From assembly GCF_021502585.1 (NCBI RefSeq), contig NZ_JAKFGM010000003.1:186001-250000 (forward strand): a stretch of 64,000 nucleotides of DNA. The letters run 5' to 3'. Positions within the stretch are counted from its first letter, which is position 1. Each line of letters opens with the position of its first letter. The notes under the pieces are model-generated. The model was not told the origin of the DNA. It searched no databases and saw only the letters and a program-made list of their open reading frames with translations. Positions 1-64,000 of this stretch are shown here, in pieces. Made by a program: the position numbers and the translations under genes. This DNA comes from Sphingomonas cremea (GTDB lineage Bacteria > Pseudomonadota > Alphaproteobacteria > Sphingomonadales > Sphingomonadaceae).

Positions 1-925
1 CAGCCGCCGCGCCATCGTCGGGGTTGGCGAGCCAGCGGCGCATCGCCTGCCCCAGCGCGCTATCCCCCTCCTGCCTCGCCCGTTCTTCGAAATAGCCTCG
101 GTTGGCGGGGTTCTGCATGGGCTGGAAGCGGTGCGCACGCAGCTTCTCGAGGGCGTCCGCGAGGTCGTAGATCGCATTGTCCGGCCGCGGCCGCGAACTG
201 TGCCCGCCGGGGTTATGGGTGGTAAGGAAATAGGTCTGGAAGGTCTTCTCGGCCACCGAAATACCACAGCCGATTGGCTTGAAGTCGCGATCATAGGCGC
301 CGCAGCCCCCATCGGCATTCAGGCCGAATTCGGCATCGGTCAGGCTACGCCAGTCGGACGCGCCCAAGGTCGCGCCAACGCCGCGGGTTTCCTCGTCGCC
401 GCTGTAGAACAGGATGATGTCGCGGCTGGGCTTGAACCCTTCCGCCTTCAATTTCAGAACGGCCGTCGTCGTGGCGACGATTCCGTTCTTCATGTCCGAC
501 GCGCCCCGGCCGAGGAAATAGCCGTCCTGCTCCCGGAATTCGAATGGGTCGAATGTCCAATCCTCGCGCTTGGCCTCGACAACATCCATATGACCCAGGA
601 CCAGCATCGGCTTTTTCGTCGGATGGGCAGAGCGCCAACGAACGATCAGCGCCGCGGTCTTGTCTCCCGGCAGCGCCTCATAGGGCATGATCTTGATATC
701 GTCGTCCGGGATTCCGGCCGCCCGGAACCGGTCGGCAAGCAACTTGGCCATGCGCGGCACTTCGCCGCGATTATGCACCGTCGGGATTTCGATCACTTCC
801 TCGAACAATGTGCGGGTCTTTGCCTGCCAGGCGGGATCGAGCTTGGTCGGCACCGTCCGGGGATCGACAGCCGCGACGGCGGCGGTCGAAAGGCAGGCGA
901 GCAGGATCGCAGCGAAATGGCGCAT
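1..925 (-). CDS. M20 family metallopeptidase, secreted (3' end outside window)
   Basis: This is a zinc-dependent M20/ArgE-type peptidase or deacylase whose C-terminal part lies beyond the left edge. The protein begins MRHFAAILLACLSTAAVAA, a clear signal peptide, so it should act in the periplasm. The metal-site motif VLGHMDVVEA sits near residue 110, DMKNG about 35 residues later, and the catalytic/metal acidic pair in SGDEETRGVG near residue 180, all as expected for M20. The dimerisation (lid) domain follows with HNPGGHSSRP. The start ATG at 925 has GGGAGTG-like purines upstream. The next gene upstream on the same strand (944-2380) is a close paralogue only 18 bases away, so the two form a tandem pair and probably one transcript. 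The substrate cannot be read from the sequence; dipeptides or N-acyl amino acids are typical of the family. Confidence 0.9.
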   Translation of the reverse strand, partial: MRHFAAILLACLSTAAVAAVDPRTVPTKLDPAWQAKTRTLFEEVIEIPTVHNRGEVPRMAKLLADRFRAAGIPDDDIKIMPYEALPGDKTAALIVRWRSAHPTKKPMLVLGHMDVVEAKREDWTFDPFEFREQDGYFLGRGASDMKNGIVATTTAVLKLKAEGFKPSRDIILFYSGDEETRGVGATLGASDWRSLTDAEFGLNADGGCGAYDRDFKPIGCGISVAEKTFQTYFLTTHNPGGHSSRPRPDNAIYDLADALEKLRAHRFQPMQNPANRGYFEERARQEGDSALGQAMRRWLANPDDGAAA

Positions 926-943
926 GGTATTCACTCCCAGAAT

Positions 944-2380
944 TTACTTGCCGGCCAGATCGCGCAGCATCAGCTGCCAATGAACGACATTGTCGTAAAG
1001 CGACTGAACCGGCAGCCGCTCGTCCTTGCCGTGGGCGCGAAAATCGACCGGAACGATCACCCAGCCGCCGTTGGTGCCATAGACCGGGATCCCGGCAACC
1101 CGGAACGGTCGCGCGTCGCTGGCCCCGGTCGACATTTCGGGAAACACCGGCATGCCCGGATGAAGCGTCTGCACTGCCTTGGTGTAGGCATTGGTCACGT
1201 CGGGCCGCAGCGGTGAGGCGAGCGAGGCGACATAATCGTCGTTTCGGGTCACAACCACTTCAGGGTCGGCGACCACGCGTTGCAGCTCATCCTTGATGGC
1301 ATTGGGATCGACGCCGGGGAAGATGCGACAATTGATCATTGCGGTCGCCAGCTGCGGCAGCGCATTGTCGGCGTGGCCGGCAAACAGGCGGGTCGGGACG
1401 CAGCGGGTGCGGGTCAGACCCACCTCGATCTCGCTGGCCTCGATGGCATCGGCCGCCGCCCCGTCTTCGGGGTTGGCCAGCCATGCGCGCATCGCTTGGC
1501 CGAGCGCGCTATCGCCCTCCATCTTCGCCCTGGCGGCGAAATAGGCGCGGGTCGTTTCGCTCAGCATTGGCGTGAAGCGATAAGCCTCGATCTTGTCGAG
1601 AGCGTGGGACAATTCGTAGATCGCATTGTCCTTGCGCGGCTTCGACGAGTGGCCGCCCTTGTTGCGGACGGTCAGCGTATAGCCGGCAAAAGTCTTTTCC
1701 GCGGTCTGCATGGTGAAGCCGACCATCGACCCGTCCGGCGCGAAGCCGCCGCCGCCGCCATCCGCGTTGAGGCCAAATTCGGGATTGCCGAGCAACTCGC
1801 GCCATTCGGACGCGCCCTTGGTGGCGCCGATGCCGTTGGTTTCCTCGTCGCCGGTAAACAGGACGACGATGTCGCGCTTCGGTTTGAAGCCGGCGGCCTT
1901 CAGGTCGATCATCGCGCGGGTGATGCCGACGATGCCGTCCTTCATGTCGATCGTGCCGCGGCCATAATAATAGCCGTCGCGCTCGGTCAGGACGAACGGG
2001 TCGGTGGTTGAGTCTTCGCGCTTGGCTTCGACCACATCCATGTGACCCATCAACAGGATCGGTCGGCCGGTCGGCTTGCCTGCCGCCCGCCAGCGAACGA
2101 TTACCGCAGCGGTTTCATCCTCCCCGGTCGTGGCGCTGCCGGTGTGATAGGGCATGACGTGCACATCGTCCGCGGGAAAGCCCGCGGCCTTGAACTGGTC
2201 GGCGACATATTGCGCCATTTCAGGCGTGCGGTGGCGGCCGATGACCGTGGGTATGTTGATGACATGTTCAAACATGTCGTGGGTCGCGGCGCGCTGGGCC
2301 GCCGTGAGGTTGGGCTTGGCGGGCGCGGCGACAGCAGCGGTTGAAGCGGTGGCGAGCAAAACGGCAGAAAGCAGGCGCAT
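944..2380 (-). CDS. M20 family metallopeptidase, secreted
   Basis: This full-length M20 peptidase (478 residues) has a signal peptide (MRLLSAVLLATASTAAVAA) and the family motifs LLMGHMDVVEAK, DMKDG, TGDEETNGIG and NKGGHSSKPRKDN, then a C-terminal catalytic-domain ending with STGASDARPF. The longer open frame extends upstream to 2734, but the ATG at 2380 is preferred because GAGGGG precedes it by 6-7 bases and the signal peptide begins exactly there. It is immediately upstream of a paralogue (1-925) that shares much of its N-terminal half, so the pair looks like a tandem duplication. Upstream it is divergent from a PAP2 gene, leaving about 97 bases for two promoters. The likely role is periplasmic peptide or N-acyl amino acid hydrolysis; substrate unknown. 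Confidence 0.9.
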   Translation of the reverse strand: MRLLSAVLLATASTAAVAAPAKPNLTAAQRAATHDMFEHVINIPTVIGRHRTPEMAQYVADQFKAAGFPADDVHVMPYHTGSATTGEDETAAVIVRWRAAGKPTGRPILLMGHMDVVEAKREDSTTDPFVLTERDGYYYGRGTIDMKDGIVGITRAMIDLKAAGFKPKRDIVVLFTGDEETNGIGATKGASEWRELLGNPEFGLNADGGGGGFAPDGSMVGFTMQTAEKTFAGYTLTVRNKGGHSSKPRKDNAIYELSHALDKIEAYRFTPMLSETTRAYFAARAKMEGDSALGQAMRAWLANPEDGAAADAIEASEIEVGLTRTRCVPTRLFAGHADNALPQLATAMINCRIFPGVDPNAIKDELQRVVADPEVVVTRNDDYVASLASPLRPDVTNAYTKAVQTLHPGMPVFPEMSTGASDARPFRVAGIPVYGTNGGWVIVPVDFRAHGKDERLPVQSLYDNVVHWQLMLRDLAGK

Positions 2381-2477
2381 GAATATCCCCTCATTTGAAT
2401 TTGGCGTGACGCTAGGCCGCATGCGGCACCCGTCAAGCCATTTGGCGCGCCGTTTGTCGAAGAGTAGGGTTTGGATA

Positions 2478-3014
2478 ATGCGACGACTCATTGTCCTGTC
2501 CGCCTGCGCCATGCTGGCCCTGCCCTCGCCAGCCCATGCCGGCGACAAGGGCTGGGCAACGGCCAGCGATATCGGCCGCGATGGTTTGGTCGTGGTCGCG
2601 TTGGGCTTGCCCGCAGTCGAAGGCGACTGGAGCGGCGCGAAGCAAGCCGCCTTCTCGCTTGGCGCCACGGCCCTGGTCACCACGGCGCTCAAGGAAGGCA
2701 TCTCCGAGGAGCGACCCGACGGAAGCAACAACAAAAGCTTCCCCTCCGGTCACACCTCGGTGAGCTTTGCGGCCGCCGCGACCTTGCACAAAAGGCAGGG
2801 ATGGGAGGTGGGCGTGCCAGCCTATGTCGTTGCCACTTTCGTCGGCGTAGCGCGGGTCAAGGCCGACAAGCATTTCGTCCATGACGTGGTCGTCGGCGCG
2901 GTAATCGGCGAAGCGGCCGGATGGCTGCTCACCAGCCGCAAGAATGAAAAGGTCCGGTGGCTTCCCTGGGGCGACGCTCATGGCGGCGGGGTCGACGTCG
3001 CGATTCACTTCTAA
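2478..3014 (+). CDS. PAP2 superfamily phosphatase, exported
   Basis: A 178-residue protein with a signal peptide ending at AHA (residue 21) and the three phosphatase motifs of the PAP2 (type 2 phosphatidic acid phosphatase) superfamily: K-x6-RP at residues 72-80, PSGH at 89-92, and R-x5-H-x3-D near residue 135 (RVKADKHFVHD). Such enzymes remove phosphate from lipid or undecaprenyl phosphates, or act as soluble acid phosphatases; this one is short and has only weak hydrophobic segments, so the substrate is open. The ATG at 2478 is chosen because it opens the signal peptide; the frame stays open further upstream without a good signal. It ends convergently with zapE, overlapping it by 4 bases. 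Confidence 0.82.
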   Translation: MRRLIVLSACAMLALPSPAHAGDKGWATASDIGRDGLVVVALGLPAVEGDWSGAKQAAFSLGATALVTTALKEGISEERPDGSNNKSFPSGHTSVSFAAAATLHKRQGWEVGVPAYVVATFVGVARVKADKHFVHDVVVGAVIGEAAGWLLTSRKNEKVRWLPWGDAHGGGVDVAIHF

Positions 3015-4120
3015 TCGTCGACGTGAGTGCCGTGCCCTTCGGCCAGATAGTCTGCGCTCTGCATTTCCTCGAGCCTGCTCGCCGTCCTGTCGAACTCGAA
3101 TCGGCCGTCACCTTCAGGATACAGCCCTGACGGCTCGGCATCCGCCGCGGCGAGCAGCTTTACCCGATGCTCGTAGAGCGCATCGATCAGCGTCACGAAC
3201 CGGGCCGCCTCGTTGCGCATTTCGCGCGTCAGCACGGGAATACCGACGATGATCACCGTGTGGAACCGGCGGGCGATGGCAAGATAGTCGGCTGCCCCGC
3301 GCGGTTCGCCGCACAGCCGCTTGAATGAAAAAACCGCCACGCCCTTAAGCGACTTGGGCACGTGCAGCGTCCGTCCGCCGCCGACGTCAAGTTCCTCGGT
3401 CGGAACATTGGCGCGGTCCTCGGGCGGATAGTCGGTCATCCGGAAGAATGCGTTGCTGAGCTTGGCCGTCGCCTCCGGCCCATTGGGCACGAGCCATGTT
3501 TCCAGCCCCTGCATGCGATCGAGCCGGTAGTCGGTGGGCCCGTTCAAAGGCAGCACGTCCATCCGCCGCTGGATCAGGTCGATGAAGGGCAAGAACAGCT
3601 CTCTATTGAGCCCGTCCTTGTACAGATCGTGCGGCGGCCGGTTGGAGGTGGTAACGATCGCCACACCTCTGTCGATAAGGGCAGTGAATAGACGCGACAT
3701 GATCATCGCATCGGCGCTGTTGGTCACCATCATCTCATCGAAGGCCAAGAATTTGACTTCGTCGGCGATGTTGTCGGCGACGCGAACGACAGGATCGCCC
3801 TCCTCGCTTCTCCTGGCTTCGCGCAGGCGCTGATGCACCTCCAGCATGAAGGCATGAAAATGGGTCCGGCGCTTCGGCTCGATCGCAATATTGTCGAACG
3901 CCAGGTCCATCAGCATCGATTTGCCGCGCCCGACGCCGCCCCATAGGTAAACGCCGCAATGTCCATCGGCCTTCCCGAAAAGCCGCTTCAGTAATCCCCC
4001 CCGATTGGCGAGGGTCGAAGCCAACCGATCGAGTGCCTGGACGGCCTTTGCCTGGTCCGCGTCTGGCTTCAGCTCGCCGGCCGCGACCAGCGCGGCATAG
4101 GCCCTGCCTACTGGACCCAT
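3011..4120 (-). CDS. zapE: Cell division protein ZapE (AFG1-like ATPase)
   Basis: This 369-residue AFG1/ZapE P-loop ATPase carries Walker A GGVGRGKS at residues 61-68 and Walker B KFLAFDEM near residue 125, followed by the sensor region TTSNRPP. ZapE is known in Enterobacteria as a Z-ring associated ATPase; eukaryotic AFG1 acts in mitochondrial protein quality control, and alphaproteobacterial members often sit beside TCA-cycle genes. That is the case here: the start codon shares one base with the stop of a thioesterase gene, itself overlapping sdhB, so sdhB-thioesterase-zapE form one operon. The malate dehydrogenase gene that follows zapE in many alphaproteobacteria is not present; the next gene is convergent. 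Confidence 0.9.
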   Translation of the reverse strand: MGPVGRAYAALVAAGELKPDADQAKAVQALDRLASTLANRGGLLKRLFGKADGHCGVYLWGGVGRGKSMLMDLAFDNIAIEPKRRTHFHAFMLEVHQRLREARRSEEGDPVVRVADNIADEVKFLAFDEMMVTNSADAMIMSRLFTALIDRGVAIVTTSNRPPHDLYKDGLNRELFLPFIDLIQRRMDVLPLNGPTDYRLDRMQGLETWLVPNGPEATAKLSNAFFRMTDYPPEDRANVPTEELDVGGGRTLHVPKSLKGVAVFSFKRLCGEPRGAADYLAIARRFHTVIIVGIPVLTREMRNEAARFVTLIDALYEHRVKLLAAADAEPSGLYPEGDGRFEFDRTASRLEEMQSADYLAEGHGTHVDD

Positions 4121-4584
4121 CAGTCCTTGGCCGGGCCGTTGGGCCGCGTCACCCGCTTCAGCGTACCGGTGAAGCTATGGGTCGGCTGCCCATCCTGCTC
4201 GCAATGGCCGGAGAGAAAAATGTGGCCGCCCTTGGTCTGGCCAACCAGGCGCACGACGGCGTCCAGCGGAACATCGATCCGCCCCCGGGCGATGAAATGG
4301 GTGGCGCAGTCGAGCGTCACATAATGACCCTCCGCCATGCCGGCGCAACGCCCGCCGGCGAATAGCGCCATATCGATGAAGCTCATTACGGCCCCGCCGT
4401 GGATCGACCCGCCCATGTTGAGATGCGATTCATTGGGGAACATGCGACAGCGCGCCTGACCCTCGCCATCGGGCTTGAACAATAGCCGCCCGGTCTGCGC
4501 CGCGAAGCTCCCACGTGGAAAATCGCCCCAGCTGTACCAACCGGGATTTTCGGGGTCTTCCTCGGCCCCAGACGGAAGCGTCAA
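4120..4584 (-). CDS. PaaI family hotdog-fold thioesterase
   Basis: A 154-residue hotdog-fold acyl-CoA thioesterase of the PaaI/YbgC-like superfamily. The signature [20 protein letters not shown] contains the HGG(A/V) active-site turn, and [13 protein letters not shown] forms the central beta-sheet. The start is inferred as TTG at 4584, because it overlaps the sdhB stop (TTGA) and the open frame upstream would run inside sdhB; no in-frame ATG is available before the conserved domain. The stop overlaps the zapE start by one base. It probably hydrolyses a medium-chain or aromatic acyl-CoA; the specific substrate is unknown. Translational coupling to sdhB is likely. Confidence 0.82.
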
Positions 4585-5363
4585 GCCGCGCGCTCCGCGA
4601 CCAGCTTCTTGGTCTCGGCAATCGCCTTGGCGGGGTTCAGGCCCTTGGGGCAGACATTGGCGCAGTTCATGATCGTATGGCAGCGATAGAGGCGGAACGG
4701 GTCTTCGAGCTGGTCCAGCCGCTCGCCCGCCGCCTCGTCGCGGCTGTCGGCCAGCCAGCGATAGGCCGCCAGCAAAATGGCGGGGCCGAGGAACTTGTCG
4801 CTGTTCCACCAGTAGCTGGGGCAGCTGGTCGAGCAGCAGGCGCAAAGGATGCACTCGTAGAGGCCATCAAGTTTGGCGCGATCCTCAGGCGACTGCAGCC
4901 GCTCCTTGCCGGACGGCTCGGGCGAGGCGCTTTTCAGCCACGGCTGGATCGAGGCATATTGGGCGTAGAAGTGGGTCATGTCTGGGACCAGGTCCTTGAC
5001 CACTTCCATGTGCGGCAACGGCGTAATCTGAACCTCGCCGCCGATATCCTCGATCGCGGTCGTGCAGGCGAGGCCGTTCTTCCCGCCCATGTTCATCGCG
5101 CACGACCCGCAAATGCCTTCGCGGCATGATCGGCGGAAGGTCAGGGTCGGGTCGATCTCATTCTTGATCTTGATGATCGCGTCGAGGACCATCGGCCCGC
5201 ATTTGTCGAGATCGATGGTGTAACGATCGTAGCGCGGATTGGCGCCGGTATCGGGATCGTAGCGATAAACTTTGAACGTCTTCAGCCGCTTGCCCTCTTC
5301 GGCCTTGTAGGTGCGGCCCTTCTTGTTGATCTTACTGTTCCGGGGCAGGGTGAATTCGGCCAC
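4581..5363 (-). CDS. sdhB: Succinate dehydrogenase iron-sulfur subunit
   Basis: SdhB (260 residues) carries the three Fe-S clusters that pass electrons from the flavin of SdhA to ubiquinone in complex II. The [2Fe-2S] cysteines are C80, C85, C88 and C100 (CREGICGSC), and the ferredoxin-like half has [11 protein letters not shown] (C171, C174, C177, C181) and CANVCPKG for the [4Fe-4S] and [3Fe-4S] clusters. The length is normal for the family. No sdhC, sdhD or sdhA lies upstream; the neighbour is a DUF4239 gene, so the other subunits must be encoded elsewhere. A GC-rich hairpin sits 20 bases upstream of the start. The gene heads an operon with a thioesterase and zapE. Confidence 0.97.
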
Positions 5364-5383
5364 GAGCGTCCTCGCTGATTTTG

Positions 5384-5416
5384 CGTTGCAGCGCCGCTAT
5401 CACGCGGCGCGCAACG
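5384..5416. promoter_or_regulatory. GC-rich inverted repeat upstream of sdhB
   Basis: CGTTGC (5384-5389) pairs with GCAACG (5411-5416) and GCGCCG (5391-5396) pairs with CGGCGC (5405-5410), giving a 12-bp stem with one bulged base. It lies 20 bases before the sdhB start. On the plus strand only TTT follows, so it is a weak terminator at best; in the sdhB mRNA it would be a 5' leader hairpin. Its function is unproven. Confidence 0.4.
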
Positions 5417-5489
5417 TTTCAAACGCCGAGTGGCCAATCAATGCCAGCTATGATCGGAAGACGGACGTTCGGCCGGCAGGCCGGATGCA

Positions 5490-6293
5490 TCAGTTGCCCT
5501 CGTCCCGCAAAATCTGTCGGTCGAGCTGGTCGAAGTTCGAGGTCAGCTCTAAAAAGTCGCTGCTGGGTTCGCTCAAATTGCCTTTGAACGGCTTGTTGAC
5601 GGTCAATATGAACAGGAAGACTAGGCCGAGCGTAATCGCGGTGCCCGAAATCATCATCAAATTATATCGGGTACGCGAAAATGCCGACGCATAGGCAATC
5701 GTCAGCGTCGATCCTACCAGGCCGACCAGCCAGAAAATCAACGGTATGCTGGTTTGGCTGGCGATGATTCTGTTTCGCCGGAAAACGACGAGGTCGTTGA
5801 GCTTGGAAAATGATTCCTGGTAAATGGCGCTGCTTCGGTTGTCATGGGGACCGATCCTCCCAAACTCCTCGAAAACCTCGCCTAACGCGTATTCGGTGGC
5901 GGCACTGCTCTTGCCTTCTCGAAGCAGTGGCCATTCGTCCTTGATGACGCTTTCGACGTAACTTCTCAGATCCTGCCGCGCCGCGAGCGTTTCGGGACCA
6001 TAGGTAGACAGGTCGCGATATAGCTCCGCCGTCGTCGAGGCTTCTTGGTGGACCGCAACCTGCGCATCGGCGAAGTCCTGCCAGACGACGACCCCGGCGA
6101 AGGCAAGCATGATGCCTATATATGCGGCGACCACCTGCATCAGGTTGATCGCAACTTCCTTCTCTTCGTCCGTGGGTTTAAGGCGGAAGAGCAGCTGTAG
6201 GCCGACGCTGCTTCCAATCCCTATCGCCACCGACAGGCCAAGGACCAGGAGCGTCGATAGCCAGATCGGCATGCTGTAGAAGAAAGTGGCCAT
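5490..6293 (-). CDS. DUF4239 family membrane protein
   Basis: This 267-residue integral membrane protein fits the DUF4239 (bestrophin-like) family: two N-terminal transmembrane helices (about residues 8-34 and 50-72) separated by a short loop KPTDEEKE, a long soluble middle domain rich in charged residues, and two C-terminal helices (about 180-202 and 212-233). The motif VVVWQDFADAQVAVHQEA after helix 2 is typical of the family. The biochemical function of DUF4239 is not established, though a channel-like fold has been suggested. It is separated from the upstream patatin-like lipoprotein gene by 3 bases, so both are probably co-transcribed and act at the envelope. Confidence 0.8.
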   Translation of the reverse strand: MATFFYSMPIWLSTLLVLGLSVAIGIGSSVGLQLLFRLKPTDEEKEVAINLMQVVAAYIGIMLAFAGVVVWQDFADAQVAVHQEASTTAELYRDLSTYGPETLAARQDLRSYVESVIKDEWPLLREGKSSAATEYALGEVFEEFGRIGPHDNRSSAIYQESFSKLNDLVVFRRNRIIASQTSIPLIFWLVGLVGSTLTIAYASAFSRTRYNLMMISGTAITLGLVFLFILTVNKPFKGNLSEPSSDFLELTSNFDQLDRQILRDEGN

Positions 6294-6296
6294 GGA

Positions 6297-7487
6297 TTAT
6301 TTGGCAGGCCCATACCCAGGCGGATATTTCAGCCACGGAAAGCCGTTGCGGGCCATTTGCAGCCCGCGGTCATATAATAGCCTCATGTAAACCGGGTCGA
6401 ATTCCGACTTGCTCACGGCTTTGAAGTCGGCAGGAATGAGCGCCAGATTATAATCCAGCATGTCGCGCTGCGCGGTCAAATACATCCGCTGGAGGTCGCC
6501 GTTCCCCTGCGCGTGAATGATCGATGTAATGGCATTGGTCGCAATGCTCATCGTCTTGCGATCGACGTCGCCCCAGTCGGCATCCAGCTGTGCATTGCGA
6601 ATGATATAGAGGGCCTCCGGGCGGTCGAAGCCCTCGGCCTTGGCGACGTCGTGCAGGTGGAAATTCGGAGGATAGATGAAGACCTGCGCCGTGGCGCCGC
6701 CATCGACATGCATCTCCTGATAATGTTTTCCCTCGACGGTGACGTCGATCATCATCGGCGGGAAAGCGCCCGGTATGGCTGCCGATGCTACCAGGACCTG
6801 GCGGAACAGGGTCAGCGCATCGGGATCGTTGCTGGCGGCGAGAGCGGTCATGTTCCAGACCACCGCATCGCGGGCGTCGAGATCGGTCGTTCCAACCAGC
6901 AGTAGCCGGCCCTTCTCATATTCGGCCGCGATCTCGGCCAGGAAGGCGGGGGTAATCAAGCGCTCGACCAGCTTTTGGAGGGGCTGCGTCGTGGCCATTG
7001 CGTCGCCCAGTATCCCGCTGATCATGCTCCGCTTTTTGTAGATCCCGGCGTCGGTCGTGTTGGTATAGACTTCCCGCAAAACCCCATCATATTTGGGCCC
7101 AAGGAAGGCGAAGGGCGCGGTAAGCGCACCGGTGCTTACCCCGGTAACCGTCTTGAATTCCGGCCGCCCTGCCCAGCCGGCGAGCAAGCCCGCCCCAAAC
7201 GCGCCGTTTTCGCCGCCACCGGAGATTGCAAGGAAGGCCGCCGGCGGCATCGGCCCGGTGTGGCCCAGGCGCACAAGGTAACTGCGCTCCTTGAACATTG
7301 AAGCCAGATATTCGCGTGTGAATTCGTCGGCGTTCCGGCTTTCCACATAGCGGATATTGTCCACCATCGGTTGCGCGGCCGATGTCTGTGTCGAGGGCAC
7401 AGCTGCTATCCGCTGGGGCGTGGTACACGCCACCAAAACAAGCGGTAAGGCGATCGCAGCAAGGGCAGTTCGCATAACGCTTGTCAT
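6297..7487 (-). CDS. Patatin-like phospholipase lipoprotein
   Basis: A 396-residue patatin-fold lipid acyl hydrolase. The N-terminus has a lipoprotein signal (LVLVA-C21), so the protein should be anchored to a membrane in the periplasm. The oxyanion-hole glycine motif is SGGGENGAFGAG (89-100), the nucleophile elbow is GVSTG with Ser118, and the catalytic Asp lies in VDGGAT further down, giving the complete Ser-Asp dyad. The ATG at 7487 has AGGAG 9 bases upstream. It probably hydrolyses phospholipid or other acyl esters at the cell surface or periplasmic face. It is paired with a DUF4239 membrane protein gene, 3 bases downstream. Confidence 0.9.
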   Translation of the reverse strand: MTSVMRTALAAIALPLVLVACTTPQRIAAVPSTQTSAAQPMVDNIRYVESRNADEFTREYLASMFKERSYLVRLGHTGPMPPAAFLAISGGGENGAFGAGLLAGWAGRPEFKTVTGVSTGALTAPFAFLGPKYDGVLREVYTNTTDAGIYKKRSMISGILGDAMATTQPLQKLVERLITPAFLAEIAAEYEKGRLLLVGTTDLDARDAVVWNMTALAASNDPDALTLFRQVLVASAAIPGAFPPMMIDVTVEGKHYQEMHVDGGATAQVFIYPPNFHLHDVAKAEGFDRPEALYIIRNAQLDADWGDVDRKTMSIATNAITSIIHAQGNGDLQRMYLTAQRDMLDYNLALIPADFKAVSKSEFDPVYMRLLYDRGLQMARNGFPWLKYPPGYGPAK

Positions 7488-7622
7488 GACGATGGCTCCT
7501 GTTTTTTCGCTGCAACACAGCGGCGCCGGACTAGGCGCATTGCGATGGCCCGCTGCAATTGCGGTTCGACAAGGGATGGAGGGCGGGAGATGTCGAGCCG
7601 ATCCGGCAAGGGCTGCGCGCTG

Positions 7623-8141
7623 TTAAGGAGCCGGAGCGGGCGCTACTGCCGCAGTAGCCGGGAAGCTCTGCATAAGCTTCGCGATCGCGGCGTCGACCTT
7701 GGCCGGGTTCGGCTTGTCCGGATCGACGGTATCGCTGGCCTGGCCGTGCCAAAGCGCCTGCTTGGTCTTGGAATCGAACACGTCGAGCGACAATTGGCCC
7801 TGCGTATATTGATAGACGCTGGTCTGAAGCCCGAACCGGCCCCAGCTTTCGATATCGGTCTTTTGCTGCGCGCCTATCGTCACCGCCAGGCTAAGGTCGC
7901 CTGCGTCAGCCTTCTGATAGCCCTTTTGCGACAGCGCGGATTCGATATCGGCCAAAATTCGCTGATACATTACGGGGTTCATGCCGACGGGCGCCTCGGC
8001 GTTGACCCAGGAATAGCTGTGGTAGGCGCTGAAGTTGACGCCGGGCACGGCGTCGGTCGAAATTTTCGGCTTGGCCTGGATTTCCGCCGACATGATGAGC
8101 CCGCTCGCCAGGCCCACAATCAGTAAGAATTTGCTGCGCAT
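7623..8141 (-). CDS. DUF4136 domain-containing exported protein
   Basis: A 172-residue exported protein with a signal peptide (cleavage near AEIQAKP) and a DUF4136-type domain: the pattern FSAYHSYSWVN near the start, ADIESALSQKGYQKA, and the late strand GQLSLDVFDSKTKQALWHGQA. Family members are small periplasmic or outer-membrane-associated proteins of unknown function, often lipoproteins; here no lipobox cysteine is seen. The C-terminus is a short Ala/Pro tail. It stands alone, with 135 bases to the patatin gene downstream and 80 bases to the peroxiredoxin gene upstream. Confidence 0.78.
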   Translation of the reverse strand: MRSKFLLIVGLASGLIMSAEIQAKPKISTDAVPGVNFSAYHSYSWVNAEAPVGMNPVMYQRILADIESALSQKGYQKADAGDLSLAVTIGAQQKTDIESWGRFGLQTSVYQYTQGQLSLDVFDSKTKQALWHGQASDTVDPDKPNPAKVDAAIAKLMQSFPATAAVAPAPAP

Positions 8142-8221
8142 TTTTTATGCTCCTGCCGTCAATCGACTTTGCAACAGCATGGCTGGGCAGGAGTCTATCG
8201 GGAGAAACCCCGGCAAGCTGC

Positions 8222-8683
8222 TCAGCCGGCGATGGCCGCTTTCAGCACTTCGGCCGCGTGTCCTGGTACTTTGACCTTACGCCACGACTTCACGATCCGG
8301 CCGTCGGCGGCGATCAGATAGGTCGCCCGCTCCATTCCCATATACTTGCGGCCGTACATCGACTTCTCGACCCAAGTGCCGAAGGTGTCGGACACTCGCC
8401 CGTCTTCGTCAGAGGCGAGCGGGACCTTGAGGTCGTATTTGGCGATGAATTTGTCGTGCTTCTTCATCGGATCGCGCGACAGGCCGACGACCTTTACGCC
8501 GGCCTTGGTAAAATCATCGGCCAGTTCGGTGAAATCCTGCGCCTCCTTCGTGCAACCCGAGGTATCGTCCTTGGGATAGAAATAGAGCACCAGCGGACGA
8601 CCGGGTGCGCCGAGATTCACGGTCGTCCCATCACTCAGCGGTACGACCAGCGCCGGAACCTTGTTGCCATCACCCAACATCAT
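8222..8683 (-). CDS. bcp: Peroxiredoxin (BCP/PrxQ family, 1-Cys type)
   Basis: A 153-residue thiol peroxidase of the BCP/PrxQ class that reduces hydroperoxides in the cytoplasm. The peroxidatic cysteine is C44 in YFYPKDDTSGCTKEAQDF. Many family members have the resolving cysteine five residues later; here that position is Asp, so this enzyme appears to be of the 1-Cys or atypical type and would need an external thiol. Two in-frame ATG codons (8683 and 8680) could start it; both overlap the 3' end of glnE by 11-14 bases, indicating one transcript with translational coupling. No export signal is seen. Confidence 0.9.
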   Translation of the reverse strand: MMLGDGNKVPALVVPLSDGTTVNLGAPGRPLVLYFYPKDDTSGCTKEAQDFTELADDFTKAGVKVVGLSRDPMKKHDKFIAKYDLKVPLASDEDGRVSDTFGTWVEKSMYGRKYMGMERATYLIAADGRIVKSWRKVKVPGHAAEVLKAAIAG

Positions 8684-11366
8684 TCGCTCCTTTTACCTTT
8701 GCCCAGCGGGACGCGATCCTCTGCCGCGCCGCATCGACGGCGGCAAGCAGTGACGACCAATCCTCATGGCCACATAGCGAAGCGACCAGCGCCTGCGACT
8801 GCTCGGCCGGTTCCATGCCCTTGCTGCCGACCAGCCTCAGCACAACCAGCATCCGGCTCAGTAATCGCAAATCCGGGTCGGCCCCGTCATCGATCAGCCC
8901 CGCGTCGACGAGCGCCTCCAGCGCCACTTCGAGCCGGGGGTCGAGACCGATGCGATGGGTCAGCTGGAGCGTGTGAACCGCGAACTCCAGATCGACCAAC
9001 CCGCCCGGACCGAGCTTGATGTCGAGCGGCCCGGCGGGCGGTTTGTGCCGTGCCATCTCATCACGCATCGAAGCGGCATCGGCAAGGATTTTGGCCGGAT
9101 CGGTTGCCGTTTGCAGGATCGCGCGGACGAGGTCGCGGACCTTGGTGCGCGCCGAGTCCGACCCCGTCAGCGGCCGCGCTCGGCACAGTGCCATATGCTC
9201 CCACGTCCAGGCCTCGGTCCGCTGATAGGCCTCAAACGCCTCCAGGCTTACTGCAAGCATGCCCTGAGCGCCCTGCGGCCTCAGGCGCGTGTCGACATCG
9301 TAAAGCGGGCCAGCAGCGGTCGGGGTGGCCAGCGCCGCGTTGATCCGGCTTGCCAAGCGATTGAAGTAATCGGTCGCAGGCAGCGACTTTGCACCGTCCG
9401 ATTGTACTCCCGGCGGCGCGTCGAACAAATAAATGAGGTCGAGGTCGCTGGCATGGGTCAGCGCCCGTCCGCCCAGCCGACCGAGCCCAAGCACGACCAG
9501 TTCTCCGCCAGCTACCTTCCCGTGAGTTCGGGCGAATTCGCTCTCCACTCCCTCGGCAAGTGCGACAATCGCAGCTTCGGCGAGGTCGCTGTAGCCCTCC
9601 GCAATGACGATCGGGTCGCGGTGCGCGGCGAGCAATTGCACCCCAAGCGCGAAACGTCGCTCGCCGACCATCCGCCGGATATGATCGAGGGCGAGATCGA
9701 ACGGTTCATCGCGTACGACCTTCAGGAATCGCTCGGCCAGCGCCACGGCGTCCGGCGGAGGGGCGAAGCTGGACTCGTCGATCAGCCCGTCGAGCAAGGT
9801 TGGCCGCCGTCCCAATTGCTCCGCCAGCGGCGGCGCATGTGCCAGGATCAGCGCCACCAAATCGGCCAACGGAGGCCGCGCGGCGAGGAGCCGGTAGAGG
9901 TTCACGCCGCTCGACAATTTATCGACGATATCGCTGAACCGATTGAGCGCCCGGATCGGCTCCGGCCCAGCCGCCACCGCGCGCATTAAGGTCGGCAGCA
10001 TTTCCTCGAACGCGGCGCGTGCAGGCGGAGATCGCAACGACCGGGCGCGCCCTGATCGCCAGTCGCCGACCCGGCGGCATGCCTCCTCGACATCGATAAA
10101 GCCCATTGCGCCAAGCTCCGCGCGGAGGATGTCTGGGTCGTTCGACAGTCGCTCCTCGCGCTCCGACACCAGCCCGTCGAATTGCGTCCCAACCGCTTCG
10201 ACGTGAGGAGCAAGCGCTTCGATCAGCTCGGCCCCGTTGCGATAGCCATCGAGGCGCGCCACCTCATCGAGCGCCTGCGCGTCGCTCGGCAGTCGATGCT
10301 CCTGACGATCGTCGATCATCTGGATGCGATGTTCTGCTGTCCGGAGGGCACGATATGCGTCACCAATCGCCTTGGCCACGCCGGGCTCGAGCCGCCCCGC
10401 CGAGGCCAGCTCATCGAGCGCATCGAGCGTCGCAGGCGCACGCAACGCCGGCTCTCGCCCGCCGTGGATCAACTGCTGGACTTGGGTGAAAAATTCAGCT
10501 TCGCGGATTCCACCCCGGCCGCGCTTCAGATCATAGCCGGGGCCGAACGCCTGGCCCTGGGCATAATGGTCGCGAATCCGCAGCGAGATGTCGCGGATTT
10601 CCTGGATTGCGCCGAAATCGAGCGCACGCCGCCAGATGAATGGGCTGATTTCGGCCAGGAATGATTGACCCAATGCGACATCACCCGCCGCCGCCCTGGC
10701 GCGGATGAATGCTGCACGTTCCCAGGGGAGTGCCGAACTTTCATAATAGCTGATGGCGGCGTCCGCCGGCAGGACGATGGGTGTTACCTCCGGCGAAGGC
10801 CGGAGCCGCATGTCGACCCGGGCGACATAGCCGTCATGGGTTCGCTGCTGCATCAGTTCGATGAACCGCCGGCCATAGCGGACCGCCGCCTCTCCAGGTT
10901 CATCGCGCGGCCGCCTTGGTAGAGTCTCCGGATCGAACAGCAGGACGAGGTCGACGTCCGAAGAATAATTCAGTTCGCCGCTGCCAAGCTTGCCGAGCGC
11001 GAGGATTGCCAGCCCGCGCGGCTCCTCGTCGGGCACCCGTTCGAGCATCGCCGTCCTTATCGCTTCGTCCATCGCGGCATCGGCGAAATCGGACAGGGTC
11101 GCCGTAACCCATTCCAGCGGCCGTTCGCCGCTGAGGTCGGCCAGCGCAACCGCAAGCGCAAGGGCATGACGGCGACGGCGCAACCGCTCGCCGACCGACC
11201 CGCCCTCGAGTGCGAGCGCCTGTGCGACCGCCGCCTCGCCGCCCTGCTCGACGAATGTTTTCGCAATATCGGGAAAGGCAGCAGCAGCGCTTTTCAAGAA
11301 GGGTGCATGCGCCTCGGCGCGGGCCAGCGCAGCGGCTCGGTCATCCGAAATAACTGTCACTGACAT
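8670..11366 (-). CDS. glnE: Bifunctional glutamine synthetase adenylyltransferase/deadenylase
   Basis: GlnE (898 residues) adjusts glutamine synthetase activity by adding or removing AMP, under control of the PII protein. Two nucleotidyltransferase domains are visible: the N-terminal adenylyl-removing domain with LGKLGSGELNYSSDVDLV near residue 120, and the C-terminal adenylyltransferase domain with GLGRLGGRALTHASDLDLIY near residue 620, each with the G-S/T-x-D-x-D metal site. Helical PII-deadenylase-associated regions follow each domain. The length is slightly below the E. coli protein, as usual in sphingomonads. It is followed by an overlapping peroxiredoxin gene. The start ATG at 11366 is 66 bases from the divergent small gene at 11433. 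Confidence 0.96.
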   Translation of the reverse strand: MSVTVISDDRAAALARAEAHAPFLKSAAAAFPDIAKTFVEQGGEAAVAQALALEGGSVGERLRRRRHALALAVALADLSGERPLEWVTATLSDFADAAMDEAIRTAMLERVPDEEPRGLAILALGKLGSGELNYSSDVDLVLLFDPETLPRRPRDEPGEAAVRYGRRFIELMQQRTHDGYVARVDMRLRPSPEVTPIVLPADAAISYYESSALPWERAAFIRARAAAGDVALGQSFLAEISPFIWRRALDFGAIQEIRDISLRIRDHYAQGQAFGPGYDLKRGRGGIREAEFFTQVQQLIHGGREPALRAPATLDALDELASAGRLEPGVAKAIGDAYRALRTAEHRIQMIDDRQEHRLPSDAQALDEVARLDGYRNGAELIEALAPHVEAVGTQFDGLVSEREERLSNDPDILRAELGAMGFIDVEEACRRVGDWRSGRARSLRSPPARAAFEEMLPTLMRAVAAGPEPIRALNRFSDIVDKLSSGVNLYRLLAARPPLADLVALILAHAPPLAEQLGRRPTLLDGLIDESSFAPPPDAVALAERFLKVVRDEPFDLALDHIRRMVGERRFALGVQLLAAHRDPIVIAEGYSDLAEAAIVALAEGVESEFARTHGKVAGGELVVLGLGRLGGRALTHASDLDLIYLFDAPPGVQSDGAKSLPATDYFNRLASRINAALATPTAAGPLYDVDTRLRPQGAQGMLAVSLEAFEAYQRTEAWTWEHMALCRARPLTGSDSARTKVRDLVRAILQTATDPAKILADAASMRDEMARHKPPAGPLDIKLGPGGLVDLEFAVHTLQLTHRIGLDPRLEVALEALVDAGLIDDGADPDLRLLSRMLVVLRLVGSKGMEPAEQSQALVASLCGHEDWSSLLAAVDAARQRIASRWAKVKGANDVG

Positions 11367-11432
11367 GAGACAGTCTTTGGCCGATTTCGACGAATTACGA
11401 AACCGCTTGCCTGTTCAAGCATTTATACATCG

Positions 11433-11609
11433 ATGAATATTGAACGTCCCTTTTCTTTGAGGACGAACGGTTCGATGACTCGCACTACCAGTTGGACCGA
11501 ACTTCCTCCCAGCCAAGCCGGCCTGGCCGCAGCCCTGCGCCGCGCTTTCGCGATGCCGGAGGACGAGACCGCGCGCAAGTTCGAGGAACTGCTCCACCGT
11601 CTCGGCTGA
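11433..11609 (+). CDS. Small hypothetical protein (58 aa)
   Basis: This short open frame encodes 58 residues with an amphipathic C-terminal half (GLAAALRRAF followed by ARKFEELLHRLG). I do not recognise the family. A second in-frame ATG at 11475 has the purine run GAGGA about 11 bases upstream and would give a 44-residue product starting MTRTTSW. Coding is supported by GC-rich third positions over the second half and by the snug fit between divergent glnE and convergent ecfG, whose stop is 4 bases away. The helical C-terminus and the position beside the stress sigma factor suggest a possible role with the GSR, but this is inference from context only. Confidence 0.5.
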   Translation: MNIERPFSLRTNGSMTRTTSWTELPPSQAGLAAALRRAFAMPEDETARKFEELLHRLG

Positions 11610-11613
11610 ACCT

Positions 11614-12324
11614 TCAGCCGCGGTCGCGGCTGAGTTCGTCCACCTCGGCCATGATTTCCTGAAGTGCTGACTGATCCGGGTCGGTCTTATGCTGACGGCG
11701 CGATGGCAGCTTGCCGCCAGTCAGCAGCGCCTCGAGCGCCACCCGGCCGCGCGCCACCCGGCTCTTGATTGTGCCGACCGCACATCCGCAAATTTCCGCA
11801 GCTTCCTCATAGGCAAAGCCCCCTGCGCCGACCAGGATCAGCGCCTCGCGCTGCGGCTGGGGCAAGTGCAGCAAGGCACGCTGCATGTCGCCCAGTTCGA
11901 CGTGGCGGTCCTGGCTGGCCGGTGCGGAAAGGATCTTCGCCGCGACGACATCGTCCCACTCGCCCTTGAAGCGAGCGCGGCGCATCTGGCTGAGGAAAAG
12001 ATTGCGCAGGATGATGAAAGTCCAGGCCCGCATGTTCGTCCCGGCCTGAAAGCGCTTGCGAGCCGCCCATGCCTTGAGCAGCGTCTCCTGCACCAGGTCA
12101 TCGGCAAGATCACGGCTACCCGACAACGAACGGCCAAAGGCGCGCAAATGCGGGATGACTTGCGCCAGCTGGACCTTGAACTCGTCGTCCGGCAGCGGCA
12201 CCAGCTCGGCGCGCTCGACATCTGCTTCTTCGCTGTCCGGTCGATCAGTCAATGAATCCCGCCCCGTTTGGCCATCGGCAGAGTCGCCCGCCGCCGAACC
12301 ATGATAGCCTTCGCTGCTACACAT
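11614..12324 (-). CDS. ecfG: General stress response ECF sigma factor EcfG
   Basis: An ECF sigma factor of the EcfG (ECF15) type that directs RNA polymerase to general stress genes and is held inactive by NepR. Region sigma-2 reads DLADDLVQETLLKAWAARKR and AWTFIILRNLFLSQMRR; sigma-4 reads LPQPQREALILVGAGGFAYE and CAVGTIKSRVARGR. The frame is open up to 12513, but that start overlaps the predicted EcfG promoter and runs through a separate small gene, so the ATG at 12324 is preferred (236 residues). No strong ribosome site is seen before it, and only 11 bases separate it from the small membrane protein gene upstream, so translation may be coupled. The promoter match at 12514-12538 predicts autoregulation. 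Confidence 0.92.
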   Translation of the reverse strand: MCSSEGYHGSAAGDSADGQTGRDSLTDRPDSEEADVERAELVPLPDDEFKVQLAQVIPHLRAFGRSLSGSRDLADDLVQETLLKAWAARKRFQAGTNMRAWTFIILRNLFLSQMRRARFKGEWDDVVAAKILSAPASQDRHVELGDMQRALLHLPQPQREALILVGAGGFAYEEAAEICGCAVGTIKSRVARGRVALEALLTGGKLPSRRQHKTDPDQSALQEIMAEVDELSRDRG

Positions 12325-12335
12325 TGATGTAGGGC

Positions 12336-12476
12336 TTAGCGCGCAATGAACAATATAAGGGCGAAGATCCCGATTACGAGCAGCAGGCCGACCCCAAGCA
12401 CGACGCGCGTGACATGAGGAGTGGCCCCAGCCCGTGCTTGGGTGGCCGTCAAATGTTCGGGCGATCCGTCCGTCAT
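12336..12476 (-). CDS. Small single-pass membrane protein upstream of ecfG (46 aa)
   Basis: This 46-residue frame begins MTDGSPEHLTATQARAG and ends with one strong transmembrane helix (VVLGVGLLLVIGIFALILFI) followed by AR. A good ribosome site (AGGGG, about 6 bases upstream of ATG at 12476) is present, and it is the first start after the GSR promoter at 12514-12538. It lies in a different frame from the extended ecfG reading frame. The stop is 11 bases from the ecfG start, so the two are one operon. The function is unknown; similar small membrane proteins are common in stress regulons. I do not recognise a named family. Confidence 0.7.
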   Translation of the reverse strand: MTDGSPEHLTATQARAGATPHVTRVVLGVGLLLVIGIFALILFIAR

Positions 12477-12513
12477 TCATTACCCCTGTCAGGAAATTCG
12501 GTTTCAGGCCCAT

Positions 12514-12538
12514 AACGACGCGGGCTGCGACCTGTTCC
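12514..12538 (-). promoter_or_regulatory. EcfG-type promoter (GGAAC-N16-CGTT) for the ecfG operon
   Basis: Reading the minus strand, GGAAC (12538-12534) is followed after exactly 16 bases by CGTT (12517-12514). This is a perfect match to the published alphaproteobacterial general-stress sigma factor promoter. It lies 38 bases upstream of the ATG of the 46-residue protein and 190 bases upstream of ecfG, in the correct orientation, predicting positive autoregulation. Confidence 0.8.
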
Positions 12539-12563
12539 CTGAAGGGTAGCCCTGCCGGAAAAT

Positions 12564-13364
12564 CTAGGCAGCCGGAACGGTCGCGGCGTCGAAAAACAGC
12601 GCCTGGCTGATCGCCGCCTTCACTGTCGACCTTTGGAACGGCTTGGTGATCAGGAAGGTCGGCTCGGGCCTCGCCCCGGTCAGCAGCCGTTCCGGAAATG
12701 CGGTGATGAAGATCACCGGCACCGAGAATTCGGCAAGGATGTCCTTGACCGCATCGATTCCGCTGCTGTCGTCGGCCAGCTGGATGTCTGCCAGCACGAG
12801 TCCGGGCGGCGACTTCCTGGCTTGGGCGACCGCTTCGTCACGGGTCACGGCAACCCCGGTTACGTTGTGGCCGAGGTCTCGGACGATCGACTCGATATCC
12901 ATGGCGATGATCGGCTCATCCTCGATAATCAGCACGTCGGCATGGGTTTGCCGTTCAATTTCGGCCATCGCCTCCGCGACCAGGCTTTCGACATCCTCAG
13001 GCGTGGCGTCGATCAGATAAGCTGTATCCTCGCTGGAGAAGCCCTCAAGGCTGGTAAGCAGCAGCGCCTGGCGAGAAAGCGGCGTGATCCGCGAAAGCCG
13101 GGCCTGGGCAATGCCCTCGGGTCCGCCAATTTCCATCGACGGTTCCTCACCTTCTTCGATGTTGGCGCTCGACCAGATGGCATGGAAGGTGCGGTAGAGT
13201 CCGAGGCGTGGATCAACGTCGCGCGGAAAATCGTCGGGCGAAGCGACGATCGTCTCCAGCGTCGCGCGGACGAATGCGTCGCCATGGACCTGGCTGCCCG
13301 TCAGGGCGCGCGCATAGCGGCGAAGGAAGGGAAGATGTGGTGCGAGTTCCTGGCCCAGCGACAT
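12564..13364 (-). CDS. phyR: General stress response regulator PhyR
   Basis: PhyR (266 residues) is the anti-anti-sigma switch of the GSR. Residues 1-140 form the sigma-like domain that mimics EcfG (LPFLRRYARALTGS, SRQALLLTSLEGFSSEDTAY), and residues 143-260 form a receiver domain (DVLIIEDEP) with phospho-acceptor Asp193 in VLADIQ, the FAT GUY-type motif FITAFPERLLTG and conserved Lys241 in ITKPF. When phosphorylated, the sigma-like domain binds NepR and releases EcfG. It is divergent from nepR, with 294 bases between their chosen starts. No EcfG-type promoter was found reading toward phyR, so it may have a different promoter. Confidence 0.96.
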   Translation of the reverse strand: MSLGQELAPHLPFLRRYARALTGSQVHGDAFVRATLETIVASPDDFPRDVDPRLGLYRTFHAIWSSANIEEGEEPSMEIGGPEGIAQARLSRITPLSRQALLLTSLEGFSSEDTAYLIDATPEDVESLVAEAMAEIERQTHADVLIIEDEPIIAMDIESIVRDLGHNVTGVAVTRDEAVAQARKSPPGLVLADIQLADDSSGIDAVKDILAEFSVPVIFITAFPERLLTGARPEPTFLITKPFQRSTVKAAISQALFFDAATVPAA

Positions 13365-13502
13365 AAAACGGTAGCTCCCCTAAAATTCTAAGATCGTTGC
13401 GCGCCCGTTTTGGGCGGGCCGTTGAAATGGTGCAAGCCTGTCGACTGTCGGAACGCGCCGTCTCAATGACGCAACACCCTTCGCCCCAAGTTTGCGAAAG
13501 GT

Positions 13503-13528
13503 GGAACAAAGGATAGGCGATTTGGTTT
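13503..13528 (+). promoter_or_regulatory. Candidate EcfG-type promoter upstream of nepR
   Basis: GGAAC at 13503-13507 is followed after 16 bases by GGTT (13524-13527), one mismatch from CGTT, in the intergenic region before nepR and reading toward it. The spacing agrees with the perfect match in front of ecfG. It lies about 130 bases upstream of the chosen nepR start. Confidence 0.6.
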
Positions 13529-13658
13529 CCTCTCCCAACCTGCACTGCTCGTCGCATGGATTGACGGCACGAGCGGGCGGGCGATAGTGCCCTTGGCTCA
13601 TCGGCGGCTTTTCGGAGCCCCGTTGGCTATGCGCCGAGTTTTAGAGTTGAAGAAGGAT

Positions 13659-13874
13659 ATGGCGCATATGCTTGCGCTCGAGGGGGACGAGAGGTTGAGT
13701 GGGACTCAAAAAGCCAATGGCAAACGCGAGCCATCCGGCTCCAACCCTCGTGACAGCAAGGCCCGCAAGGACCGCAAGGGAACCGTCGGGCGAGCGCTCC
13801 GGACGGTTTATGACGATATGCTGCGCGAAGAGGTTCCCAGGGACTTTCTGGACCTGCTGCGCAAGCTGGACTAA
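13659..13874 (+). CDS. nepR: Anti-sigma factor NepR
   Basis: A 71-residue NepR that sequesters EcfG until phosphorylated PhyR binds it. The family core is plain in the C-terminal half: GRALRTVYDDMLREEVPRDF followed by LDLLRKLD, preceded by a basic, disordered N-terminus. The frame is open from 13587, but the ATG at 13659 follows GAAGAAGG with suitable spacing; ATG at 13668 is an alternative. The kinase gene follows after 27 bases in the same direction, so the two are probably co-transcribed, from the EcfG-type promoter at 13503-13528. Divergent phyR lies upstream. Confidence 0.9.
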   Translation: MAHMLALEGDERLSGTQKANGKREPSGSNPRDSKARKDRKGTVGRALRTVYDDMLREEVPRDFLDLLRKLD

Positions 13875-13901
13875 TCCCATCGTTCGGATCCAGGTCGCCT
13901 G

Positions 13902-15443
13902 ATGGAGCGCCGGCACTCCCTGTTGGAGCGCTGGCCGACAGGGGCCGTCATGCTTCTGCTTTTGACAGTGGCACTGCTGCCGCTGGGCTTGGTCCTCGCC
14001 TGGATCGCGCAGCAAAATGTAAGGGAAACCAACAGGGCGCTGGTCGAACGCGCTGACCAGCAAGGGCTGGTGGCATTCCAATCGATCGAAAGTCTTATTG
14101 CGCGCAATGCCCTGGCGCTTCGGATCGCGGCCAACGGTGCGCTGACCTATGACCGGGCCCAGCCTTGCGCCGCGGCGACCCGGTCCCTCGCGATCTCGCC
14201 CGCAGTCGCGACCCAGTTCCGCATACGCGACAGCAGCGGCAAGACGATTTGCACGGTCGGCCAGTTCAGGCCGGAACGCGACGATTTGCTGGTCGCCCCG
14301 GGCGACATCCGCATGTGGGTGTCCCCGCAAAACCTTGTCTCTTACCGCGTCGGGCTGGCCGGCGGGATGGCTACCGGCGTGCTTACGCCGGAAGAGCTTC
14401 GCAAGGCGGCGCTCGACGCGACCGGTGGACTTCGCGGGCTGACGATCAGCGATGGGGCAAATGAACTGTCGGTAATCAAAATGCCGACACCGGCCGCAGA
14501 TGGACGCCTTGCCCATGAACGAACCTACGAGGTTGGCGACGGCCAGCTACACGTCCGGGCAGAGACGTCGGTTGAGAGTACAACCCTTCTCGACCAGATC
14601 GTCATGCTGTTGCCGGTGCTGATGTGGGTGGCCGCTACCCTGCTAAGCTGGCTGTTGGTTCGGCGATTGCTGCTTGTGCCGCTGGCCAGCCTGCAACGAG
14701 CAGTCAGCGAGTATCAGCCCGATGGCGAAGGCCTCGTCCTTCCGGCCAAGCTTGGTGTCGCATCCGAAATTCGCGAGCTAAGCGACGCCTTCGAGCGTGC
14801 TGTCGACCGCATCGAGGGCGCCGAGCGCGAGGCGGTCGTTGCCCTCGATGGCCAACGGCGGCTGGTCCGTGAAGTGCATCATCGGGTGAAGAACAATCTT
14901 CAGGTGGTTGCCTCGCTGCTCAGCATTCACGGCCGAAGCGCATCGAAGCAAGAGGCCAAGGATGCCTATTCTGCGATCGGCCGGCGAGTCGACGCTCTTT
15001 CGGTGGTTCATCGCCATCACTATGCCGAGTTGGAAGAAAATCGCGGTATCGCGCTTCGTCCCCTGCTGACCGAGCTGGCTGCTGACCTTCGCTCCAGCGC
15101 TCCGGCAGAGGCTCGCGGAATGCGCATCGAACTCGACTTGGACGCGCCATCGACAACCCAGGATGTCGCCGTCGCATCCTCTTTTCTTGTCACCGAAATC
15201 GTCGAATTCGCAATGCTTCGGCATCCCAACGACAGCATCGAGATTTCGCTGCGGCGCGAGGATGAGCTCACCGCCACTCTGGCCATATCATCATCGGTGT
15301 TGATTCCCGATGGCGCGCCGGACGATGTCGCCAAGCAGCAATTCGAGCGAATTGTGGAAGGACTGGCCCGCCAGCTTCGCTCTCCGCTCGATCGCAAACT
15401 GGGCCGCTACGCGGTCACTTTGCCGGTATTCCCAAAGGACTGA
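13902..15443 (+). CDS. phyP: HisKA_2 sensor kinase with degenerate ATPase domain (PhyP-like)
   Basis: A 513-residue membrane sensor: transmembrane helix 1 at about residues 17-37, a periplasmic domain of about 190 residues, helix 2 at about 230-252, a HAMP-like linker, and a HisKA_2 box REVHHRVKNNLQVVASLLS with phospho-acceptor His near residue 326. The C-terminal ATPase region has no recognisable N-box (SSFLVTEIVEFAMLRHP stands at its place) and no DxGxG or GxGL glycine boxes. In Sphingomonas sp. Fr1 the kinase-like protein PhyP next to nepR is a negative regulator acting on PhyR, probably as a phosphatase; location and degenerate ATPase fit that role here. Assignment as PhyP is by position and architecture, not alignment. 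Confidence 0.78.
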   Translation: MERRHSLLERWPTGAVMLLLLTVALLPLGLVLAWIAQQNVRETNRALVERADQQGLVAFQSIESLIARNALALRIAANGALTYDRAQPCAAATRSLAISPAVATQFRIRDSSGKTICTVGQFRPERDDLLVAPGDIRMWVSPQNLVSYRVGLAGGMATGVLTPEELRKAALDATGGLRGLTISDGANELSVIKMPTPAADGRLAHERTYEVGDGQLHVRAETSVESTTLLDQIVMLLPVLMWVAATLLSWLLVRRLLLVPLASLQRAVSEYQPDGEGLVLPAKLGVASEIRELSDAFERAVDRIEGAEREAVVALDGQRRLVREVHHRVKNNLQVVASLLSIHGRSASKQEAKDAYSAIGRRVDALSVVHRHHYAELEENRGIALRPLLTELAADLRSSAPAEARGMRIELDLDAPSTTQDVAVASSFLVTEIVEFAMLRHPNDSIEISLRREDELTATLAISSSVLIPDGAPDDVAKQQFERIVEGLARQLRSPLDRKLGRYAVTLPVFPKD

Positions 15444-15495
15444 CCGGCACCTGCAGAAAAATGCGACGAACCGTTGAATAAATTTCATTCGGGCG

Positions 15496-15521
15496 GGAAC
15501 CGAGTCCGAAAAAGGGACGTT
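15496..15521 (+). promoter_or_regulatory. EcfG-type promoter (GGAAC-N17-CGTT) of a candidate small RNA
   Basis: GGAAC at 15496-15500 and CGTT at 15518-15521 are separated by 17 bases, matching the GSR consensus. It reads on the plus strand, away from the end of the PhyP-like kinase gene and into the antisense of the tatC 3' end. No protein-coding frame follows; instead two C-rich stem-loops and a terminator follow (15527-15632). Confidence 0.7.
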
Positions 15522-16390
15522 TAAGGTTCTGGATAGTGACCTTTTGCCCCCCCGCTCTCGCTATCCGACGAAATGGGCCCGGAATCGCCAACCCTCCCCC
15601 CCCCCGGTGGCGCTTTCGGGCCCACATTTTTGTCTGCGGCAGACGCGCGCCGGGCGGCGCGCCAATGGGTCAGGCGGATCGCCAAAATCGCAAACTCGTA
15701 GAGCGCATAGAGCGGAACGAGCAGCAGCAGCATGGATACGACATCGGGCGGCGTCAGCACCGCCGAAACTGCGGCGGCCACTACGATCGCATAGCGTCGT
15801 GATTTGGCGAGCTGTTGCCGGGTCACGATCCCAGCCCGCTCCAGCACCATCAGCAACACCGGCGTCAGGAATGCCACGCCAAACCCGAACAGGAAGCGCG
15901 TGACGAAATTCAGGTAATTGCCGATGGCCGGCAGCGCCTCCTGCGTAACGCCGCCGACATTGCCCTCGAATCCCAGCAGGAATTTCAACGCCCAGGGCAT
16001 TGCAACGAAATAGGCAAAGCTGGCGCCGCCCACGAAAAAGAAGGGCGTCATCAACAGGAATGGCAGGAAGGCCTTTTTTTCCTTGGCATAAAGACCGGGC
16101 GCGACGAACCGCCAGATCTGTGTCGCCAGCACCGGGAAGCTGATCATCAGCGCCGCGAAAAAGGCGACCTTTACCTCGACAAAAAAGGCTTCGAAAATGT
16201 CGGTGTAGATGAGCTTGCCCTGCCCGGCGGCGAGCAGCGGCTGCACCAGCACCGCGAAGATCGGCTTGGCGAAGTAGAGGCAAACGAAGAAGCCGGCGAA
16301 GAGCGTCACCACGCACCACAGCAGCCGACGGCGAAGCTCTACCAGATGGTCGAGCAGCGGCGCCTTGGTCTCATCGATGTCACTGATCAT
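15521..16390 (-). CDS. tatC: Twin-arginine translocase subunit TatC
   Basis: TatC (289 residues) is the polytopic receptor of the Tat pathway that binds twin-arginine signal peptides and exports folded proteins. The conserved N-terminal LLDHLVELRRRLLW, the first cytoplasmic loop FxxxAxPxF-like region, and FVAPGLYAKEKKAFLPF are all present, with six hydrophobic helices. The start overlaps the tatB stop (ATGA). After the last helix (about residue 245) there is an unusual Gly/Ser-rich tail of about 35 residues (KAPPGGGRVGDSGP onward), which coincides with the terminator and candidate small RNA on the other strand; the tail codons may be shaped by those elements rather than by TatC function. Confidence 0.96.
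   Translation of the reverse strand: MISDIDETKAPLLDHLVELRRRLLWCVVTLFAGFFVCLYFAKPIFAVLVQPLLAAGQGKLIYTDIFEAFFVEVKVAFFAALMISFPVLATQIWRFVAPGLYAKEKKAFLPFLLMTPFFFVGGASFAYFVAMPWALKFLLGFEGNVGGVTQEALPAIGNYLNFVTRFLFGFGVAFLTPVLLMVLERAGIVTRQQLAKSRRYAIVVAAAVSAVLTPPDVVSMLLLLVPLYALYEFAILAIRLTHWRAARRASAADKNVGPKAPPGGGRVGDSGPISSDSESGGAKGHYPEP
15527..15632 (+). ncRNA. gsrN: Candidate GsrN-like stress-induced small RNA
   Basis: A predicted RNA of about 105 bases begins 6-7 bases after an EcfG-type -10. It folds into two hairpins: GGATAG (15531-15536) with CTATCC (15561-15566), exposing a loop with seven consecutive C residues, and a 16-bp near-perfect stem (15575-15590 with 15608-15623), exposing a loop of CCC-T-C-rich sequence, then TTTTT (15627-15631). 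The Caulobacter GsrN RNA is known to be made from a general-stress promoter and to act through C-rich loops on mRNA leaders, and homologues have been reported near ecfG loci. Promoter, loops, terminator and location all fit. It overlaps the 3' end of tatC antisense. The symbol is by analogy only; no alignment was made. Confidence 0.6.
15575..15631 (+). terminator. Rho-independent terminator (plus strand)
   Basis: GGGCCCG (15575-15581) pairs with CGGGCCC (15617-15623); the stem continues inward through GAA/TTT and CGCCA/TGGCG with one mismatch and one G-T pair. T5 follows at 15627-15631. It can end both the nepR-kinase transcript and the candidate small RNA. On the minus strand it lies within tatC codons and has no T-run. 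Confidence 0.7.
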
Positions 16391-16758
16391 GGCAGCGGCC
16401 GCTCGTCCGGCGGCGTCGGATCGTCGTCCGGCGCGGCAGGTGCTTCAAGCGGCAGGCTCGGCTGGTCGTCGGACGGGGGCAACGAGGTCATCACCGGCGT
16501 TGGCTCCGGGTAATCGCCGTCCGCCGGATATTGGGCGAGGATCCGCACATTCTCCTCGCGCCACTTTTTCTCCATCTCCTCGAGCTCGGCTTCGCGGATG
16601 ACATTTTCGATGCCGGCGGTGAAATGGCGTGCATAGCCACGGACCTGACCGATCCAGCGACCGATCATCATCATTACGCGCGGCAGTTCCTTGGGCCCGA
16701 TGAACAAAAGGGCGACTACTGCCACGACGAGCAGTTCGGAGGTGTCGACGCCGAACAT
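16387..16758 (-). CDS. tatB: Sec-independent translocase subunit TatB
   Basis: TatB (123 residues) forms the substrate-recognition complex with TatC. It has one N-terminal transmembrane helix (SELLVVAVVALLFI), the hinge GPKELPR typical of TatB rather than TatA, an amphipathic helix, and an acidic, Pro-rich C-terminal tail (SLPPSDDQPSLPLEAP). It overlaps tatC by 4 bases and lies 17 bases downstream of tatA, so the tat genes form one operon following scpB. Confidence 0.95.
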   Translation of the reverse strand: MFGVDTSELLVVAVVALLFIGPKELPRVMMMIGRWIGQVRGYARHFTAGIENVIREAELEEMEKKWREENVRILAQYPADGDYPEPTPVMTSLPPSDDQPSLPLEAPAAPDDDPTPPDERPLP

Positions 16759-16775
16759 CGGCGGTTAGCGCGAAA

Positions 16776-17045
16776 TCAGGAGCGCGTCTGGTCGTCGGAC
16801 GACGGCGACGGCGCGGTCGGCTCGGCGGGACGCGGCGTGATGTCGATCGGCTGCTGCGGCTGCGATTGCTGCGGCGGAAGCTGGCGCGGCGATTCGGCCG
16901 GCTTGTCGTCGTCGGATAGCCCCTGCTTGAAGCTTTTCAGGCCCTTGGCGACATCGCCCATCATGGCTGAAAAACGGTTGCCGCCGAACAGCAGCAGGAC
17001 AAGCAGTGCGAGGATCAGGATATGCCAAAGGCTGAAACCGCCCAT
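16776..17045 (-). CDS. tatA: Sec-independent translocase subunit TatA
   Basis: TatA (89 residues) polymerises to form the Tat translocation pore. The N-terminal helix [19 protein letters not shown] is followed by the amphipathic helix [18 protein letters not shown] and a disordered Gln/Pro-rich tail. The FGGNR hinge is a small variant on the usual FG(P/A)KKLP hinge. The start ATG at 17045 is preceded by CGGAG at suitable spacing. It follows scpB by 34 bases. Confidence 0.94.
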
Positions 17046-17079
17046 GAGGAAACTCCGATAAGGGGACTTTAAGGACTAG

Positions 17080-17646
17080 TTAGCCCTCATCCGATTCATT
17101 TTCCAGTTGAAGCTGAAACACCGCCTCATCCAGCGGATCAAGCAGGCCGGCGGCCTTCAAATCGTCGATACCGGGGAGATCGCGCCGGGAAGCGAGGCCG
17201 AAGTGAGTCAGGAAGTCTGGCGTTGTCGCATAGAGCAACGGCCGGCCAGGGGCTTCTCGACGCCCGGCCGTTTTCACCCAACCCGCCTCCATCAGCACGT
17301 CGAGCGTGCCCTTCGAAATCTGGACGCCCCGGATCGCCTCGATCTCGGCGCGGCTGACCGGTTCATGATAGGCAATGATCGCCAGCGTTTCGGTAGCAGC
17401 GCGCGACAATCGGCGTGCGTCCTCGCGCGTTCTGCGGAGGATATGGGCTAGGTCGGGCGCGGTCTGGAAATGCCAGCGCCCACCTCGCTCGACCAGCTCA
17501 ACGCCGTGGCCGACATAGCGCTCCGCCAGCGCCGCCAAGGCCTGCTCAACATCTCCTTCGCCGACGTAGGCAGCGATATCATCGATGCTAAGCGGCGCAT
17601 CCGACGCGAATAATGCGGCTTCGACGGCGCGGGTCAGGTCATCCAT
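17080..17646 (-). CDS. scpB: Segregation and condensation protein B
   Basis: ScpB (188 residues) is the winged-helix partner of ScpA in the SMC condensin complex that organises and separates chromosomes. Recognisable stretches are RAVEAALFASDAPLSIDDIA at the start and SRAATETLAIIAYHEPVSRA EIEAIRG-type sequence at about residues 85-110, plus GRREAPGRPLLYATTPDFL. The start shares a base with the scpA stop (TGATG), and tatA follows after 34 bases, an order common in alphaproteobacteria. Confidence 0.95.
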   Translation of the reverse strand: MDDLTRAVEAALFASDAPLSIDDIAAYVGEGDVEQALAALAERYVGHGVELVERGGRWHFQTAPDLAHILRRTREDARRLSRAATETLAIIAYHEPVSRAEIEAIRGVQISKGTLDVLMEAGWVKTAGRREAPGRPLLYATTPDFLTHFGLASRRDLPGIDDLKAAGLLDPLDEAVFQLQLENESDEG

Positions 17647-18404
17647 CAGGCGGCGTTCCGCACCAGCAATTCAGCGAAAGGCTCACGCTGATCGAGTTCA
17701 AGCCGTCCCTGCCGCGCCAGTTCGAGCGCGGCAACGAAGCTGCTCGCTAGCGCAGAGCGGCGATACTGGGGATCGGCAGTCACCGGCAGAAACGCTTCCA
17801 GCGTGGTCCAATCGAGCGCCTGCCCGAGCAGCGCCGAAACGCGCTGGATTGCGTCTTCCAGGGTCATTACCGAACGGTGGGCGACGACATGCATCGCCGG
17901 CTGGGTGCGAGCCTTTACCCGGCCATAGGCGGCATAAAGGTCGAAAGCGCCGATCTGCCAAGCCGACTTGCGCACCAGTTTCAGCCCTTCCGGCGCACCG
18001 CGCGAAAAGACATCGCGACCAAGCCGGTCACGCCCCATCAATCGGGCACCCGCGTCACGCATCGCATCAAGCCGTTGCAGGCGCAGCTGGAGGCGAAGCG
18101 CCAATTCCTCCGGGCTTGGATCGACGGTCGGGTCCTTGGGCAGCAGCAAGCAGCTTTTGAGATAGGCCAGCCATGCCGCCATCACGAGATAGTCGGCCGC
18201 GATTTCAAGCCGCAGCGCCTTGGCCTGTTCGAGGTAGGTCAGATATTGCTCGACCAGCGCAAGGATCGAAATCTGATGGAGATCGACCTTTTGCGCCCGC
18301 GCCAGGTTCAAGAGCAGGTCGAGCGGTCCCTCCCAGCCGTCCAGGCTGAGATTCAGCGCCTCATCGTCACGCACCGGCGCAATGAAAAGCTCCTCATCCC
18401 CCAT
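17646..18404 (-). CDS. scpA: Segregation and condensation protein A
   Basis: ScpA (252 residues) is the kleisin that bridges SMC heads. The typical N-terminal helix LNLSLDGWEGPLDLLLNLAR and the following KVDLHQISILALVEQYL are plain, and the C-terminal winged-helix ends with VAALELARQGRLELDQREPF. It overlaps scpB by one base and follows nagZ by 21 bases, so it lies in the same run. Confidence 0.95.
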   Translation of the reverse strand: MGDEELFIAPVRDDEALNLSLDGWEGPLDLLLNLARAQKVDLHQISILALVEQYLTYLEQAKALRLEIAADYLVMAAWLAYLKSCLLLPKDPTVDPSPEELALRLQLRLQRLDAMRDAGARLMGRDRLGRDVFSRGAPEGLKLVRKSAWQIGAFDLYAAYGRVKARTQPAMHVVAHRSVMTLEDAIQRVSALLGQALDWTTLEAFLPVTADPQYRRSALASSFVAALELARQGRLELDQREPFAELLVRNAA

Positions 18405-18425
18405 CAGGCGAACCTATGCCGGATT

Positions 18426-19433
18426 TCAGACCAGCGCCAGCAGCGCATCGCGCTTGGCCACCGCCTCGGCGAAGTCCATTTCGTCGTCCGGCGTGAAGCG
18501 CATCGCCATTGCCCTGGCCAACCGGGCCGAGCCCTCCGGCGACAATTCACCGACCGCATCGGCGACCAGCAGCATATTCTCCATCTTGCCATCGCAATGC
18601 AGCGCCACGTCGCAGCCGGCCGCGACACAGGCAGCGGCGCGCTGGCCGTGGTTGCCCGACAGCGCCTCCATGCCGATATCGTCGCTCATCAGGAATCCGT
18701 CGAACCCGATTCTCTGGCGAATGATCTCATTGATGACGAACGGCGACTGGGAGGCGGGATGCTCCGCGTCCCAGGCCGTATAGATAATGTGGCTGGTCAT
18801 CCCCATCGCCGCGTCGCGCAAGCGCTCGAATGGCTCCAGGTCGACCGCCAGCTCATCCTCGCTGGCTGTCACGATCGGGAGCTCAAGGTGGCTGTCGACA
18901 AGCGCCCGGCCATGACCCGGGATATGCTTGATCACGCCCAGGACGCCCGCGGAGCCCAGCCCATCAAGGATGGCACGGCCCAGCGCCGCAACTTGCATCG
19001 GCTCCGATCCCAGCGCGCGGTCGCCGACGATGTCTGTCGCGCCGGGCTGCCGGACGTCGAGCATGGGCAGGCAATCGACGTTGACCCCGGCCTCATGCAG
19101 CATCAAGCCCAGCGCCCGGGCATTCACCCGCGCGGCCTCGATCGCACTGGACGGGGCAAGCTGGTACAAATTGTCGAACGCCTCGCCGGCCGGGAATGCC
19201 GGCCATTCGGGTGGCCGCATTCGCGAAACACGGCCGCCTTCCTGGTCAATCAGGATCGGTACCTCGTCGTGGCCCTCAAGGTCGCGGATCGCATTAGTCA
19301 GGCGTCGCAACTGTTCCCGCTCAACAATATTTCGCTTGAACAAAATATAGCCCGCGGGACGCGCATCGCGGAAAAAGCCCACCTCTTCCGCCAATAATTC
19401 CGGACCGGATAGTCCGTAGATCGCCGCCTGCAT
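18426..19433 (-). CDS. nagZ: Beta-N-acetylhexosaminidase
   Basis: NagZ (335 residues), a glycoside hydrolase family 3 enzyme, removes N-acetylglucosamine from anhydro-muropeptides during peptidoglycan recycling in the cytoplasm. The signature LIDQEGGRVSRMR occurs near residue 63, KHIPGHG (catalytic His loop) near 165, and the nucleophile Asp lies in LMSDDIGMEAL near residue 245. There is no signal peptide, consistent with cytoplasmic recycling. The start shares one base with the stop of the SPOR protein gene upstream. Confidence 0.95.
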   Translation of the reverse strand: MQAAIYGLSGPELLAEEVGFFRDARPAGYILFKRNIVEREQLRRLTNAIRDLEGHDEVPILIDQEGGRVSRMRPPEWPAFPAGEAFDNLYQLAPSSAIEAARVNARALGLMLHEAGVNVDCLPMLDVRQPGATDIVGDRALGSEPMQVAALGRAILDGLGSAGVLGVIKHIPGHGRALVDSHLELPIVTASEDELAVDLEPFERLRDAAMGMTSHIIYTAWDAEHPASQSPFVINEIIRQRIGFDGFLMSDDIGMEALSGNHGQRAAACVAAGCDVALHCDGKMENMLLVADAVGELSPEGSARLARAMAMRFTPDDEMDFAEAVAKRDALLALV

Positions 19434-20113
19434 CAGTTGACGACCAGGCAGTTTTCGCCTGCCGCCCTAAGTGCGGCGCAGGCAGCACGGGTCTGTTCGG
19501 TCGACCCGACCGCGCGCAACCGGACAATTGATTTGCCGCCGACGGTCGCCGTGACCACCGATTTCTGCAGCGCCGCTACCTCGGGGAAGCGCCCCGACAG
19601 CAGTTTCCACGCCGTGTCGGCCTTTATCGTCGAGCCATAGGCACCAAGCTGGATCGTCGGGCCGGACGGGACGGCCGCCACAGCAGCATCGGGCGTTGGC
19701 GTCTTGGTTTCGGCTGGTGGGACTTTCTTTGGCGGCGACTGTTCGGCGGTCTCTGGCGGAAGCTGGGCCATTTCCGGCGGGAGTTTGCGCACGTCCAATG
19801 CCGCATCAGGATCCTCGCCCGCGCTTGTCGAATAAGCCGTTTCGCTATCGCCCGCGACATCGAGCCCGCCGGGGTCGGTTGGCTTGACCTTGTAGGGGCC
19901 AGGCTCCGCGCGGATTAGCTGGGGCGCACCGGTTACCGCGGGATCGCGGCGGCCGATCCAGAACATCGTCCCGGCGACGATCGCGCCGGCCAGCAGGACG
20001 AGCAAAAGTGCAACCAGCATCTTGCGCGCAGAGATGGCCCGGGGGCCGTCCTCATTCTCTACCGCCTCCAGCCAGGGCAATGACTGGTCGTCATAGCCTC
20101 GTGCGTCGCTCAT
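19433..20113 (-). CDS. SPOR domain-containing membrane protein
   Basis: A 226-residue single-pass protein: a short cytoplasmic N-terminus with the motif SLPWLEAVENEDG, one transmembrane helix (KMLVALLLVLLAGAIVAGTMF), a Pro-rich periplasmic linker and a C-terminal SPOR domain (IQLGAYGSTIKADTAWKLLS to the end). SPOR domains bind denuded glycan strands at the division septum. The ATG at 20113 follows GAGAGGGAC, so it is preferred over the upstream frame start. The gene lies before nagZ with a one-base overlap and after another SPOR gene sharing the LPWLE motif, so the pair may derive from a duplication. Confidence 0.88.
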   Translation of the reverse strand: MSDARGYDDQSLPWLEAVENEDGPRAISARKMLVALLLVLLAGAIVAGTMFWIGRRDPAVTGAPQLIRAEPGPYKVKPTDPGGLDVAGDSETAYSTSAGEDPDAALDVRKLPPEMAQLPPETAEQSPPKKVPPAETKTPTPDAAVAAVPSGPTIQLGAYGSTIKADTAWKLLSGRFPEVAALQKSVVTATVGGKSIVRLRAVGSTEQTRAACAALRAAGENCLVVN

Positions 20114-20204
20114 GCTCGTCCCTCTCCCCGCGGCAATGCGTGCAACCATCTAAGAGTCTTGCGCCAAATATGGGAGGGGGCAATGCGTCTTATTTCGCTT
20201 GCCC

Positions 20205-20951
20205 TCAGGCGACGGTGCAGGCGCGGCCGATCGTTTTCAGATTGCTGCACAGCTGCTTGGCATATTGCTTCGAAGGCGTGCCAAGCTGAAGCCGGTAAAA
20301 GCGCCTCGACCGGATCGAAATCGGTTCGATGCTTTTTGGCATGGTAACGAGATGGGTATAGTCGCGAACGGCGCTCTGCCAGGCGAGTTCGGCCTGGCGC
20401 GCGGTTGAATAAACGCCCAGCTGCACCGTCTTTCCCCTGACGACCTGGGCTTTCGGGTTCACAATCGGCCGGGGCGGTTCCGCCGCTACCGGTGCTGGAA
20501 GCGAAGCAATTGCGATGGCCGCTTCAGAAGGGACGACCTCGGTTGCAGGGGCCTGTCCGGCCTGGTCCTTCACGACCGTGCGATAGGCTGCGCGCGTCGG
20601 TACAGCCTTGATGCGCCGCCGGACCGTCACCTTCGGCCGGCGCGGCGCGGCGGTTACCTTCGTTACCGGGACTGCCGCCGCCTGCCGATGCTCCTCAAGC
20701 TGTGGCAGAACGATCGGCGGCTGCATGTCCGCCGGTGCCGGAAGAACAACGCTGGCTTGCGGCGCGGGCTCGTCATCACCTGGAAACAGGGGCGCATCGC
20801 GCATCAGCAGGGTCACGATTGCGGCCAGCCCGATCGCCCCGACTGCCGCGGCAGCCCCCGGCTTGCGGTTCGATTTCCTGACGACAGGAGCTCGATAGGG
20901 TTCCAGCCAGGGCAGCCTGTTGCCGTCCCTCACCACCCCCGCATCGGCCAT
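20205..20951 (-). CDS. SPOR domain-containing membrane protein
   Basis: A 248-residue protein with N-terminal LPWLEPYRAP, a transmembrane helix at about residues 33-52 (GAAAAVGAIGLAAIVTLL), a long Ala/Pro/Val linker with a basic stretch (PRRPKVTVRRRIK), and a C-terminal SPOR domain (VQLGVYSTARQAELAWQSAV and LGTPSKQYAKQLCSNLK). The ATG at 20951 shares one base with the argS stop and is chosen over the TTG one codon earlier. It probably localises to the septum. The gene is followed by 91 bases and then a second SPOR protein gene of the same design. Confidence 0.85.
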   Translation of the reverse strand: MADAGVVRDGNRLPWLEPYRAPVVRKSNRKPGAAAAVGAIGLAAIVTLLMRDAPLFPGDDEPAPQASVVLPAPADMQPPIVLPQLEEHRQAAAVPVTKVTAAPRRPKVTVRRRIKAVPTRAAYRTVVKDQAGQAPATEVVPSEAAIAIASLPAPVAAEPPRPIVNPKAQVVRGKTVQLGVYSTARQAELAWQSAVRDYTHLVTMPKSIEPISIRSRRFYRLQLGTPSKQYAKQLCSNLKTIGRACTVA

Positions 20952-22684
20952 CAACGCATCTCCTCGGCGGCCTCCACTCCCATCAGCCCAAGGCCGTTCT
21001 TGATAATCTGCCCTATCCCGCGAGCAAGTTCCAGCCGCGCGCGAGATAATTGTGGATTATTTTCAAGGAGGAAGCGCCGTTCCGGGTCGTCGTTACCGCG
21101 ATTCCAAAGCGCATGCAGCGCAGCTGCCAGGTCATAGAGGTAAAAGGCGATGCGATGGGGCTCATGAGCCATCGCCGCCGCCTCAACGGTCCGCGGATAT
21201 TGGGCGGCAAGCTTCACCAGCCCCAACTCCTCCGCGTCCAGCAGCGTAAGATCTGCCTTGCTCTCCAGCGATAGCCCGACTTCTGCCGCCTTGCGCTGAA
21301 GCGAGGAAATCCGGGCATGGGCGTATTGAACATAGAAGACCGGATTGTCCTTCGACGCCTCAACCACCTTGGCGAAGTCGAAGTCGAGCGGCGTGTCGGC
21401 CCGCTTGGTCAGCATCATGAAACGCACGACGTCCTTTCCGACCTCACGCACGACATCTGCCAGCGTGACGAAATTGCCGGCCCGCTTGCTCATCTTGATC
21501 GGCTCGCCGGCGCGGAACAGGCGGACCATCTGGATCAGCTTGACGTCGAGGTCGACGCGCCCATCGGTCAGCGCATTGACCGCTGCCTGCACCCGCTTGA
21601 CCGTGCCTGCATGGTCGGCCCCCCAGATGTTGACGAGGTGGTCGGCACCCTGCGCCTTCTGCAAATGATAGGCGGCGTCGGCGCCGAAATAAGTCCAGCT
21701 GCCGTCCGACTTCTTCATCGGCCGATCCTGGTCGTCGCCGAACTGGCTGGATTTGAAGAGCGTCAGCTCTACCGGTTCCCACTCGTCGTGGGGATCCAGG
21801 CTCTTTGGCCGTTCGAGCTCGCCCTCATAAACCAGCCCCTTGGCGCGGAGATTGTCCATCGCCTCCTCGACCTTGCCCGACGCCTGTAATTCGGCTTCGG
21901 AGGCGAAGATATCGTGGTGGATGTTGAGCAGGCCGAGATCGTGGCGGATGAGGTCGAGCATTGCCGCAACCGTCTTGCGCTTGAACAGGTCGAGCCATTC
22001 GCTTTCAGGGGCGTCGACATATTTGGCGCCACATTCGGCGGCGAGGATCGCCCCGACCGGCACCAGGTAATCACCCGGGTAGAGCCCTTCCGGGATCTCG
22101 CGGATCTCCTCGCCCAGCGCCTCGCGGTAACGCAGGTGAGCCGAGCGGGCGAGGGTGTCGACCTGCGACCCGGCGTCGTTGACATAATATTCCTTGGTGA
22201 CGCGGAACCCCGCTGCCTCCAGCAGCCTCGCCAGCGCATCCCCGACCACCGCGCCCCGGCAATGGCCCATGTGCATCGGCCCAGTCGGATTAGCCGAGAC
22301 ATATTCGACATTGACGCGTTCGTTATCGCCAATGTCGGACAGGCCATAACGCTCGCCCTCGGCCAGGATCGTGGTCAGCTCGTCGCGCCAACTCTCTTCG
22401 CCCAACCGCAGGTTGATGAACCCCGGCCCTGCCACTTCGACCGCGGTAACCCCCGGCAGCCCCTCCAGCTTGGGCGCGATAAGCCCGGCCAGCGCGCGCG
22501 GATTGGTGCCAGCCGCCTTGGCCAATACCATCGCGGCGTTGGTCGCCAGATCGCCGTGCGAAGGATCGCGCGGCGGCTCTACCGCGACCGCCTTGCGATT
22601 GAGGTCGGCGGGAAGCGCACCATCCACAACCAGGTCGTCGAGAATGCCGTCAAGTAGCGCGGAATAGCGGGGGTAGAGGGACAA
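20951..22684 (-). CDS. argS: Arginyl-tRNA synthetase
   Basis: ArgRS (577 residues) charges tRNA-Arg. The N-terminal Add-1 domain leads to the class I HIGH-like motif [20 protein letters not shown] near residue 125, and the KMSKR motif appears exactly as [12 protein letters not shown] near residue 355; the C-terminal helical anticodon-binding domain ([33 protein letters not shown]) is complete. The start at 22684 faces an intergenic gap of 78 bases. It heads the long run argS-SPOR-SPOR-nagZ-scpA-scpB-tatABC. Confidence 0.97.
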
Positions 22685-22762
22685 TTTGCATCACCGAATG
22701 AAAGGATTTCGGCGCGCTCTAGCGGTTCGCGTCCGCTTCGCCAACTTTACGAAAATTGGGAG

Positions 22763-23296
22763 TTAGTTCCCGCCGCCGGAGGATGGCGGTGCGTAGACGA
22801 TGCGCCACTCGGTCTTCTCGCCCGACTTCATTGCCACCATCTGCGGCCTTGGGCCGTGCCATCCGCCTGGCGCCCCGAATGCAATGTGAGTGTGATCGCC
22901 CTCGTCGAGCGCTTCCGCCAGCGAAAAGCCTGCTGCGCGATAGGCGGCAACGATCTGGCCGTGAGTGACCCCCGGCCGGCGAGCGATATCGATCGCACGG
23001 TTCCTGAGGTGATAGCTGTTGGCAACCCCGCCGACGCGGCGATTATGTTCCGGGGACCGATAGGTGCTGGTGACCTGGCCCCAGCGGGCGCCGATCCGGC
23101 TGACTTCCGCCATGTCGACAGCCCTGCCCGAATAGCTGGCCCATTCGCCTGCTGGCGGCGGCTCGGAGCTTCTCACCGGCCTGCCCAGTTCGCGAATTCC
23201 AAAGTCGGTCTCGGCTGCCATCGCCGCCGATCCCCACACCAGCAAAATTACCCCGCTTGCCGCTCGCAACATATGCTGCCCCCATGCTCGCGCCAT
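22763..23296 (-). CDS. Peptidase M15-like (D-Ala-D-Ala carboxypeptidase-type) exported protein
   Basis: A 177-residue exported protein with a signal peptide (cleavage after SAAMAA) and a Peptidase_M15A-type zinc fold: TSTYRSPEHNRRVGGV, SYHLRNRAIDIAR with the first zinc His and Asp, and DHTHIAFG with the second zinc His. Relatives cleave D-Ala-D-Ala or related cross-links in peptidoglycan. ATG at 23272 is an alternative start with GGGGGC upstream and still retains a signal peptide. A TTAA-N7-TTAT sequence, one base from the CtrA consensus, lies 5 bases upstream on the same strand. Confidence 0.8.
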   Translation of the reverse strand: MARAWGQHMLRAASGVILLVWGSAAMAAETDFGIRELGRPVRSSEPPPAGEWASYSGRAVDMAEVSRIGARWGQVTSTYRSPEHNRRVGGVANSYHLRNRAIDIARRPGVTHGQIVAAYRAAGFSLAEALDEGDHTHIAFGAPGGWHGPRPQMVAMKSGEKTEWRIVYAPPSSGGGN

Positions 23297-23600
23297 CGAT
23301 ATAACCCAAAATTAACAACCTTTGTGAGTCATTTGAGCCGAAGCGCCTCTCACGAGCGTTCGCTTGAGCGCGGTTTGCTGGCCCCGACCGATGCCTGGCG
23401 TATGGATTTGTGCGGCGCAGATCGGCCAATCGGGGAAGCAAAGTGACTTGTCGGACGGTAGCTGCTACAAGGGCGTATCACTCGACTTTCCGACCGTAGG
23501 CATCCTGTGACTGAGGGACTCCCCGAGCCCTCGCTTACATGCAGGAACGACTTGCCATGGATATCAACACAAGCCTCAACATTATGCACGGACGCACGCG
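23297..23600. other. Intergenic region with a possible CtrA site and mini-ORF
   Basis: About 300 bases separate divergent genes. The left end holds TTAA-N7-TTAT (minus strand, 23301-23315), close to the CtrA site TTAA-N7-TTAA. The right end holds a 21-codon frame described separately. No terminator, RNA gene or longer coding frame of convincing composition was seen in the remainder. Confidence 0.4.
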
Positions 23601-23604
23601 ATGA
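23539..23604 (+). CDS. Possible leader mini-ORF (15-21 aa) coupled to the next gene
   Basis: A frame starting at ATG 23539 (or ATG 23557, with GGAAC 8 bases upstream) runs to a TGA that overlaps the ATG of the 80-residue protein in the arrangement ATGA. The product would be MDINTSLNIMHGRTR or six residues longer. The exact overlap suggests coupled translation or a leader peptide, but the frame is so short that chance is a real alternative. Confidence 0.3.
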   Translation: MQERLAMDINTSLNIMHGRTR

Positions 23605-23843
23605 GCCGCGTAGTCAATCTTAAGATGAGCGAGGCCGAAGCCCGCCATCAGTGCACCACGCGCCAGATCGGCGTTTCGGCCCTAGAAAAGCTTCCGGACG
23701 GCGGCGTTCGGCTGGTGTGCATGAGCACCGAAGGCGCGGAAACGATCCGCAAGCGTCTCAAGACAAACGTCATCAAAGGCGATGTGCGGCGCACCGCCAA
23801 TGGCCGCGAACGCTCCCCGATCGAAGGCTGGCAGGGCGATTGA
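23601..23843 (+). CDS. Conserved hypothetical protein (80 aa)
   Basis: An 80-residue protein with the pattern RQIGVSALEKLPDGGVRLVC followed by a basic stretch TIRKRLKTNVIKGDVRR. I do not recognise a named family; similar short proteins occur near cold-shock genes in sphingomonads as far as I recall. The sequence suggests a small alpha/beta protein with basic surface, possibly nucleic-acid binding, but no motif proves it. The start ATG overlaps the stop of a mini-ORF. A 212-base gap separates it from the cold-shock gene. Confidence 0.7.
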   Translation: MSRVVNLKMSEAEARHQCTTRQIGVSALEKLPDGGVRLVCMSTEGAETIRKRLKTNVIKGDVRRTANGRERSPIEGWQGD

Positions 23844-24055
23844 CAACGATTGCGTGTCGAATCGATCTGACTTGCCACGCAACAACATCATAAGTCATTG
23901 AAATATCACTACGTTTGCTTTTCTGCGTAATAACGGGCATAGGGACGGCGCTACCAGTTGCACGGATTCAGGGACGGCTTGCCGTCCATCCTTCCTCCAG
24001 CCGCTTCTAGCTAAGCGGATCGATGGGCGATCCGCCCCACGGGAAGGACCCGATA

Positions 24056-24262
24056 ATGCCACAAGGAACTGTCAAATTTTTCAATGAAATGAAGGGCTTC
24101 GGCTTCATCACGCCGGATGGCGGTGGCCAGGATGCCTTCGTTCATATCAGTGCTGTTGAAGCAGCCGGGCTTCGCAGCCTCGCCAACGATCAGCGCGTTG
24201 AATATGAATTGGCGCCTGACAAGCGCGGCCGCGAAAGCGCGACCAACATCAAGACGCTCTAA
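24056..24262 (+). CDS. cspA: Cold-shock domain protein
   Basis: A 68-residue CspA-type single-strand nucleic-acid-binding protein. RNP1 is KGFGFITP and RNP2 is DAFVHISA, within the OB fold beginning TVKFFNEMKGFGFI. The ATG at 24056 follows GGGAAGGACC; the frame upstream to 24023 is part of the leader. The 5' region of about 200 bases from the previous gene may hold a long leader, as is usual in cold-shock mRNAs, but I could not identify a defined thermosensor. Confidence 0.95.
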   Translation: MPQGTVKFFNEMKGFGFITPDGGGQDAFVHISAVEAAGLRSLANDQRVEYELAPDKRGRESATNIKTL

Positions 24263-24275
24263 GGGCGTTCTTGCC

Positions 24276-24330
24276 ACCGCTTCATGCGGTAATAGGTGGC
24301 CCGGCCTGTCCCATTGGGGCGGGCCGGGTC
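24276..24330 (+). terminator. Hairpins downstream of the cold-shock gene
   Basis: ACCGC/GCGGT (24276-24290) is followed by a long GC-rich hairpin: GGCCCGGCC (24298-24306) pairs with GGCCGGG plus TC (24322-24330), with CCC/GGG continuing inside. There is no T-run, so it is at best an imperfect terminator or an mRNA-stabilising end for the cold-shock transcript. Confidence 0.4.
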
Positions 24331-24352
24331 CCCCAGTTTCAGGAAATTTTGA

Positions 24353-24562
24353 ATGTCGAACCAGTCGGATTTCTACGTCGCCCGCGCCGAGCATGAGCGC
24401 ACCGCGGCCGAAAAGGCGCAGCTGGTCAACGTCCGCGAAAACCATCTGCGCGCCGCCGCCGCTTGGGACGTGCTCGCCTCGCGAGCCCTCAAGGCCGACC
24501 GCATGCGTACCGCCGAAGAAGAGCGTAAGGCGGAGATCAAGGCCGGCCTGACAACCGCCTAG
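24353..24562 (+). CDS. Small conserved hypothetical protein (69 aa)
   Basis: A 69-residue, highly charged, probably all-helical protein (RAEHERTAAEKAQLVNVREN then HLRAAAAWDVLASRALKAD). The start has AGGAAAT 5-6 bases upstream. It follows the cold-shock gene by 90 bases and ends in a 4-base convergent overlap with the dGTPase-like gene. No named family recognised; the pattern of Ala-rich amphipathic helices suggests a small helical bundle or coiled-coil. Confidence 0.7.
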   Translation: MSNQSDFYVARAEHERTAAEKAQLVNVRENHLRAAAAWDVLASRALKADRMRTAEEERKAEIKAGLTTA

Positions 24563-25719
24563 AACCTATCCGGCAAGGTGACTGGCCCGATCAGCTCCTT
24601 ATGCCGCGCAATGGCGAAGCGGTCGGTCATTCCGGCGATATAGTCCCCGATGCCGCGCAGCCGGGCCGTCTCCCCCTCCCCGCGTTGCCAGCCCGACGGC
24701 AGATGATCGGGATGTTCGCGGTAAAATTGAGCTAGGTCGCCCACGATGCGCTGCGCTTCGATGCGGATCGGCTTCAGCGCGTCGCTGTCGTAGAGTTTGG
24801 CGTAGAGATGGCACTTTAGCTCTCGCTCTTCCTCCTGCATTTCCACCGAGAAGCCCACCAGTGGCCGACCCGCTCCCCGCACGTCATCGATTGTCTCGAC
24901 GCCGCTGTCCGAAATCCGCTGCCGCGTCTCATTCAAAACTTCGCCGACCATCGTGCCAATCCCGTCACGGACCAGCGCCTTCAATTTTCGCGTTCGCTCC
25001 AGCCCGGGATGACGCCGCTCGATATCGGCCCACAGGCGCTCAACGAACGGCAGCTCTATCAGCGCATCCAGATCGAGGATTTCTGAGCGGAGCCCGTCGT
25101 CGATATCGTGATTGTCGTAGGCGATGTCGTCAGCGATCGCCGCGACCTGCGCCTCCAGGCTCGGCCAGCTATCCAACTCCAGGTCGAAGCCCGAATTGGC
25201 CTCGGCCAGCGCCCAACTCGGCGCCGAGACCGCCCCATTATGCTTGGCCAGCCCCTCGAGCGTCTCCCAACTCAGGTTCAGCCCATCGAAGCCCGGATAG
25301 GGATTTTCGAGGCAAGTGAGGATCCTGAGCGTATGGGCATTATGGTCGAACCCGCCGGCATCGATCATGCACTGCTGGAGCGCATCCTCGCCACCATGGC
25401 CGAACGGCGGGTGGCCAAGGTCGTGGGCCAGGCACAGCGCCTCGGTCAGGTCCTCGTTCAACCCGAGCGCCCGGGCCATGGTCCGGCCGATCTGCGCGAC
25501 CTCGATAGAATGGGTCAGGCGAACGCGGAAATGGTCGCCATCGGGCGCGACGAAAACCTGGGTCTTGTGGCGCAGGCGGCGAAAAGCGACCGAATGGACG
25601 ATCCGGTCGCGGTCGCGCTGGAATAGGTCACGCGGCCCACGCGGACCCCGGTCTTCCTCGGCGAAGGCCCGGCCGCGCGATCGTGACGGGTGCGCGGCGA
25701 GGGCCTCGGGCAATCTCAT
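24559..25719 (-). CDS. dgt: Deoxyguanosinetriphosphate triphosphohydrolase-like protein
   Basis: A 386-residue HD-domain dNTP triphosphohydrolase of the Dgt-like class. The HD motif is in LCLAHDLGHPPFGHGGEDAL, preceded by the family's SVAFRRLRHKTQVF and RLTHSIEVAQIGRT, with AAIADDIAYDNHDIDDGLR as the second metal-binding stretch. Such enzymes hydrolyse dNTPs to nucleoside and triphosphate and affect nucleotide pools. The start overlaps the stop of a TPR-SPOR gene (25716) by 4 bases, so they are one transcript. Confidence 0.92.
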   Translation of the reverse strand: MRLPEALAAHPSRSRGRAFAEEDRGPRGPRDLFQRDRDRIVHSVAFRRLRHKTQVFVAPDGDHFRVRLTHSIEVAQIGRTMARALGLNEDLTEALCLAHDLGHPPFGHGGEDALQQCMIDAGGFDHNAHTLRILTCLENPYPGFDGLNLSWETLEGLAKHNGAVSAPSWALAEANSGFDLELDSWPSLEAQVAAIADDIAYDNHDIDDGLRSEILDLDALIELPFVERLWADIERRHPGLERTRKLKALVRDGIGTMVGEVLNETRQRISDSGVETIDDVRGAGRPLVGFSVEMQEEERELKCHLYAKLYDSDALKPIRIEAQRIVGDLAQFYREHPDHLPSGWQRGEGETARLRGIGDYIAGMTDRFAIARHKELIGPVTLPDRF

Positions 25720-27299
25720 GGGCTGGAGAGTTTCTCGATCTTGATCTTCGGTGGAGTGCGGGTCCAGCTAAAGCCGTCGACGTCTTCCTTGGCAAGCTTG
25801 TTGACGAACTCCTGGCTGTCCGACTTGCTGTCGAACGGGCCCACCAGAAGCCGGAAATAACCCTTGCCCCCAGTGACATAGCCAGACCGCGACTTGAGCA
25901 GCTTGCCCGCCTTGGCCGATAGTTTCCTATATTCCACTGCCATCCGGTCCTGATTGGACCCGCCCGCCAACTGCACCCAATAGGTCCCTTTGACGCCAAG
26001 CTTGGCGGCTTCCTCCTTGGCCTTCTTTTCGGCGGCGAGCTTTTCCTCGCGCGCCTTTTTCTCCGCCGCCTTCTTGTCAGCGGCGGCCTTCGCAGCCTTT
26101 GTCGCGTTGAGATCGGGCTTCTTCAATTCCAGCTTGGGCTTGGGCGGAGGCGGTGCCTCGGCAATGGTTGCCAGCAGCTTGTCGATGCCGGTCAGGTTGC
26201 TCTCCGCCGCGACCTCTTCGACCTCGGCCAGCGCCGGTGCCGGATCGAGCGTATCGTTCTTGATCTCGGTGATCGGCTCTTCCGTCCCGGCGAGCGGAGG
26301 TGCGGGCTCCAGCGGCGCGGGTTCGACCTGGGGGAGCGCCTGAATGGATGCCGTCGGCGCGGCGCTGTTCGCCGACGGCAGGCTAAAAGACGGTGATGCC
26401 GAGCCGCCTTTGGTGGATGGCAGGCTGAATGCCGGGGTGGCGGGTGAGGCCGGCCTTGGCGGTGGCTCGACGGAGGCGATCTTGACGGGCGATTGGACCG
26501 GAGCCGCAATCACCGGCTGCGGCACCGATTGCGCCTGCGCGACCCGCGCGGCAGCATTTTCAGGGAATATGCCAAGGTGAACCGCCGCCGCCTTTTCCGT
26601 CACGCTCAGGCTCGGCAGGTAGCGGAAAAACGGTTCGAACCGGGCGGCGTCGCCCGGCAACACCGCATTGATGGCCTGGGCGGCGCCCATCTGGTCGCCG
26701 ACCAATGCCAGCACGAATGCCCGTGTGCGCTGTGCGGCGGGATCGTGCCGGTTGAGCAAGGGCTGAATGGTATCGAGCGCGCCTTTCTTGTCACGGCCGA
26801 TCGCCAGGCTCAACGCCAGGCGACGGCGCGCTTCGTCTGATCCGAGCGACGAAATCGCCAGGCGATAATCCGATTGCGCACCGGCAAGATCGCCCAGCAG
26901 GTCGCGCGCCATGCCACGGTCGACGGCCATGGTCATCGGTGGCGCGCCAAGCCGGGTCGCCTGGTTGAAATAGAAGATCGCCCCATCGGCATCGCCCATG
27001 TGTGCCATTGCGGCGCCCAGTCCGATCTTGGCCGCCGGTGCATTGGGATTGACCTCCTCAGCACGGCCAAAAAAACCGGACGCTGCCTGGACGTCGCCCA
27101 ATTCAAGCGCGGCTTGCCCTGCCCCAATCAGGGCATTGAAGTCGCGCGGACTGCTCGCAAGCACACGGATATAGCGCGACAACGCCGTGCCCGGCGTTTC
27201 CGCAGCAATCTGTTGTGCCGCGGCCGGTACAGCCGGCAACATAATCCCCAAGCCCAGCACCGCGGCCAAGGGCGCGCGTATCGATCCCAGATTCAGCAT
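25716..27299 (-). CDS. TPR and SPOR domain exported protein
   Basis: A 527-residue exported protein: signal peptide (MLNLGSIRAPLAAVLGLGIM to about AAAQ), several tetratricopeptide-like repeats (about residues 40-250, e.g. ALIGAGQAALELGDVQAA), a Pro-rich linker, a Lys/Ala/Glu-rich helical stretch (AADKKAAEKKAREEKLAAEK) and a C-terminal SPOR domain (YWVQLAGGSNQDRMAVEYRK). The ATG at 27299 is chosen because GGGAGG lies 4 bases upstream. It probably binds septal peptidoglycan and may scaffold wall enzymes. It lies between ftsZ and dgt. Confidence 0.86.
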   Translation of the reverse strand: MLNLGSIRAPLAAVLGLGIMLPAVPAAAQQIAAETPGTALSRYIRVLASSPRDFNALIGAGQAALELGDVQAASGFFGRAEEVNPNAPAAKIGLGAAMAHMGDADGAIFYFNQATRLGAPPMTMAVDRGMARDLLGDLAGAQSDYRLAISSLGSDEARRRLALSLAIGRDKKGALDTIQPLLNRHDPAAQRTRAFVLALVGDQMGAAQAINAVLPGDAARFEPFFRYLPSLSVTEKAAAVHLGIFPENAAARVAQAQSVPQPVIAAPVQSPVKIASVEPPPRPASPATPAFSLPSTKGGSASPSFSLPSANSAAPTASIQALPQVEPAPLEPAPPLAGTEEPITEIKNDTLDPAPALAEVEEVAAESNLTGIDKLLATIAEAPPPPKPKLELKKPDLNATKAAKAAADKKAAEKKAREEKLAAEKKAKEEAAKLGVKGTYWVQLAGGSNQDRMAVEYRKLSAKAGKLLKSRSGYVTGGKGYFRLLVGPFDSKSDSQEFVNKLAKEDVDGFSWTRTPPKIKIEKLSSP

Positions 27300-27401
27300 G
27301 GTCCTCCCATGCATGACCGAAGCTTGCTCAAAGCTTTCTGGAAAGAGGCGCGCGACGGGACGTGGCGGCCCGGCGACGAGCCGGGCGCGCCTTGATCCAG
27401 G

Positions 27402-28775
27402 TTACTGATTATTCTGTCGATTAAGGAAGCGCGGGATGTCCAGCGGTTCGCGGCGGAAGCTGGGCATCGGTTCTTCATCGACCTTCGCTTGCTGCGCGCC
27501 ACGGGCAATGTTCGACATGCGCTCGAACAAGGTGCCGCTTTCGCGCGCCGCCTTCTCCTCAGCGGTCGCGGTCGTCGCAGCCAAATCATCCTCGTCGGCC
27601 GGAGGGGCGATCGGTGTGCCTAATACCGGATCGGCAAGGATATCTTCGCTGTCGAGCAGAAGCTCGTCGGTCGCTTCGTCATCGGCCGTCAAATCCAGCG
27701 GCTCGTCGGTCGTTTCGGCCTTGGGAGCAGGCGCCTGAGCGGGTGTAGTCGCGGCACGCGTAGCGGTCGGGAAGGTAAAGACCTTGCCCTGCGTCGGCTG
27801 CATCGCGGCCTCAGCCTCGATACCGGTCGCCACAACCGACACGCGGATCTTGCCGCCCAGGTCATTGTTGAACGCCGATCCCCAGATGATGTTGGCGTCG
27901 GGGTCGACCAGTTCCTTGATGTGGCTGGCGGCCTCGTCGACCTCCATCAGGCGCATGTCCTCGCCGCCGGTGATCGAAATGATGACGCCCTTGGCGCCCT
28001 TCATGCTGACCCCGTCGAGCAGCGGGTTGGAGATCGCCTTTTCGGCGGCCTCGATCGCGCGGTTGTCGCCCGACGCCTCTCCGGTGCCCATCATCGCTTT
28101 GCCCATTTCCCCCATCACCGAACGGACGTCGGCGAAATCGAGGTTGATGAGGCCCGGCATGACCATCAGGTCGGTGATTCCGCGAACGCCCTGCTGAAGC
28201 ACCTCGTCAGCCATTTCGAACGCTTCCTTGAAGGTCGTTTCCGAAGTGGCGAGGCGGAACAGGTTCTGGTTGGGGATGACGATCAGCGTATCGACATGCT
28301 TTTGCAGCTCTTCAATGCCCGAATCCGCGGCGCGGGTACGGCGCGTGCCTTCGAAGGCGAACGGTTTGGTGACCACGCCGACGGTGAGAATGCCTTTGTC
28401 GCGCGCAGCCTTTGCGATGACCGGGGCGGCACCCGTGCCGGTCCCGCCGCCCATGCCGGCGGCGATGAAGCACATGTGGGCGCCTTCCAGCGCGCGCTCG
28501 ATCTCGTCCAGAGTCTCTTCGGCGGCGGCGCGGCCGATCTCAGGACGTGAGCCGGCGCCCAAGCCCTGAGTGATCTTAAGTCCAAGCTGGATTCGCGCAT
28601 CGGCGGCCGATGCGTTCAGCGCCTGCGCATCGGTGTTGGCAACCAGGAATTCGACGCCCATGACGTCGGAGCGGATCATGTTGGCGATGGCGTTGCCGCC
28701 GGCGCCGCCGACCCCGATGACACTGATCCTCGGTCGAAGTTCGTCGACTTCCGGCCGGATGAAATCAATGCTCAT
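27402..28775 (-). CDS. ftsZ: Cell division protein FtsZ
   Basis: FtsZ (457 residues) is the tubulin-like GTPase that builds the Z-ring. The tubulin signature [13 protein letters not shown] lies near residue 110, the N-terminal [13 protein letters not shown] near residue 21, and the T7-loop region [11 protein letters not shown] near residue 208. The disordered linker is rich in Ala, Asp and Glu, and the conserved C-terminal peptide [12 protein letters not shown], which binds FtsA and other partners, closes the protein. Unlike the usual order, ftsA is not directly upstream: a transporter and a small gene intervene. A 188-base gap with TTAAC sequences precedes the start. Confidence 0.98.
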
Positions 28776-28951
28776 GGACCAAACCCCTCCCTGCGCCGCT
28801 AGCGCGTTGAACCATCAGTGAGAATCAATGAATCATCCCGAGTCTCACGACAAGCGGAAAAGTTAACGACAAACGAAAAAAACCGTGGATTGTGCCCCTA
28901 CAGACTCACCATGATTCAATATGGGACAGGCAAGAAAAACTCGGGTTGGCG

Positions 28952-28961
28952 TTAACGTTAA
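28952..28961. promoter_or_regulatory. TTAACGTTAA palindrome upstream of ftsZ
   Basis: A perfect palindrome TTAACGTTAA lies about 180 bases upstream of ftsZ, and a further TTAAC occurs at about 28862 on the plus strand. They resemble CtrA half-sites (TTAA) but not the full TTAA-N7-TTAA spacing. The region is AT-rich and probably contains the ftsZ promoter. Confidence 0.3.
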
Positions 28962-28963
28962 TA

Positions 28964-30190
28964 TTAGTCGGGAATTACTTGGCGGATGCAAGGTACTCCG
29001 ACCGCCCACCAGATTGCGCCAATTGCCGCGATTGCGGCAGTCAGGATGAATGCGCTGTCATAACCCGAGCGATGGACGACAATGCCGGTAACGATCGGCC
29101 CTATGATGCCGGACAAATTGCCGACTGCGTTCTGCACTCCGACCCAGGTCCCGGACGCACGCGGGCCGGCAAACATTTGGGCAACCGCATAAAGATTGAG
29201 CGAGAGCGCCGCGCTCGCTGCGCCGGCAAGACATAATAGGACGCCGATGCCGATCGCGCTGTCCACATATGCGAGCCCAAGGATTGCCGCTGCGGCGAGC
29301 GACTGGCTCGCAACCATCATCCAGCGGCGACATGCAGCCTCGGAGCGGCCCGAGCGTGTCCACCAGTCGGAGAATTGGCCGTAACTGAGTGCGCAAACGG
29401 CCTGGACCGCATAACCGAGCGTCGCCAGGAATGTCATTTCAACTATCGTGAACCCCCGCACCTTGGTGAGATACAAAGGCAGCCAGGCGAGAAGAAAATA
29501 GAAGCAATAATTGCCCAAGGCATGGACGATTGACATCGACCATAGCGGCCATTGAGTCATCAGCGACCCGACAGAGACCTGCGCCCCCGCATCGCGATGG
29601 CCAGTCAACGGCAGTTTCCGAATGGCCGCCTGCCACGGCGCCAGCCAAAGCAAGGTCGCGATCCCGAAGGCGAAGAAAATTGCGCGCCAGCCCCATTGGC
29701 CGAGAATCAGGCCGCCTGCGAGCGTTCCGATTGCCGGGCCGATTGCGATCCCTGCGGCCACCGCTGCATTCGCCATACCCCGCCGCTCCGGCGGAACGTG
29801 ACGAGCTATGATCTTGGAGCTGCCGGGAAAGGAGATGCTTTCGCCCACTCCGAGCATGATGCGGAGCACGAGAAGCGCCGCGAACCCACCCGCAAATCCC
29901 ATTAGGAAGGTGCTTCCGGCCCACAGCAGAATGCCTGCGGCCATCAACTTGTAGACTGAAAAGCGATCGCACAGCCAACCGGCAAAGAATTGCACAGGGG
30001 CGTAAATCCAGAAGAATGCCGAGAAGGCGACGCCGTAAGCTTCTTCCGAAAGCCCGAGTTCGCCCTTCATCAACGGCGCGGCAATTCCGATCGCTCCACG
30101 GTCGACATAATTGAGGAATACGGCGGCGCCCAAAAGGATAACCAGCGCACGAGCCACATTATCCGTTCTCGCGATCGTCGCCATGGCCAC
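28964..30190 (-). CDS. MFS transporter (ACS-like)
   Basis: A 408-residue major facilitator with twelve predicted helices. The loop 2-3 motif GWLCDRFSVYKLMAAG and NYVDRGAIGIAAPLM in helix 1, and GESISFPGSSKIIARHVPPE RRG-like sequence after helix 4, are typical of the anion:cation symporter (ACS) family, whose members import sugar acids or related anions. The substrate cannot be read. The gene is on the same strand as the dcw cluster but lies between ftsA and ftsZ, where no transporter is normally found. It is divergent from the SnoaL-like gene with about 56 bases between starts. Confidence 0.9.
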   Translation of the reverse strand: MAMATIARTDNVARALVILLGAAVFLNYVDRGAIGIAAPLMKGELGLSEEAYGVAFSAFFWIYAPVQFFAGWLCDRFSVYKLMAAGILLWAGSTFLMGFAGGFAALLVLRIMLGVGESISFPGSSKIIARHVPPERRGMANAAVAAGIAIGPAIGTLAGGLILGQWGWRAIFFAFGIATLLWLAPWQAAIRKLPLTGHRDAGAQVSVGSLMTQWPLWSMSIVHALGNYCFYFLLAWLPLYLTKVRGFTIVEMTFLATLGYAVQAVCALSYGQFSDWWTRSGRSEAACRRWMMVASQSLAAAAILGLAYVDSAIGIGVLLCLAGAASAALSLNLYAVAQMFAGPRASGTWVGVQNAVGNLSGIIGPIVTGIVVHRSGYDSAFILTAAIAAIGAIWWAVGVPCIRQVIPD

Positions 30191-30246
30191 CCTCCCCCGC
30201 CCCGAATGCCAATTCTTATTGCGCGACCGAAATGCTATGGCGAGTC

Positions 30247-30723
30247 ATGGCTTTGAGAAATTTATGGCTCGCAGCGCTGATGCTGACGTCCGCCCCGGCG
30301 ATTGCGGGCCCCACCGAAAATGCCGAAATCGGCAAGCGGGTGTTCCTTGAGAAGATGGGGCAGGGCCGCTTCGATCGGCTCGACGAAATTTATGGTCCGG
30401 GCTTCGTCGCGCACGGCGCCGACCGCGATTACACGCTCGACGAAGATAATGCGTCCGGACGAGAATGGCGCAGGGCCGTTCCCGATCTCAAAGTCGACGT
30501 TGTGCGTACCGTGGCCGAGGGCGATTTTGTCGCGGTACACTGGCGCGCGAGCGGGACGAACAGCGTGGCTGCTGCCGGCCTGCCTGGACTTGGCGGCAAG
30601 GCGGCAATCGACGGAATGACCTTCTTCCGCTTTGAAAATGGCCGGATCGTCGAGGAATGGTCGGTGATGGATCTGGCCACGATGATGCGCCAGCTCGCCC
30701 CCAAGCCAGCTCCTAAAAACTAA
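30247..30723 (+). CDS. SnoaL-like/NTF2-fold exported protein
   Basis: A 158-residue protein with a signal peptide (MALRNLWLAALMLTSAPAIA) and an NTF2/SnoaL-like cone fold: the helix RVFLEKMGQGRFDRLDEIYG, the strand FVAVHWRASGTNS, and FFRFENGRIVEEWSVMDLA, which closely follows the SnoaL-like ester-cyclase pattern. Family members are sometimes polyketide cyclases, but many are of unknown role. The ATG at 30247 is chosen as the start of the signal peptide. It is opposite in strand to its neighbours and ends in a 4-base convergent overlap with ftsA. Confidence 0.8.
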   Translation: MALRNLWLAALMLTSAPAIAGPTENAEIGKRVFLEKMGQGRFDRLDEIYGPGFVAHGADRDYTLDEDNASGREWRRAVPDLKVDVVRTVAEGDFVAVHWRASGTNSVAAAGLPGLGGKAAIDGMTFFRFENGRIVEEWSVMDLATMMRQLAPKPAPKN

Positions 30724-31976
30724 AAGCCGCCCCGCATCGCCGCAACCAGGCGGCCGAACATGCCGGTCGCCGGCTTCTTCTCCTTGCCGGAGCCCATCGC
30801 CAGGTCACGCAGGTCGCCGCTGCCACTGGACGCAAGCATGGCGAGCCCGACCAGCGTCGAGAATCCCGGCCCGCTGTGCGCCTCGGGAAGGCCGGTAATG
30901 GTCTTGGGGCGGCCGACGCGGACCGCACGGCCCAGCACGCCCTGCATATAATCGGCGATATTCTTGAGCTCCGCCCCGCCGCCGGTCAGGACTACCTGCC
31001 GACCGACAGGGCCGCTGAAACCAAGGGCCTTCAGCGCCTTTTCGATCTCGTTGGTAATTTCTTCGGTGCGCTGTCGGATGACTGTGATCAGCTGGGCGTG
31101 TGTAATCCGGAGCGGCTCGCCGCCGTCGTCGCCGCCGATCGGCGTTGCTTCGACCATCTCATGATTGTCGCGCGGACTGGTCATCGCCGATCCAAAGCGG
31201 CACTTCATCCGCTCAGCCTCCCGCCGCTGCACGCCGAAGGCGCAGGCGATGTCGTCGGTAATGTCCTTCGCGCCCAACGGGATCGAGCGCAGCCCGACCA
31301 GCATCCCCCCGGCGTGCAAGGACACATTCGTAACTTCCGCCCCCATTTCGACCAGGGCGACGCCGAGTTCTCGCTCTTCCGCTGTGAGGCAGGCAAGCGC
31401 CGCTGCCACTGGGGATGCGACGATCGCCCGTACCCCGAGGTGGGCCGAACGGATCACATAATCGATATTCCTGAGCGGCGCCGGATCGGCCGCAACGACA
31501 TGGATGTCGACCCCAAGCCGATCGGCGTGAAGGCCGATCGGATGATGAACACCTTCTACCCCATCGATCGTATATAGCGCCGGATGGGCGTGCAGAACGA
31601 CCTGTCCATTGCGGTCGATTGCGCCTTTGCCCGCCGAGAGAAGTTCATCGATATCCGACTGCTCGACCTGGTGCCCGCCAAGTTCGACTTCGACATTGGC
31701 GATATCACTGACCAGCCCGCCCGCGGCGAAGCTCGCCCACACATCGTCGATGGTGACTCCCGAGATGCGCTCCGCGATCTCGACCGCTTCGCGCACCGCG
31801 ACTTCGCTGGCTTCCATGTCGGTGACATAGCCGCGCTTGACCCCGCGGCTTTCGCGCTGGCCAGTACCGAGCACGCGAAGTCGCCCGTCGGCGTCGCGGG
31901 TGACGATCAGCGCGGTGACCTTGGACGAGCCAATGTCGAGTGCGGCAATCAGCGGTTGGTCGGAATCGGAGGACAT
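30720..31976 (-). CDS. ftsA: Cell division protein FtsA
   Basis: FtsA (418 residues) is the actin-like ATPase that tethers FtsZ to the membrane. The phosphate-1 motif ALDIGSSKVTALIV, the 1C domain LGGHQVEQSDIDELL region, VALVEMGAEVTNVS, and the adenosine motif VVLTGGGAELKNI are present. The C-terminus ends with the amphipathic targeting helix (MFGRLVAAMRGGF). It follows ftsQ by 11 bases. Downstream, instead of ftsZ, the convergent SnoaL-like gene begins. Confidence 0.97.
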   Translation of the reverse strand: MSSDSDQPLIAALDIGSSKVTALIVTRDADGRLRVLGTGQRESRGVKRGYVTDMEASEVAVREAVEIAERISGVTIDDVWASFAAGGLVSDIANVEVELGGHQVEQSDIDELLSAGKGAIDRNGQVVLHAHPALYTIDGVEGVHHPIGLHADRLGVDIHVVAADPAPLRNIDYVIRSAHLGVRAIVASPVAAALACLTAEERELGVALVEMGAEVTNVSLHAGGMLVGLRSIPLGAKDITDDIACAFGVQRREAERMKCRFGSAMTSPRDNHEMVEATPIGGDDGGEPLRITHAQLITVIRQRTEEITNEIEKALKALGFSGPVGRQVVLTGGGAELKNIADYMQGVLGRAVRVGRPKTITGLPEAHSGPGFSTLVGLAMLASSGSGDLRDLAMGSGKEKKPATGMFGRLVAAMRGGF

Positions 31977-31987
31977 TATGCTGGTGT

Positions 31988-32869
31988 TTAACTCTCGGAA
32001 ACGGGTTCGGGAACGATCGGCTCGCCGGGTTCACGGGGCAGGCGGACGGTCATCTTGCCAGGAATTCGAAGATCGAAGCGCAAGATCCCTCGCCCAAGCA
32101 GGCCCGCGGACTTGTCCATCTTGGCGAATTTAACCAGGGCGGCACTTGCTTGCGCCTCGCCCTCGGGAAGCGCAACCGTCTCGCCCGATTGGAAGCTCAA
32201 GTCCCAGCGCCGCTGGCCCACCCAGGTTGCCGATACAAGCTGCGCCTTTAATGCCGGCGCCTTGTCCAGCAGCCGGCCAAGCTGAATTGTCTGAGCGTTC
32301 GCGCCCTTCCCTATTAGCAACGGCAGGTCAGGCATCTGACTGACCTGCACGCGATCGAGGACCGCGCCCTCGGCATCGATCAGGGTCAGTCGATCGTCAT
32401 CCTGCCACAGCGCAGTGGGCGTACGCTCAACGATATCGATCACCAGCGTGTCGGGAAAACGGCGCGAAACCCGCGCGTCCTTGACCCATCCGAACTTGAG
32501 TAGCCGATTGCGAATATCGCTGACGTCCAGCAGCGGCATCGCGGTCGTCTTCTGGTCGAGCGCGATGTCATACACTGGCCGAGGATCCATCCGGCGGATG
32601 CCCTGGATATCCACGCTCTTTACCCGGAATCCAGCGTCGCCGACCGCCTCTCCCGCGGCCAGAGCCAGTTTGCTGGGAACGTCCAGAGCAACCAGCGCAA
32701 CGCCGGCGATCGCGACGATGAACAGCCCGAATGCCCAGGCGGCCAAGCGATTGGCTTCAGCTTCCTTGACTGGCAATCTTGAAGCAATTTTCTTGCCCAC
32801 CGAACCGCGCGACGGTGCTTTCCGTGAACGGCCCGTAGCGCCCCCTCGACGGACGTGCGCCGCGCTCAC
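31988..32869 (-). CDS. ftsQ: Cell division protein FtsQ
   Basis: FtsQ (293 residues) links early and late divisome proteins. A basic cytoplasmic N-terminus, one transmembrane helix (AWAFGLFIVAIAGVALVAL), a POTRA domain (VKSVDIQGIRRMDPRPVYDI) and the FtsQ beta domain (RVSRRFPDTLVIDIVERTPT and WVGQRRWDLSF) are in order. The start is GTG, overlapping the ddl stop (GTGA), so translation is coupled. The C-terminus is Pro-rich. Confidence 0.95.
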   Translation of the reverse strand: MSAAHVRRGGATGRSRKAPSRGSVGKKIASRLPVKEAEANRLAAWAFGLFIVAIAGVALVALDVPSKLALAAGEAVGDAGFRVKSVDIQGIRRMDPRPVYDIALDQKTTAMPLLDVSDIRNRLLKFGWVKDARVSRRFPDTLVIDIVERTPTALWQDDDRLTLIDAEGAVLDRVQVSQMPDLPLLIGKGANAQTIQLGRLLDKAPALKAQLVSATWVGQRRWDLSFQSGETVALPEGEAQASAALVKFAKMDKSAGLLGRGILRFDLRIPGKMTVRLPREPGEPIVPEPVSES

Positions 32870-33882
32870 CCGCTCCTCACAGCTTCTAACGCTTCCGCCT
32901 TGGAGGTCGAATCTACCAAGGCCTCGGCGATAATCCGCTCAACTAGTTCGCCATAGCTGATGCCCTTTTGCCGTGCCTGCTCGGGGACGAGGCTGAGAGG
33001 AGTCATGCCTGGCTGGGTGTTGACCTCAAGCAAGTATATGCCCGCTTCGCCCTGCGTATCGTCCCACCGGAAATCAGAACGCGACGCGCCCTTGCAGCCG
33101 AGCAGCCGGTGCGCCGCCAGCGCCATTTCCAGCATTTCCTGGGCAATATGCGGAGGGACGTCGGCCGGGCATACATGCTCCGTCAGGCCATCGGTATATT
33201 TAGCGTCGAAATCATAGAATCCGGCCTTGGGCTTCAATTCGGTAACGCACAGCGCTTCGTCACCCAGCACGGCGACGGTCAGTTCGCGCCCGCGGATAAA
33301 CGGCTCCGCCAGCAGCCGCTCGAAGTGCAGCCACGGTCCTTCCGCCTTGGCGCTGATCGGCAATCCATAATTCCCCTCGTCGGTGACGATTGCCACGCCG
33401 ACCGAACTGCCTTCATTGACCGGCTTCAGCACATAGGGCCGCGCCATCGGATCGCCTTCGTAGAGCGTCTTGCTCTCGACCACCTTGCCCTTGGGCATGC
33501 GCACGCCATGCGGCACCAGCACCGCCTTGGTCAGTTCCTTGTCGATGGCAATGGCCGAGGTAGTCAGGCCCGAATGAGTGTAGGGAATTTCCATCAGGTC
33601 CAGCAGGCCCTGGATCGTCCCGTCCTCACCTGGCGTCCCATGCAGGGCATTGAACACCACATCGGGCTTAATTTCCGCCAGCCGCTGGGCGACATCATGA
33701 CCCATGTCGAGTGGCGTGACCCGGGTGAAACCTCGCTCCTTGAGCGCCTTCACGATCCCCTCGCCGCTCATCAGCGATACCGGCCGTTCGGACGACCAGC
33801 CGCCCATCAGGACAACGATATTAAGGTTCCGGTCGAGCTCCTGAGCCACTCCTACGCCACTCCGATCCGTTGGATTTCCCAT
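32866..33882 (-). CDS. ddl: D-alanine--D-alanine ligase
   Basis: Ddl (338 residues) joins two D-alanines for the UDP-MurNAc pentapeptide. N-terminal VLMGGWSSERPVSLMSG, ATP-grasp motifs YVLKPVNEGSSVGVAIV and ELTVAVLGD, and the magnesium/phosphate motif LLEVNTQPGMTPLSLVPEQA are complete. ATG at 33882 overlaps murB by about 31 bases; a GTG at 33849, just after the murB stop and preceded by TAGGA, is an alternative start that would lose 11 residues without touching the domain. The stop overlaps the ftsQ GTG. Confidence 0.96.
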   Translation of the reverse strand: MGNPTDRSGVGVAQELDRNLNIVVLMGGWSSERPVSLMSGEGIVKALKERGFTRVTPLDMGHDVAQRLAEIKPDVVFNALHGTPGEDGTIQGLLDLMEIPYTHSGLTTSAIAIDKELTKAVLVPHGVRMPKGKVVESKTLYEGDPMARPYVLKPVNEGSSVGVAIVTDEGNYGLPISAKAEGPWLHFERLLAEPFIRGRELTVAVLGDEALCVTELKPKAGFYDFDAKYTDGLTEHVCPADVPPHIAQEMLEMALAAHRLLGCKGASRSDFRWDDTQGEAGIYLLEVNTQPGMTPLSLVPEQARQKGISYGELVERIIAEALVDSTSKAEALEAVRSG

Positions 33883-34748
33883 TCAAGGGTTATGTTGGTC
33901 TTGTCCTGTACCCGGCGCCGGACTTCCTCGCCCAATTGCTCGATTTCCGACGAGCTAGCGTTACCGAGGTTGAGCAAGAAATTGCAATGCTTCTCCGATA
34001 CTTGCGCGTCACCTAGCCGGAGGCCCCGGCATCCCGCCGAGTCGACCAGCGCCCAGGCCTTGTGCCCCGGCGGGTTCTTGAAGGTCGATCCGCCTGTGCG
34101 GCTGCGGAGCGGTTGCGATTCCTCGCGAGCCGCGGCGATGCGGTCCATTTCCGTGCCAATCATCATCGGGTCTCCGGGGATGCCGCGAAATACGGCCTCG
34201 ACCACCACGGCGCCCTCGGGCAGCTCCGAATGGCGATAGGTATAACCTAGCCGCTCGGCCGGCCATTCCTCGACCGTGCCGTCCTTCAGCACGAGCGTGC
34301 AGCCGACCAATATGTCCTGGACTTCGCGGCCATAAGCACCGCCATTCATCCGCACGAAACCGCCGACGGTTCCGGGAATCCCGCGCAAGAATTCAAGCCC
34401 CGCGATCCCCGCGTCGCGAGCCGTGGAGGAAACGAGAATTCCGCTCGCCCCGCCACCGCACTTCAAGGTCACGTCATCGAGCCGCTCGATCTTTGAGAAA
34501 GCCTTGCCCAGCCGCACGGTGACGCCCGGAACGCCGCCATCCCGGACGATCATGTTGGAGCCAAGGCCGAGCGCCATCACCGGAGTATCGGGCCCCAATT
34601 CCCGAAGAAACTGCACCAGGTCGTCGCGATCTGCCGGTTCGAACAGCAGCTCCGCGTTGCCGCCCGATTTGAACCAAACTAGCGGCGCCAGCGGCGCATC
34701 GGACTTAAGCTTGCCGCGCACATCGGGAAGCGTTTTCGTCACCGTCAC
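33852..34748 (-). CDS. murB: UDP-N-acetylenolpyruvoylglucosamine reductase
   Basis: MurB (298 residues) reduces the enolpyruvyl group to make UDP-MurNAc. The FAD-binding region contains [20 protein letters not shown], then [23 protein letters not shown]-like sequence and [20 protein letters not shown] with the catalytic Ser. The frame stays open to 34796, but GTG at 34748 overlaps the murC stop (GTGA), follows GAGGG and gives the usual MurB length. It is translationally coupled to murC. Confidence 0.95.
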
Positions 34749-36157
34749 TTCGACGCCCTCGCCTTTCCGATTCCGTCGGCCAGTCCCGCCGCCCATTTGG
34801 TGATGTCGCCGGCGCCCATGCAGATGATCATGTCGCCTTCCGCCGCGAGGTCGCGCAGGTTCGCGGCGAGGTCGGCGGGGCCGTCGACCGTCTTGACCAT
34901 GCGGTGTCCGCGCGATCGCAATCCCTCGGCTAACGTGTCAGAACTGATCCCCTCGATCGGTTCCTCGCCCGCCGCGTAGACCGGCGTCACGAACACCACG
35001 TCGGCATCGTTGAAGGCGTTCTGGAAGTCGTCCATCAGGTCGCGAAGCCGCGTGTAACGATGCGGCTGCACCACCGCGATGACCCGTTCTTCGGCTGCCT
35101 CGCGCGCCGCCGCCAGCACCGCGCGGATCTCGGTCGGGTGATGGGCGTAATCGTCGATGATGGTGGCACCGCCCACTTCGCCGACCTTGGTGAAGCGGCG
35201 CTTGACGCCTGTGAACCGCTCGAACCCCTTGACGATGATCTCGTCAGGCAATTTGAATTCAATGCCCACTGCAATTGCCGCTAACGCGTTGAGCACATTG
35301 TGCCGGCCCGGCATCGGCACGAATATTCCCTCGATCGTCCGCCGCTCGCCGTCGCCCTGACGGATCGACACGTCGAACCGGCTGCCGCCATTTCCCGGCT
35401 GGATATTGTCCGCGCGAAGGTCGGCCAGCGCCGAGGTGCCGTAAGTGACGATCCTACGGTCGCGGATGCGGCTCAGCACCCCCTGCACTTCGGGATGGTC
35501 AACGCACATTACGGCAAGGCCGTAGAAGGGCACATTCTCAACGAACTCGACGAAGGCATCCTTGATCGCGTCGAAGTCGCCGTAATGCTCGAGATGTTCG
35601 GGATCGATGTTGGTGACCACCGCAATCGTCCCGTCGAGCCTCAGGAAACTGCCATCGCTCTCATCGGCCTCGACCACCATCCAGTCGGATTTGCCGAGCC
35701 GGGCGTTGGAGCCATAGGCATTGATCACCCCGCCATTGATCACCGTCGGATCAATCCCTCCGGCGTCGAGCATGGCGGCGATCATCGAGGTGGTCGTGGT
35801 CTTGCCATGGGTGCCGGCGACCGCGACGGTCGATTGCATCCGCATCAACTCAGCCAGCATTTCCGCGCGACGTACGCGGGGGAGGCGCCGCTCAGCCGCA
35901 GCTTGAACCTCGGGGTTATCCTCGCGAATAGCCGTCGAGCAGACGACGACCGCAGCATCGCCGAGATTGTCGGCGCTCTGGCCAATCATCACTGGGATAC
36001 CACGCTTCCTAAGGCCTTCTGTCACATAGCTTTCGGTCTGATCAGACCCCTGAACCTTATAGCCCAGGTGATGCATGACTTCGGCGATCCCGGACATGCC
36101 GATGCCGCCGATACCGACGAAATGAATCGTCCCGATCTCGGTCCCCATCGCCTTCAT
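34745..36157 (-). CDS. murC: UDP-N-acetylmuramate--L-alanine ligase
   Basis: MurC (470 residues) adds L-alanine to UDP-MurNAc. It shows the Mur N-terminal Rossmann motif [17 protein letters not shown]-loop [17 protein letters not shown], the central [10 protein letters not shown] and [16 protein letters not shown] motifs, and [14 protein letters not shown] in the C-terminal domain. The start ATG at 36157 overlaps the murG stop (ATGA). A second ATG three codons on is possible. Confidence 0.97.
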
Positions 36158-37311
36158 GCGGGCACTCCCATGCCGCTCGGTGCCTGCATTGCAAAGGGCT
36201 CCGCCTTGCCGACCAGCAGCGGCGCCGCGCCGCCAGCGATCCGCTCGACCAGGTCGGCAAGATCGTGGGTCGCATGCGGACGCCCGACCGACAGCGCCCG
36301 CTCGGCAGCATTGGACAGCGCCTGCGCGTCTCCAGCGATTGCCGCAATTTGCGCACTCAGCACCTCAGGCGAGAACTCGTCTTGTGGGATCATCCGTGCC
36401 CCGCCCGCCCTGGCCATCTCGCGCGCATTGACGGTTTGGTGATCGTCGGTCGCGATCGGCAGCGGAATGAGGATCGCCGGCCGTCCCGCCGCGGTAAGCT
36501 CGGCAATGGTCGATGCGCCGGCCCGGGCGATCACCAGATGCGCCTCCGCCAGCCGGTCGGGCATGTCCTCGATATAGGTCAAAAGCTCAGCCGGGATGTT
36601 GAGCGCGGCATAACGGTTGCGCACCGCCTCGATGTCGTCCGGCCGGCACTGCTGGATGACCTGCAGGCGATGGCGGAGTTTCGGCGGCAGCATGCCCAGC
36701 GCGTCGGGCACCACCTGCCCCAGTACCGTTGCCCCCTGACTCCCCCCGGTGACAAGAATCTTGAGCGGTGCGGTATCGTCGAATTCGGGGAAGGGCATCG
36801 TGCCGAGCCGCGCAACCGACTCCCGCACCGGATTGCCGACCAAAGCGACCTTGGCGGTATGCCGGGGCTTCAGGCGCTCAACTTCCGGATAGGCCGTGGC
36901 GATCGCGGCTGCCCTTCCGGCAAGCAACCGGTTGACCCTGCCAAGGACGGCATTCTGCTCATGAAGAATGGTCTGGATACCGAGCGCGTTCGCCGCCAGC
37001 AGAGCCGGAAATGCCGGATATCCGCCAAAGCCGACCACCGCGTCGGGGGTAAACTCGCGATACAGCGCTTTCGCCTCGCGCCGCCCGGCCATTACCGCGA
37101 ACAGCGCCTTCACCCATCCGATCGGCCCGCCGCCGAGGCGTCCCGCGGGCAGGATATGCGTCGGCACGCCTTCGAACAGCGCCGGAATTCTCGCCCCCCG
37201 CTCGTCGGTGACCAGCATCACGCCATGTCCGCGCGCCTTCAATTCGGCGGCAAGCGCATGAGCCGGGACCATATGCCCGCCGGTTCCGCCGGCAGCCAAA
37301 GTGATGTTCAT
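36154..37311 (-). CDS. murG: UDP-GlcNAc transferase to lipid I (MurG)
   Basis: MurG (385 residues) makes lipid II on the inner face of the membrane. Glycine-rich [16 protein letters not shown] at the N-terminus, [15 protein letters not shown] near residue 95, [16 protein letters not shown], and the GT-B signature [23 protein letters not shown]-type sequence are present. The frame is open to 37335, but the ATG at 37311 overlaps the ftsW stop (ATGA) and starts the domain directly. Confidence 0.97.
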
Positions 37312-38531
37312 CCGCGAATATTCTCCCCGCCCCATTTCACCACATAGGGCGAGCGCGTCAGATAGGGGTTTCGCCGCGTGAAGGCGAGCAACAATCCCAT
37401 CGCGATCGACAGCGCCAGCATCGAGGAACCGCCATAGCTGATGAACGGCAAGGTCATGCCCTTCGACGGTGCAATCTGGACATTGACCGCCATGTTGATC
37501 AGCGCCTGTAGCCCGAACTGGATGACGAGACCGGCGGCGGCGAGGATGGCGAAGGAGGATTCCTCGTCGAGCAGCTTGATCAGCACCCGCGCGACGATAG
37601 CGAGATAGAGAAGCGCGATCATCAGGCAGGCGATCAGCCCGAACTCCTCGCCGATCACGGAGAAAATATAATCGGTATGCGGCTCGGGCAGGCCGAACTT
37701 CCGAGTCCCCGCCCCCGGGCCCATCCCGAATAGACCGCCCGCGGTCAGCGTGCGCATCGCGTTTTCAACCTGAAAATTGTCGCCCTCGCCGAACAGGAAG
37801 CCGTTGATGCGCGCAGTCGCCACATCATAGAAGAAATAGGCGAGGACGACCCCGACCAGCCCGGCAATGCCGAGGCCGACCAGGATGCGCAGGTTCAATC
37901 CCGCGATCGCCAGCATCGCAATCCACACCGCGGCAAAAATAATGGTCGAGCCGAAGTCGGGCTGGCGCATAAGCAGCACCGCGACCACGCCAGTGATCAC
38001 CGCCGAAAGTGTGAAGATCGGAAGCGATTTGTCGCTTTCGCGCAGCGACAACAGCCAGGCCATCGACACGACGAAGAAGGGCTTTAGAAACTCCGACGGC
38101 TGGAACTGGCCGATTCCGAGGTTGAGCCACCGCTTGGCCCCGTTCACTTCGGCCCCCAGCATCGGCACCAGCGCCAGCGCAACCATGCACACCAGTGCCC
38201 CAATCAGTGAAAGCCGCCGCAATCGTTCGCGCGGCTGCATCGAAATGGCGATCATCACCGGAAGGGACAAAGCGATCCAGGCGATCTGCCGGTAGAAATA
38301 ATGAAGTTCGGCGAAGTGAACCGACCCGCCCGAATAGCGCTGCGCGGCGGCGGGAGAAGCAGCCGCGACCGCGATCAGCCCGACCCCGATCAGTACCGCA
38401 AGCAACAGCAGAAGGACCCGGTCGATTTCCCAGAACCAGCGACCGGTGGCCGACCGGTCCGACCGACCGTAGCGATTGGGATCGACCAGCGCGGCGCCCG
38501 CCTTGATCTTGCCGGTGATCGTCTGGTTCAT
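37308..38531 (-). CDS. ftsW: Lipid II polymerase FtsW
   Basis: FtsW (407 residues) is a SEDS-family glycosyltransferase with ten helices that polymerises septal glycan with FtsI. GAEVNGAKRWLNLGIGQFQP S-like sequence near residue 135, RVKGR-type loop replaced by the sequence AMRTLTAGGLFGMGPGAGTR, and the C-terminal SYGGSSMLALSIAMGLLL signature are present. The start overlaps the murD stop (ATGA), and the stop overlaps the murG start. Confidence 0.96.
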   Translation of the reverse strand: MNQTITGKIKAGAALVDPNRYGRSDRSATGRWFWEIDRVLLLLLAVLIGVGLIAVAAASPAAAQRYSGGSVHFAELHYFYRQIAWIALSLPVMIAISMQPRERLRRLSLIGALVCMVALALVPMLGAEVNGAKRWLNLGIGQFQPSEFLKPFFVVSMAWLLSLRESDKSLPIFTLSAVITGVVAVLLMRQPDFGSTIIFAAVWIAMLAIAGLNLRILVGLGIAGLVGVVLAYFFYDVATARINGFLFGEGDNFQVENAMRTLTAGGLFGMGPGAGTRKFGLPEPHTDYIFSVIGEEFGLIACLMIALLYLAIVARVLIKLLDEESSFAILAAAGLVIQFGLQALINMAVNVQIAPSKGMTLPFISYGGSSMLALSIAMGLLLAFTRRNPYLTRSPYVVKWGGENIRG

Positions 38532-39883
38532 AATTCCCCCACCAAGGCGCGGAAGGCATCGCCCCGCGCCTCGAAATCCCTAAACTGGTCGAATGAAGCG
38601 CATGCCGGCGACAGCAACACGGTGTCGCCAGCTTGTGCCTCCGACGCGGCAGCTTTCACCGCCTCGGCCAGCGTCACACACTCTGCCACGGCCATCTGCG
38701 GGGACAAGAGGCTGGCGAACATTTCTCCCGCCTCGCCAATGGTATAGGCTTTGCGCACATGCCTGAAATGCGGCGCGCATTCGTCGAGATTGTCGGTCTT
38801 GGCCTGCCCGCCGAGAATCCAGCGGATTTTCGGGAAAGCCGCCAACGCCGGCGCCGTCGCGGTAGGGTTGGTCGCCTTGCTGTCATTGACGAACAAGACG
38901 CAGTCCTTCTCGCGCACCCGCTCCATGCGATGGGGCAGGCCGGGGTAGGTGCGGAGACCATCGGCCAACCTCCACGGTGCAATTCCTAATTCTTGGGACA
39001 CCGCCGCGGCCGCCACAGCATTTTGAGCGTTATGCGGGCCCTGCAATGCCGGCCATTCGGCCTGATCCATAAACTGATCGCCGTCGACACAAAGATGCGG
39101 TCGCTTCCAGATCAGACCGCGCTTTGCAACGGTGGGACCACGCCAGTCCCGACCCTTGGTAGTGCTCACTGGAATAAGTCGATCTCCGAGGGTTTTGGCG
39201 ATCTCAAGGCTCGGCTCGTCATCCAATGCAATGATGGCGGAATGTCCATTGGACTGCATTTCGAATAGCCGCGCTTTGGACGCCGCATAGGCCTCAAACC
39301 CATCATACCGGTCGAGGTGATCGGGCGTAATGTTGAGCAGCACCGCGACGTCGCAATCGAGGCTCTTGGTCAGGTCGATCTGGTAGCTCGACAGTTCGAG
39401 CACATATACCCCGCCCTCGGGCAGTGGGTCCTGCGCCAGGATGGGCAGGCCGATGTTGCCGCCCATCTCCGTCGGCACGCCCGCAGTCTTCAATAGGTGG
39501 TGGATCAGCGCGGTGGTGGTCGACTTGCCGTTGGTGCCGGTGATCCCGATCACCTTGTGCGGCGACAGCTCGGCCCGCGCCCGGGCAAACAGCTCGATAT
39601 CGCCGATGATCTCGACGCCGGCGTCCGCCGCCCGCTGCGCGATCGGGTGGCGGTTGAGCGGCAGTCCCGGCGTCACGATGATGGAGTCGAACCGGGAGAG
39701 GTCGCTGTTTACGAAATCCTCAAGCTCGACGCCGGCCGGCACCTTGGCCCGCGCCTCCGGCTTATCATCCCACGCCGTCACCTTCGCGCCGCTGGCGACC
39801 AGCGCTTCGACCGTCGCCAGGCCGCTTCGAGCGAGGCCAAGGACGGCATAATATTTTCCGGCGAAGGCCCTGGCGGTGATCAC
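38528..39883 (-). CDS. murD: UDP-N-acetylmuramoylalanine--D-glutamate ligase
   Basis: MurD (451 residues) adds D-glutamate. The N-terminal [16 protein letters not shown]-loop [20 protein letters not shown], the central [18 protein letters not shown] and late [19 protein letters not shown] are as expected. The start is GTG, overlapping the mraY stop (GTGA). The stop overlaps the ftsW start. Confidence 0.97.
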
Positions 39884-40950
39884 CTCAGCTTCAGGGTCGA
39901 CAAGCCGGCGAGCGCGAGGATGAAGCTGATGATCCAGAAGCGGATCACAACCGTCGGTTCGCTCCAGCCGAGATGCTCGAAATGATGGTGGATCGGCGCC
40001 ATTCTAAAGATGCGCTTGCCGTAGCGCTTGAACCAGAACACCTGAACGATGACGCTGACCGCCTCCAGCACGAAAAGGCCGCCGATGATCGCCAGCACGA
40101 ACTCATGGTGGGTGGCCACCGCGACCGCGCCCAACGCACCGCCGAGCGCTAGGCTTCCGGTATCGCCCATGAAGACCGCCGCCGGCGGCGCGTTGAACCA
40201 AAGGAAGGCTAGCCCCGCTCCGACGATCGCGAGCAAAAGCACGGTCAAGTCGCCCGCCCCCGGCACGTGCGGAATGCCGAGGTAGGTCGCGAATTTGGCG
40301 TTGCCGCACAGGTAAGCGATCAGGGTGAAGGCCATGCAGGCGATGATCACCGGCATGGTCGCCAACCCGTCGAGCCCGTCGGTCAGGTTCACCGAATTGC
40401 CGAAGGCGACGATGACGAAGGCGCCGAACGCGATATAGGCCCAGCTGAGGTCGATCACCGCCCCCTGTACGAACGGTAGGTAGAGGTGCGTCCCCGACAT
40501 CCGAACCATCAGCCAGGTGGCGAACCCGGCGATCGCAAACTCCAGGAACAGTCGTGTCCTGCCCCTGAGGCCCGCATGGTGGGCTTTCTTGACCTTGTCG
40601 TAATCGTCGAGGAAACCGATCAGACCGAACCCGCCGGTCACCAGCAGGCACGACCAGACATAGACGTTAGTCAGGTCCATCCACAGCAGGACGGAGGTTG
40701 CCACCGAAATCAGGATCAGCAGCCCGCCCATCGTCGGCGTGCCCCGCTTGGCGAGATGGCTCTGCGGTCCGTCGGCGCGGATCGGCTGCCCCTTGCCCTG
40801 CTTGGCGCGCAGCCAGCGGATGAACATCGGACCGAACAACAGCCCGATGGCAAGTGCGGTCGCGGTCGCCGCGCCCGCCCGGAAGCTGATGTAACGGATG
40901 AGGTTGAGGAGGCCGGGAAACCCGAGCTGCTCGGCGATCCAATAGAGCAT
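39880..40950 (-). CDS. mraY: Phospho-N-acetylmuramoyl-pentapeptide transferase
   Basis: MraY (356 residues) makes lipid I from UDP-MurNAc-pentapeptide and undecaprenyl phosphate, with ten transmembrane helices. The catalytic aspartates lie in GFLDDYDKV and [10 protein letters not shown], the HHH motif in [13 protein letters not shown] near the C-terminus. The start ATG shares one base with the murF stop (TAATG). Normal family length. Confidence 0.97.
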
Positions 40951-42359
40951 TAGGTTCTAGGTCCCTTATCGGCGAATGCCATCTCCGTGCCCCCTGCCAT
41001 CCGCTCGACCAGCTTCGCAAGCCCGATCGAGTTGGACGCCTTGACCAACACCGCGTCGCCGGGCCGGACGAGGCCCGCCAACAGCTCGGTCGCTTCGTCA
41101 ACATTGGCCGCCCGCTCGACGGCCACGGCGCCGTTCAGCGCATCTTCCAGCGGTCGCATTTCTTCGCCGACCAGGATCAGATGATCGACCCTAGCCTCGC
41201 GCACCGCCGGGGCCAGCCCCGCGTGAAGTTCGTCGGCATGCCCGCCCAATTCGCGCATCGGGCCGAGAACGGCGATCCGCCGCACGACATCGCGCTCCTC
41301 GCCGAGCGCTTTCAAGGTCGCCGCCATCGATGCCGGGTTGGCGTTATAGCTCTCGTCGATCAGCATAAAATTGCCGCCGTCAATTGCCAGCCGGTGCCGC
41401 TCGCCGCGGCCCTTCAGGCCGCCCATGTCGGCCAGCGCCAGACCGGCAATGGCCAGGTCGGCACCGACCGCTTCTACCGCCGCGAGAACCGCCAGCGAAT
41501 TGGTTACCCAATGATCGCCGCGCTGCGCGATCGTATAGGTAAGTTCGCTTTCCATCAGCCGCGCCGTGACCAGGCTTCCGCCCTTGTCGGCCCTGACGGC
41601 GTGAATCGCCGCAACGTCGGCATCGCCATGGCCAAAGGTTATCGTGCGGTCGGCGAAACGGCGCGCGGTTTTGACCAGTCGGTCGCGATACGGCGTGTCT
41701 TCGGGTATGATGGCGATGCCCTCTGGCTCCAGCCCCTCGAAAATCTCTGACTTGGCGTCCGCAATCGCCTCCATCGAACCCAAATATTCGATATGGGCCG
41801 AGGCAATCGTCGTGATCATGGCGACATGCGGGCGGACCAGCCGGGTGAGAGCGGCGATTTCGCCCGCCCGATTCATTCCCATTTCAAGCACCGCAAATTC
41901 GCTGTCGCGCGGCATCCGCGCGAGGCTGAGCGGCACGCCGGTGTGGTTATTGTAGCTTTTGACCGAACGATGGACCTTACCCTTCGCGAACCGCTCGAGC
42001 GCCACATAAAGCGCTTCCTTGGTCGATGTCTTGCCGACCGATCCCGTAACGCCAAGCACCTTCCCGCTCATTCGCCGCCGTGCCTCGATGGCAAGGTCGG
42101 TAAGCGCCTTGGGCACATCCGCCACCAGCACGTGCGGCCCCTCAACCGGCTTGGCGACCAGCGCTGCGGCCGCGCCGGCGGCGAATGCCTTGGGAACGAA
42201 ATCGTGTCCGTCCGCGACCGTTCCCGGCATGGCTACGAACAGCCAGTCATGCTCCACCTCGCGGCTGTCGAAAGTGACACCCGAAACCTCGAACGGGTCG
42301 CCATGCAGCGTTCCGCCGGTAGCGGCGACGATTTCGCCGCTCGTCCAGAGGGCTGTCAT
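40950..42359 (-). CDS. murF: UDP-MurNAc-tripeptide--D-Ala-D-Ala ligase
   Basis: MurF (469 residues) adds D-Ala-D-Ala to complete the pentapeptide. P-loop [20 protein letters not shown], the motif [16 protein letters not shown] and [20 protein letters not shown], and [18 protein letters not shown] are plain. The ATG at 42359 overlaps the murE stop (ATGA) and is preferred over an ATG nine bases upstream. It is coupled to mraY downstream. Confidence 0.96.
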
Positions 42360-43771
42360 GCTGCGCATTCCCGCGCCACGGTCACATCGTCAAATGGAAG
42401 CACCTGGTCTCCGATTATCTGTCCTTGTTCGTGGCCCTTGCCGGCCACCAGCACAATGTCGCCCGCCTTGGCCATGTCGATCGCCTCGGCGATTGCCGCA
42501 CGCCGGTCGCCAACCTCGATCGCACCGGGCGCGCCCGCCAGAACGGCCTTGCGGATTGCCGCCGGATCCTCGCTCCTGGGATTATCGTCGGTGACGATGA
42601 CCACGTCGCTCAGTCGCGCCGCGGCTGCTCCCATTTCCGGGCGCTTGCCATGATCGCGATCGCCGCCCGCGCCAAGCACGGTAATCAGCCGCCCTTCGAC
42701 GTGGGGACGAAGCGCTTCGATCGCCGCCTCGATCGCGTCGGGCGTATGCGCATAGTCGACATACACCGGCGCACCAGCGGGGCTGATCACCGCCCGCTCC
42801 AATCGCCCGCGAACCGGTGAAACGCGACCCATTCCGCTCAACGTCGTGGCCCAGTCGCCGTCGGTCGCCAGGACCAGTCCGGCGGCGGTCAAGACATTGT
42901 TCATCTGGTAAGCGCCGATTAGCGGCAGGCTGAGCTTATAATCCTTGCCCGCATGCCGAAGTAACAGCTGCTGGCCGAGCGGAGTCGACTGGCGCGACAC
43001 CAGCTCGATCGTATCGGCCCCCGGCCCGACCGTAATCAGCTTGAGTCCTCGTCGCGTCGCATGTCCGATCACTTCCCGTGACTTGGGATCGCCGGTCCAG
43101 ACAACTGCCGTCCCATCGGCCGAAATCACTTCGTCGAACAGCCGCATCTTGGCCGCGAAATAAGCATCCATCGACGGGTGATAGTCGAGGTGGTCTCGGC
43201 TGAAATTGGTGAAGGCGGCGGCTTTCACCGGAACGCCTTCGGCACGATATTGGTCGAGGCCGTGGGATGAGGCCTCATACGCCACATGGCTTATTCCCAT
43301 CCGCTCCATGCCGGCCATGTTGGACAGGAAAGTGACGATGTCCGGGGTCGTCAGCCCGGTCTTCACCTGGTCATCGGCGGTCGTGACGCCAAGTGTCCCG
43401 ATCGATGCTGAACGATGCCCCGCCATCCGCCACAGCTGGCGGGTCAGTTCGACCGTCGAGGTCTTCCCGTTGGTCCCGGTTACAGCGGCGATCGTTTCGG
43501 GATAGGGCGCGAAGAAGCGGGCGGCGAGTTCGGCGAAGAGTTTGCGCGGTTCGTCCGCGGCAAGATGCGGAACACCTTCGACTTTCGCTTCCGGGCGCGC
43601 CACGACGGCCGACGCTCCGCGCCTTATCGCTTCGGCGATAAAATCTTCTCCATTGAAGCGCGCTCCGCGGAACGCGCCGAAGATATTGCCCGGTGCGACC
43701 TTGCGATGATCCAGCGCAAAGCCCGTCACATCGGAATCGTCCGCGATACCGGCGAGATCGCCCAGGAGCAT
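42356..43771 (-). CDS. murE: UDP-MurNAc-Ala-Glu--meso-diaminopimelate ligase
   Basis: MurE (471 residues) adds the third residue of the stem peptide. P-loop VTGTNGKTSTVELTRQLW, central YEASSHGLDQYR and TNFSRDHLDYH, VYVDYAHTPDAIEAAIEAL, and the discriminating DDNPRSEDP motif, which selects meso-diaminopimelate rather than lysine. The ATG at 43771 is 4 bases after the ftsI stop and is chosen over the longer open frame, whose first residues overlap ftsI. Confidence 0.97.
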   Translation of the reverse strand: MLLGDLAGIADDSDVTGFALDHRKVAPGNIFGAFRGARFNGEDFIAEAIRRGASAVVARPEAKVEGVPHLAADEPRKLFAELAARFFAPYPETIAAVTGTNGKTSTVELTRQLWRMAGHRSASIGTLGVTTADDQVKTGLTTPDIVTFLSNMAGMERMGISHVAYEASSHGLDQYRAEGVPVKAAAFTNFSRDHLDYHPSMDAYFAAKMRLFDEVISADGTAVVWTGDPKSREVIGHATRRGLKLITVGPGADTIELVSRQSTPLGQQLLLRHAGKDYKLSLPLIGAYQMNNVLTAAGLVLATDGDWATTLSGMGRVSPVRGRLERAVISPAGAPVYVDYAHTPDAIEAAIEALRPHVEGRLITVLGAGGDRDHGKRPEMGAAAARLSDVVIVTDDNPRSEDPAAIRKAVLAGAPGAIEVGDRRAAIAEAIDMAKAGDIVLVAGKGHEQGQIIGDQVLPFDDVTVARECAA

Positions 43772-43775
43772 GTGA

Positions 43776-45488
43776 TTATTGCTCCGCTTTTTCTTGAACG
43801 AAGGGCAACACCTCGGCCATGTTGGGCTCACGATTCATGTCGGGGCGCACGCCCAGCATCGGCGCGATCCGGCTGACGGTCTTGGAAACGACCGGCGCGA
43901 CGTTCCAGCCCGCAGTATGGAATCCATAAGTTTCGGCGGTGGCCTTGGGATCGTCGAGCATGACGACGATCACATAGCGCGGTTCGTCCATCGGGAACAC
44001 GCCAGCGAACGATGTCACCACTGCGGCCGAAGTATAGCGCCCACCGACGATTTTTTCGGCAGTGCCGGTCTTCCCGCCGATCCGATAGCCTGGGGCGTCA
44101 GCCTTCTTGCCGGTCCCGTTGGTTACCACCAGGCGGAGGAGAGCCCGCATCTTGTAGCTGGTTTCCTCCGTAAACACCCGGTGCCCTTTTCCCGCCGGAT
44201 GATCGCGCCCGACCTTCAGCAGCGTGGCGGGTCGATAGATGCCTCCATTGAACAAAGTCGCATAACCAGTTGCGAGGTGCAGCGGGGTGACAGCGATGGC
44301 ATGTCCAAAACCGACGGTCATCGTTTCGAACGGGCCCCAGCGGCTGCCCGGCGTCAGGGTCCGCCCGCGTTCCATCAACTCGACATTGACCTTGTCGAGG
44401 AAGCCCATTTTCCTGAGGAACGCCTCCTGCCGCGGTTTGCCCAGCTGGGCGGCGATCTGGGCCGTACCGATGTTCGAGCTTCGCATCATGATTTCGGATA
44501 CCGAGCAGGCTCGGCCAAACGGGTGGGTATCGGTGATCGTGTGGCCAAAGGCGTGGAGCGCGTCCGGACAAGGATACATTTGCCCCATCGACTTCACTAC
44601 GCCCGAGTCCATCGCCATCGCCACCGTGAATGGCTTGAAGGTAGAGCCAAGCTCGTAGACGCCGAGCGTCGCCCGATTGAACCGCGCTTCGGGCGTGCCT
44701 TGCCCGGCGGCATTGGGGTTAAGCTGTGGCAGCGAGGTCATAGCCAGTATCTCGCCGCTATGAATGTCCATGATCACTCCGGCAGCGCCGATGGCCGAGA
44801 AATGGGTCATCGCCTCGTTCAGCTCGTGCTCGAGCGCCTGCTGGATGCGGCTGGAGATGGACAGGACGATCGGCTGGCCACGCCGAGCGGGATCGCGCAG
44901 CTGCTCATCGAATGCGCGTTCGATGCCGGCATTTCCCTTTCCATCGACGTCGGTGAAACCGACGACGTGCGCCGCAAGGCTGGTTTGCGGATAGAGACGA
45001 TCTGGCTCGCGCTCGAGTGCCAGTCCCGGCTCGCCGAGTGCGTTGATCGCCGAAACCAGCCCGGGCGGCGCGCGACGGCGGAGATAATAGAAGCTGTGAT
45101 TGGAACGCAGCATCGCCAGGTAGGCGGCCGCGTCTTTCTCTGGCATCAATTCGGCCATCTTCCGGGCGAGGTCGAGCCTGTTGCCGATCACCTTTGATGG
45201 CTGCAGCCCGATGGTCCAGGCGTCGATCGTCCGCGCCAGCGCCTGGCCGTCGCGGTCGACGATGTCACCGCGCTCCGGGGTCAGGTCGATCTCTCCGCCC
45301 TTGCGGCCGGCATGATCGCCGAATGCGGCAAGATAGATGAGCCGAAGCGCGATGATGGCGATGATCCCGCCATAAACCAGCATTCCGAACATCAGCCGCT
45401 GGTGCATCAGCGCGAGGATCTGCCGCCGCTGTCCGACCAGACGGAGCCGCTCGGGCCGTGCGACGAGAGCGGGCGTCGGGGCGTTCAT
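43776..45488 (-). CDS. ftsI: Penicillin-binding protein 3 / septal transpeptidase FtsI
   Basis: FtsI (570 residues) cross-links septal peptidoglycan. One N-terminal transmembrane helix (MFGMLVYGGIIAIIALRLIY), the PBP dimer domain (LTPERGDIVDRDGQALARTI), and the transpeptidase domain with the nucleophile in STFK (GSTFKPFTVAM), SSN in MMRSSNIGTAQI, and KTGT in GGKTGTAEKI. The start shares one base with the ftsL stop. The protein is a class B PBP paired with FtsW. Confidence 0.97.
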   Translation of the reverse strand: MNAPTPALVARPERLRLVGQRRQILALMHQRLMFGMLVYGGIIAIIALRLIYLAAFGDHAGRKGGEIDLTPERGDIVDRDGQALARTIDAWTIGLQPSKVIGNRLDLARKMAELMPEKDAAAYLAMLRSNHSFYYLRRRAPPGLVSAINALGEPGLALEREPDRLYPQTSLAAHVVGFTDVDGKGNAGIERAFDEQLRDPARRGQPIVLSISSRIQQALEHELNEAMTHFSAIGAAGVIMDIHSGEILAMTSLPQLNPNAAGQGTPEARFNRATLGVYELGSTFKPFTVAMAMDSGVVKSMGQMYPCPDALHAFGHTITDTHPFGRACSVSEIMMRSSNIGTAQIAAQLGKPRQEAFLRKMGFLDKVNVELMERGRTLTPGSRWGPFETMTVGFGHAIAVTPLHLATGYATLFNGGIYRPATLLKVGRDHPAGKGHRVFTEETSYKMRALLRLVVTNGTGKKADAPGYRIGGKTGTAEKIVGGRYTSAAVVTSFAGVFPMDEPRYVIVVMLDDPKATAETYGFHTAGWNVAPVVSKTVSRIAPMLGVRPDMNREPNMAEVLPFVQEKAEQ

Positions 45489-46165
45489 CAGTCGGTTACG
45501 CTGTCCTTGGGTTGTGGCTTGGAGCTGATCCCTGCGGCGGATGCCGCGGGCGCAGTGCCTTTGGCCTTGGCCTTTGTTCCTGGCAAGGGCGATAGCGGAT
45601 CAGCCGTCGCGCTTTTCACCGGCTTCGTCGCAGCGGCGGCTTTCATCGGTTTTGCAGTGGAGACCGTGATCGGCCTCGACTCCGTCGGCTTGGCCGCTGC
45701 TGGCTTTTCCGGAAGGCTGTAGCTGGCGACATGCATCATCTCGCTGACCGGGCGCGATGCATGTGATGAAGCATCGGGCACGTCCGCATCGCCCGTCAGT
45801 GTCGGCTGGGTCGCTTGGTCAGCTACAGGCGCCGATGCCAGCACCACCGGTGCTTCGATCGCCGGCTTCTGTTGCGGCGCGACGAGCGTCGCCAACTGGA
45901 ATCCGCCGTCGACGAACTGATCGGCATTGGGCGCCGACAGGCGGATGAACCTGACATTCCACCGCTCCAACTGGGCCAGCCGTCCGCGCGTTCCGATCTC
46001 GGTCTGCAGAAGGCGGATGTCGCGCTGGGTCATGGCAATGCGGGTCTCCACCTCTTCCAGCGAAGCGCGCTCCGAGGCCACGCGCAATGATACGAGGTAG
46101 AAGCCAAGCGCCGCGCCAACCACTGCGCCCGCCGACAGCACCGATCCAAATCCGCGCGCGCTCAT
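45488..46165 (-). CDS. ftsL: FtsL-like divisome protein with long C-terminal tail
   Basis: A 225-residue protein in the ftsL position. The N-terminus has one transmembrane helix ([19 protein letters not shown]), then a leucine-zipper-like coiled-coil ([24 protein letters not shown]-type heptads) and [20 protein letters not shown], which is typical of FtsL. Residues 100-225 form a low-complexity Ala/Pro/Lys/Ser-rich tail that roughly doubles the usual length. ATG at 46165 overlaps the rsmH stop (ATGA). FtsL recruits FtsI/FtsW with FtsB. Confidence 0.88.
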
Positions 46166-47109
46166 GCGGCCTTCTCCTGGTCCCACGCGGGCGCCGCGGT
46201 GCGGACCGCGGTACGGAGACGCGCCGAGCGCGCGCGCGGGTTTCGGGCCAGCTCGGCCTCGGAAGGTGAGACCGGCTTGGCAACTTGTTCGAATGTCGGC
46301 GCGGGGCCGGCAGCGGCCATCGGGCGATGGCGCGATCCGGCGGGCGTTGCGCCGCTGCGAGTACGGAGGAAGCGCTTGACGATCCTGTCCTCAAGGCTGT
46401 GGAAGGTAACCACCGCCAAGCGGCCGCCGGGACGAAGCGACCGCTCGGCGGCGCGGAGCCCTTGTTCCAGCTCGTCAAGCTCGGCGTTGAGATGAATCCG
46501 AATGGCCTGGAAGGTGCGGGTCGCCGGATCGCTCTTCTGTCCCTGGCGATAGCCCAATGCCCTGCGCACCACCGCCGCCAGCTCGGCCGTTCGGGTAAGC
46601 GGCCTTGCAGCGACGATGGCGCGGGCAACCGCGCGTGCGCGCGGCTCCTCACCATATTCCTTGAGGACCCGGGCAATTTCGGCCTCGTCGGCATGGTTGA
46701 GGAAATCTGCGGCGCTCGTCCCCGACTGGCTCATACGCATGTCGAGGGGACCGTCGTTCGAAAATGAAAAGCCCCGGTCGGCCTGGTCGAGCTGCATCGA
46801 TGAAACACCGATGTCGAGGGCGATGCCGTCGACCGGCAACAAGCCGCGCTCGGTAAGCACCCGATCCATCTGGCTAAAGCGTTCCTGGACCAGCAGCAGG
46901 CGCGGATCAGGGACGAGTGACGGCCCCTTCGCGATCGCATCGGGATCGCGATCGAAGCCGATCACCCGTCCCGCCCCCCTCCCAAGGAGAGCTCGCGTAT
47001 AGCCACCTGCGCCAAAAGTGCCGTCAACTAGGGTCTCGCCGGGGACGACGGCGAGACCCTCTACGACCTCGTCTAACAGGACCGGCAGATGGGATGCCTT
47101 GTCGATCAC
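46162..47109 (-). CDS. rsmH: 16S rRNA (cytosine(1402)-N4)-methyltransferase
   Basis: RsmH/MraW (315 residues) methylates C1402 in the ribosomal P site. [14 protein letters not shown] at the start, the SAM motif [36 protein letters not shown], and [16 protein letters not shown] are characteristic. The start is GTG at 47109, overlapping the mraZ stop (GTGA), rather than the longer open frame to 47196 that lies within mraZ. Confidence 0.97.
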
Positions 47110-47591
47110 AGCCCGCGCTCCTCTAAGCGGAAGCGGGCAATATCCTTCATGTCCTCGGGCACGTTCTTGTCGGCCAGGAACAGCTTCGGGTTCCACAGCT
47201 GGAAGGTCTCGCCGACGCCGATGAACAGGGCGAGGTCTTCCAGCTGGCCCTTCCGGCGCATCATCGGGGGCACGATGATTCGGCCGGAGGAATCATAGGG
47301 AACTTCTTCGGTGGCCCCGAACGCCATCATTGTCCGGCGCGCATGGTCCAGCTCGGCGGCGGGGTCGGTCTCCTGCTTCTCCAGCAGGCGCTCGATCTTT
47401 TCATGCTTCAGCGCGGCGTAGGCGGGGTCATAGGCGCTGAGGCAGGGAAAGGCGTCATGCTTGGCAAGGACGATGGTGCGGGCGTCGCCTCGGCGTTCGA
47501 TGACGGAGCGCAGGAAGGCGGGCACGGAGACGCGACCCTTCGCGTCCACCGCGTTCAAAGCACTGCCCTGAAACAGATGCTCTAATGCCAC
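47106..47591 (-). CDS. mraZ: Division/cell wall cluster regulator MraZ
   Basis: MraZ (161 residues) is a double AbrB/SpoVT-like DNA-binding protein that represses its own dcw promoter in other bacteria. The two swapped-hairpin repeats contain [17 protein letters not shown] near the start and [16 protein letters not shown] near residue 100. Start is GTG at 47591, with AGGAC just upstream and GAGGGG further up. It opens the dcw cluster; the MraZ-like box (TGGG repeats) expected upstream was not seen clearly. Confidence 0.96.
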
Positions 47592-47878
47592 GTCCTACCC
47601 CTCGGCGCGGCAAAGCTCCCCCGTTCGCAGAATGCACGGTTCCCCGTGCGCTCTGCGACCTGTTCGACTCAATACAGGTTTGCCCCGCGCTACTATGAGT
47701 GTTGGTAACTCAAGCGCGGGCGGGATACAATGGATTTTGATGCCATATCGTGGGAATTCATGCCCTGTGGCGGATTTTCAACGGTTTTTCAGGCTTTCTT
47801 AACGCCTTGTTCCATGCCTGTTCTTACTGAGCGACCCTGTGGATAAGATTGTTGGCAATGGTGCGGGACTCGCCTGCC
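47592..47878 (-). promoter_or_regulatory. Putative dcw operon promoter region
   Basis: This 287-base intergenic region, relatively AT-rich in its middle (47740-47820), precedes mraZ and must hold the dcw promoter. A GCACGG/CCGTGC inverted repeat lies at about 47633-47648. I saw no clear MraZ-box direct repeats, EcfG promoter, RNA gene or coding frame. The precise -10 and -35 cannot be fixed by eye. Confidence 0.45.
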
Positions 47879-48613
47879 CTAGCGGCTTTCCAGTCTCGCC
47901 AGCTCGATAACGAGCAGGTCCAGATTTTGCTCGGTCGAGCCTTCGAGAGACCCTTCCCCCTCGACATTCAGCCAATCGGCGTCGGCGATCACGGTCGCGG
48001 CTCCTTTGCCAACTCGGCAACGGGCGACGAACCCGCCACCGGCAATGACGCAGCTCCGGCTCTCCAACTTTCCGGGGGACGACGCGGCAATGGTCAGGTC
48101 GCCATTGACAATCGACGCTGGCCCCTCGGGATCGGGCCCGCTGAGGTGAAGGCCCCAATGCTGCAGAAGGCCGGTGTCGGCAAATGCCGGAGGCGGGCGC
48201 AGCTTGTCGCCGAGCGGCCGTTCGCTTGGCCAATCGAGTCGCGGATCGGCGAGCAGGAGCACCCGCCCGCCCCTGCGCACCCATTGGTCCAGTTCAACCA
48301 GCGCTTCGGCAGGTTGCGCGCGCGGATGGGCCATCAAAAGCAACTTCTGGCCGCCCAGGCTGGCAGCGTCGGCCACCCCGATTGGCAGCACATTATAACG
48401 CTGCTCCAGCCGCCTAAGCGCCGCCGATCCGCCGCTTTCTAGGCCAAAGCTTTCGCCAAACACCAATGGCAGGCTGGTAAGCAGGGCCAGTGTCGGCCGT
48501 TCTGCTGGCGCGCGAGGGGCCGGCACCTGTGCGCCCTTCATGCCGACGCCGATTACCGCGGCGCCCGCCAGCACGATGACGACGACGGCGGCCGGCAGCG
48601 TCCTTCGGTTCAC
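47879..48613 (-). CDS. GldG/DUF4350-like membrane-anchored protein
   Basis: A 244-residue protein with an N-terminal transmembrane segment (LPAAVVVIVLAGAAVIGVGM) and a periplasmic domain with the GATase-like fold seen in DUF4350/ABC_transp_aux proteins: PTLALLTSLPLVFGES, LLLMAHPRAQPAEALVELDQ WVRRGGRVLLLADP-type sequence. Its role is unknown; such proteins often partner ABC exporters or AAA ATPase/MoxR clusters, not seen here. The ATG overlaps the stop of the small gene upstream (ATGA), so they form a two-gene operon. Confidence 0.7.
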   Translation of the reverse strand: MNRRTLPAAVVVIVLAGAAVIGVGMKGAQVPAPRAPAERPTLALLTSLPLVFGESFGLESGGSAALRRLEQRYNVLPIGVADAASLGGQKLLLMAHPRAQPAEALVELDQWVRRGGRVLLLADPRLDWPSERPLGDKLRPPPAFADTGLLQHWGLHLSGPDPEGPASIVNGDLTIAASSPGKLESRSCVIAGGGFVARCRVGKGAATVIADADWLNVEGEGSLEGSTEQNLDLLVIELARLESR

Positions 48614-48864
48614 GGAGCCTTCGTGTCTTCCGGTTCGGACGATTCGTTTGTCGATGTCCCGGTGCCTGGCGCCGCGCCGATCTCGGCCAGCGGCTCGTTC
48701 GGTTCTTTGGGCACCGCAAGCTCGTTTTGTGCGTTCGTGGTCAGCGCATCGTCACCCGATCGGCTGATCGCTGTTCCGAGCAGGACGAGCAGGAACACAA
48801 ACGCCAGTCCGGTCAGGCCGATCCGGATGCGCTGAATCCGTTCTTCCTTGTCGACACGGCTCAT
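48610..48864 (-). CDS. Small single-pass membrane protein (84 aa)
   Basis: An 84-residue protein: a charged cytoplasmic start (MSRVDKEERIQRIRIG), one transmembrane helix (LTGLAFVFLLVLLGTAI), and an acidic Pro/Thr/Glu-rich tail. The start ATG at 48864 is chosen because the longer frame upstream has no ribosome site and no hydrophobic need. The stop overlaps the start of the DUF4350-like gene (ATGA). No named family recognised; it probably works with that partner at the inner membrane. Confidence 0.7.
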   Translation of the reverse strand: MSRVDKEERIQRIRIGLTGLAFVFLLVLLGTAISRSGDDALTTNAQNELAVPKEPNEPLAEIGAAPGTGTSTNESSEPEDTKAP

Positions 48865-48950
48865 GAGTGCCAACCTATGCCCAGCAGTGATCCTTTGCAA
48901 CGAAGGCAAAGGCTTTACGCGGGATGTCGCTATCGCCAAAGGGCACAGTC

Positions 48951-49346
48951 ATGATTCGCAAGCTCACTCTCATCACCCTGGGCGCCGTGGCGCTCGCCGC
49001 CTGCAACAATGAACCCATCGTCGGTGGCGAACAGCCCGACCCGATGAAGGAAGAGCTGGCAAAGGCCGCGCCGGTCGAACTGCCACCGGCAATTGCCTCC
49101 AGCAAGACCTACCGCTGCAAGGACAATGGCCTGGTCACGATCGATTGGCTCCAGGGCGGCAAGGGCGCCTATGTCCATGGCGAGGGCACGGCCCAGACCC
49201 ATCTGAAGCCGGCCGCACCGGTCGACGGCAAGCCGGCGAGCACGCAACTGCTCGCCGAGGGCGGCTATGCCCTGACCGGCGAGGCCACCAAAAGCAGCAT
49301 CACCGTCACCCTGCCCGGCAAGGGCACGCAGGTCTGCCACGTCTAG
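48951..49346 (+). CDS. Lipoprotein, possibly MliC-like lysozyme inhibitor
   Basis: A 131-residue lipoprotein with the lipobox LGAVALAAC and the Cys-rich pattern KTYRCKDNGLVTIDWLQGGK in the middle and a Cys at the end (TQVCHV), which resembles the MliC/PliC fold of membrane-bound C-type lysozyme inhibitors; the match is by eye and uncertain. ATG at 48951 follows AAAGGG at good spacing. A strong terminator follows at 49359-49423. It may protect the wall against host or predator lysozyme if the assignment holds. Confidence 0.65.
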   Translation: MIRKLTLITLGAVALAACNNEPIVGGEQPDPMKEELAKAAPVELPPAIASSKTYRCKDNGLVTIDWLQGGKGAYVHGEGTAQTHLKPAAPVDGKPASTQLLAEGGYALTGEATKSSITVTLPGKGTQVCHV

Positions 49347-49358
49347 AATTTAAGGAGA

Positions 49359-49423
49359 GGCCCCCGGCGCAGGGACACCCATCAAGCTATTGCGTTGATG
49401 GTACCCGAGGCCGGGGGCCTTTT
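49359..49423 (+). terminator. Extended rho-independent terminator
   Basis: GGCCCCCGGC (49359-49368) pairs with GCCGGGGGCC (49410-49419), followed by TTTT. Inside, GGG pairs with CCC and CCATCAA pairs with TTGATGG, giving a long three-part stem with a 9-base apical loop. It ends the lipoprotein transcript and, in the opposite direction, could serve the VOC gene that ends at 49428. Confidence 0.8.
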
Positions 49424-49427
49424 CAGT

Positions 49428-49904
49428 TCAGGCCAGTTCCGACTGCTTCTGCTTGGAGCTCCACTGCTTCATTCGCGATTGGAGCTCGTCTTCCGGCACG
49501 TCCTCGACGTGGGTCGCCAACGTCCATTGGTGGCCGAACGGATCCTCCAGAGTTCCCGCACGATCGCCATAGAATTGGTTTTCGACGGCACGTTTTTCGG
49601 TCCCGCCCGCATCGACCGCCTTTTGGAAGGCGGAATCGACGTCGTTGACGTAGATCAGCAGGCTGACGGTGGTTCCGTCGCGCGCCTTGGGGCTAAAATG
49701 CCCCATGTCGGGGAATTCGTCGGCCAGCATGACATAGCTGTCGCCAATCTTGATTTCGGCATGGCCGATCCGGTCGCCCATCGGTAGCCGGAATTTCTCC
49801 ACGGCCCCGAACGCCTTCCTGTAAAATTCGATCGCCTTCGCGCCATCGTCGACGATCAAGTAGGGCGTGACGCTGTGATATCCTTCGGGAATTGGTTTGG
49901 GCAT
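49428..49904 (-). CDS. VOC family (PhnB-like) protein
   Basis: A 158-residue vicinal oxygen chelate protein of the PhnB/glyoxalase-like type: two beta-alpha-beta-beta-beta units, beginning VTPYLIVDDGAKAIEFYRKA F and containing GHAEIKIGDSYVMLADEFP and the late FYGDRAGTLEDPFGHQWTLA TH. Such proteins include dioxygenases, isomerases and fosfomycin-type resistance enzymes; no specific activity can be assigned. ATG at 49904 follows AAGGAGG, so it is preferred over the longer frame. Confidence 0.85.
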   Translation of the reverse strand: MPKPIPEGYHSVTPYLIVDDGAKAIEFYRKAFGAVEKFRLPMGDRIGHAEIKIGDSYVMLADEFPDMGHFSPKARDGTTVSLLIYVNDVDSAFQKAVDAGGTEKRAVENQFYGDRAGTLEDPFGHQWTLATHVEDVPEDELQSRMKQWSSKQKQSELA

Positions 49905-50071
49905 GCTTTGCCTCCTTGTCCGAGTCCCCTCCGCCGGGTGCTTTATCCGCCGCGACTGTGGCGGAAGCAATTCAACGACTCATGCTGAAATGGCAGCCAA
50001 CGCGCCCACGTCGCCGTTCGCCGTAAAGCGCCCGCTAGCCCCGGAGCCGCATCGCGGCTAAGGGGCCGCGC

Positions 50072-52315
<2,244 letters not shown>

Positions 52316-52428
52316 GAGCCCCCGGAGCGGATGACGCTCGGCCACTGGATAGCGACGTTAGGCCATTCGCCCGCTTGACTTGGTCTCGCCCACTGCCAGC
52401 CTCAAGCCTCCACAGGGGGAGCATTGAT

Positions 52429-52881
52429 ATGGCTCGCACAATTGCGCTCGCGACGCTGACCGCTGGAGCACTCGACATCTTATTCGCGATCGTCCTGACC
52501 CTGCTCTATGGGCGCGATCCTGCCGGCATGCTGCGTTACGTCGCGTCGGGCCCGTTTCCGCAGGCGACCGACATGGGCGCCGCCGGGTCGGCGCTGGGCC
52601 TGCTCACCCACTTCACGCTGATGGCGATTATGGCGACGCTGTTCGTCTTTGCCGCACGCCAGTGGCCGTCGCTGCTCGACAAGCCCATCCAGTCGGGCAT
52701 CATTTATGGCCTCATCACCTATGTCGCGATGAATTGGATCGTCGTGCCGCTGCGCTTCGACACCCCGCTGCCGCCCAAGCCGCTATCGATTGCGACTCAA
52801 CTGTTCGCGCACATCATATTGGTCGGGATCCCGATTGCCCTGATCGCAGCCCGCCACCTTCGTGCCCGAGTGTTTGCCTGA
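52429..52881 (+). CDS. Small multi-pass membrane protein
   Basis: A 150-residue membrane protein with four hydrophobic segments (about residues 5-25, 55-78, 92-112, 125-145), including LTAGALDILFAIVLTLLYG and SGIIYGLITYVAMNWIVVPL. I recognise only a loose similarity to YagU/DUF1440-like proteins. ATG at 52429 is preceded by AGGGGGAG 10 bases upstream. It stands just before the iron-storage genes; a Fur-like box follows its stop. Confidence 0.7.
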   Translation: MARTIALATLTAGALDILFAIVLTLLYGRDPAGMLRYVASGPFPQATDMGAAGSALGLLTHFTLMAIMATLFVFAARQWPSLLDKPIQSGIIYGLITYVAMNWIVVPLRFDTPLPPKPLSIATQLFAHIILVGIPIALIAARHLRARVFA

Positions 52882-52888
52882 ATAGGTC

Positions 52889-52906
52889 TTGCGAATGTTT
52901 CGCATT
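52889..52906 (+). promoter_or_regulatory. Candidate Fur box upstream of bfd
   Basis: TTGCGAATGTTTCGCATT contains the inverted repeat TGCGAA-N3-TTCGCA, which resembles alphaproteobacterial Fur (iron box) sites. It lies 19 bases before the bfd start. bfd is a classical Fur-repressed gene in other bacteria. Confidence 0.55.
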
Positions 52907-52924
52907 ATCGTGTAGATGATCTCC

Positions 52925-53095
52925 ATGATCGTCTGTGTCTGCAATGCGATTCGCGAAGATGAAGTCCGTCAGGCGGCCCGCGAGGGCGCTTCCTGCACCC
53001 GCTCTGTCTATCGCGCGATCGGCCGCAAGCCGCGCTGCGGCCAATGCCTGCCATTCGCAAAAGAGATCATTGCGGCGGAACATGCGACTGCCTAG
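52925..53095 (+). CDS. bfd: Bacterioferritin-associated ferredoxin
   Basis: A 56-residue [2Fe-2S] protein: MIVCVCNAIREDEVRQAARE with cysteines 4 and 6, then CGQC with cysteines 38 and 41, the cluster pattern of Bfd. Bfd delivers electrons to bacterioferritin to release stored iron as ferrous ion. It is followed by bfr 93 bases on. The candidate Fur box upstream suggests it is made when iron is short. The frame is too short for common ORF cut-offs, but the motif is unmistakable. Confidence 0.92.
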   Translation: MIVCVCNAIREDEVRQAAREGASCTRSVYRAIGRKPRCGQCLPFAKEIIAAEHATA

Positions 53096-53188
53096 CAGTT
53101 GCAAGCTTTTTCGCTGATTTCCGCCACTTTCCTTCTTTCCATGCCGCTCCTCAAGGCGTAGACCGATGGCCTCTCAAGGAGGCCGGCC

Positions 53189-53668
53189 ATGAAGGGCGAC
53201 AAGAAGGTCATCGAGCTGCTTAATGAAGCGCTCAAGAATGAGCTGACCGCGGTCAACCAATATTGGCTACATTACCGGCTGCTCGACAACCTCGGTATCG
53301 CTCGCCTCGCCGAATTCGAACGGCACGAGTCGATTGATGAGATGAAGCATGCCGACAAGCTGGCCGAGCGCATCCTGTTCCTGGACGGTCTTCCCAATTT
53401 CCAAATGCTCGGACGCCTCCGCATCGGTGAGACGGTCGAGGAAATGCTGCGCGCCGACCTGGCGGTCGAAATGGAAGCGGAGAAGCAATTGAAGGGCGCC
53501 ATCGCCCATTGCGAAAGCGTCCACGATTACCCCAGCCGCGACTTGCTATCCGAGATATTGAGCAACGAGGAAGAGCATATCGACTATCTCGAAACCCAGT
53601 TCGAGATGATCGAGCGGATGGGTCTCCAAAACTATATCCAGCTGCAGAGTAAGCCGGCCGACGGGTAA
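53189..53668 (+). CDS. bfr: Bacterioferritin
   Basis: Bacterioferritin (159 residues) stores iron in a 24-subunit haem-containing shell. The ferroxidase ligands Glu18, Glu51, His54, Glu94, Glu127 and His130 are all in place, and Met52 is the haem ligand. The start follows AAGGAGG. It is downstream of bfd, its electron donor, so the pair controls iron storage and release. Length equals the family norm. Confidence 0.98.
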
Positions 53669-53705
53669 GCCTTGCCGCCACCCTGAACTTGTTTCAAATT
53701 CCGGG

Positions 53706-55007
53706 ATGGATGTTGAAGCAGATCAGCGTGACGGGGGCCAAGAAGTGACCACGCCGGCATCGGATTCAACCGACCGCATCTTCAGCATCGACGTTATTCG
53801 CGGCGTCGCCCTAATGGGCATTTTCTCGGTCAACATCATCGCCTTCGCGATGATCGAGGCTGCCTATTTCAATCCCCCGGCCTATGGCGGCTGGCGCGGT
53901 GCCGACCTGGCACTGTGGGCGACCAACATGCTGGTCATCGACGGGAAGATGCGCACTTTATTCTCGATGCTGTTCGGTGCCTCGACGCTGCTGGTGATTG
54001 ATCGCGCGGAGGCGGCCGGCCACTCCGGCGCGCAGGTGCATGTGCGGCGGATGCTGGTGTTGCTCGGCTTCGGCCTCATCCATTTCTACCTGATCTGGTT
54101 CGGCGATATCCTCACGCTCTACGCAGTCAGCGGGCTCGTTGCTTTCATGTTCCGCCATCTTCCGGTCGAGCGCCTCATCGCTCTCGGTGCTGCATTCCTT
54201 GTGGTCGGCATGCTGATCTTCGCGATGTTCATGGTCAGCCAATACCAAGCGGATGTCGCGGCCCATGCCGCCAATGCTACTCGGGAGGCCGTCAAGAAGT
54301 GGAATGAAGGGCTTGGCAGTTTTTACCCGAGCGCGGCCAAGATCGCCGAGGATAAGGCGCTGCACCTCGGCCCTTGGACTGGGCTGGTAAGCGACAATCT
54401 CAAGGACTGGAGAGAAATCTTCCCCAACACGCTCGCCTTCATGCCCGACACGATCGGGCTGATGCTGATCGGGATGGCCGGATTTCGCTCGGGCTTCCTC
54501 ACCGGTGAGTGGGATGATGCCGCCTATCGACGCGTCGTGAAAATCGCCATTCCGGTCGGCCTCGCCGCCTGCGCGGCGATTGTCGCTTATGACATCTCTT
54601 CCAACTTCTACATCATCGGCGTCTTTTCGGCGTTCGTTATCCTCGCTACTCCGTTCATCACCATCATGGCACTGGGTTATGCCGCACTGATCATCCTTGC
54701 GTCGCGCCGGCACGGGTGGCTGGCCCAGCGCATTGCCGCCGCCGGCCGCTGTGCCTTCACCAACTATCTCGGCACCTCGCTCATCGCGACGTTCGTTTTC
54801 TACGGCTGGGGACTGGGCCTCTATGGCTCGGCATCGCGCTGGCAGGCGTGGCTGCTGGTTCCGCTGGTCTGGCTGGTGATACTGGCGTGGTCGAAGCCGT
54901 GGCTGGAGCGATTCAACTATGGCCCATTCGAATGGGCGTGGCGCAGCCTGGCGCGCGGGAAATTGCAACCGATGCGGAAAAGAAGAGCGTTGCCGCTCCC
55001 GGCCTAG
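53706..55007 (+). CDS. DUF418 family membrane protein
   Basis: A 433-residue polytopic membrane protein with about ten helices, beginning RIFSIDVIRGVALMGIFSVN, the hallmark of DUF418/acyltransferase-3-related proteins, and with a C-terminal GRCAFTNYLGTSLIATFVFY G stretch typical of the DUF418 domain. The function is unknown; relatives have been linked to envelope modification and stress. It follows bfr after 37 bases but is probably not functionally related. It ends in a 4-base convergent overlap with the Hpt gene. Confidence 0.85.
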   Translation: MDVEADQRDGGQEVTTPASDSTDRIFSIDVIRGVALMGIFSVNIIAFAMIEAAYFNPPAYGGWRGADLALWATNMLVIDGKMRTLFSMLFGASTLLVIDRAEAAGHSGAQVHVRRMLVLLGFGLIHFYLIWFGDILTLYAVSGLVAFMFRHLPVERLIALGAAFLVVGMLIFAMFMVSQYQADVAAHAANATREAVKKWNEGLGSFYPSAAKIAEDKALHLGPWTGLVSDNLKDWREIFPNTLAFMPDTIGLMLIGMAGFRSGFLTGEWDDAAYRRVVKIAIPVGLAACAAIVAYDISSNFYIIGVFSAFVILATPFITIMALGYAALIILASRRHGWLAQRIAAAGRCAFTNYLGTSLIATFVFYGWGLGLYGSASRWQAWLLVPLVWLVILAWSKPWLERFNYGPFEWAWRSLARGKLQPMRKRRALPLPA

Positions 55008-55435
55008 ATCCGGCCAAATCCCTGGTTGGCGACCTTCTTGCCAAAGCCACCGGCGCCAGCGCGGCTCTGCAATGGATTGGTCGCCTTGTCGAACAGCTCG
55101 ACCGTACGGTTCCACAGCCGGCGCAGCTCGACCACGTCGGGGACCAGCTCGTCGGGAAAGCGGTGGCTTTCGATGCAGAAGCGGGCCGTTTGCTCGATCT
55201 TCTCCGCTACCGCTGCCAGCGGCTCCGCACCGAACTGGCGCGACTCGCCCTTCAGCGTGTGAGCGGGGATGACCAGCGCCACCGTGTTCTGCTCATGCAT
55301 GGCTTGCTCGATCGCCGCGAGGCTCTTCGCCCCGTCCTCTCGGAAATAGGCGAGAATCCGGATGAAACCCGGGCCAAGCTCTGCCCGGCTCTTCTCGAAA
55401 TACACCCAGTCGATGATGTCAGAGCCGTCGTCCAC
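55004..55435 (-). CDS. Hpt domain phosphotransfer protein
   Basis: A 143-residue histidine phosphotransfer protein: helix IRILAYFREDGAKSLAAIEQ and the phospho-acceptor motif AHTLKGESRQFGAEPLA with His near residue 59. The start is GTG at 55435, with GGAG 10 bases upstream; no better in-frame ATG exists. The C-terminal 25 residues (NPLQSRAGAGGFGKKVANQG) are unstructured. Standing alone, it could relay phosphate in an unlinked multistep phosphorelay; in alphaproteobacteria such Hpts may feed CtrA-like pathways, but nothing here shows the partner. Confidence 0.85.
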   Translation of the reverse strand: MDDGSDIIDWVYFEKSRAELGPGFIRILAYFREDGAKSLAAIEQAMHEQNTVALVIPAHTLKGESRQFGAEPLAAVAEKIEQTARFCIESHRFPDELVPDVVELRRLWNRTVELFDKATNPLQSRAGAGGFGKKVANQGFGRI

Positions 55436-55515
55436 TTGATCTCATGCTCCTGAGCGCCCCTGGTCCGGGCGCGGTCCCACCGGCCATACCTAACCGCGAA
55501 AGAGTAAAGGACCGG

Positions 55516-56868
55516 TTATTTTGCTTTTTGGTCGAATGGGTTCTTCGGCGCGCGCATGGTGATGCGTAGCGGAACCGGCCCAAGGCCCAGCTCCTTGCGC
55601 ATCGAATTGAGCAAATAGCGTTCGTAGCTGGTCGGCAGCTGATCGACCCTGGTCCCGAAGACGACGAACGTCGGCGGCCGCGATTTGACCTGGGTGATGT
55701 ACCTTAGCTTGATCCGCTTGCCGCCGGGGGCGGGCGGCGGATTGGCCTCGATCGCGCGTTCGAACCAGCGGTTAAGTTCGCCGGTGGTCACTCGCCACGA
55801 CCAATTGTCACGTATTTCAAATGCTGCAGCGAGCAATTGATCGATGCCCTTGCCGGTCTTGCCTGAGACCGTCAGCAGCGGCACGCCCTTCAATTGGCTC
55901 AGTCCTTCCTCAAGCGCTGCCTTGACCCCGTTGAACAGCGACGAGGCATGCTCGGCAACGTCCCATTTGTTGAGCGCGATAATCAACGCGCGTCCTTCTT
56001 CGATGACCTGGGCGGCGATCTTGAGGTCCTGCACTTCCAGCCCGCGGGTCGCGTCGAGCAGCAGTACGACCACCTCGGCATGATCGATTGCCCTGCGCGT
56101 ATCCCAGACCGACAATTTCTCGAGCTTGTCCTCGACCTTGGCCCGTTTCCTCATGCCGGCGGTGTCCACAAGCCGCACCGGCTTGCCGTTCCACGCCCAG
56201 TCGAGGCTGATGCTGTCCCGAGTGATCCCGGCCTCGGGACCGGTGATCATCCGTTCCTCTCCCAGCATTTTGTTGACCAGGGTCGACTTGCCGGCGTTGG
56301 GCCGGCCGACGATGGCAAGCTTCAACGGCCCGCCTTCCTCATCCTCAGCCTCGGCCTCCTCGCCCTCCTCGCGCTCGACGTGCGGGCGAATTGCCTCAAA
56401 CAGGTCGACCAGCCCCTCACCATGCTCGGCAGACAGTGCGAATGGTTCGCCTAGGCCAAGAGCGAAAGCCTCCAGCCGACCAGCCTCGCCGGACCGGCCC
56501 TCTGCCTTGTTCGCGGCGACGATGACCGGCGTGTCGTGACTTCTCAGCCAGCGGGCGATTTCCTCGTCGAGCGGGGTCAGCCCCTCGCGCGCGTCGATCA
56601 GGAATAGTGCAACATCGGCTTCCCTAACCGCCGCTTCGGTCTGCACACGCATCCGGCCAGGAAGGCTCTGCGGGTCCTCGTCCTCGAACCCGGCAGTATC
56701 CATCACCCGGAATTGCAGGCCCAGCAGCTGCCCTTCGCCCTCGCGCCGGTCGCGGGTCACGCCGGGGCGATCATCGACCAGCGCCAGGCGCTTTCCGACA
56801 AGGCGGTTGAACAGCGTCGATTTGCCGACGTTAGGGCGGCCGACGATGGCGACAGTTGGAAGGGGCAT
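55516..56868 (-). CDS. der: Ribosome assembly GTPase Der
   Basis: Der/EngA (450 residues) has two tandem G domains, GRPNVGKSTLFNRLVG at residue 9 and GRPNAGKSTLVNKMLG near residue 188, with NKAD/NKWD motifs (AANKAEGRSG and ALNKWDVAE) and a KH-like C-terminal domain. It aids 50S subunit assembly. Upstream is bamB with a REP-like hairpin between, and this yfgM-bamB-der order is widespread in proteobacteria. Confidence 0.97.
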   Translation of the reverse strand: MPLPTVAIVGRPNVGKSTLFNRLVGKRLALVDDRPGVTRDRREGEGQLLGLQFRVMDTAGFEDEDPQSLPGRMRVQTEAAVREADVALFLIDAREGLTPLDEEIARWLRSHDTPVIVAANKAEGRSGEAGRLEAFALGLGEPFALSAEHGEGLVDLFEAIRPHVEREEGEEAEAEDEEGGPLKLAIVGRPNAGKSTLVNKMLGEERMITGPEAGITRDSISLDWAWNGKPVRLVDTAGMRKRAKVEDKLEKLSVWDTRRAIDHAEVVVLLLDATRGLEVQDLKIAAQVIEEGRALIIALNKWDVAEHASSLFNGVKAALEEGLSQLKGVPLLTVSGKTGKGIDQLLAAAFEIRDNWSWRVTTGELNRWFERAIEANPPPAPGGKRIKLRYITQVKSRPPTFVVFGTRVDQLPTSYERYLLNSMRKELGLGPVPLRITMRAPKNPFDQKAK

Positions 56869-56887
56869 GGTTGGGCCGTTAGCTTTC

Positions 56888-56919
56888 CATTGTGTCCCCG
56901 CGAAGGCGAGGACACAATG
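56888..56919. repeat. REP-like palindrome between der and bamB
   Basis: CATTGTGTCC (56888-56897) pairs with GGACACAATG (56910-56919) around CCGC-GAAG-GCGA. The core TCCCCGCGAAGGCG is the kind of short palindrome dispersed in intergenic regions of sphingomonads. It directly abuts the bamB stop codon, so it may act as a transcript end or attenuator before der. Confidence 0.7.
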
Positions 56920-58254
56920 CTACCGATAAGCGATCAAACGCCCGCCGTCAGTCAGGATGTAGAGCGTATTGTTCGCGACCACCGGCTGGAAGCTGATGCC
57001 GTCATTGACGTCGACCTGGCTCTGGAAGCTGCCGGAAACCGGATCGACATTGATCAGCGCACCATTTGAACCGGCGACGATCAGCCGCTCTCCAGCCAAT
57101 ACCGGGCCGACATAGGTGATCATGCCTGCCTTGCTCTTCATCTTCCGGTAGCGCGGCAGCTGGTTGATCCAGCGGATCTTGCCAGTCGCACGTGACACGG
57201 CGATCAGCTGGGCCCGGTCATTGACCGCGAACAGCCAATCGCCTGCCACCCAGGGCGTAGCGATGCCACCGAAGTTCAATTCCCAGATTCGCTGACCGGA
57301 GAACAGGTCGAGTGCGACCATCCGGCCGCCCTGGCCGACGGCGTAGACCACGCCATTGTCGATCACCGCGTCGGCGTCGATGTCGGACAAGGAGGCGACG
57401 CTGGTCGTCATCGAAGTGCGCGCCAAGGCGTCCTGCCATACCTGGCGGCCGTTCTCATACCTGTAGGCGTTGAGTTCGCCGCTCGAGAATCCGGCCACGA
57501 CAGTGCCTTGGCCGATGGAAGGAGCCGCAGCTCCAAACACGCCCGCAATTTCCAGTGCAGCGGCATTTGTCCAGTTGGTCGTGCCGTCGGCGGTCTTGAG
57601 CGAATAAATCTGATTGTCCTGGCTCATCACATAGACCGCTGCCCCGTCGACCGACGGCTCGCCGCGAAGCGGCCCGCCCGGCTTCACGGTCCAAATCGCT
57701 GCACCGCTGTTGGCGTCGAGGGCCGCAACATAGCCAAGTCCGTTGGTGGCGTAGACGCGCCCGCCGTCATAAGCGACGCCGCCGCCGTAGATCGACGCGC
57801 TGTTGTCGCCCACTTCGCCGAATCGCGCCGACCAGATCTGGCTGCCGTTGCGTGCATCGAACGCACGGACCGACCCTTGCGTATCCATGGTGAAAACCTT
57901 GCCGTCGGCAACCACTGGCCCGCCGCCCAGGCGGCCGTCCTTGTCGCTGCCCTTGCCAATCGAGACGGTCCAGGCGACCCCTAGCGACTGGCCCAGCGCG
58001 ACATGGCCGACCGACTTGCGCGCATTGCCCCCCGACTGCGCCCAGCTGTCGTTGACCACCGCTGTCGGCAGGCTCATCTGCAGCGCCGCCGTATCCGGGT
58101 CGATGTCGATGTCGGCTTCATTGACCAGTACCGCGACACGCTCGCCCGGCACGGTGATCTTTTCCTTCTTCTTGAAGATGCCGCCGACGGTGCTGCAGCC
58201 GGCAAGCAGCGATGCGGTCAGTAGGAGGAAAGTGACGCGGGATACGTGACGCAT
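56920..58254 (-). CDS. bamB: Outer membrane assembly lipoprotein BamB
   Basis: BamB (444 residues) is the beta-propeller lipoprotein of the outer-membrane beta-barrel assembly complex. It has a lipobox (ASLLAGC), and repeated quinoprotein-like blades such as GGPVVADGKVFTMDTQGSV and AALDANSGAAIWTV, plus VFGAAAPSIGQGTVVAGFSS G. It follows the yfgM-like gene by 11 bases; der comes after the hairpin at 56888-56919. Confidence 0.94.
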   Translation of the reverse strand: MRHVSRVTFLLLTASLLAGCSTVGGIFKKKEKITVPGERVAVLVNEADIDIDPDTAALQMSLPTAVVNDSWAQSGGNARKSVGHVALGQSLGVAWTVSIGKGSDKDGRLGGGPVVADGKVFTMDTQGSVRAFDARNGSQIWSARFGEVGDNSASIYGGGVAYDGGRVYATNGLGYVAALDANSGAAIWTVKPGGPLRGEPSVDGAAVYVMSQDNQIYSLKTADGTTNWTNAAALEIAGVFGAAAPSIGQGTVVAGFSSGELNAYRYENGRQVWQDALARTSMTTSVASLSDIDADAVIDNGVVYAVGQGGRMVALDLFSGQRIWELNFGGIATPWVAGDWLFAVNDRAQLIAVSRATGKIRWINQLPRYRKMKSKAGMITYVGPVLAGERLIVAGSNGALINVDPVSGSFQSQVDVNDGISFQPVVANNTLYILTDGGRLIAYR

Positions 58255-58265
58255 GAAAGTTCGTC

Positions 58266-58979
58266 CTATTGGGCGGGGATTACGGCGGGATCGACGGGCA
58301 GCGAGGCTGTGGCGTCGACTCCCAGAGAGCCGGAGATCTGGACCGCGCGGCTGCGGATGGTTTCGGGAACTTGCTTGTCTGCGGCGATCTTGGCGAAGAT
58401 TTGGCCGGCGCCGTTGCGATCGCCCTTAGCGAGGAGCGCCATGCCAGTCATCTCTCCGGCGCTGCCGAAATAAGGGTTACCTGGCAGCGATAATGACGAC
58501 AGTCGAGCGATGATTTCGTCCGGCTTGAGGCTGTCGAATTCGGTCATGGTGCCGCGCACCGTGGCGAGATCGCGATATGCCTGCGGCAAGCCATCGTCAG
58601 CTGCCAACTGCTTATAAAGTTCGATCGCCGTCTTTCTGTCGTTCCGGCGAAGCGCCAGGGCGGCCCGGCCGAATGTCGCACTGGCGCGCGTCACATCGTC
58701 CGCAGATCCTACTAGCGGAACCAGCGCGGCGTCGGCCCCCTTGACGTCGCCTGTAGTGACCTTGTCGAGGGCAGCCGACATCGCTTCACTGTTGGCGATG
58801 GCCTGCTGTTCCTGCCGGTGCTGCCAATAAAGGTAGCCGCCGACCGCGGCGAGAAACAGGATGATCGCGCCAACGATCCACTTGCCATAGGCCTTGGCCA
58901 TGTCGCGCATCTGGTCGCGGCGAAGATTTTCATCGACTTCGCGGACGAAAGTTTCGGCCGGATCGGAGGGAAGCGCCAA
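58266..58979 (-). CDS. YfgM-like TPR membrane protein
   Basis: A 237-residue protein of the YfgM/UPF0070 type: cytoplasmic N-terminus (PAETFVREVDENLRRDQMRD), one transmembrane helix (WIVGAIILFLAAVGGYLYW), and a periplasmic TPR region (ASATFGRAALALRRNDRKTA). In E. coli YfgM works with PpiD and the Sec translocon as a periplasmic chaperone. The start is TTG at 58979, with GAGGAT at 5-6 bases; no ATG precedes the first conserved residues. It is the first gene of a run with bamB and der. Confidence 0.88.
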   Translation of the reverse strand: MALPSDPAETFVREVDENLRRDQMRDMAKAYGKWIVGAIILFLAAVGGYLYWQHRQEQQAIANSEAMSAALDKVTTGDVKGADAALVPLVGSADDVTRASATFGRAALALRRNDRKTAIELYKQLAADDGLPQAYRDLATVRGTMTEFDSLKPDEIIARLSSLSLPGNPYFGSAGEMTGMALLAKGDRNGAGQIFAKIAADKQVPETIRSRAVQISGSLGVDATASLPVDPAVIPAQ

Positions 58980-59168
58980 GATTATCCTCGTTATTGCTGG
59001 TGGGGAGCGCCTTCATGCTTCCTTCCCCACCCCGGATGAACAGAAGCTGGCGGCGCACCGTCTAGCGCGGCAGCGGGGAAAGGCAAAGGGTGAAGAAGGC
59101 CTCAGTTAAGGAAGGGAAAAGTTTCGGCGACGAAGCGTTCACCGCCAACCGGACGATTCTCTGCCGAC

Positions 59169-59879
59169 CTAGGTCGCTTTGGCAATGATGATGGAAACAT
59201 TGTCCGGCGCCCCGCGCGCGAGTACAGTCTCGATCAGCCTGTCGGCCGCTTCCGCGGGCCCATTGGACGAAAGCGTCGATGCCAATTCCTGGGCTTCCAC
59301 CAGCCTCGTCAGGCCGTCGCTTGCAAGGAGGAATTGATCACCAGGCATCACGTCGCCGCCAACGGTGTCGACCTTGAGTTCCTCGGCAACGCCCACTGCC
59401 CTCGTAATGATGTTCGCGTTCGGATGACTTTCCGCTTCTGCGGGATCCAACATCCCCGCGCTAACCAGGTCCTGCACCAGGCTGTGGTCGCGAGTCAGCT
59501 GGATGAGTTGGTCGCCGCGAAGGCGGTAGGCGCGGCTGTCGCCTGCCCAGAAGCAGCTATATCGTCCGTTCATAATGCCGAGCCCTACGACCGTGCTGCC
59601 GATTGTGCGCTGCGCATTGCCCTTGGCCAGGGCGATCAGTTCCTGGTTAACCCGCTGGAGTGCTACGATCGCGCTCTCGATCATGCTATCGAGCCCATAG
59701 ACTACCGGAAGCCGCATCAGCGCCTCGGTTACCTTGGCGCTTGCAACATCGCCGGCCTCATGGCCGCCCATGCCGTCGGCAACGGCCCAAAGGCCTCGCT
59801 CGGTGCGGACCAACAAGGAATCCTCGTTCACCTTTCGGCGAAGCCCCACATCGGTTCGACTGACGCATTCGAAGGCCAT
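59169..59879 (-). CDS. PP2C family protein phosphatase
   Basis: A 236-residue PPM/PP2C serine/threonine phosphatase: RTDVGLRRKVNEDSLLV at the start, the metal site AVADGMGGHEAGDVAS, GDSRAYRLRGDQLIQLTRDH, ASDGLTRLVE and GAPDNVSIIIA, all complete. It should reverse the phosphorylation made by the divergent kinase gene (59958), 78 bases away. The bacterial PppA/Stp-type phosphatases have this size. No membrane segment. Confidence 0.94.
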   Translation of the reverse strand: MAFECVSRTDVGLRRKVNEDSLLVRTERGLWAVADGMGGHEAGDVASAKVTEALMRLPVVYGLDSMIESAIVALQRVNQELIALAKGNAQRTIGSTVVGLGIMNGRYSCFWAGDSRAYRLRGDQLIQLTRDHSLVQDLVSAGMLDPAEAESHPNANIITRAVGVAEELKVDTVGGDVMPGDQFLLASDGLTRLVEAQELASTLSSNGPAEAADRLIETVLARGAPDNVSIIIAKAT

Positions 59880-59957
59880 CCCTGCTCCTTGTAACAGTCC
59901 AGTGAGTGAAGACTAGCAATTGCGAAAGCTTCGTGCGATTAACTTTTCTTTCACTGC

Positions 59958-62264
59958 ATGATCAGGGGATCGGCATTGAGTAAGGCCTATAGCAACAAGG
60001 CGTTACCGGCCGGGACGATCATCCGGGAGTGGCGTCTGGAAGATGTTCTTGGCGTCGGCGGATTCGGGATCGTCTACAAGGGTCGGGGAATTTATTTCGG
60101 CGAGCTTGTTGCAATAAAAGAGTATTTTCCAAGCTCCATAAGCGAGCGCGACGCCGAGGACACGGTCGTCCCGATTGGCTCGGACGTCGAAGAAGTCCAC
60201 GCCCTCGGGCTCAAGAAGTTCGTCGAAGAGGCGAAGCTCCTGTGGAACCTGTCGACTCCGACGCGGCATCCCAACATCGTAAGCGTGCGAAGCCTCTTCG
60301 AAGTTCACGGCACCGCCTACATGGTGATGGACTTCGAGGACGGCGTTTCGCTGTCGCGACTGCTCAAGGAAGGCAGGCGATTTAACGAGCGCAGCCTATG
60401 GAATATCATCAAGCCGGTCGCCGAGGGTCTCGATCGCGCGCACCGGGTTGGCGTCCTCCACCGCGACATCAAGCCGCCCAATATCCTTATCACGGACGAC
60501 AACCGGCCGGTCCTGATCGATTTCGGCTCCGCGCGATTCGAGGCGGCGGAAGCGACCAGCACGTCCGTCACATTCCACACCCCGCCCTACGCGGCGGTCG
60601 AGCAATATGTGAAAACATACCCGCAGGGGCCCTGGACGGATATCTACGCGCTTGCGGTAGTGCTGTACGAATGCGTGACCGGCGAAAAGCCGCCGGAAGT
60701 GCTCGAACGCCTCCATGGAGGACTGGGCTCGCCACTGGCTGACGGCACATGGCCGGGCTTTGGCAAGCGTTTCCTCCAGGCGATTGACGCGGGCATGACA
60801 ATCCGTCCGACGGAGCGCCCGCAATCGATCCGCGAATGGCTCGCGTTGTTCGGCAAGAAGGATGACGAGCCGGAGGTCAGCGGCGACGATGAGCCGACGC
60901 GCTTCTTCGCCCACGAAGTGACGTCCGAAGAAATCGTGCCGGTCCCACCGCCCGCACCGGGATTTGACCAGAAGGAGCCGGTCGAAACGCAGGTCCCAAG
61001 TGATCTGAACGAAGTCCAGTTCAAGCGGGCCGGACAGGAGACCGGTGCATCCAAGAGGAAGAAGTCAGCTGCGGCTGCCGCTGATAGCGCGGCCGAAACT
61101 GCTGAGATTGTAGAGGAAGTCGAAGCGCCGCCGGTCGAAGCGAAGCCGGCGACTGCGAAGACCGAGCACGCCCCAGCACCGAAAAAGCCTGCGGCCCCGG
61201 CCCGGGATGACTCCAAGCAACCTCAAGAGCCATGGTACAAGAACAAGCGGAACGTGATGCTTGCCGGCGGTGGTGCCCTGGCACTTTTGGTGGCCGTTGC
61301 CGGCGGTTCCTATATGTTCGGCAGCTCGGAAGGCTCCGAAAATTATGAGCCGATCCCGGGAATGGGCGACGTTCAGCTTACGCCCGTAGCCATTGCCGAT
61401 ATTAGCGAACTTGCACCAGCCGAGCGGGCGCTCGCCAACGATGCTCGAACCGCGGGTATTTCAGCTGCGGTAGTGGATCCTTTGGCTGCCGTCAGCGACC
61501 AACTGGAAAAGCAACTGGCCGGTCTGCAGCCGCTGCTGAACAACCCTGCTCAGGCTGCAGCCGCAGCCGCGCGCACCGATGAGATGAAGGGAATGGCCAA
61601 TTCGGCCAATTTGGCGTTCGTCAGCGCCCTGCTGGGCGAGGCCGAAGCCAAAGCTCAGAAGCTTTCGGGCGAGGTACCCTCGACCAGCCCGGCCTGGCAG
61701 AGCTTGTCGAGCATCCTTTCGACCCTTCGCTCCTTGGCCCAGGGAACGACCAACCTGACCGACCCGGCCCAATCACTGGGCGCGGCTCGCGCTGCCCTTG
61801 CCAAGTCGCAGGAATTCTCAGCCGCGCTTCCGGCCGTCTATAGCGCGCGGGCCGCCGCCAAGCGCGCCGCCGACAAATTGCCGACGGCGCCACGGACAAC
61901 CGTAGCGACGACGGCGCCTGGCGTGCCGGCGACCGCTAGTCCGACGACTACCGCAACTCCAACGGCAGCCGCGCCGTCGACGTCGTCGGCCAGTGCTTCG
62001 GCTTCGAAGAAGGCGCAGCTTAATTCGATCGTCAGTAGTGGGCGAAGCATGGCCCAAGACGTGATCCGAATGGGGTCGGGAGCGACCGGAATTCGCAAGG
62101 AAAACGCCCGGCTGGCGAAGAATTACGACAAATATCTCGCAAACGTAGCGGATTCGGCCCGGGGGGCGAAGACGGATCGCGATTTCGACGAACTGATCAA
62201 GAAGGCCAATCAGACCAAAGCCTATATCGTCTTCCTCAACAAGCAGTCGTCCCAGGCGCAATAG
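59958..62264 (+). CDS. Serine/threonine protein kinase with transmembrane and coiled C-terminus
   Basis: A 768-residue Hanks-type kinase: P-loop GVGGFGIVYKG (residues 32-42), Lys54 in AIKEYF, catalytic HRDIKPPNILI near 169-178, DFGSAR near 188, and PPYAAVEQY as the activation-loop end. A Pro/Ala/Glu-rich linker (about 290-430) leads to one transmembrane helix (about 432-455), then an Ala-rich extracytoplasmic region. The extracellular part has no recognised sensor motif. TTG at 59976 with AGGGG upstream is a possible alternative start. It is divergent from the PP2C gene and convergent with the TIR-FHA gene. Confidence 0.93.
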   Translation: MIRGSALSKAYSNKALPAGTIIREWRLEDVLGVGGFGIVYKGRGIYFGELVAIKEYFPSSISERDAEDTVVPIGSDVEEVHALGLKKFVEEAKLLWNLSTPTRHPNIVSVRSLFEVHGTAYMVMDFEDGVSLSRLLKEGRRFNERSLWNIIKPVAEGLDRAHRVGVLHRDIKPPNILITDDNRPVLIDFGSARFEAAEATSTSVTFHTPPYAAVEQYVKTYPQGPWTDIYALAVVLYECVTGEKPPEVLERLHGGLGSPLADGTWPGFGKRFLQAIDAGMTIRPTERPQSIREWLALFGKKDDEPEVSGDDEPTRFFAHEVTSEEIVPVPPPAPGFDQKEPVETQVPSDLNEVQFKRAGQETGASKRKKSAAAAADSAAETAEIVEEVEAPPVEAKPATAKTEHAPAPKKPAAPARDDSKQPQEPWYKNKRNVMLAGGGALALLVAVAGGSYMFGSSEGSENYEPIPGMGDVQLTPVAIADISELAPAERALANDARTAGISAAVVDPLAAVSDQLEKQLAGLQPLLNNPAQAAAAAARTDEMKGMANSANLAFVSALLGEAEAKAQKLSGEVPSTSPAWQSLSSILSTLRSLAQGTTNLTDPAQSLGAARAALAKSQEFSAALPAVYSARAAAKRAADKLPTAPRTTVATTAPGVPATASPTTTATPTAAAPSTSSASASASKKAQLNSIVSSGRSMAQDVIRMGSGATGIRKENARLAKNYDKYLANVADSARGAKTDRDFDELIKKANQTKAYIVFLNKQSSQAQ

Positions 62265-62309
62265 GTCGGGAGCCGATCCGGCTCCCGCCTCCCATTGCGA
62301 TCATTCAGA

Positions 62310-63350
62310 TCAGGACCTGGCAAGCCTTGCTTGGCGTGGAGCGGCTTCACGATCGAAATTGAGTGGGTCGTTCAGCCCCTCAAATTCTGCGCGTGTCAGG
62401 ACTTCATGCTCGAACGAAACATTTCCGACACGAAGAACGGACCCGACCGCCAGTATCTCGCTGCGTTCGATCCGCTTGTTGTCGACGTAAGTGCCATTGG
62501 TTGAATTCAGGTCCGTGACCCGCACCTTGTCGGCCGCCAGTTCGACCATGCAATGCGCTCGGGATACCGCGGATCCGGGGACGAGCACGTCCGCCGGTGC
62601 AGTACGGCCGATCGTCAGGCCGGCAGGCGTTATGACATAGCGCGTTTCCGGCAGCTCTCCGTCAAGCCTCTGGAGGCAATGAACATTCTCGCCTTCCTGC
62701 AGGCGCACCTCGTCAGACCGCCGGTAGAACTGCGTATGCTCCTCTTCCTGCGGCGTCGGCTTGGAAAGGTCGGTGCGCCGCGATTTGCTGAGCCGCTCGA
62801 GCGCTTGCATCAGCTCGTCTTCCTTCGCGGCCAACGATTTCCCATTGGCCGCCTTGCGCTCAACGGGAGCCGGTGCTGGAGCAGCGACGGCAATCGGCTC
62901 CGGCTTTGCTGCGGGCTCGGCAACGACTGGAACAGCCGCTGCGACCTCTTCTCCTCCGCCGACCATGCGGCGCAAGTCGCTGACCAGCACCTGCCAGCGG
63001 TTATCCGCTGTATCACCATTCCAGTCGGCAAGCTCCGCAGCGTGGGTCAATTCGAAGATGATCGGCCGATCGCAAGCTTCGATAATAACCGGAACCAGCT
63101 TATTGGCCCTGTCGGCCAAAGTAGCCTCGGCACGCACCCAGCGCGATGCAACGGAGCGCTTCGACCAAAGAACGACGACCGCCTTGGCGGCCCTAAGTTC
63201 CTTCTCGATGACCTCGTCAAACGTTTCGCCCGAACGCAGCACGGCGTCCCACCACACGCTAAATCCTTCTTTGGCGAAGGATTCGGCGAAATGACGGGCA
63301 GCGGGTCGCTCCTCTCGACTGTAAGAGATGAAAATATCAGGTCCGGACAC
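62310..63350 (-). CDS. TIR-FHA domain protein
   Basis: A 346-residue protein with an N-terminal TIR domain (residues 4-130): DIFISYSREERPAARHFAES, and Glu75 in WSKRSVASRWVRAEA, the position of the catalytic Glu of NADase TIR domains. A Pro/Ala-rich linker (about 140-190) leads to a C-terminal FHA domain (about 230-325): LTIGRTAPADVLVPGSAVSR AHC, and DLNSTNGTYVDNKRI, the phosphothreonine-binding core. Kinase, phosphatase and cyclase neighbours suggest phospho-dependent control of the TIR activity, which is inference. Confidence 0.92.
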   Translation of the reverse strand: MSGPDIFISYSREERPAARHFAESFAKEGFSVWWDAVLRSGETFDEVIEKELRAAKAVVVLWSKRSVASRWVRAEATLADRANKLVPVIIEACDRPIIFELTHAAELADWNGDTADNRWQVLVSDLRRMVGGGEEVAAAVPVVAEPAAKPEPIAVAAPAPAPVERKAANGKSLAAKEDELMQALERLSKSRRTDLSKPTPQEEEHTQFYRRSDEVRLQEGENVHCLQRLDGELPETRYVITPAGLTIGRTAPADVLVPGSAVSRAHCMVELAADKVRVTDLNSTNGTYVDNKRIERSEILAVGSVLRVGNVSFEHEVLTRAEFEGLNDPLNFDREAAPRQARLARS

Positions 63351-63530
63351 GCAAATCCCCTAGCTCGAACCCAAATTCCTGAGCTCATGGCCGGGCCGCA
63401 AATACGCGCTGCTGGCTCGCCCTTGTCTCGACGCCATACACAAGGCGAATCGAAAACCGAGTGTTTATTGTCTGTTAACCAGCCCCGAAAGTCGAGGCCA
63501 AAGGCGTCTTCGGACCGCATCAAGCGGCGT

Positions 63531-64000
63531 TCAGGCCCCTTCTGTGCCAAGTCGGTACAGGATGCGTTCGCCGTAGTTTTTGGCGAGATCCATCCTTCCG
63601 ACATACTCAAACTGATAATTGTTTCGGTCGGACTCGATCAGCGCCGCGAAGGGCTGGGTGGTGTAAATCGCGCCCACTGGGACCCTCGGCTCGATCCGCG
63701 CCGCCACCGTAACTTCGGTGCCGTAATAGGTCCGTGCACCCTGAACCGCGTCGAAATGCTCGAAGATCGGACCATGATGAAGGCTTATGCGCATCCCTCC
63801 TTCAGCAGGCAGGCCAATCGATTGGAGGGCGTCCGGATCGAGTTCGGACTGGATTTCCAACGCAATTTGAGCGGCCTTTGATGGCGAGATGATCACGACA
63901 TAGATGGCATCGCCCCAGCTGTTCCTGCTGAGCACATCCTCGGAGTGGCGATCCAGCACCGATGCGATCCGGCCCATAACCACCTCCAGGAACTGGGACA
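63531..64000 (-). CDS. Class III adenylate/guanylate cyclase domain protein (5' end outside window)
   Basis: This frame stays open to the right edge and contains the C-terminal half of a class III nucleotidyl cyclase domain: SWGDAIYVVIISPSKAAQIA LEIQSEL, RISLHHGPIFEHFDAVQGAR TYYGTEVTVAARIEP, which follows the catalytic-domain pattern G-D-x-x-x-x and the ARIE(P) stretch. The N-terminal part with the metal aspartate is beyond the window, so activity and input domains are unknown. It lies 180 bases before the TIR-FHA gene, on the same strand. Confidence 0.82.
   Translation of the reverse strand, partial: SQFLEVVMGRIASVLDRHSEDVLSRNSWGDAIYVVIISPSKAAQIALEIQSELDPDALQSIGLPAEGGMRISLHHGPIFEHFDAVQGARTYYGTEVTVAARIEPRVPVGAIYTTQPFAALIESDRNNYQFEYVGRMDLAKNYGERILYRLGTEGA

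Follow-up and report, generated by a model that had tools for sequence, protein, structure and literature searches.

The window, by which we mean the whole 64-kb stretch of Sphingomonas cremea DNA that was analysed, carries a gene for a predicted small RNA of about 105 nt on the plus strand (15528-15632), and comparison of genomes indicates that this RNA is conserved in many sphingomonads. With a probability of a little under 0.8, we read it as a small RNA that acts in trans within the general stress response (GSR) of sphingomonads. No description of this RNA was found in the open-licence PMC literature. Within the literature searched the family is previously undescribed; judged from its sequences, it is very probably controlled by EcfG and probably acts as a base-pairing stress regulator.

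Promoter, hairpins and conservation of the RNA

The promoter of the EcfG type (15496-15521, plus strand) consists of a -35 element GGAAC (15496-15500), a 17-nt spacer and a -10 element CGTT (15518-15521). The start of the RNA was placed from this promoter and its end from the terminator. Hairpin 1 (15531-15566, plus strand) has a stem of 9 bp formed by GGATAGTGA (15531-15539) and TCGCTATCC (15558-15566), and its loop CCTTTTGCCCCCCCGCTC (also written CCUUUUGCCCCCCCGCUC) contains a run of seven C (15547-15553), the proposed seed. Hairpin 2 (15575-15632, plus strand) is closed by an outer stem, GGGCCCG (15575-15581) with CGGGCCC (15617-15623), and also has an inner stem; a run of ten C (15596-15605) lies in its loop and five T follow (15627-15631), making it an intrinsic terminator and possibly a second seed. 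The promoter, the two hairpins with C-rich loops and the five T named by the sequence-only reading can be read directly in the sequence, and covariation, synteny and the conserved promoter lend strong support to its proposal of a small RNA gene of about 105 nt in which hairpin 2 doubles as terminator.

The predicted fold of 15527-15632 has an energy of -44.4 kcal/mol compared to a mean of -27 for shuffled sequences (z = -5.78), and none of 200 shuffles was equally stable. In the window alone, the promoter pattern is seen 8 times where 4.92 are expected in 64 kb, and 15 of 100 shuffles reach 8. By itself the pattern is therefore not significant in 64 kb and the evidence from the single genome is only suggestive; the promoter gains its significance from being conserved across relatives.

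With 15480-15640 as blastn query, 149 genomes of Sphingomonadaceae yielded 60 matches with E<=0.1. For 39 matches E was <=1e-4, and many of the top alignments began at the transcript, not at the promoter. The 30 best sequences, the window among them, were aligned with MAFFT without regard to structure, and the structure was predicted with RNAalifold from the same alignment. It comprises 22 base pairs, 17 of them with two-sided compensatory change, namely 5 of the 9 pairs of hairpin 1 and 12 of the 13 of hairpin 2. Paired bases fill 97.7% of the alignment cells and 27-48% when the partner is slid by 1-3 columns, a comparison in which taking the structure from the same alignment favours the real version over the slid ones. 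Two-sided changes were counted in 50 cells compared to 8.7 in shuffles, and none of 500 shuffles reached any of the five measures, where kinship of the sequences favours the real alignment. From the size of the covariation and the 12 of 13 pairs of hairpin 2 we infer that other explanations are hard to find. On the fold z-score and the covariation relative to shuffles, chance hairpins were rejected.

Frames found mechanically on the plus strand (15536-15802 and 15544-15903) and the tatC frame do cross the RNA, so that the earlier statement that there is no coding frame is literally wrong; it holds in the sense that no conserved coding was seen. That the element is a short protein-coding gene has next to no likelihood in our view, as its stems covary and the changes in loop length are not multiples of three. 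Moreover, of 42 related sequences only 15 have an ATG in the linker, and the frames it opens vary between 5 and 102 codons; nothing coding therefore looks conserved. A small open reading frame was rejected on these grounds, neither the linker ATG nor the frame length being conserved.

A covariance model, R1, was built from the 30 sequences and finds the RNA in the window, itself one of the 30, at 15526-15637 with 100.6 bits (E 3.4e-22). Among 298 genomes of Sphingomonadaceae, 128 have a match at E<=0.01 (46 of 96 genera) and 108 at E<=1e-6 (38 of 96 genera). All seven matches below about 40 bits that were fetched in the family (L104-L108, L111, L112) have no correctly placed EcfG box; such matches are, judging by their sequences, probably mostly due to chance, and 128 of 298 is therefore an upper estimate. 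In the order sample 37 of 147 genomes matched at E<=0.1, with 11 of these being weak matches in the family f5, and in the class sample 5 of 385 matched, two in Sphingomonadaceae and three weakly outside, whereby the searches of more than 40 genomes used stricter filters with which weak matches are lost. The covariance search in related sphingomonad genomes, which had been proposed as a check, thus recovered a conserved RNA with covarying stems.

Named genomes were also scanned for the loop and stem pattern, the promoter being left out of the pattern, and this gave at least 119 stretches. Among the matches listed are Sphingomonas, Sphingomicrobium, Sphingosinicella, Stakelama, Sphingorhabdus, Hephaestia, Parasphingopyxis and 'Sphingomonas-like' genomes; other titles listed read Sphingomonadaceae or Sphingomonadales, and a few only Alphaproteobacteria, Proteobacteria or uncultured bacterium. 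The pattern is also present in the genome of Sphingomonas echinoides ATCC 14820 (L201). At gathering score Rfam 15 has no match in the window, and up to E 10 the region 15380-15750 has one chance-level match (15645-15675, minus strand) that lies outside the RNA. On nine related loci only tRNA matches were obtained. Membership of any Rfam 15 family was accordingly rejected for the window and the related loci, and the alignment could serve to found a new Rfam family.

The EcfG box in the form GGAAC-N16-18-GTT is found at a fixed distance from the RNA in 42 of 49 in-family regions compared to 46 of 104,364 control positions, the control being the same pattern at other positions of the same regions. 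With a narrower box pattern the numbers are 38 of 49 and 42 of 104,364. The seven regions without box are all R1 matches of less than about 40 bits. In the pattern scan GGAAC-N15-18-GTT lies at most 75 nt upstream in 116 of the at least 119 stretches, which are related to one another and not independent, compared to 110 of 23,126 random 75-nt windows of the same stretches; of the three stretches without box, one is truncated where its locus ends, and the other two show GGAACC but no -10 element that fits. One spacing, GGAAC-N16-CGTT or its GGTT/TGTT variants, is found in 30 of 33 chosen regions, the spacer in the window being one base longer. The spacer columns are 33-67% identical. Bases that the pattern does not force are conserved as well, with the sixth base being C in 93% and the C of CGTT present in 77%. 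From the -10 box to hairpin 1 the distance is 9 nt in 24 of the 27 measurable sequences of the 30. Loss of promoter and C-rich loops in close relatives, which the sequence-only reading had named as evidence against it, was checked on the sequences and did not refute it.

A C-run of at least six is present in hairpin 1 in 41 of the 42 box-bearing sequences and one of at least five in both hairpins in 40 of 42, a conservation that follows in part from how R1 found the sequences. In the predicted folds the C-runs are mostly unpaired, and in the core group of 30 sequences their flanks (CUUUUG...GCUCU) are conserved too. Three genomes, G012 (L101), G217 (L109) and G225 (L110), have second copies far from the GSR locus between frames that were judged unrelated by eye. 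These copies keep the EcfG box and the loop GCCCCCC(C)GCTC with the stem sequences replaced; in L110 the C-run of hairpin 2 is only four C long. Since promoter and loop are kept in the second copies and the stems are not, the C-rich loop is likely to be the working part of the RNA and its seed.

Neighbourhood of the RNA

Directly upstream of the RNA lies a gene for a HisKA_2/HWE sensor kinase similar to PhyK/PhyT (13902-15443, plus strand; PF07568 and PF07536 over cut-off, NCBIfam PhyK below cut-off), preceded by the anti-sigma factor NepR (13587-13874, plus strand; PF18557 over cut-off, the NCBIfam NepR model below cut-off). The response regulator PhyR (12564-13364, minus strand) was recognised by NF006623 over cut-off, PF22029, PF22233 and solved relatives, and the EcfG-type sigma factor (11614-12240, minus strand) by PF04542, PF08281, PF22029 and TIGR02937 over cut-off. 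The start codon of EcfG is uncertain, its open frame extending to 12513. To the right of the RNA and on the opposite strand lie tatC (15521-16390, minus strand; 289 residues, the matches to TIGR00945 and PF00902 ending at residues 231 and 226) and, next to it, tatB; the frames beyond tatB, which served as BLAST queries, are from their sequences presumably tatA, scpB, scpA, nagZ and argS. A further EcfG-like box stands at 12514-12538 on the minus strand between phyR and ecfG, adjoining the ecfG frame, and its position suggests that ecfG may be autoregulated.

The layout of the window, with ecfG and phyR on one side and tatC on the other, is found in 25 of the 42 box-bearing regions. In 10 regions tatC is present and no GSR gene was detected within 8 kb (L075, L092-L096, L099, L100, L102, L103), in two only the GSR side is present (L087, L113) and in five neither side (L085, L098, L101, L109, L110), the sole GSR match in L085 being a PhyR at 33% identity. 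Overall, 27 of the 42 regions have detected ecfG and phyR genes no more than 8 kb away, and the commonest neighbour is tatC with 35 of 42.

Since tatC is so frequent a neighbour and its frame ends, in the window, in a stretch complementary to the RNA, the RNA could be taken for a cis-antisense regulator of tatC. However, tatC stops short of the RNA in 36 of the 37 relatives in which its stop can be placed (34 of 35 with a box), in three by about 2 kb, the sole relative with overlap being L114 of the same genus as the window. The last 36 or so codons that are overlapped in the window lie outside the TatC domain models, and the second copies away from tatC retain promoter and C-rich loop. Control of tatC in cis was thus rejected for want of overlap in the relatives and is very improbable, and the overlap itself appears incidental on comparison of these sequences. 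The earlier description of the RNA as antisense to the last tatC codons is correct for the window, where the tatC stop is at 15521, but does not extend to a general feature.

Equally improbable is that the element is a mere terminator between the convergent kinase and tatC genes with a promoter that arose by chance. Convergent genes do flank it and hairpin 2 looks like a terminator; however, the box is kept at a fixed distance, the loop of hairpin 1 is strongly conserved and the RNA is also present at loci without a detected kinase close by. For the preferred reading, a trans-acting RNA of the stress response, the distribution among genomes sets a limit. In all 26 of the 26 family genomes without R1 match that were examined, the 1.2 kb downstream of tatC hold no combination of box and C-rich RNA, although lone boxes or lone C-runs do occur, and one of the 26 (G020) has a 23-bit R1 match elsewhere. 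The absence of the RNA from these genomes is, on this sequence comparison, probably real, and two of them have PhyR. From its absence beside tatC, including these two PhyR genomes, it follows that the RNA does not belong to the response in every genome.

Comparison with GsrN and other C-rich RNAs

The passages on GsrN of Caulobacter in PMC5869019 describe an RNA of about 100-106 nt with a general stress sigma promoter (GGAAC/CGTT), an intrinsic terminator and a 5' C-rich loop of six tandem C, whose gene typically lies near ecfG/nepR/phyR, though not in C. crescentus. According to the same passages no gene like gsrN is apparent in Erythrobacter litoralis; no word beginning with 'sphingomon' stands in the main text of that paper. 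Further traits of GsrN are its cleavage to a stable 5' isoform of about 51-54 nt and its requirement for surviving oxidative or osmotic stress. The RNA of the window resembles GsrN in its promoter at 15496-15521, which appears conserved among relatives, in the adjoining ecfG/nepR/phyR genes, in its similar size and in the C-run of the 5' hairpin loop, here of seven C compared to six. It is a concrete and easily deleted candidate for a GsrN-like role in sphingomonads, for which we found none described.

For comparison, 39 phyR regions from the class sample (20 of one set and 19 of the 20 of a second), two of them from Sphingomonadaceae, were inspected, and five (L249, L256, L263, L306 and, less convincing, L309) have a box with a C-rich stretch and a terminator behind it. 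In L249, on the minus strand near 6456-6310, an EcfG box near phyR precedes an RNA that contains GACGCCCCCCCGACTTG and a terminator with GAAA loop. The PhyR of L249 has as nearest chain 3n0r with 430 bits compared to 283 for the next solved PhyR, and 3n0r we take to be Caulobacter PhyR. Place and sequence make it probable that the RNA of L249 is GsrN and that its genome belongs to Caulobacteraceae. In L293, which carries the same family label, the locus holds no such candidate.

The L249 candidate has the core GCCCCCCCG, nine bases identical to the loop core of the sphingomonad RNA, and with the shared promoter type, neighbourhood, similar length and 5' C-rich stretch this speaks for a true GsrN orthologue that has diverged beyond recognition by sequence. 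We nevertheless consider such descent unlikely. R1 does not detect the L249 candidate even with filters off and the class search is almost empty outside Sphingomonadaceae. The layout differs as well, L249 having a separate GAAA-loop hairpin after the C-run, a C-run that is partly paired in the predicted fold and a GAAA terminator loop, whereas the sphingomonad RNA has a single, simple hairpin 1 and a terminator with a C-rich loop. In addition, C-rich loops also occur in other RNAs, for instance the CCUCCUCCC RNAs of Rhizobiales treated in passages of PMC3927594. Homology to GsrN at the level of R1, assessed with the positional candidate of L249 and not with the C. crescentus sequence, was therefore rejected. 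The resemblance to GsrN is one of design; membership is not supported. From the earlier alternative of a functional analogue or a homologue, the analogue is plausible and the homologue, in view of the R1 result for L249 and the weak class search, finds no support.

EcfG boxes followed by short RNAs with strong terminators were also seen in L263 near 2924 and L306 near 3696 (both plus strand) and in L256 near 8039 (minus strand), with the stretch CATCCCTCATCC in L263 and L306 and CCTCCCCCGC also among the stretches of the three regions. Their features make these RNAs probable GsrN-like RNAs of other families. For Rhizobiaceae and relatives, the pertinent passages of PMC5869019 list putative GsrN-like RNAs, predicted by EcfG box, GSR place, partly expression and an exposed C-rich 5' loop; as far as those passages go, their sequences differ from the RNA described here and their C-runs are shorter or interrupted, as in CATCCCTCATCC of L263 and L306. 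The SmelA075/SmelA099-type RNAs of Rhizobiales, in the passages of PMC3927594 devoted to them, are made of several hairpins in which the C-rich loops are conserved and the stems vary more. They differ in their three or four hairpins and in the anti-Shine-Dalgarno loop CCUCCUCCC, the C-run here being unbroken, and an EcfG promoter is not mentioned in these passages.

The weak R1 matches in f5, a family of the same order, belong, as their sequences indicate, to another RNA, which was seen in nine of ten fetched f5 regions (L115-L117 and L119-L124, not L118). It has a stem GATACAG...CTGTGTC around TTAGCTCCCTTGATCTGA, followed by a terminator hairpin of the type CGGAACCG, whose loop is of the CTCCCCC type, and a run of T. 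The model starts at about 8000 in the oriented locus and R1 scores are about 22-28 bits; no EcfG box was found at the right distance and no Rfam match in L115 and L117.

Proposed mechanism and possible targets

In the proposed mechanism PhyR would free EcfG from NepR, and EcfG would then transcribe the RNA of about 105 nt from the promoter at 15496-15521. The transcript would begin 1-3 nt before the 9-bp hairpin and extend to the intrinsic terminator. G-rich stretches of mRNAs would be bound by the exposed C-run in the loop of hairpin 1, perhaps also by the one in the terminator hairpin, and the translation or stability of these mRNAs would change, as with GsrN in Caulobacter. By analogy, such pairing is the most likely mechanism; we infer transcription, dependence on EcfG, the G-rich targets and the direction of regulation. 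It seems rather probable that the undescribed family, present in 38-46 of 96 sampled genera of Sphingomonadaceae, forms a post-transcriptional arm of the general stress response, with the hairpin loop as a portable seed that is re-used with new stems. If true, this would make C-run stress RNAs at EcfG loci a design that recurs among Alphaproteobacteria, perhaps by convergence, and whether the C-run stress RNAs of this locus are homologous or convergent can now be asked.

The motif GCGGGGGG occurs 76 times in the genome compared to 80 times for the reversed pattern, hence without enrichment, and 3 of 30 examined sites lie at a frame start compared to 9% of random positions. The motif GGGGGGCAA occurs 16 times compared to 6 for the reversed pattern, but one of these sites is the complement of the RNA itself, and all except one of the 16 lie inside mechanical frames. 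Tests that focus on starts have limited power, because many of the GsrN-enriched regions in Table 1 of PMC5869019, as far as this part of the paper shows, are marked as internal to genes.

Pairing of GsrN with the katG leader was studied with swapped loop and leader mutations, as given in the relevant passages of PMC5869019. Duplex energies of the sphingomonad RNA with 22 katG leaders (21 of 30 genomes have katG) were compared in silico with mononucleotide shuffles; 1 of 22 leaders reached p<=0.01 and 4 of 22 p<=0.10, and the leader of the window's own genome (L368) gave p 0.23, with start codons chosen by rule and some of them doubtful. Pairing with the katG leader was not supported, and in this the RNA differs from GsrN.

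That no clear mRNA target site was found, and that one RNA has two C-rich loops, would also fit an RNA that sequesters a protein, such as an RNA chaperone or a C-run-binding protein, and does not pair with mRNAs. We know of no such binding or sequestered protein for sphingomonads. The conserved flanks of the C-run (CUUUUG...GCUCU) suit pairing with specific partners, and sequestration is in our judgement quite improbable compared to the preferred trans-acting, base-pairing RNA.

In the in-family regions L067-L114 and L126, G-runs of at least five were seen in 15 of 55 PhyR and EcfG leaders compared to 20 of the 277 leaders that belong to ten other genes, a post hoc comparison over 12 neighbouring genes that was pooled after looking (p 8e-5, uncorrected). 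The mean duplex energies of the loop with the PhyR and EcfG leaders (-17.3 and -16.3) are no stronger than those with ScpB (-17.7) and NagZ (-17.9). The G-runs stand at no fixed site, the PhyR leader of the window has none and the EcfG starts are uncertain. We therefore rest no claim on these G-runs, which could hint at a feedback of the RNA on the stress regulators.
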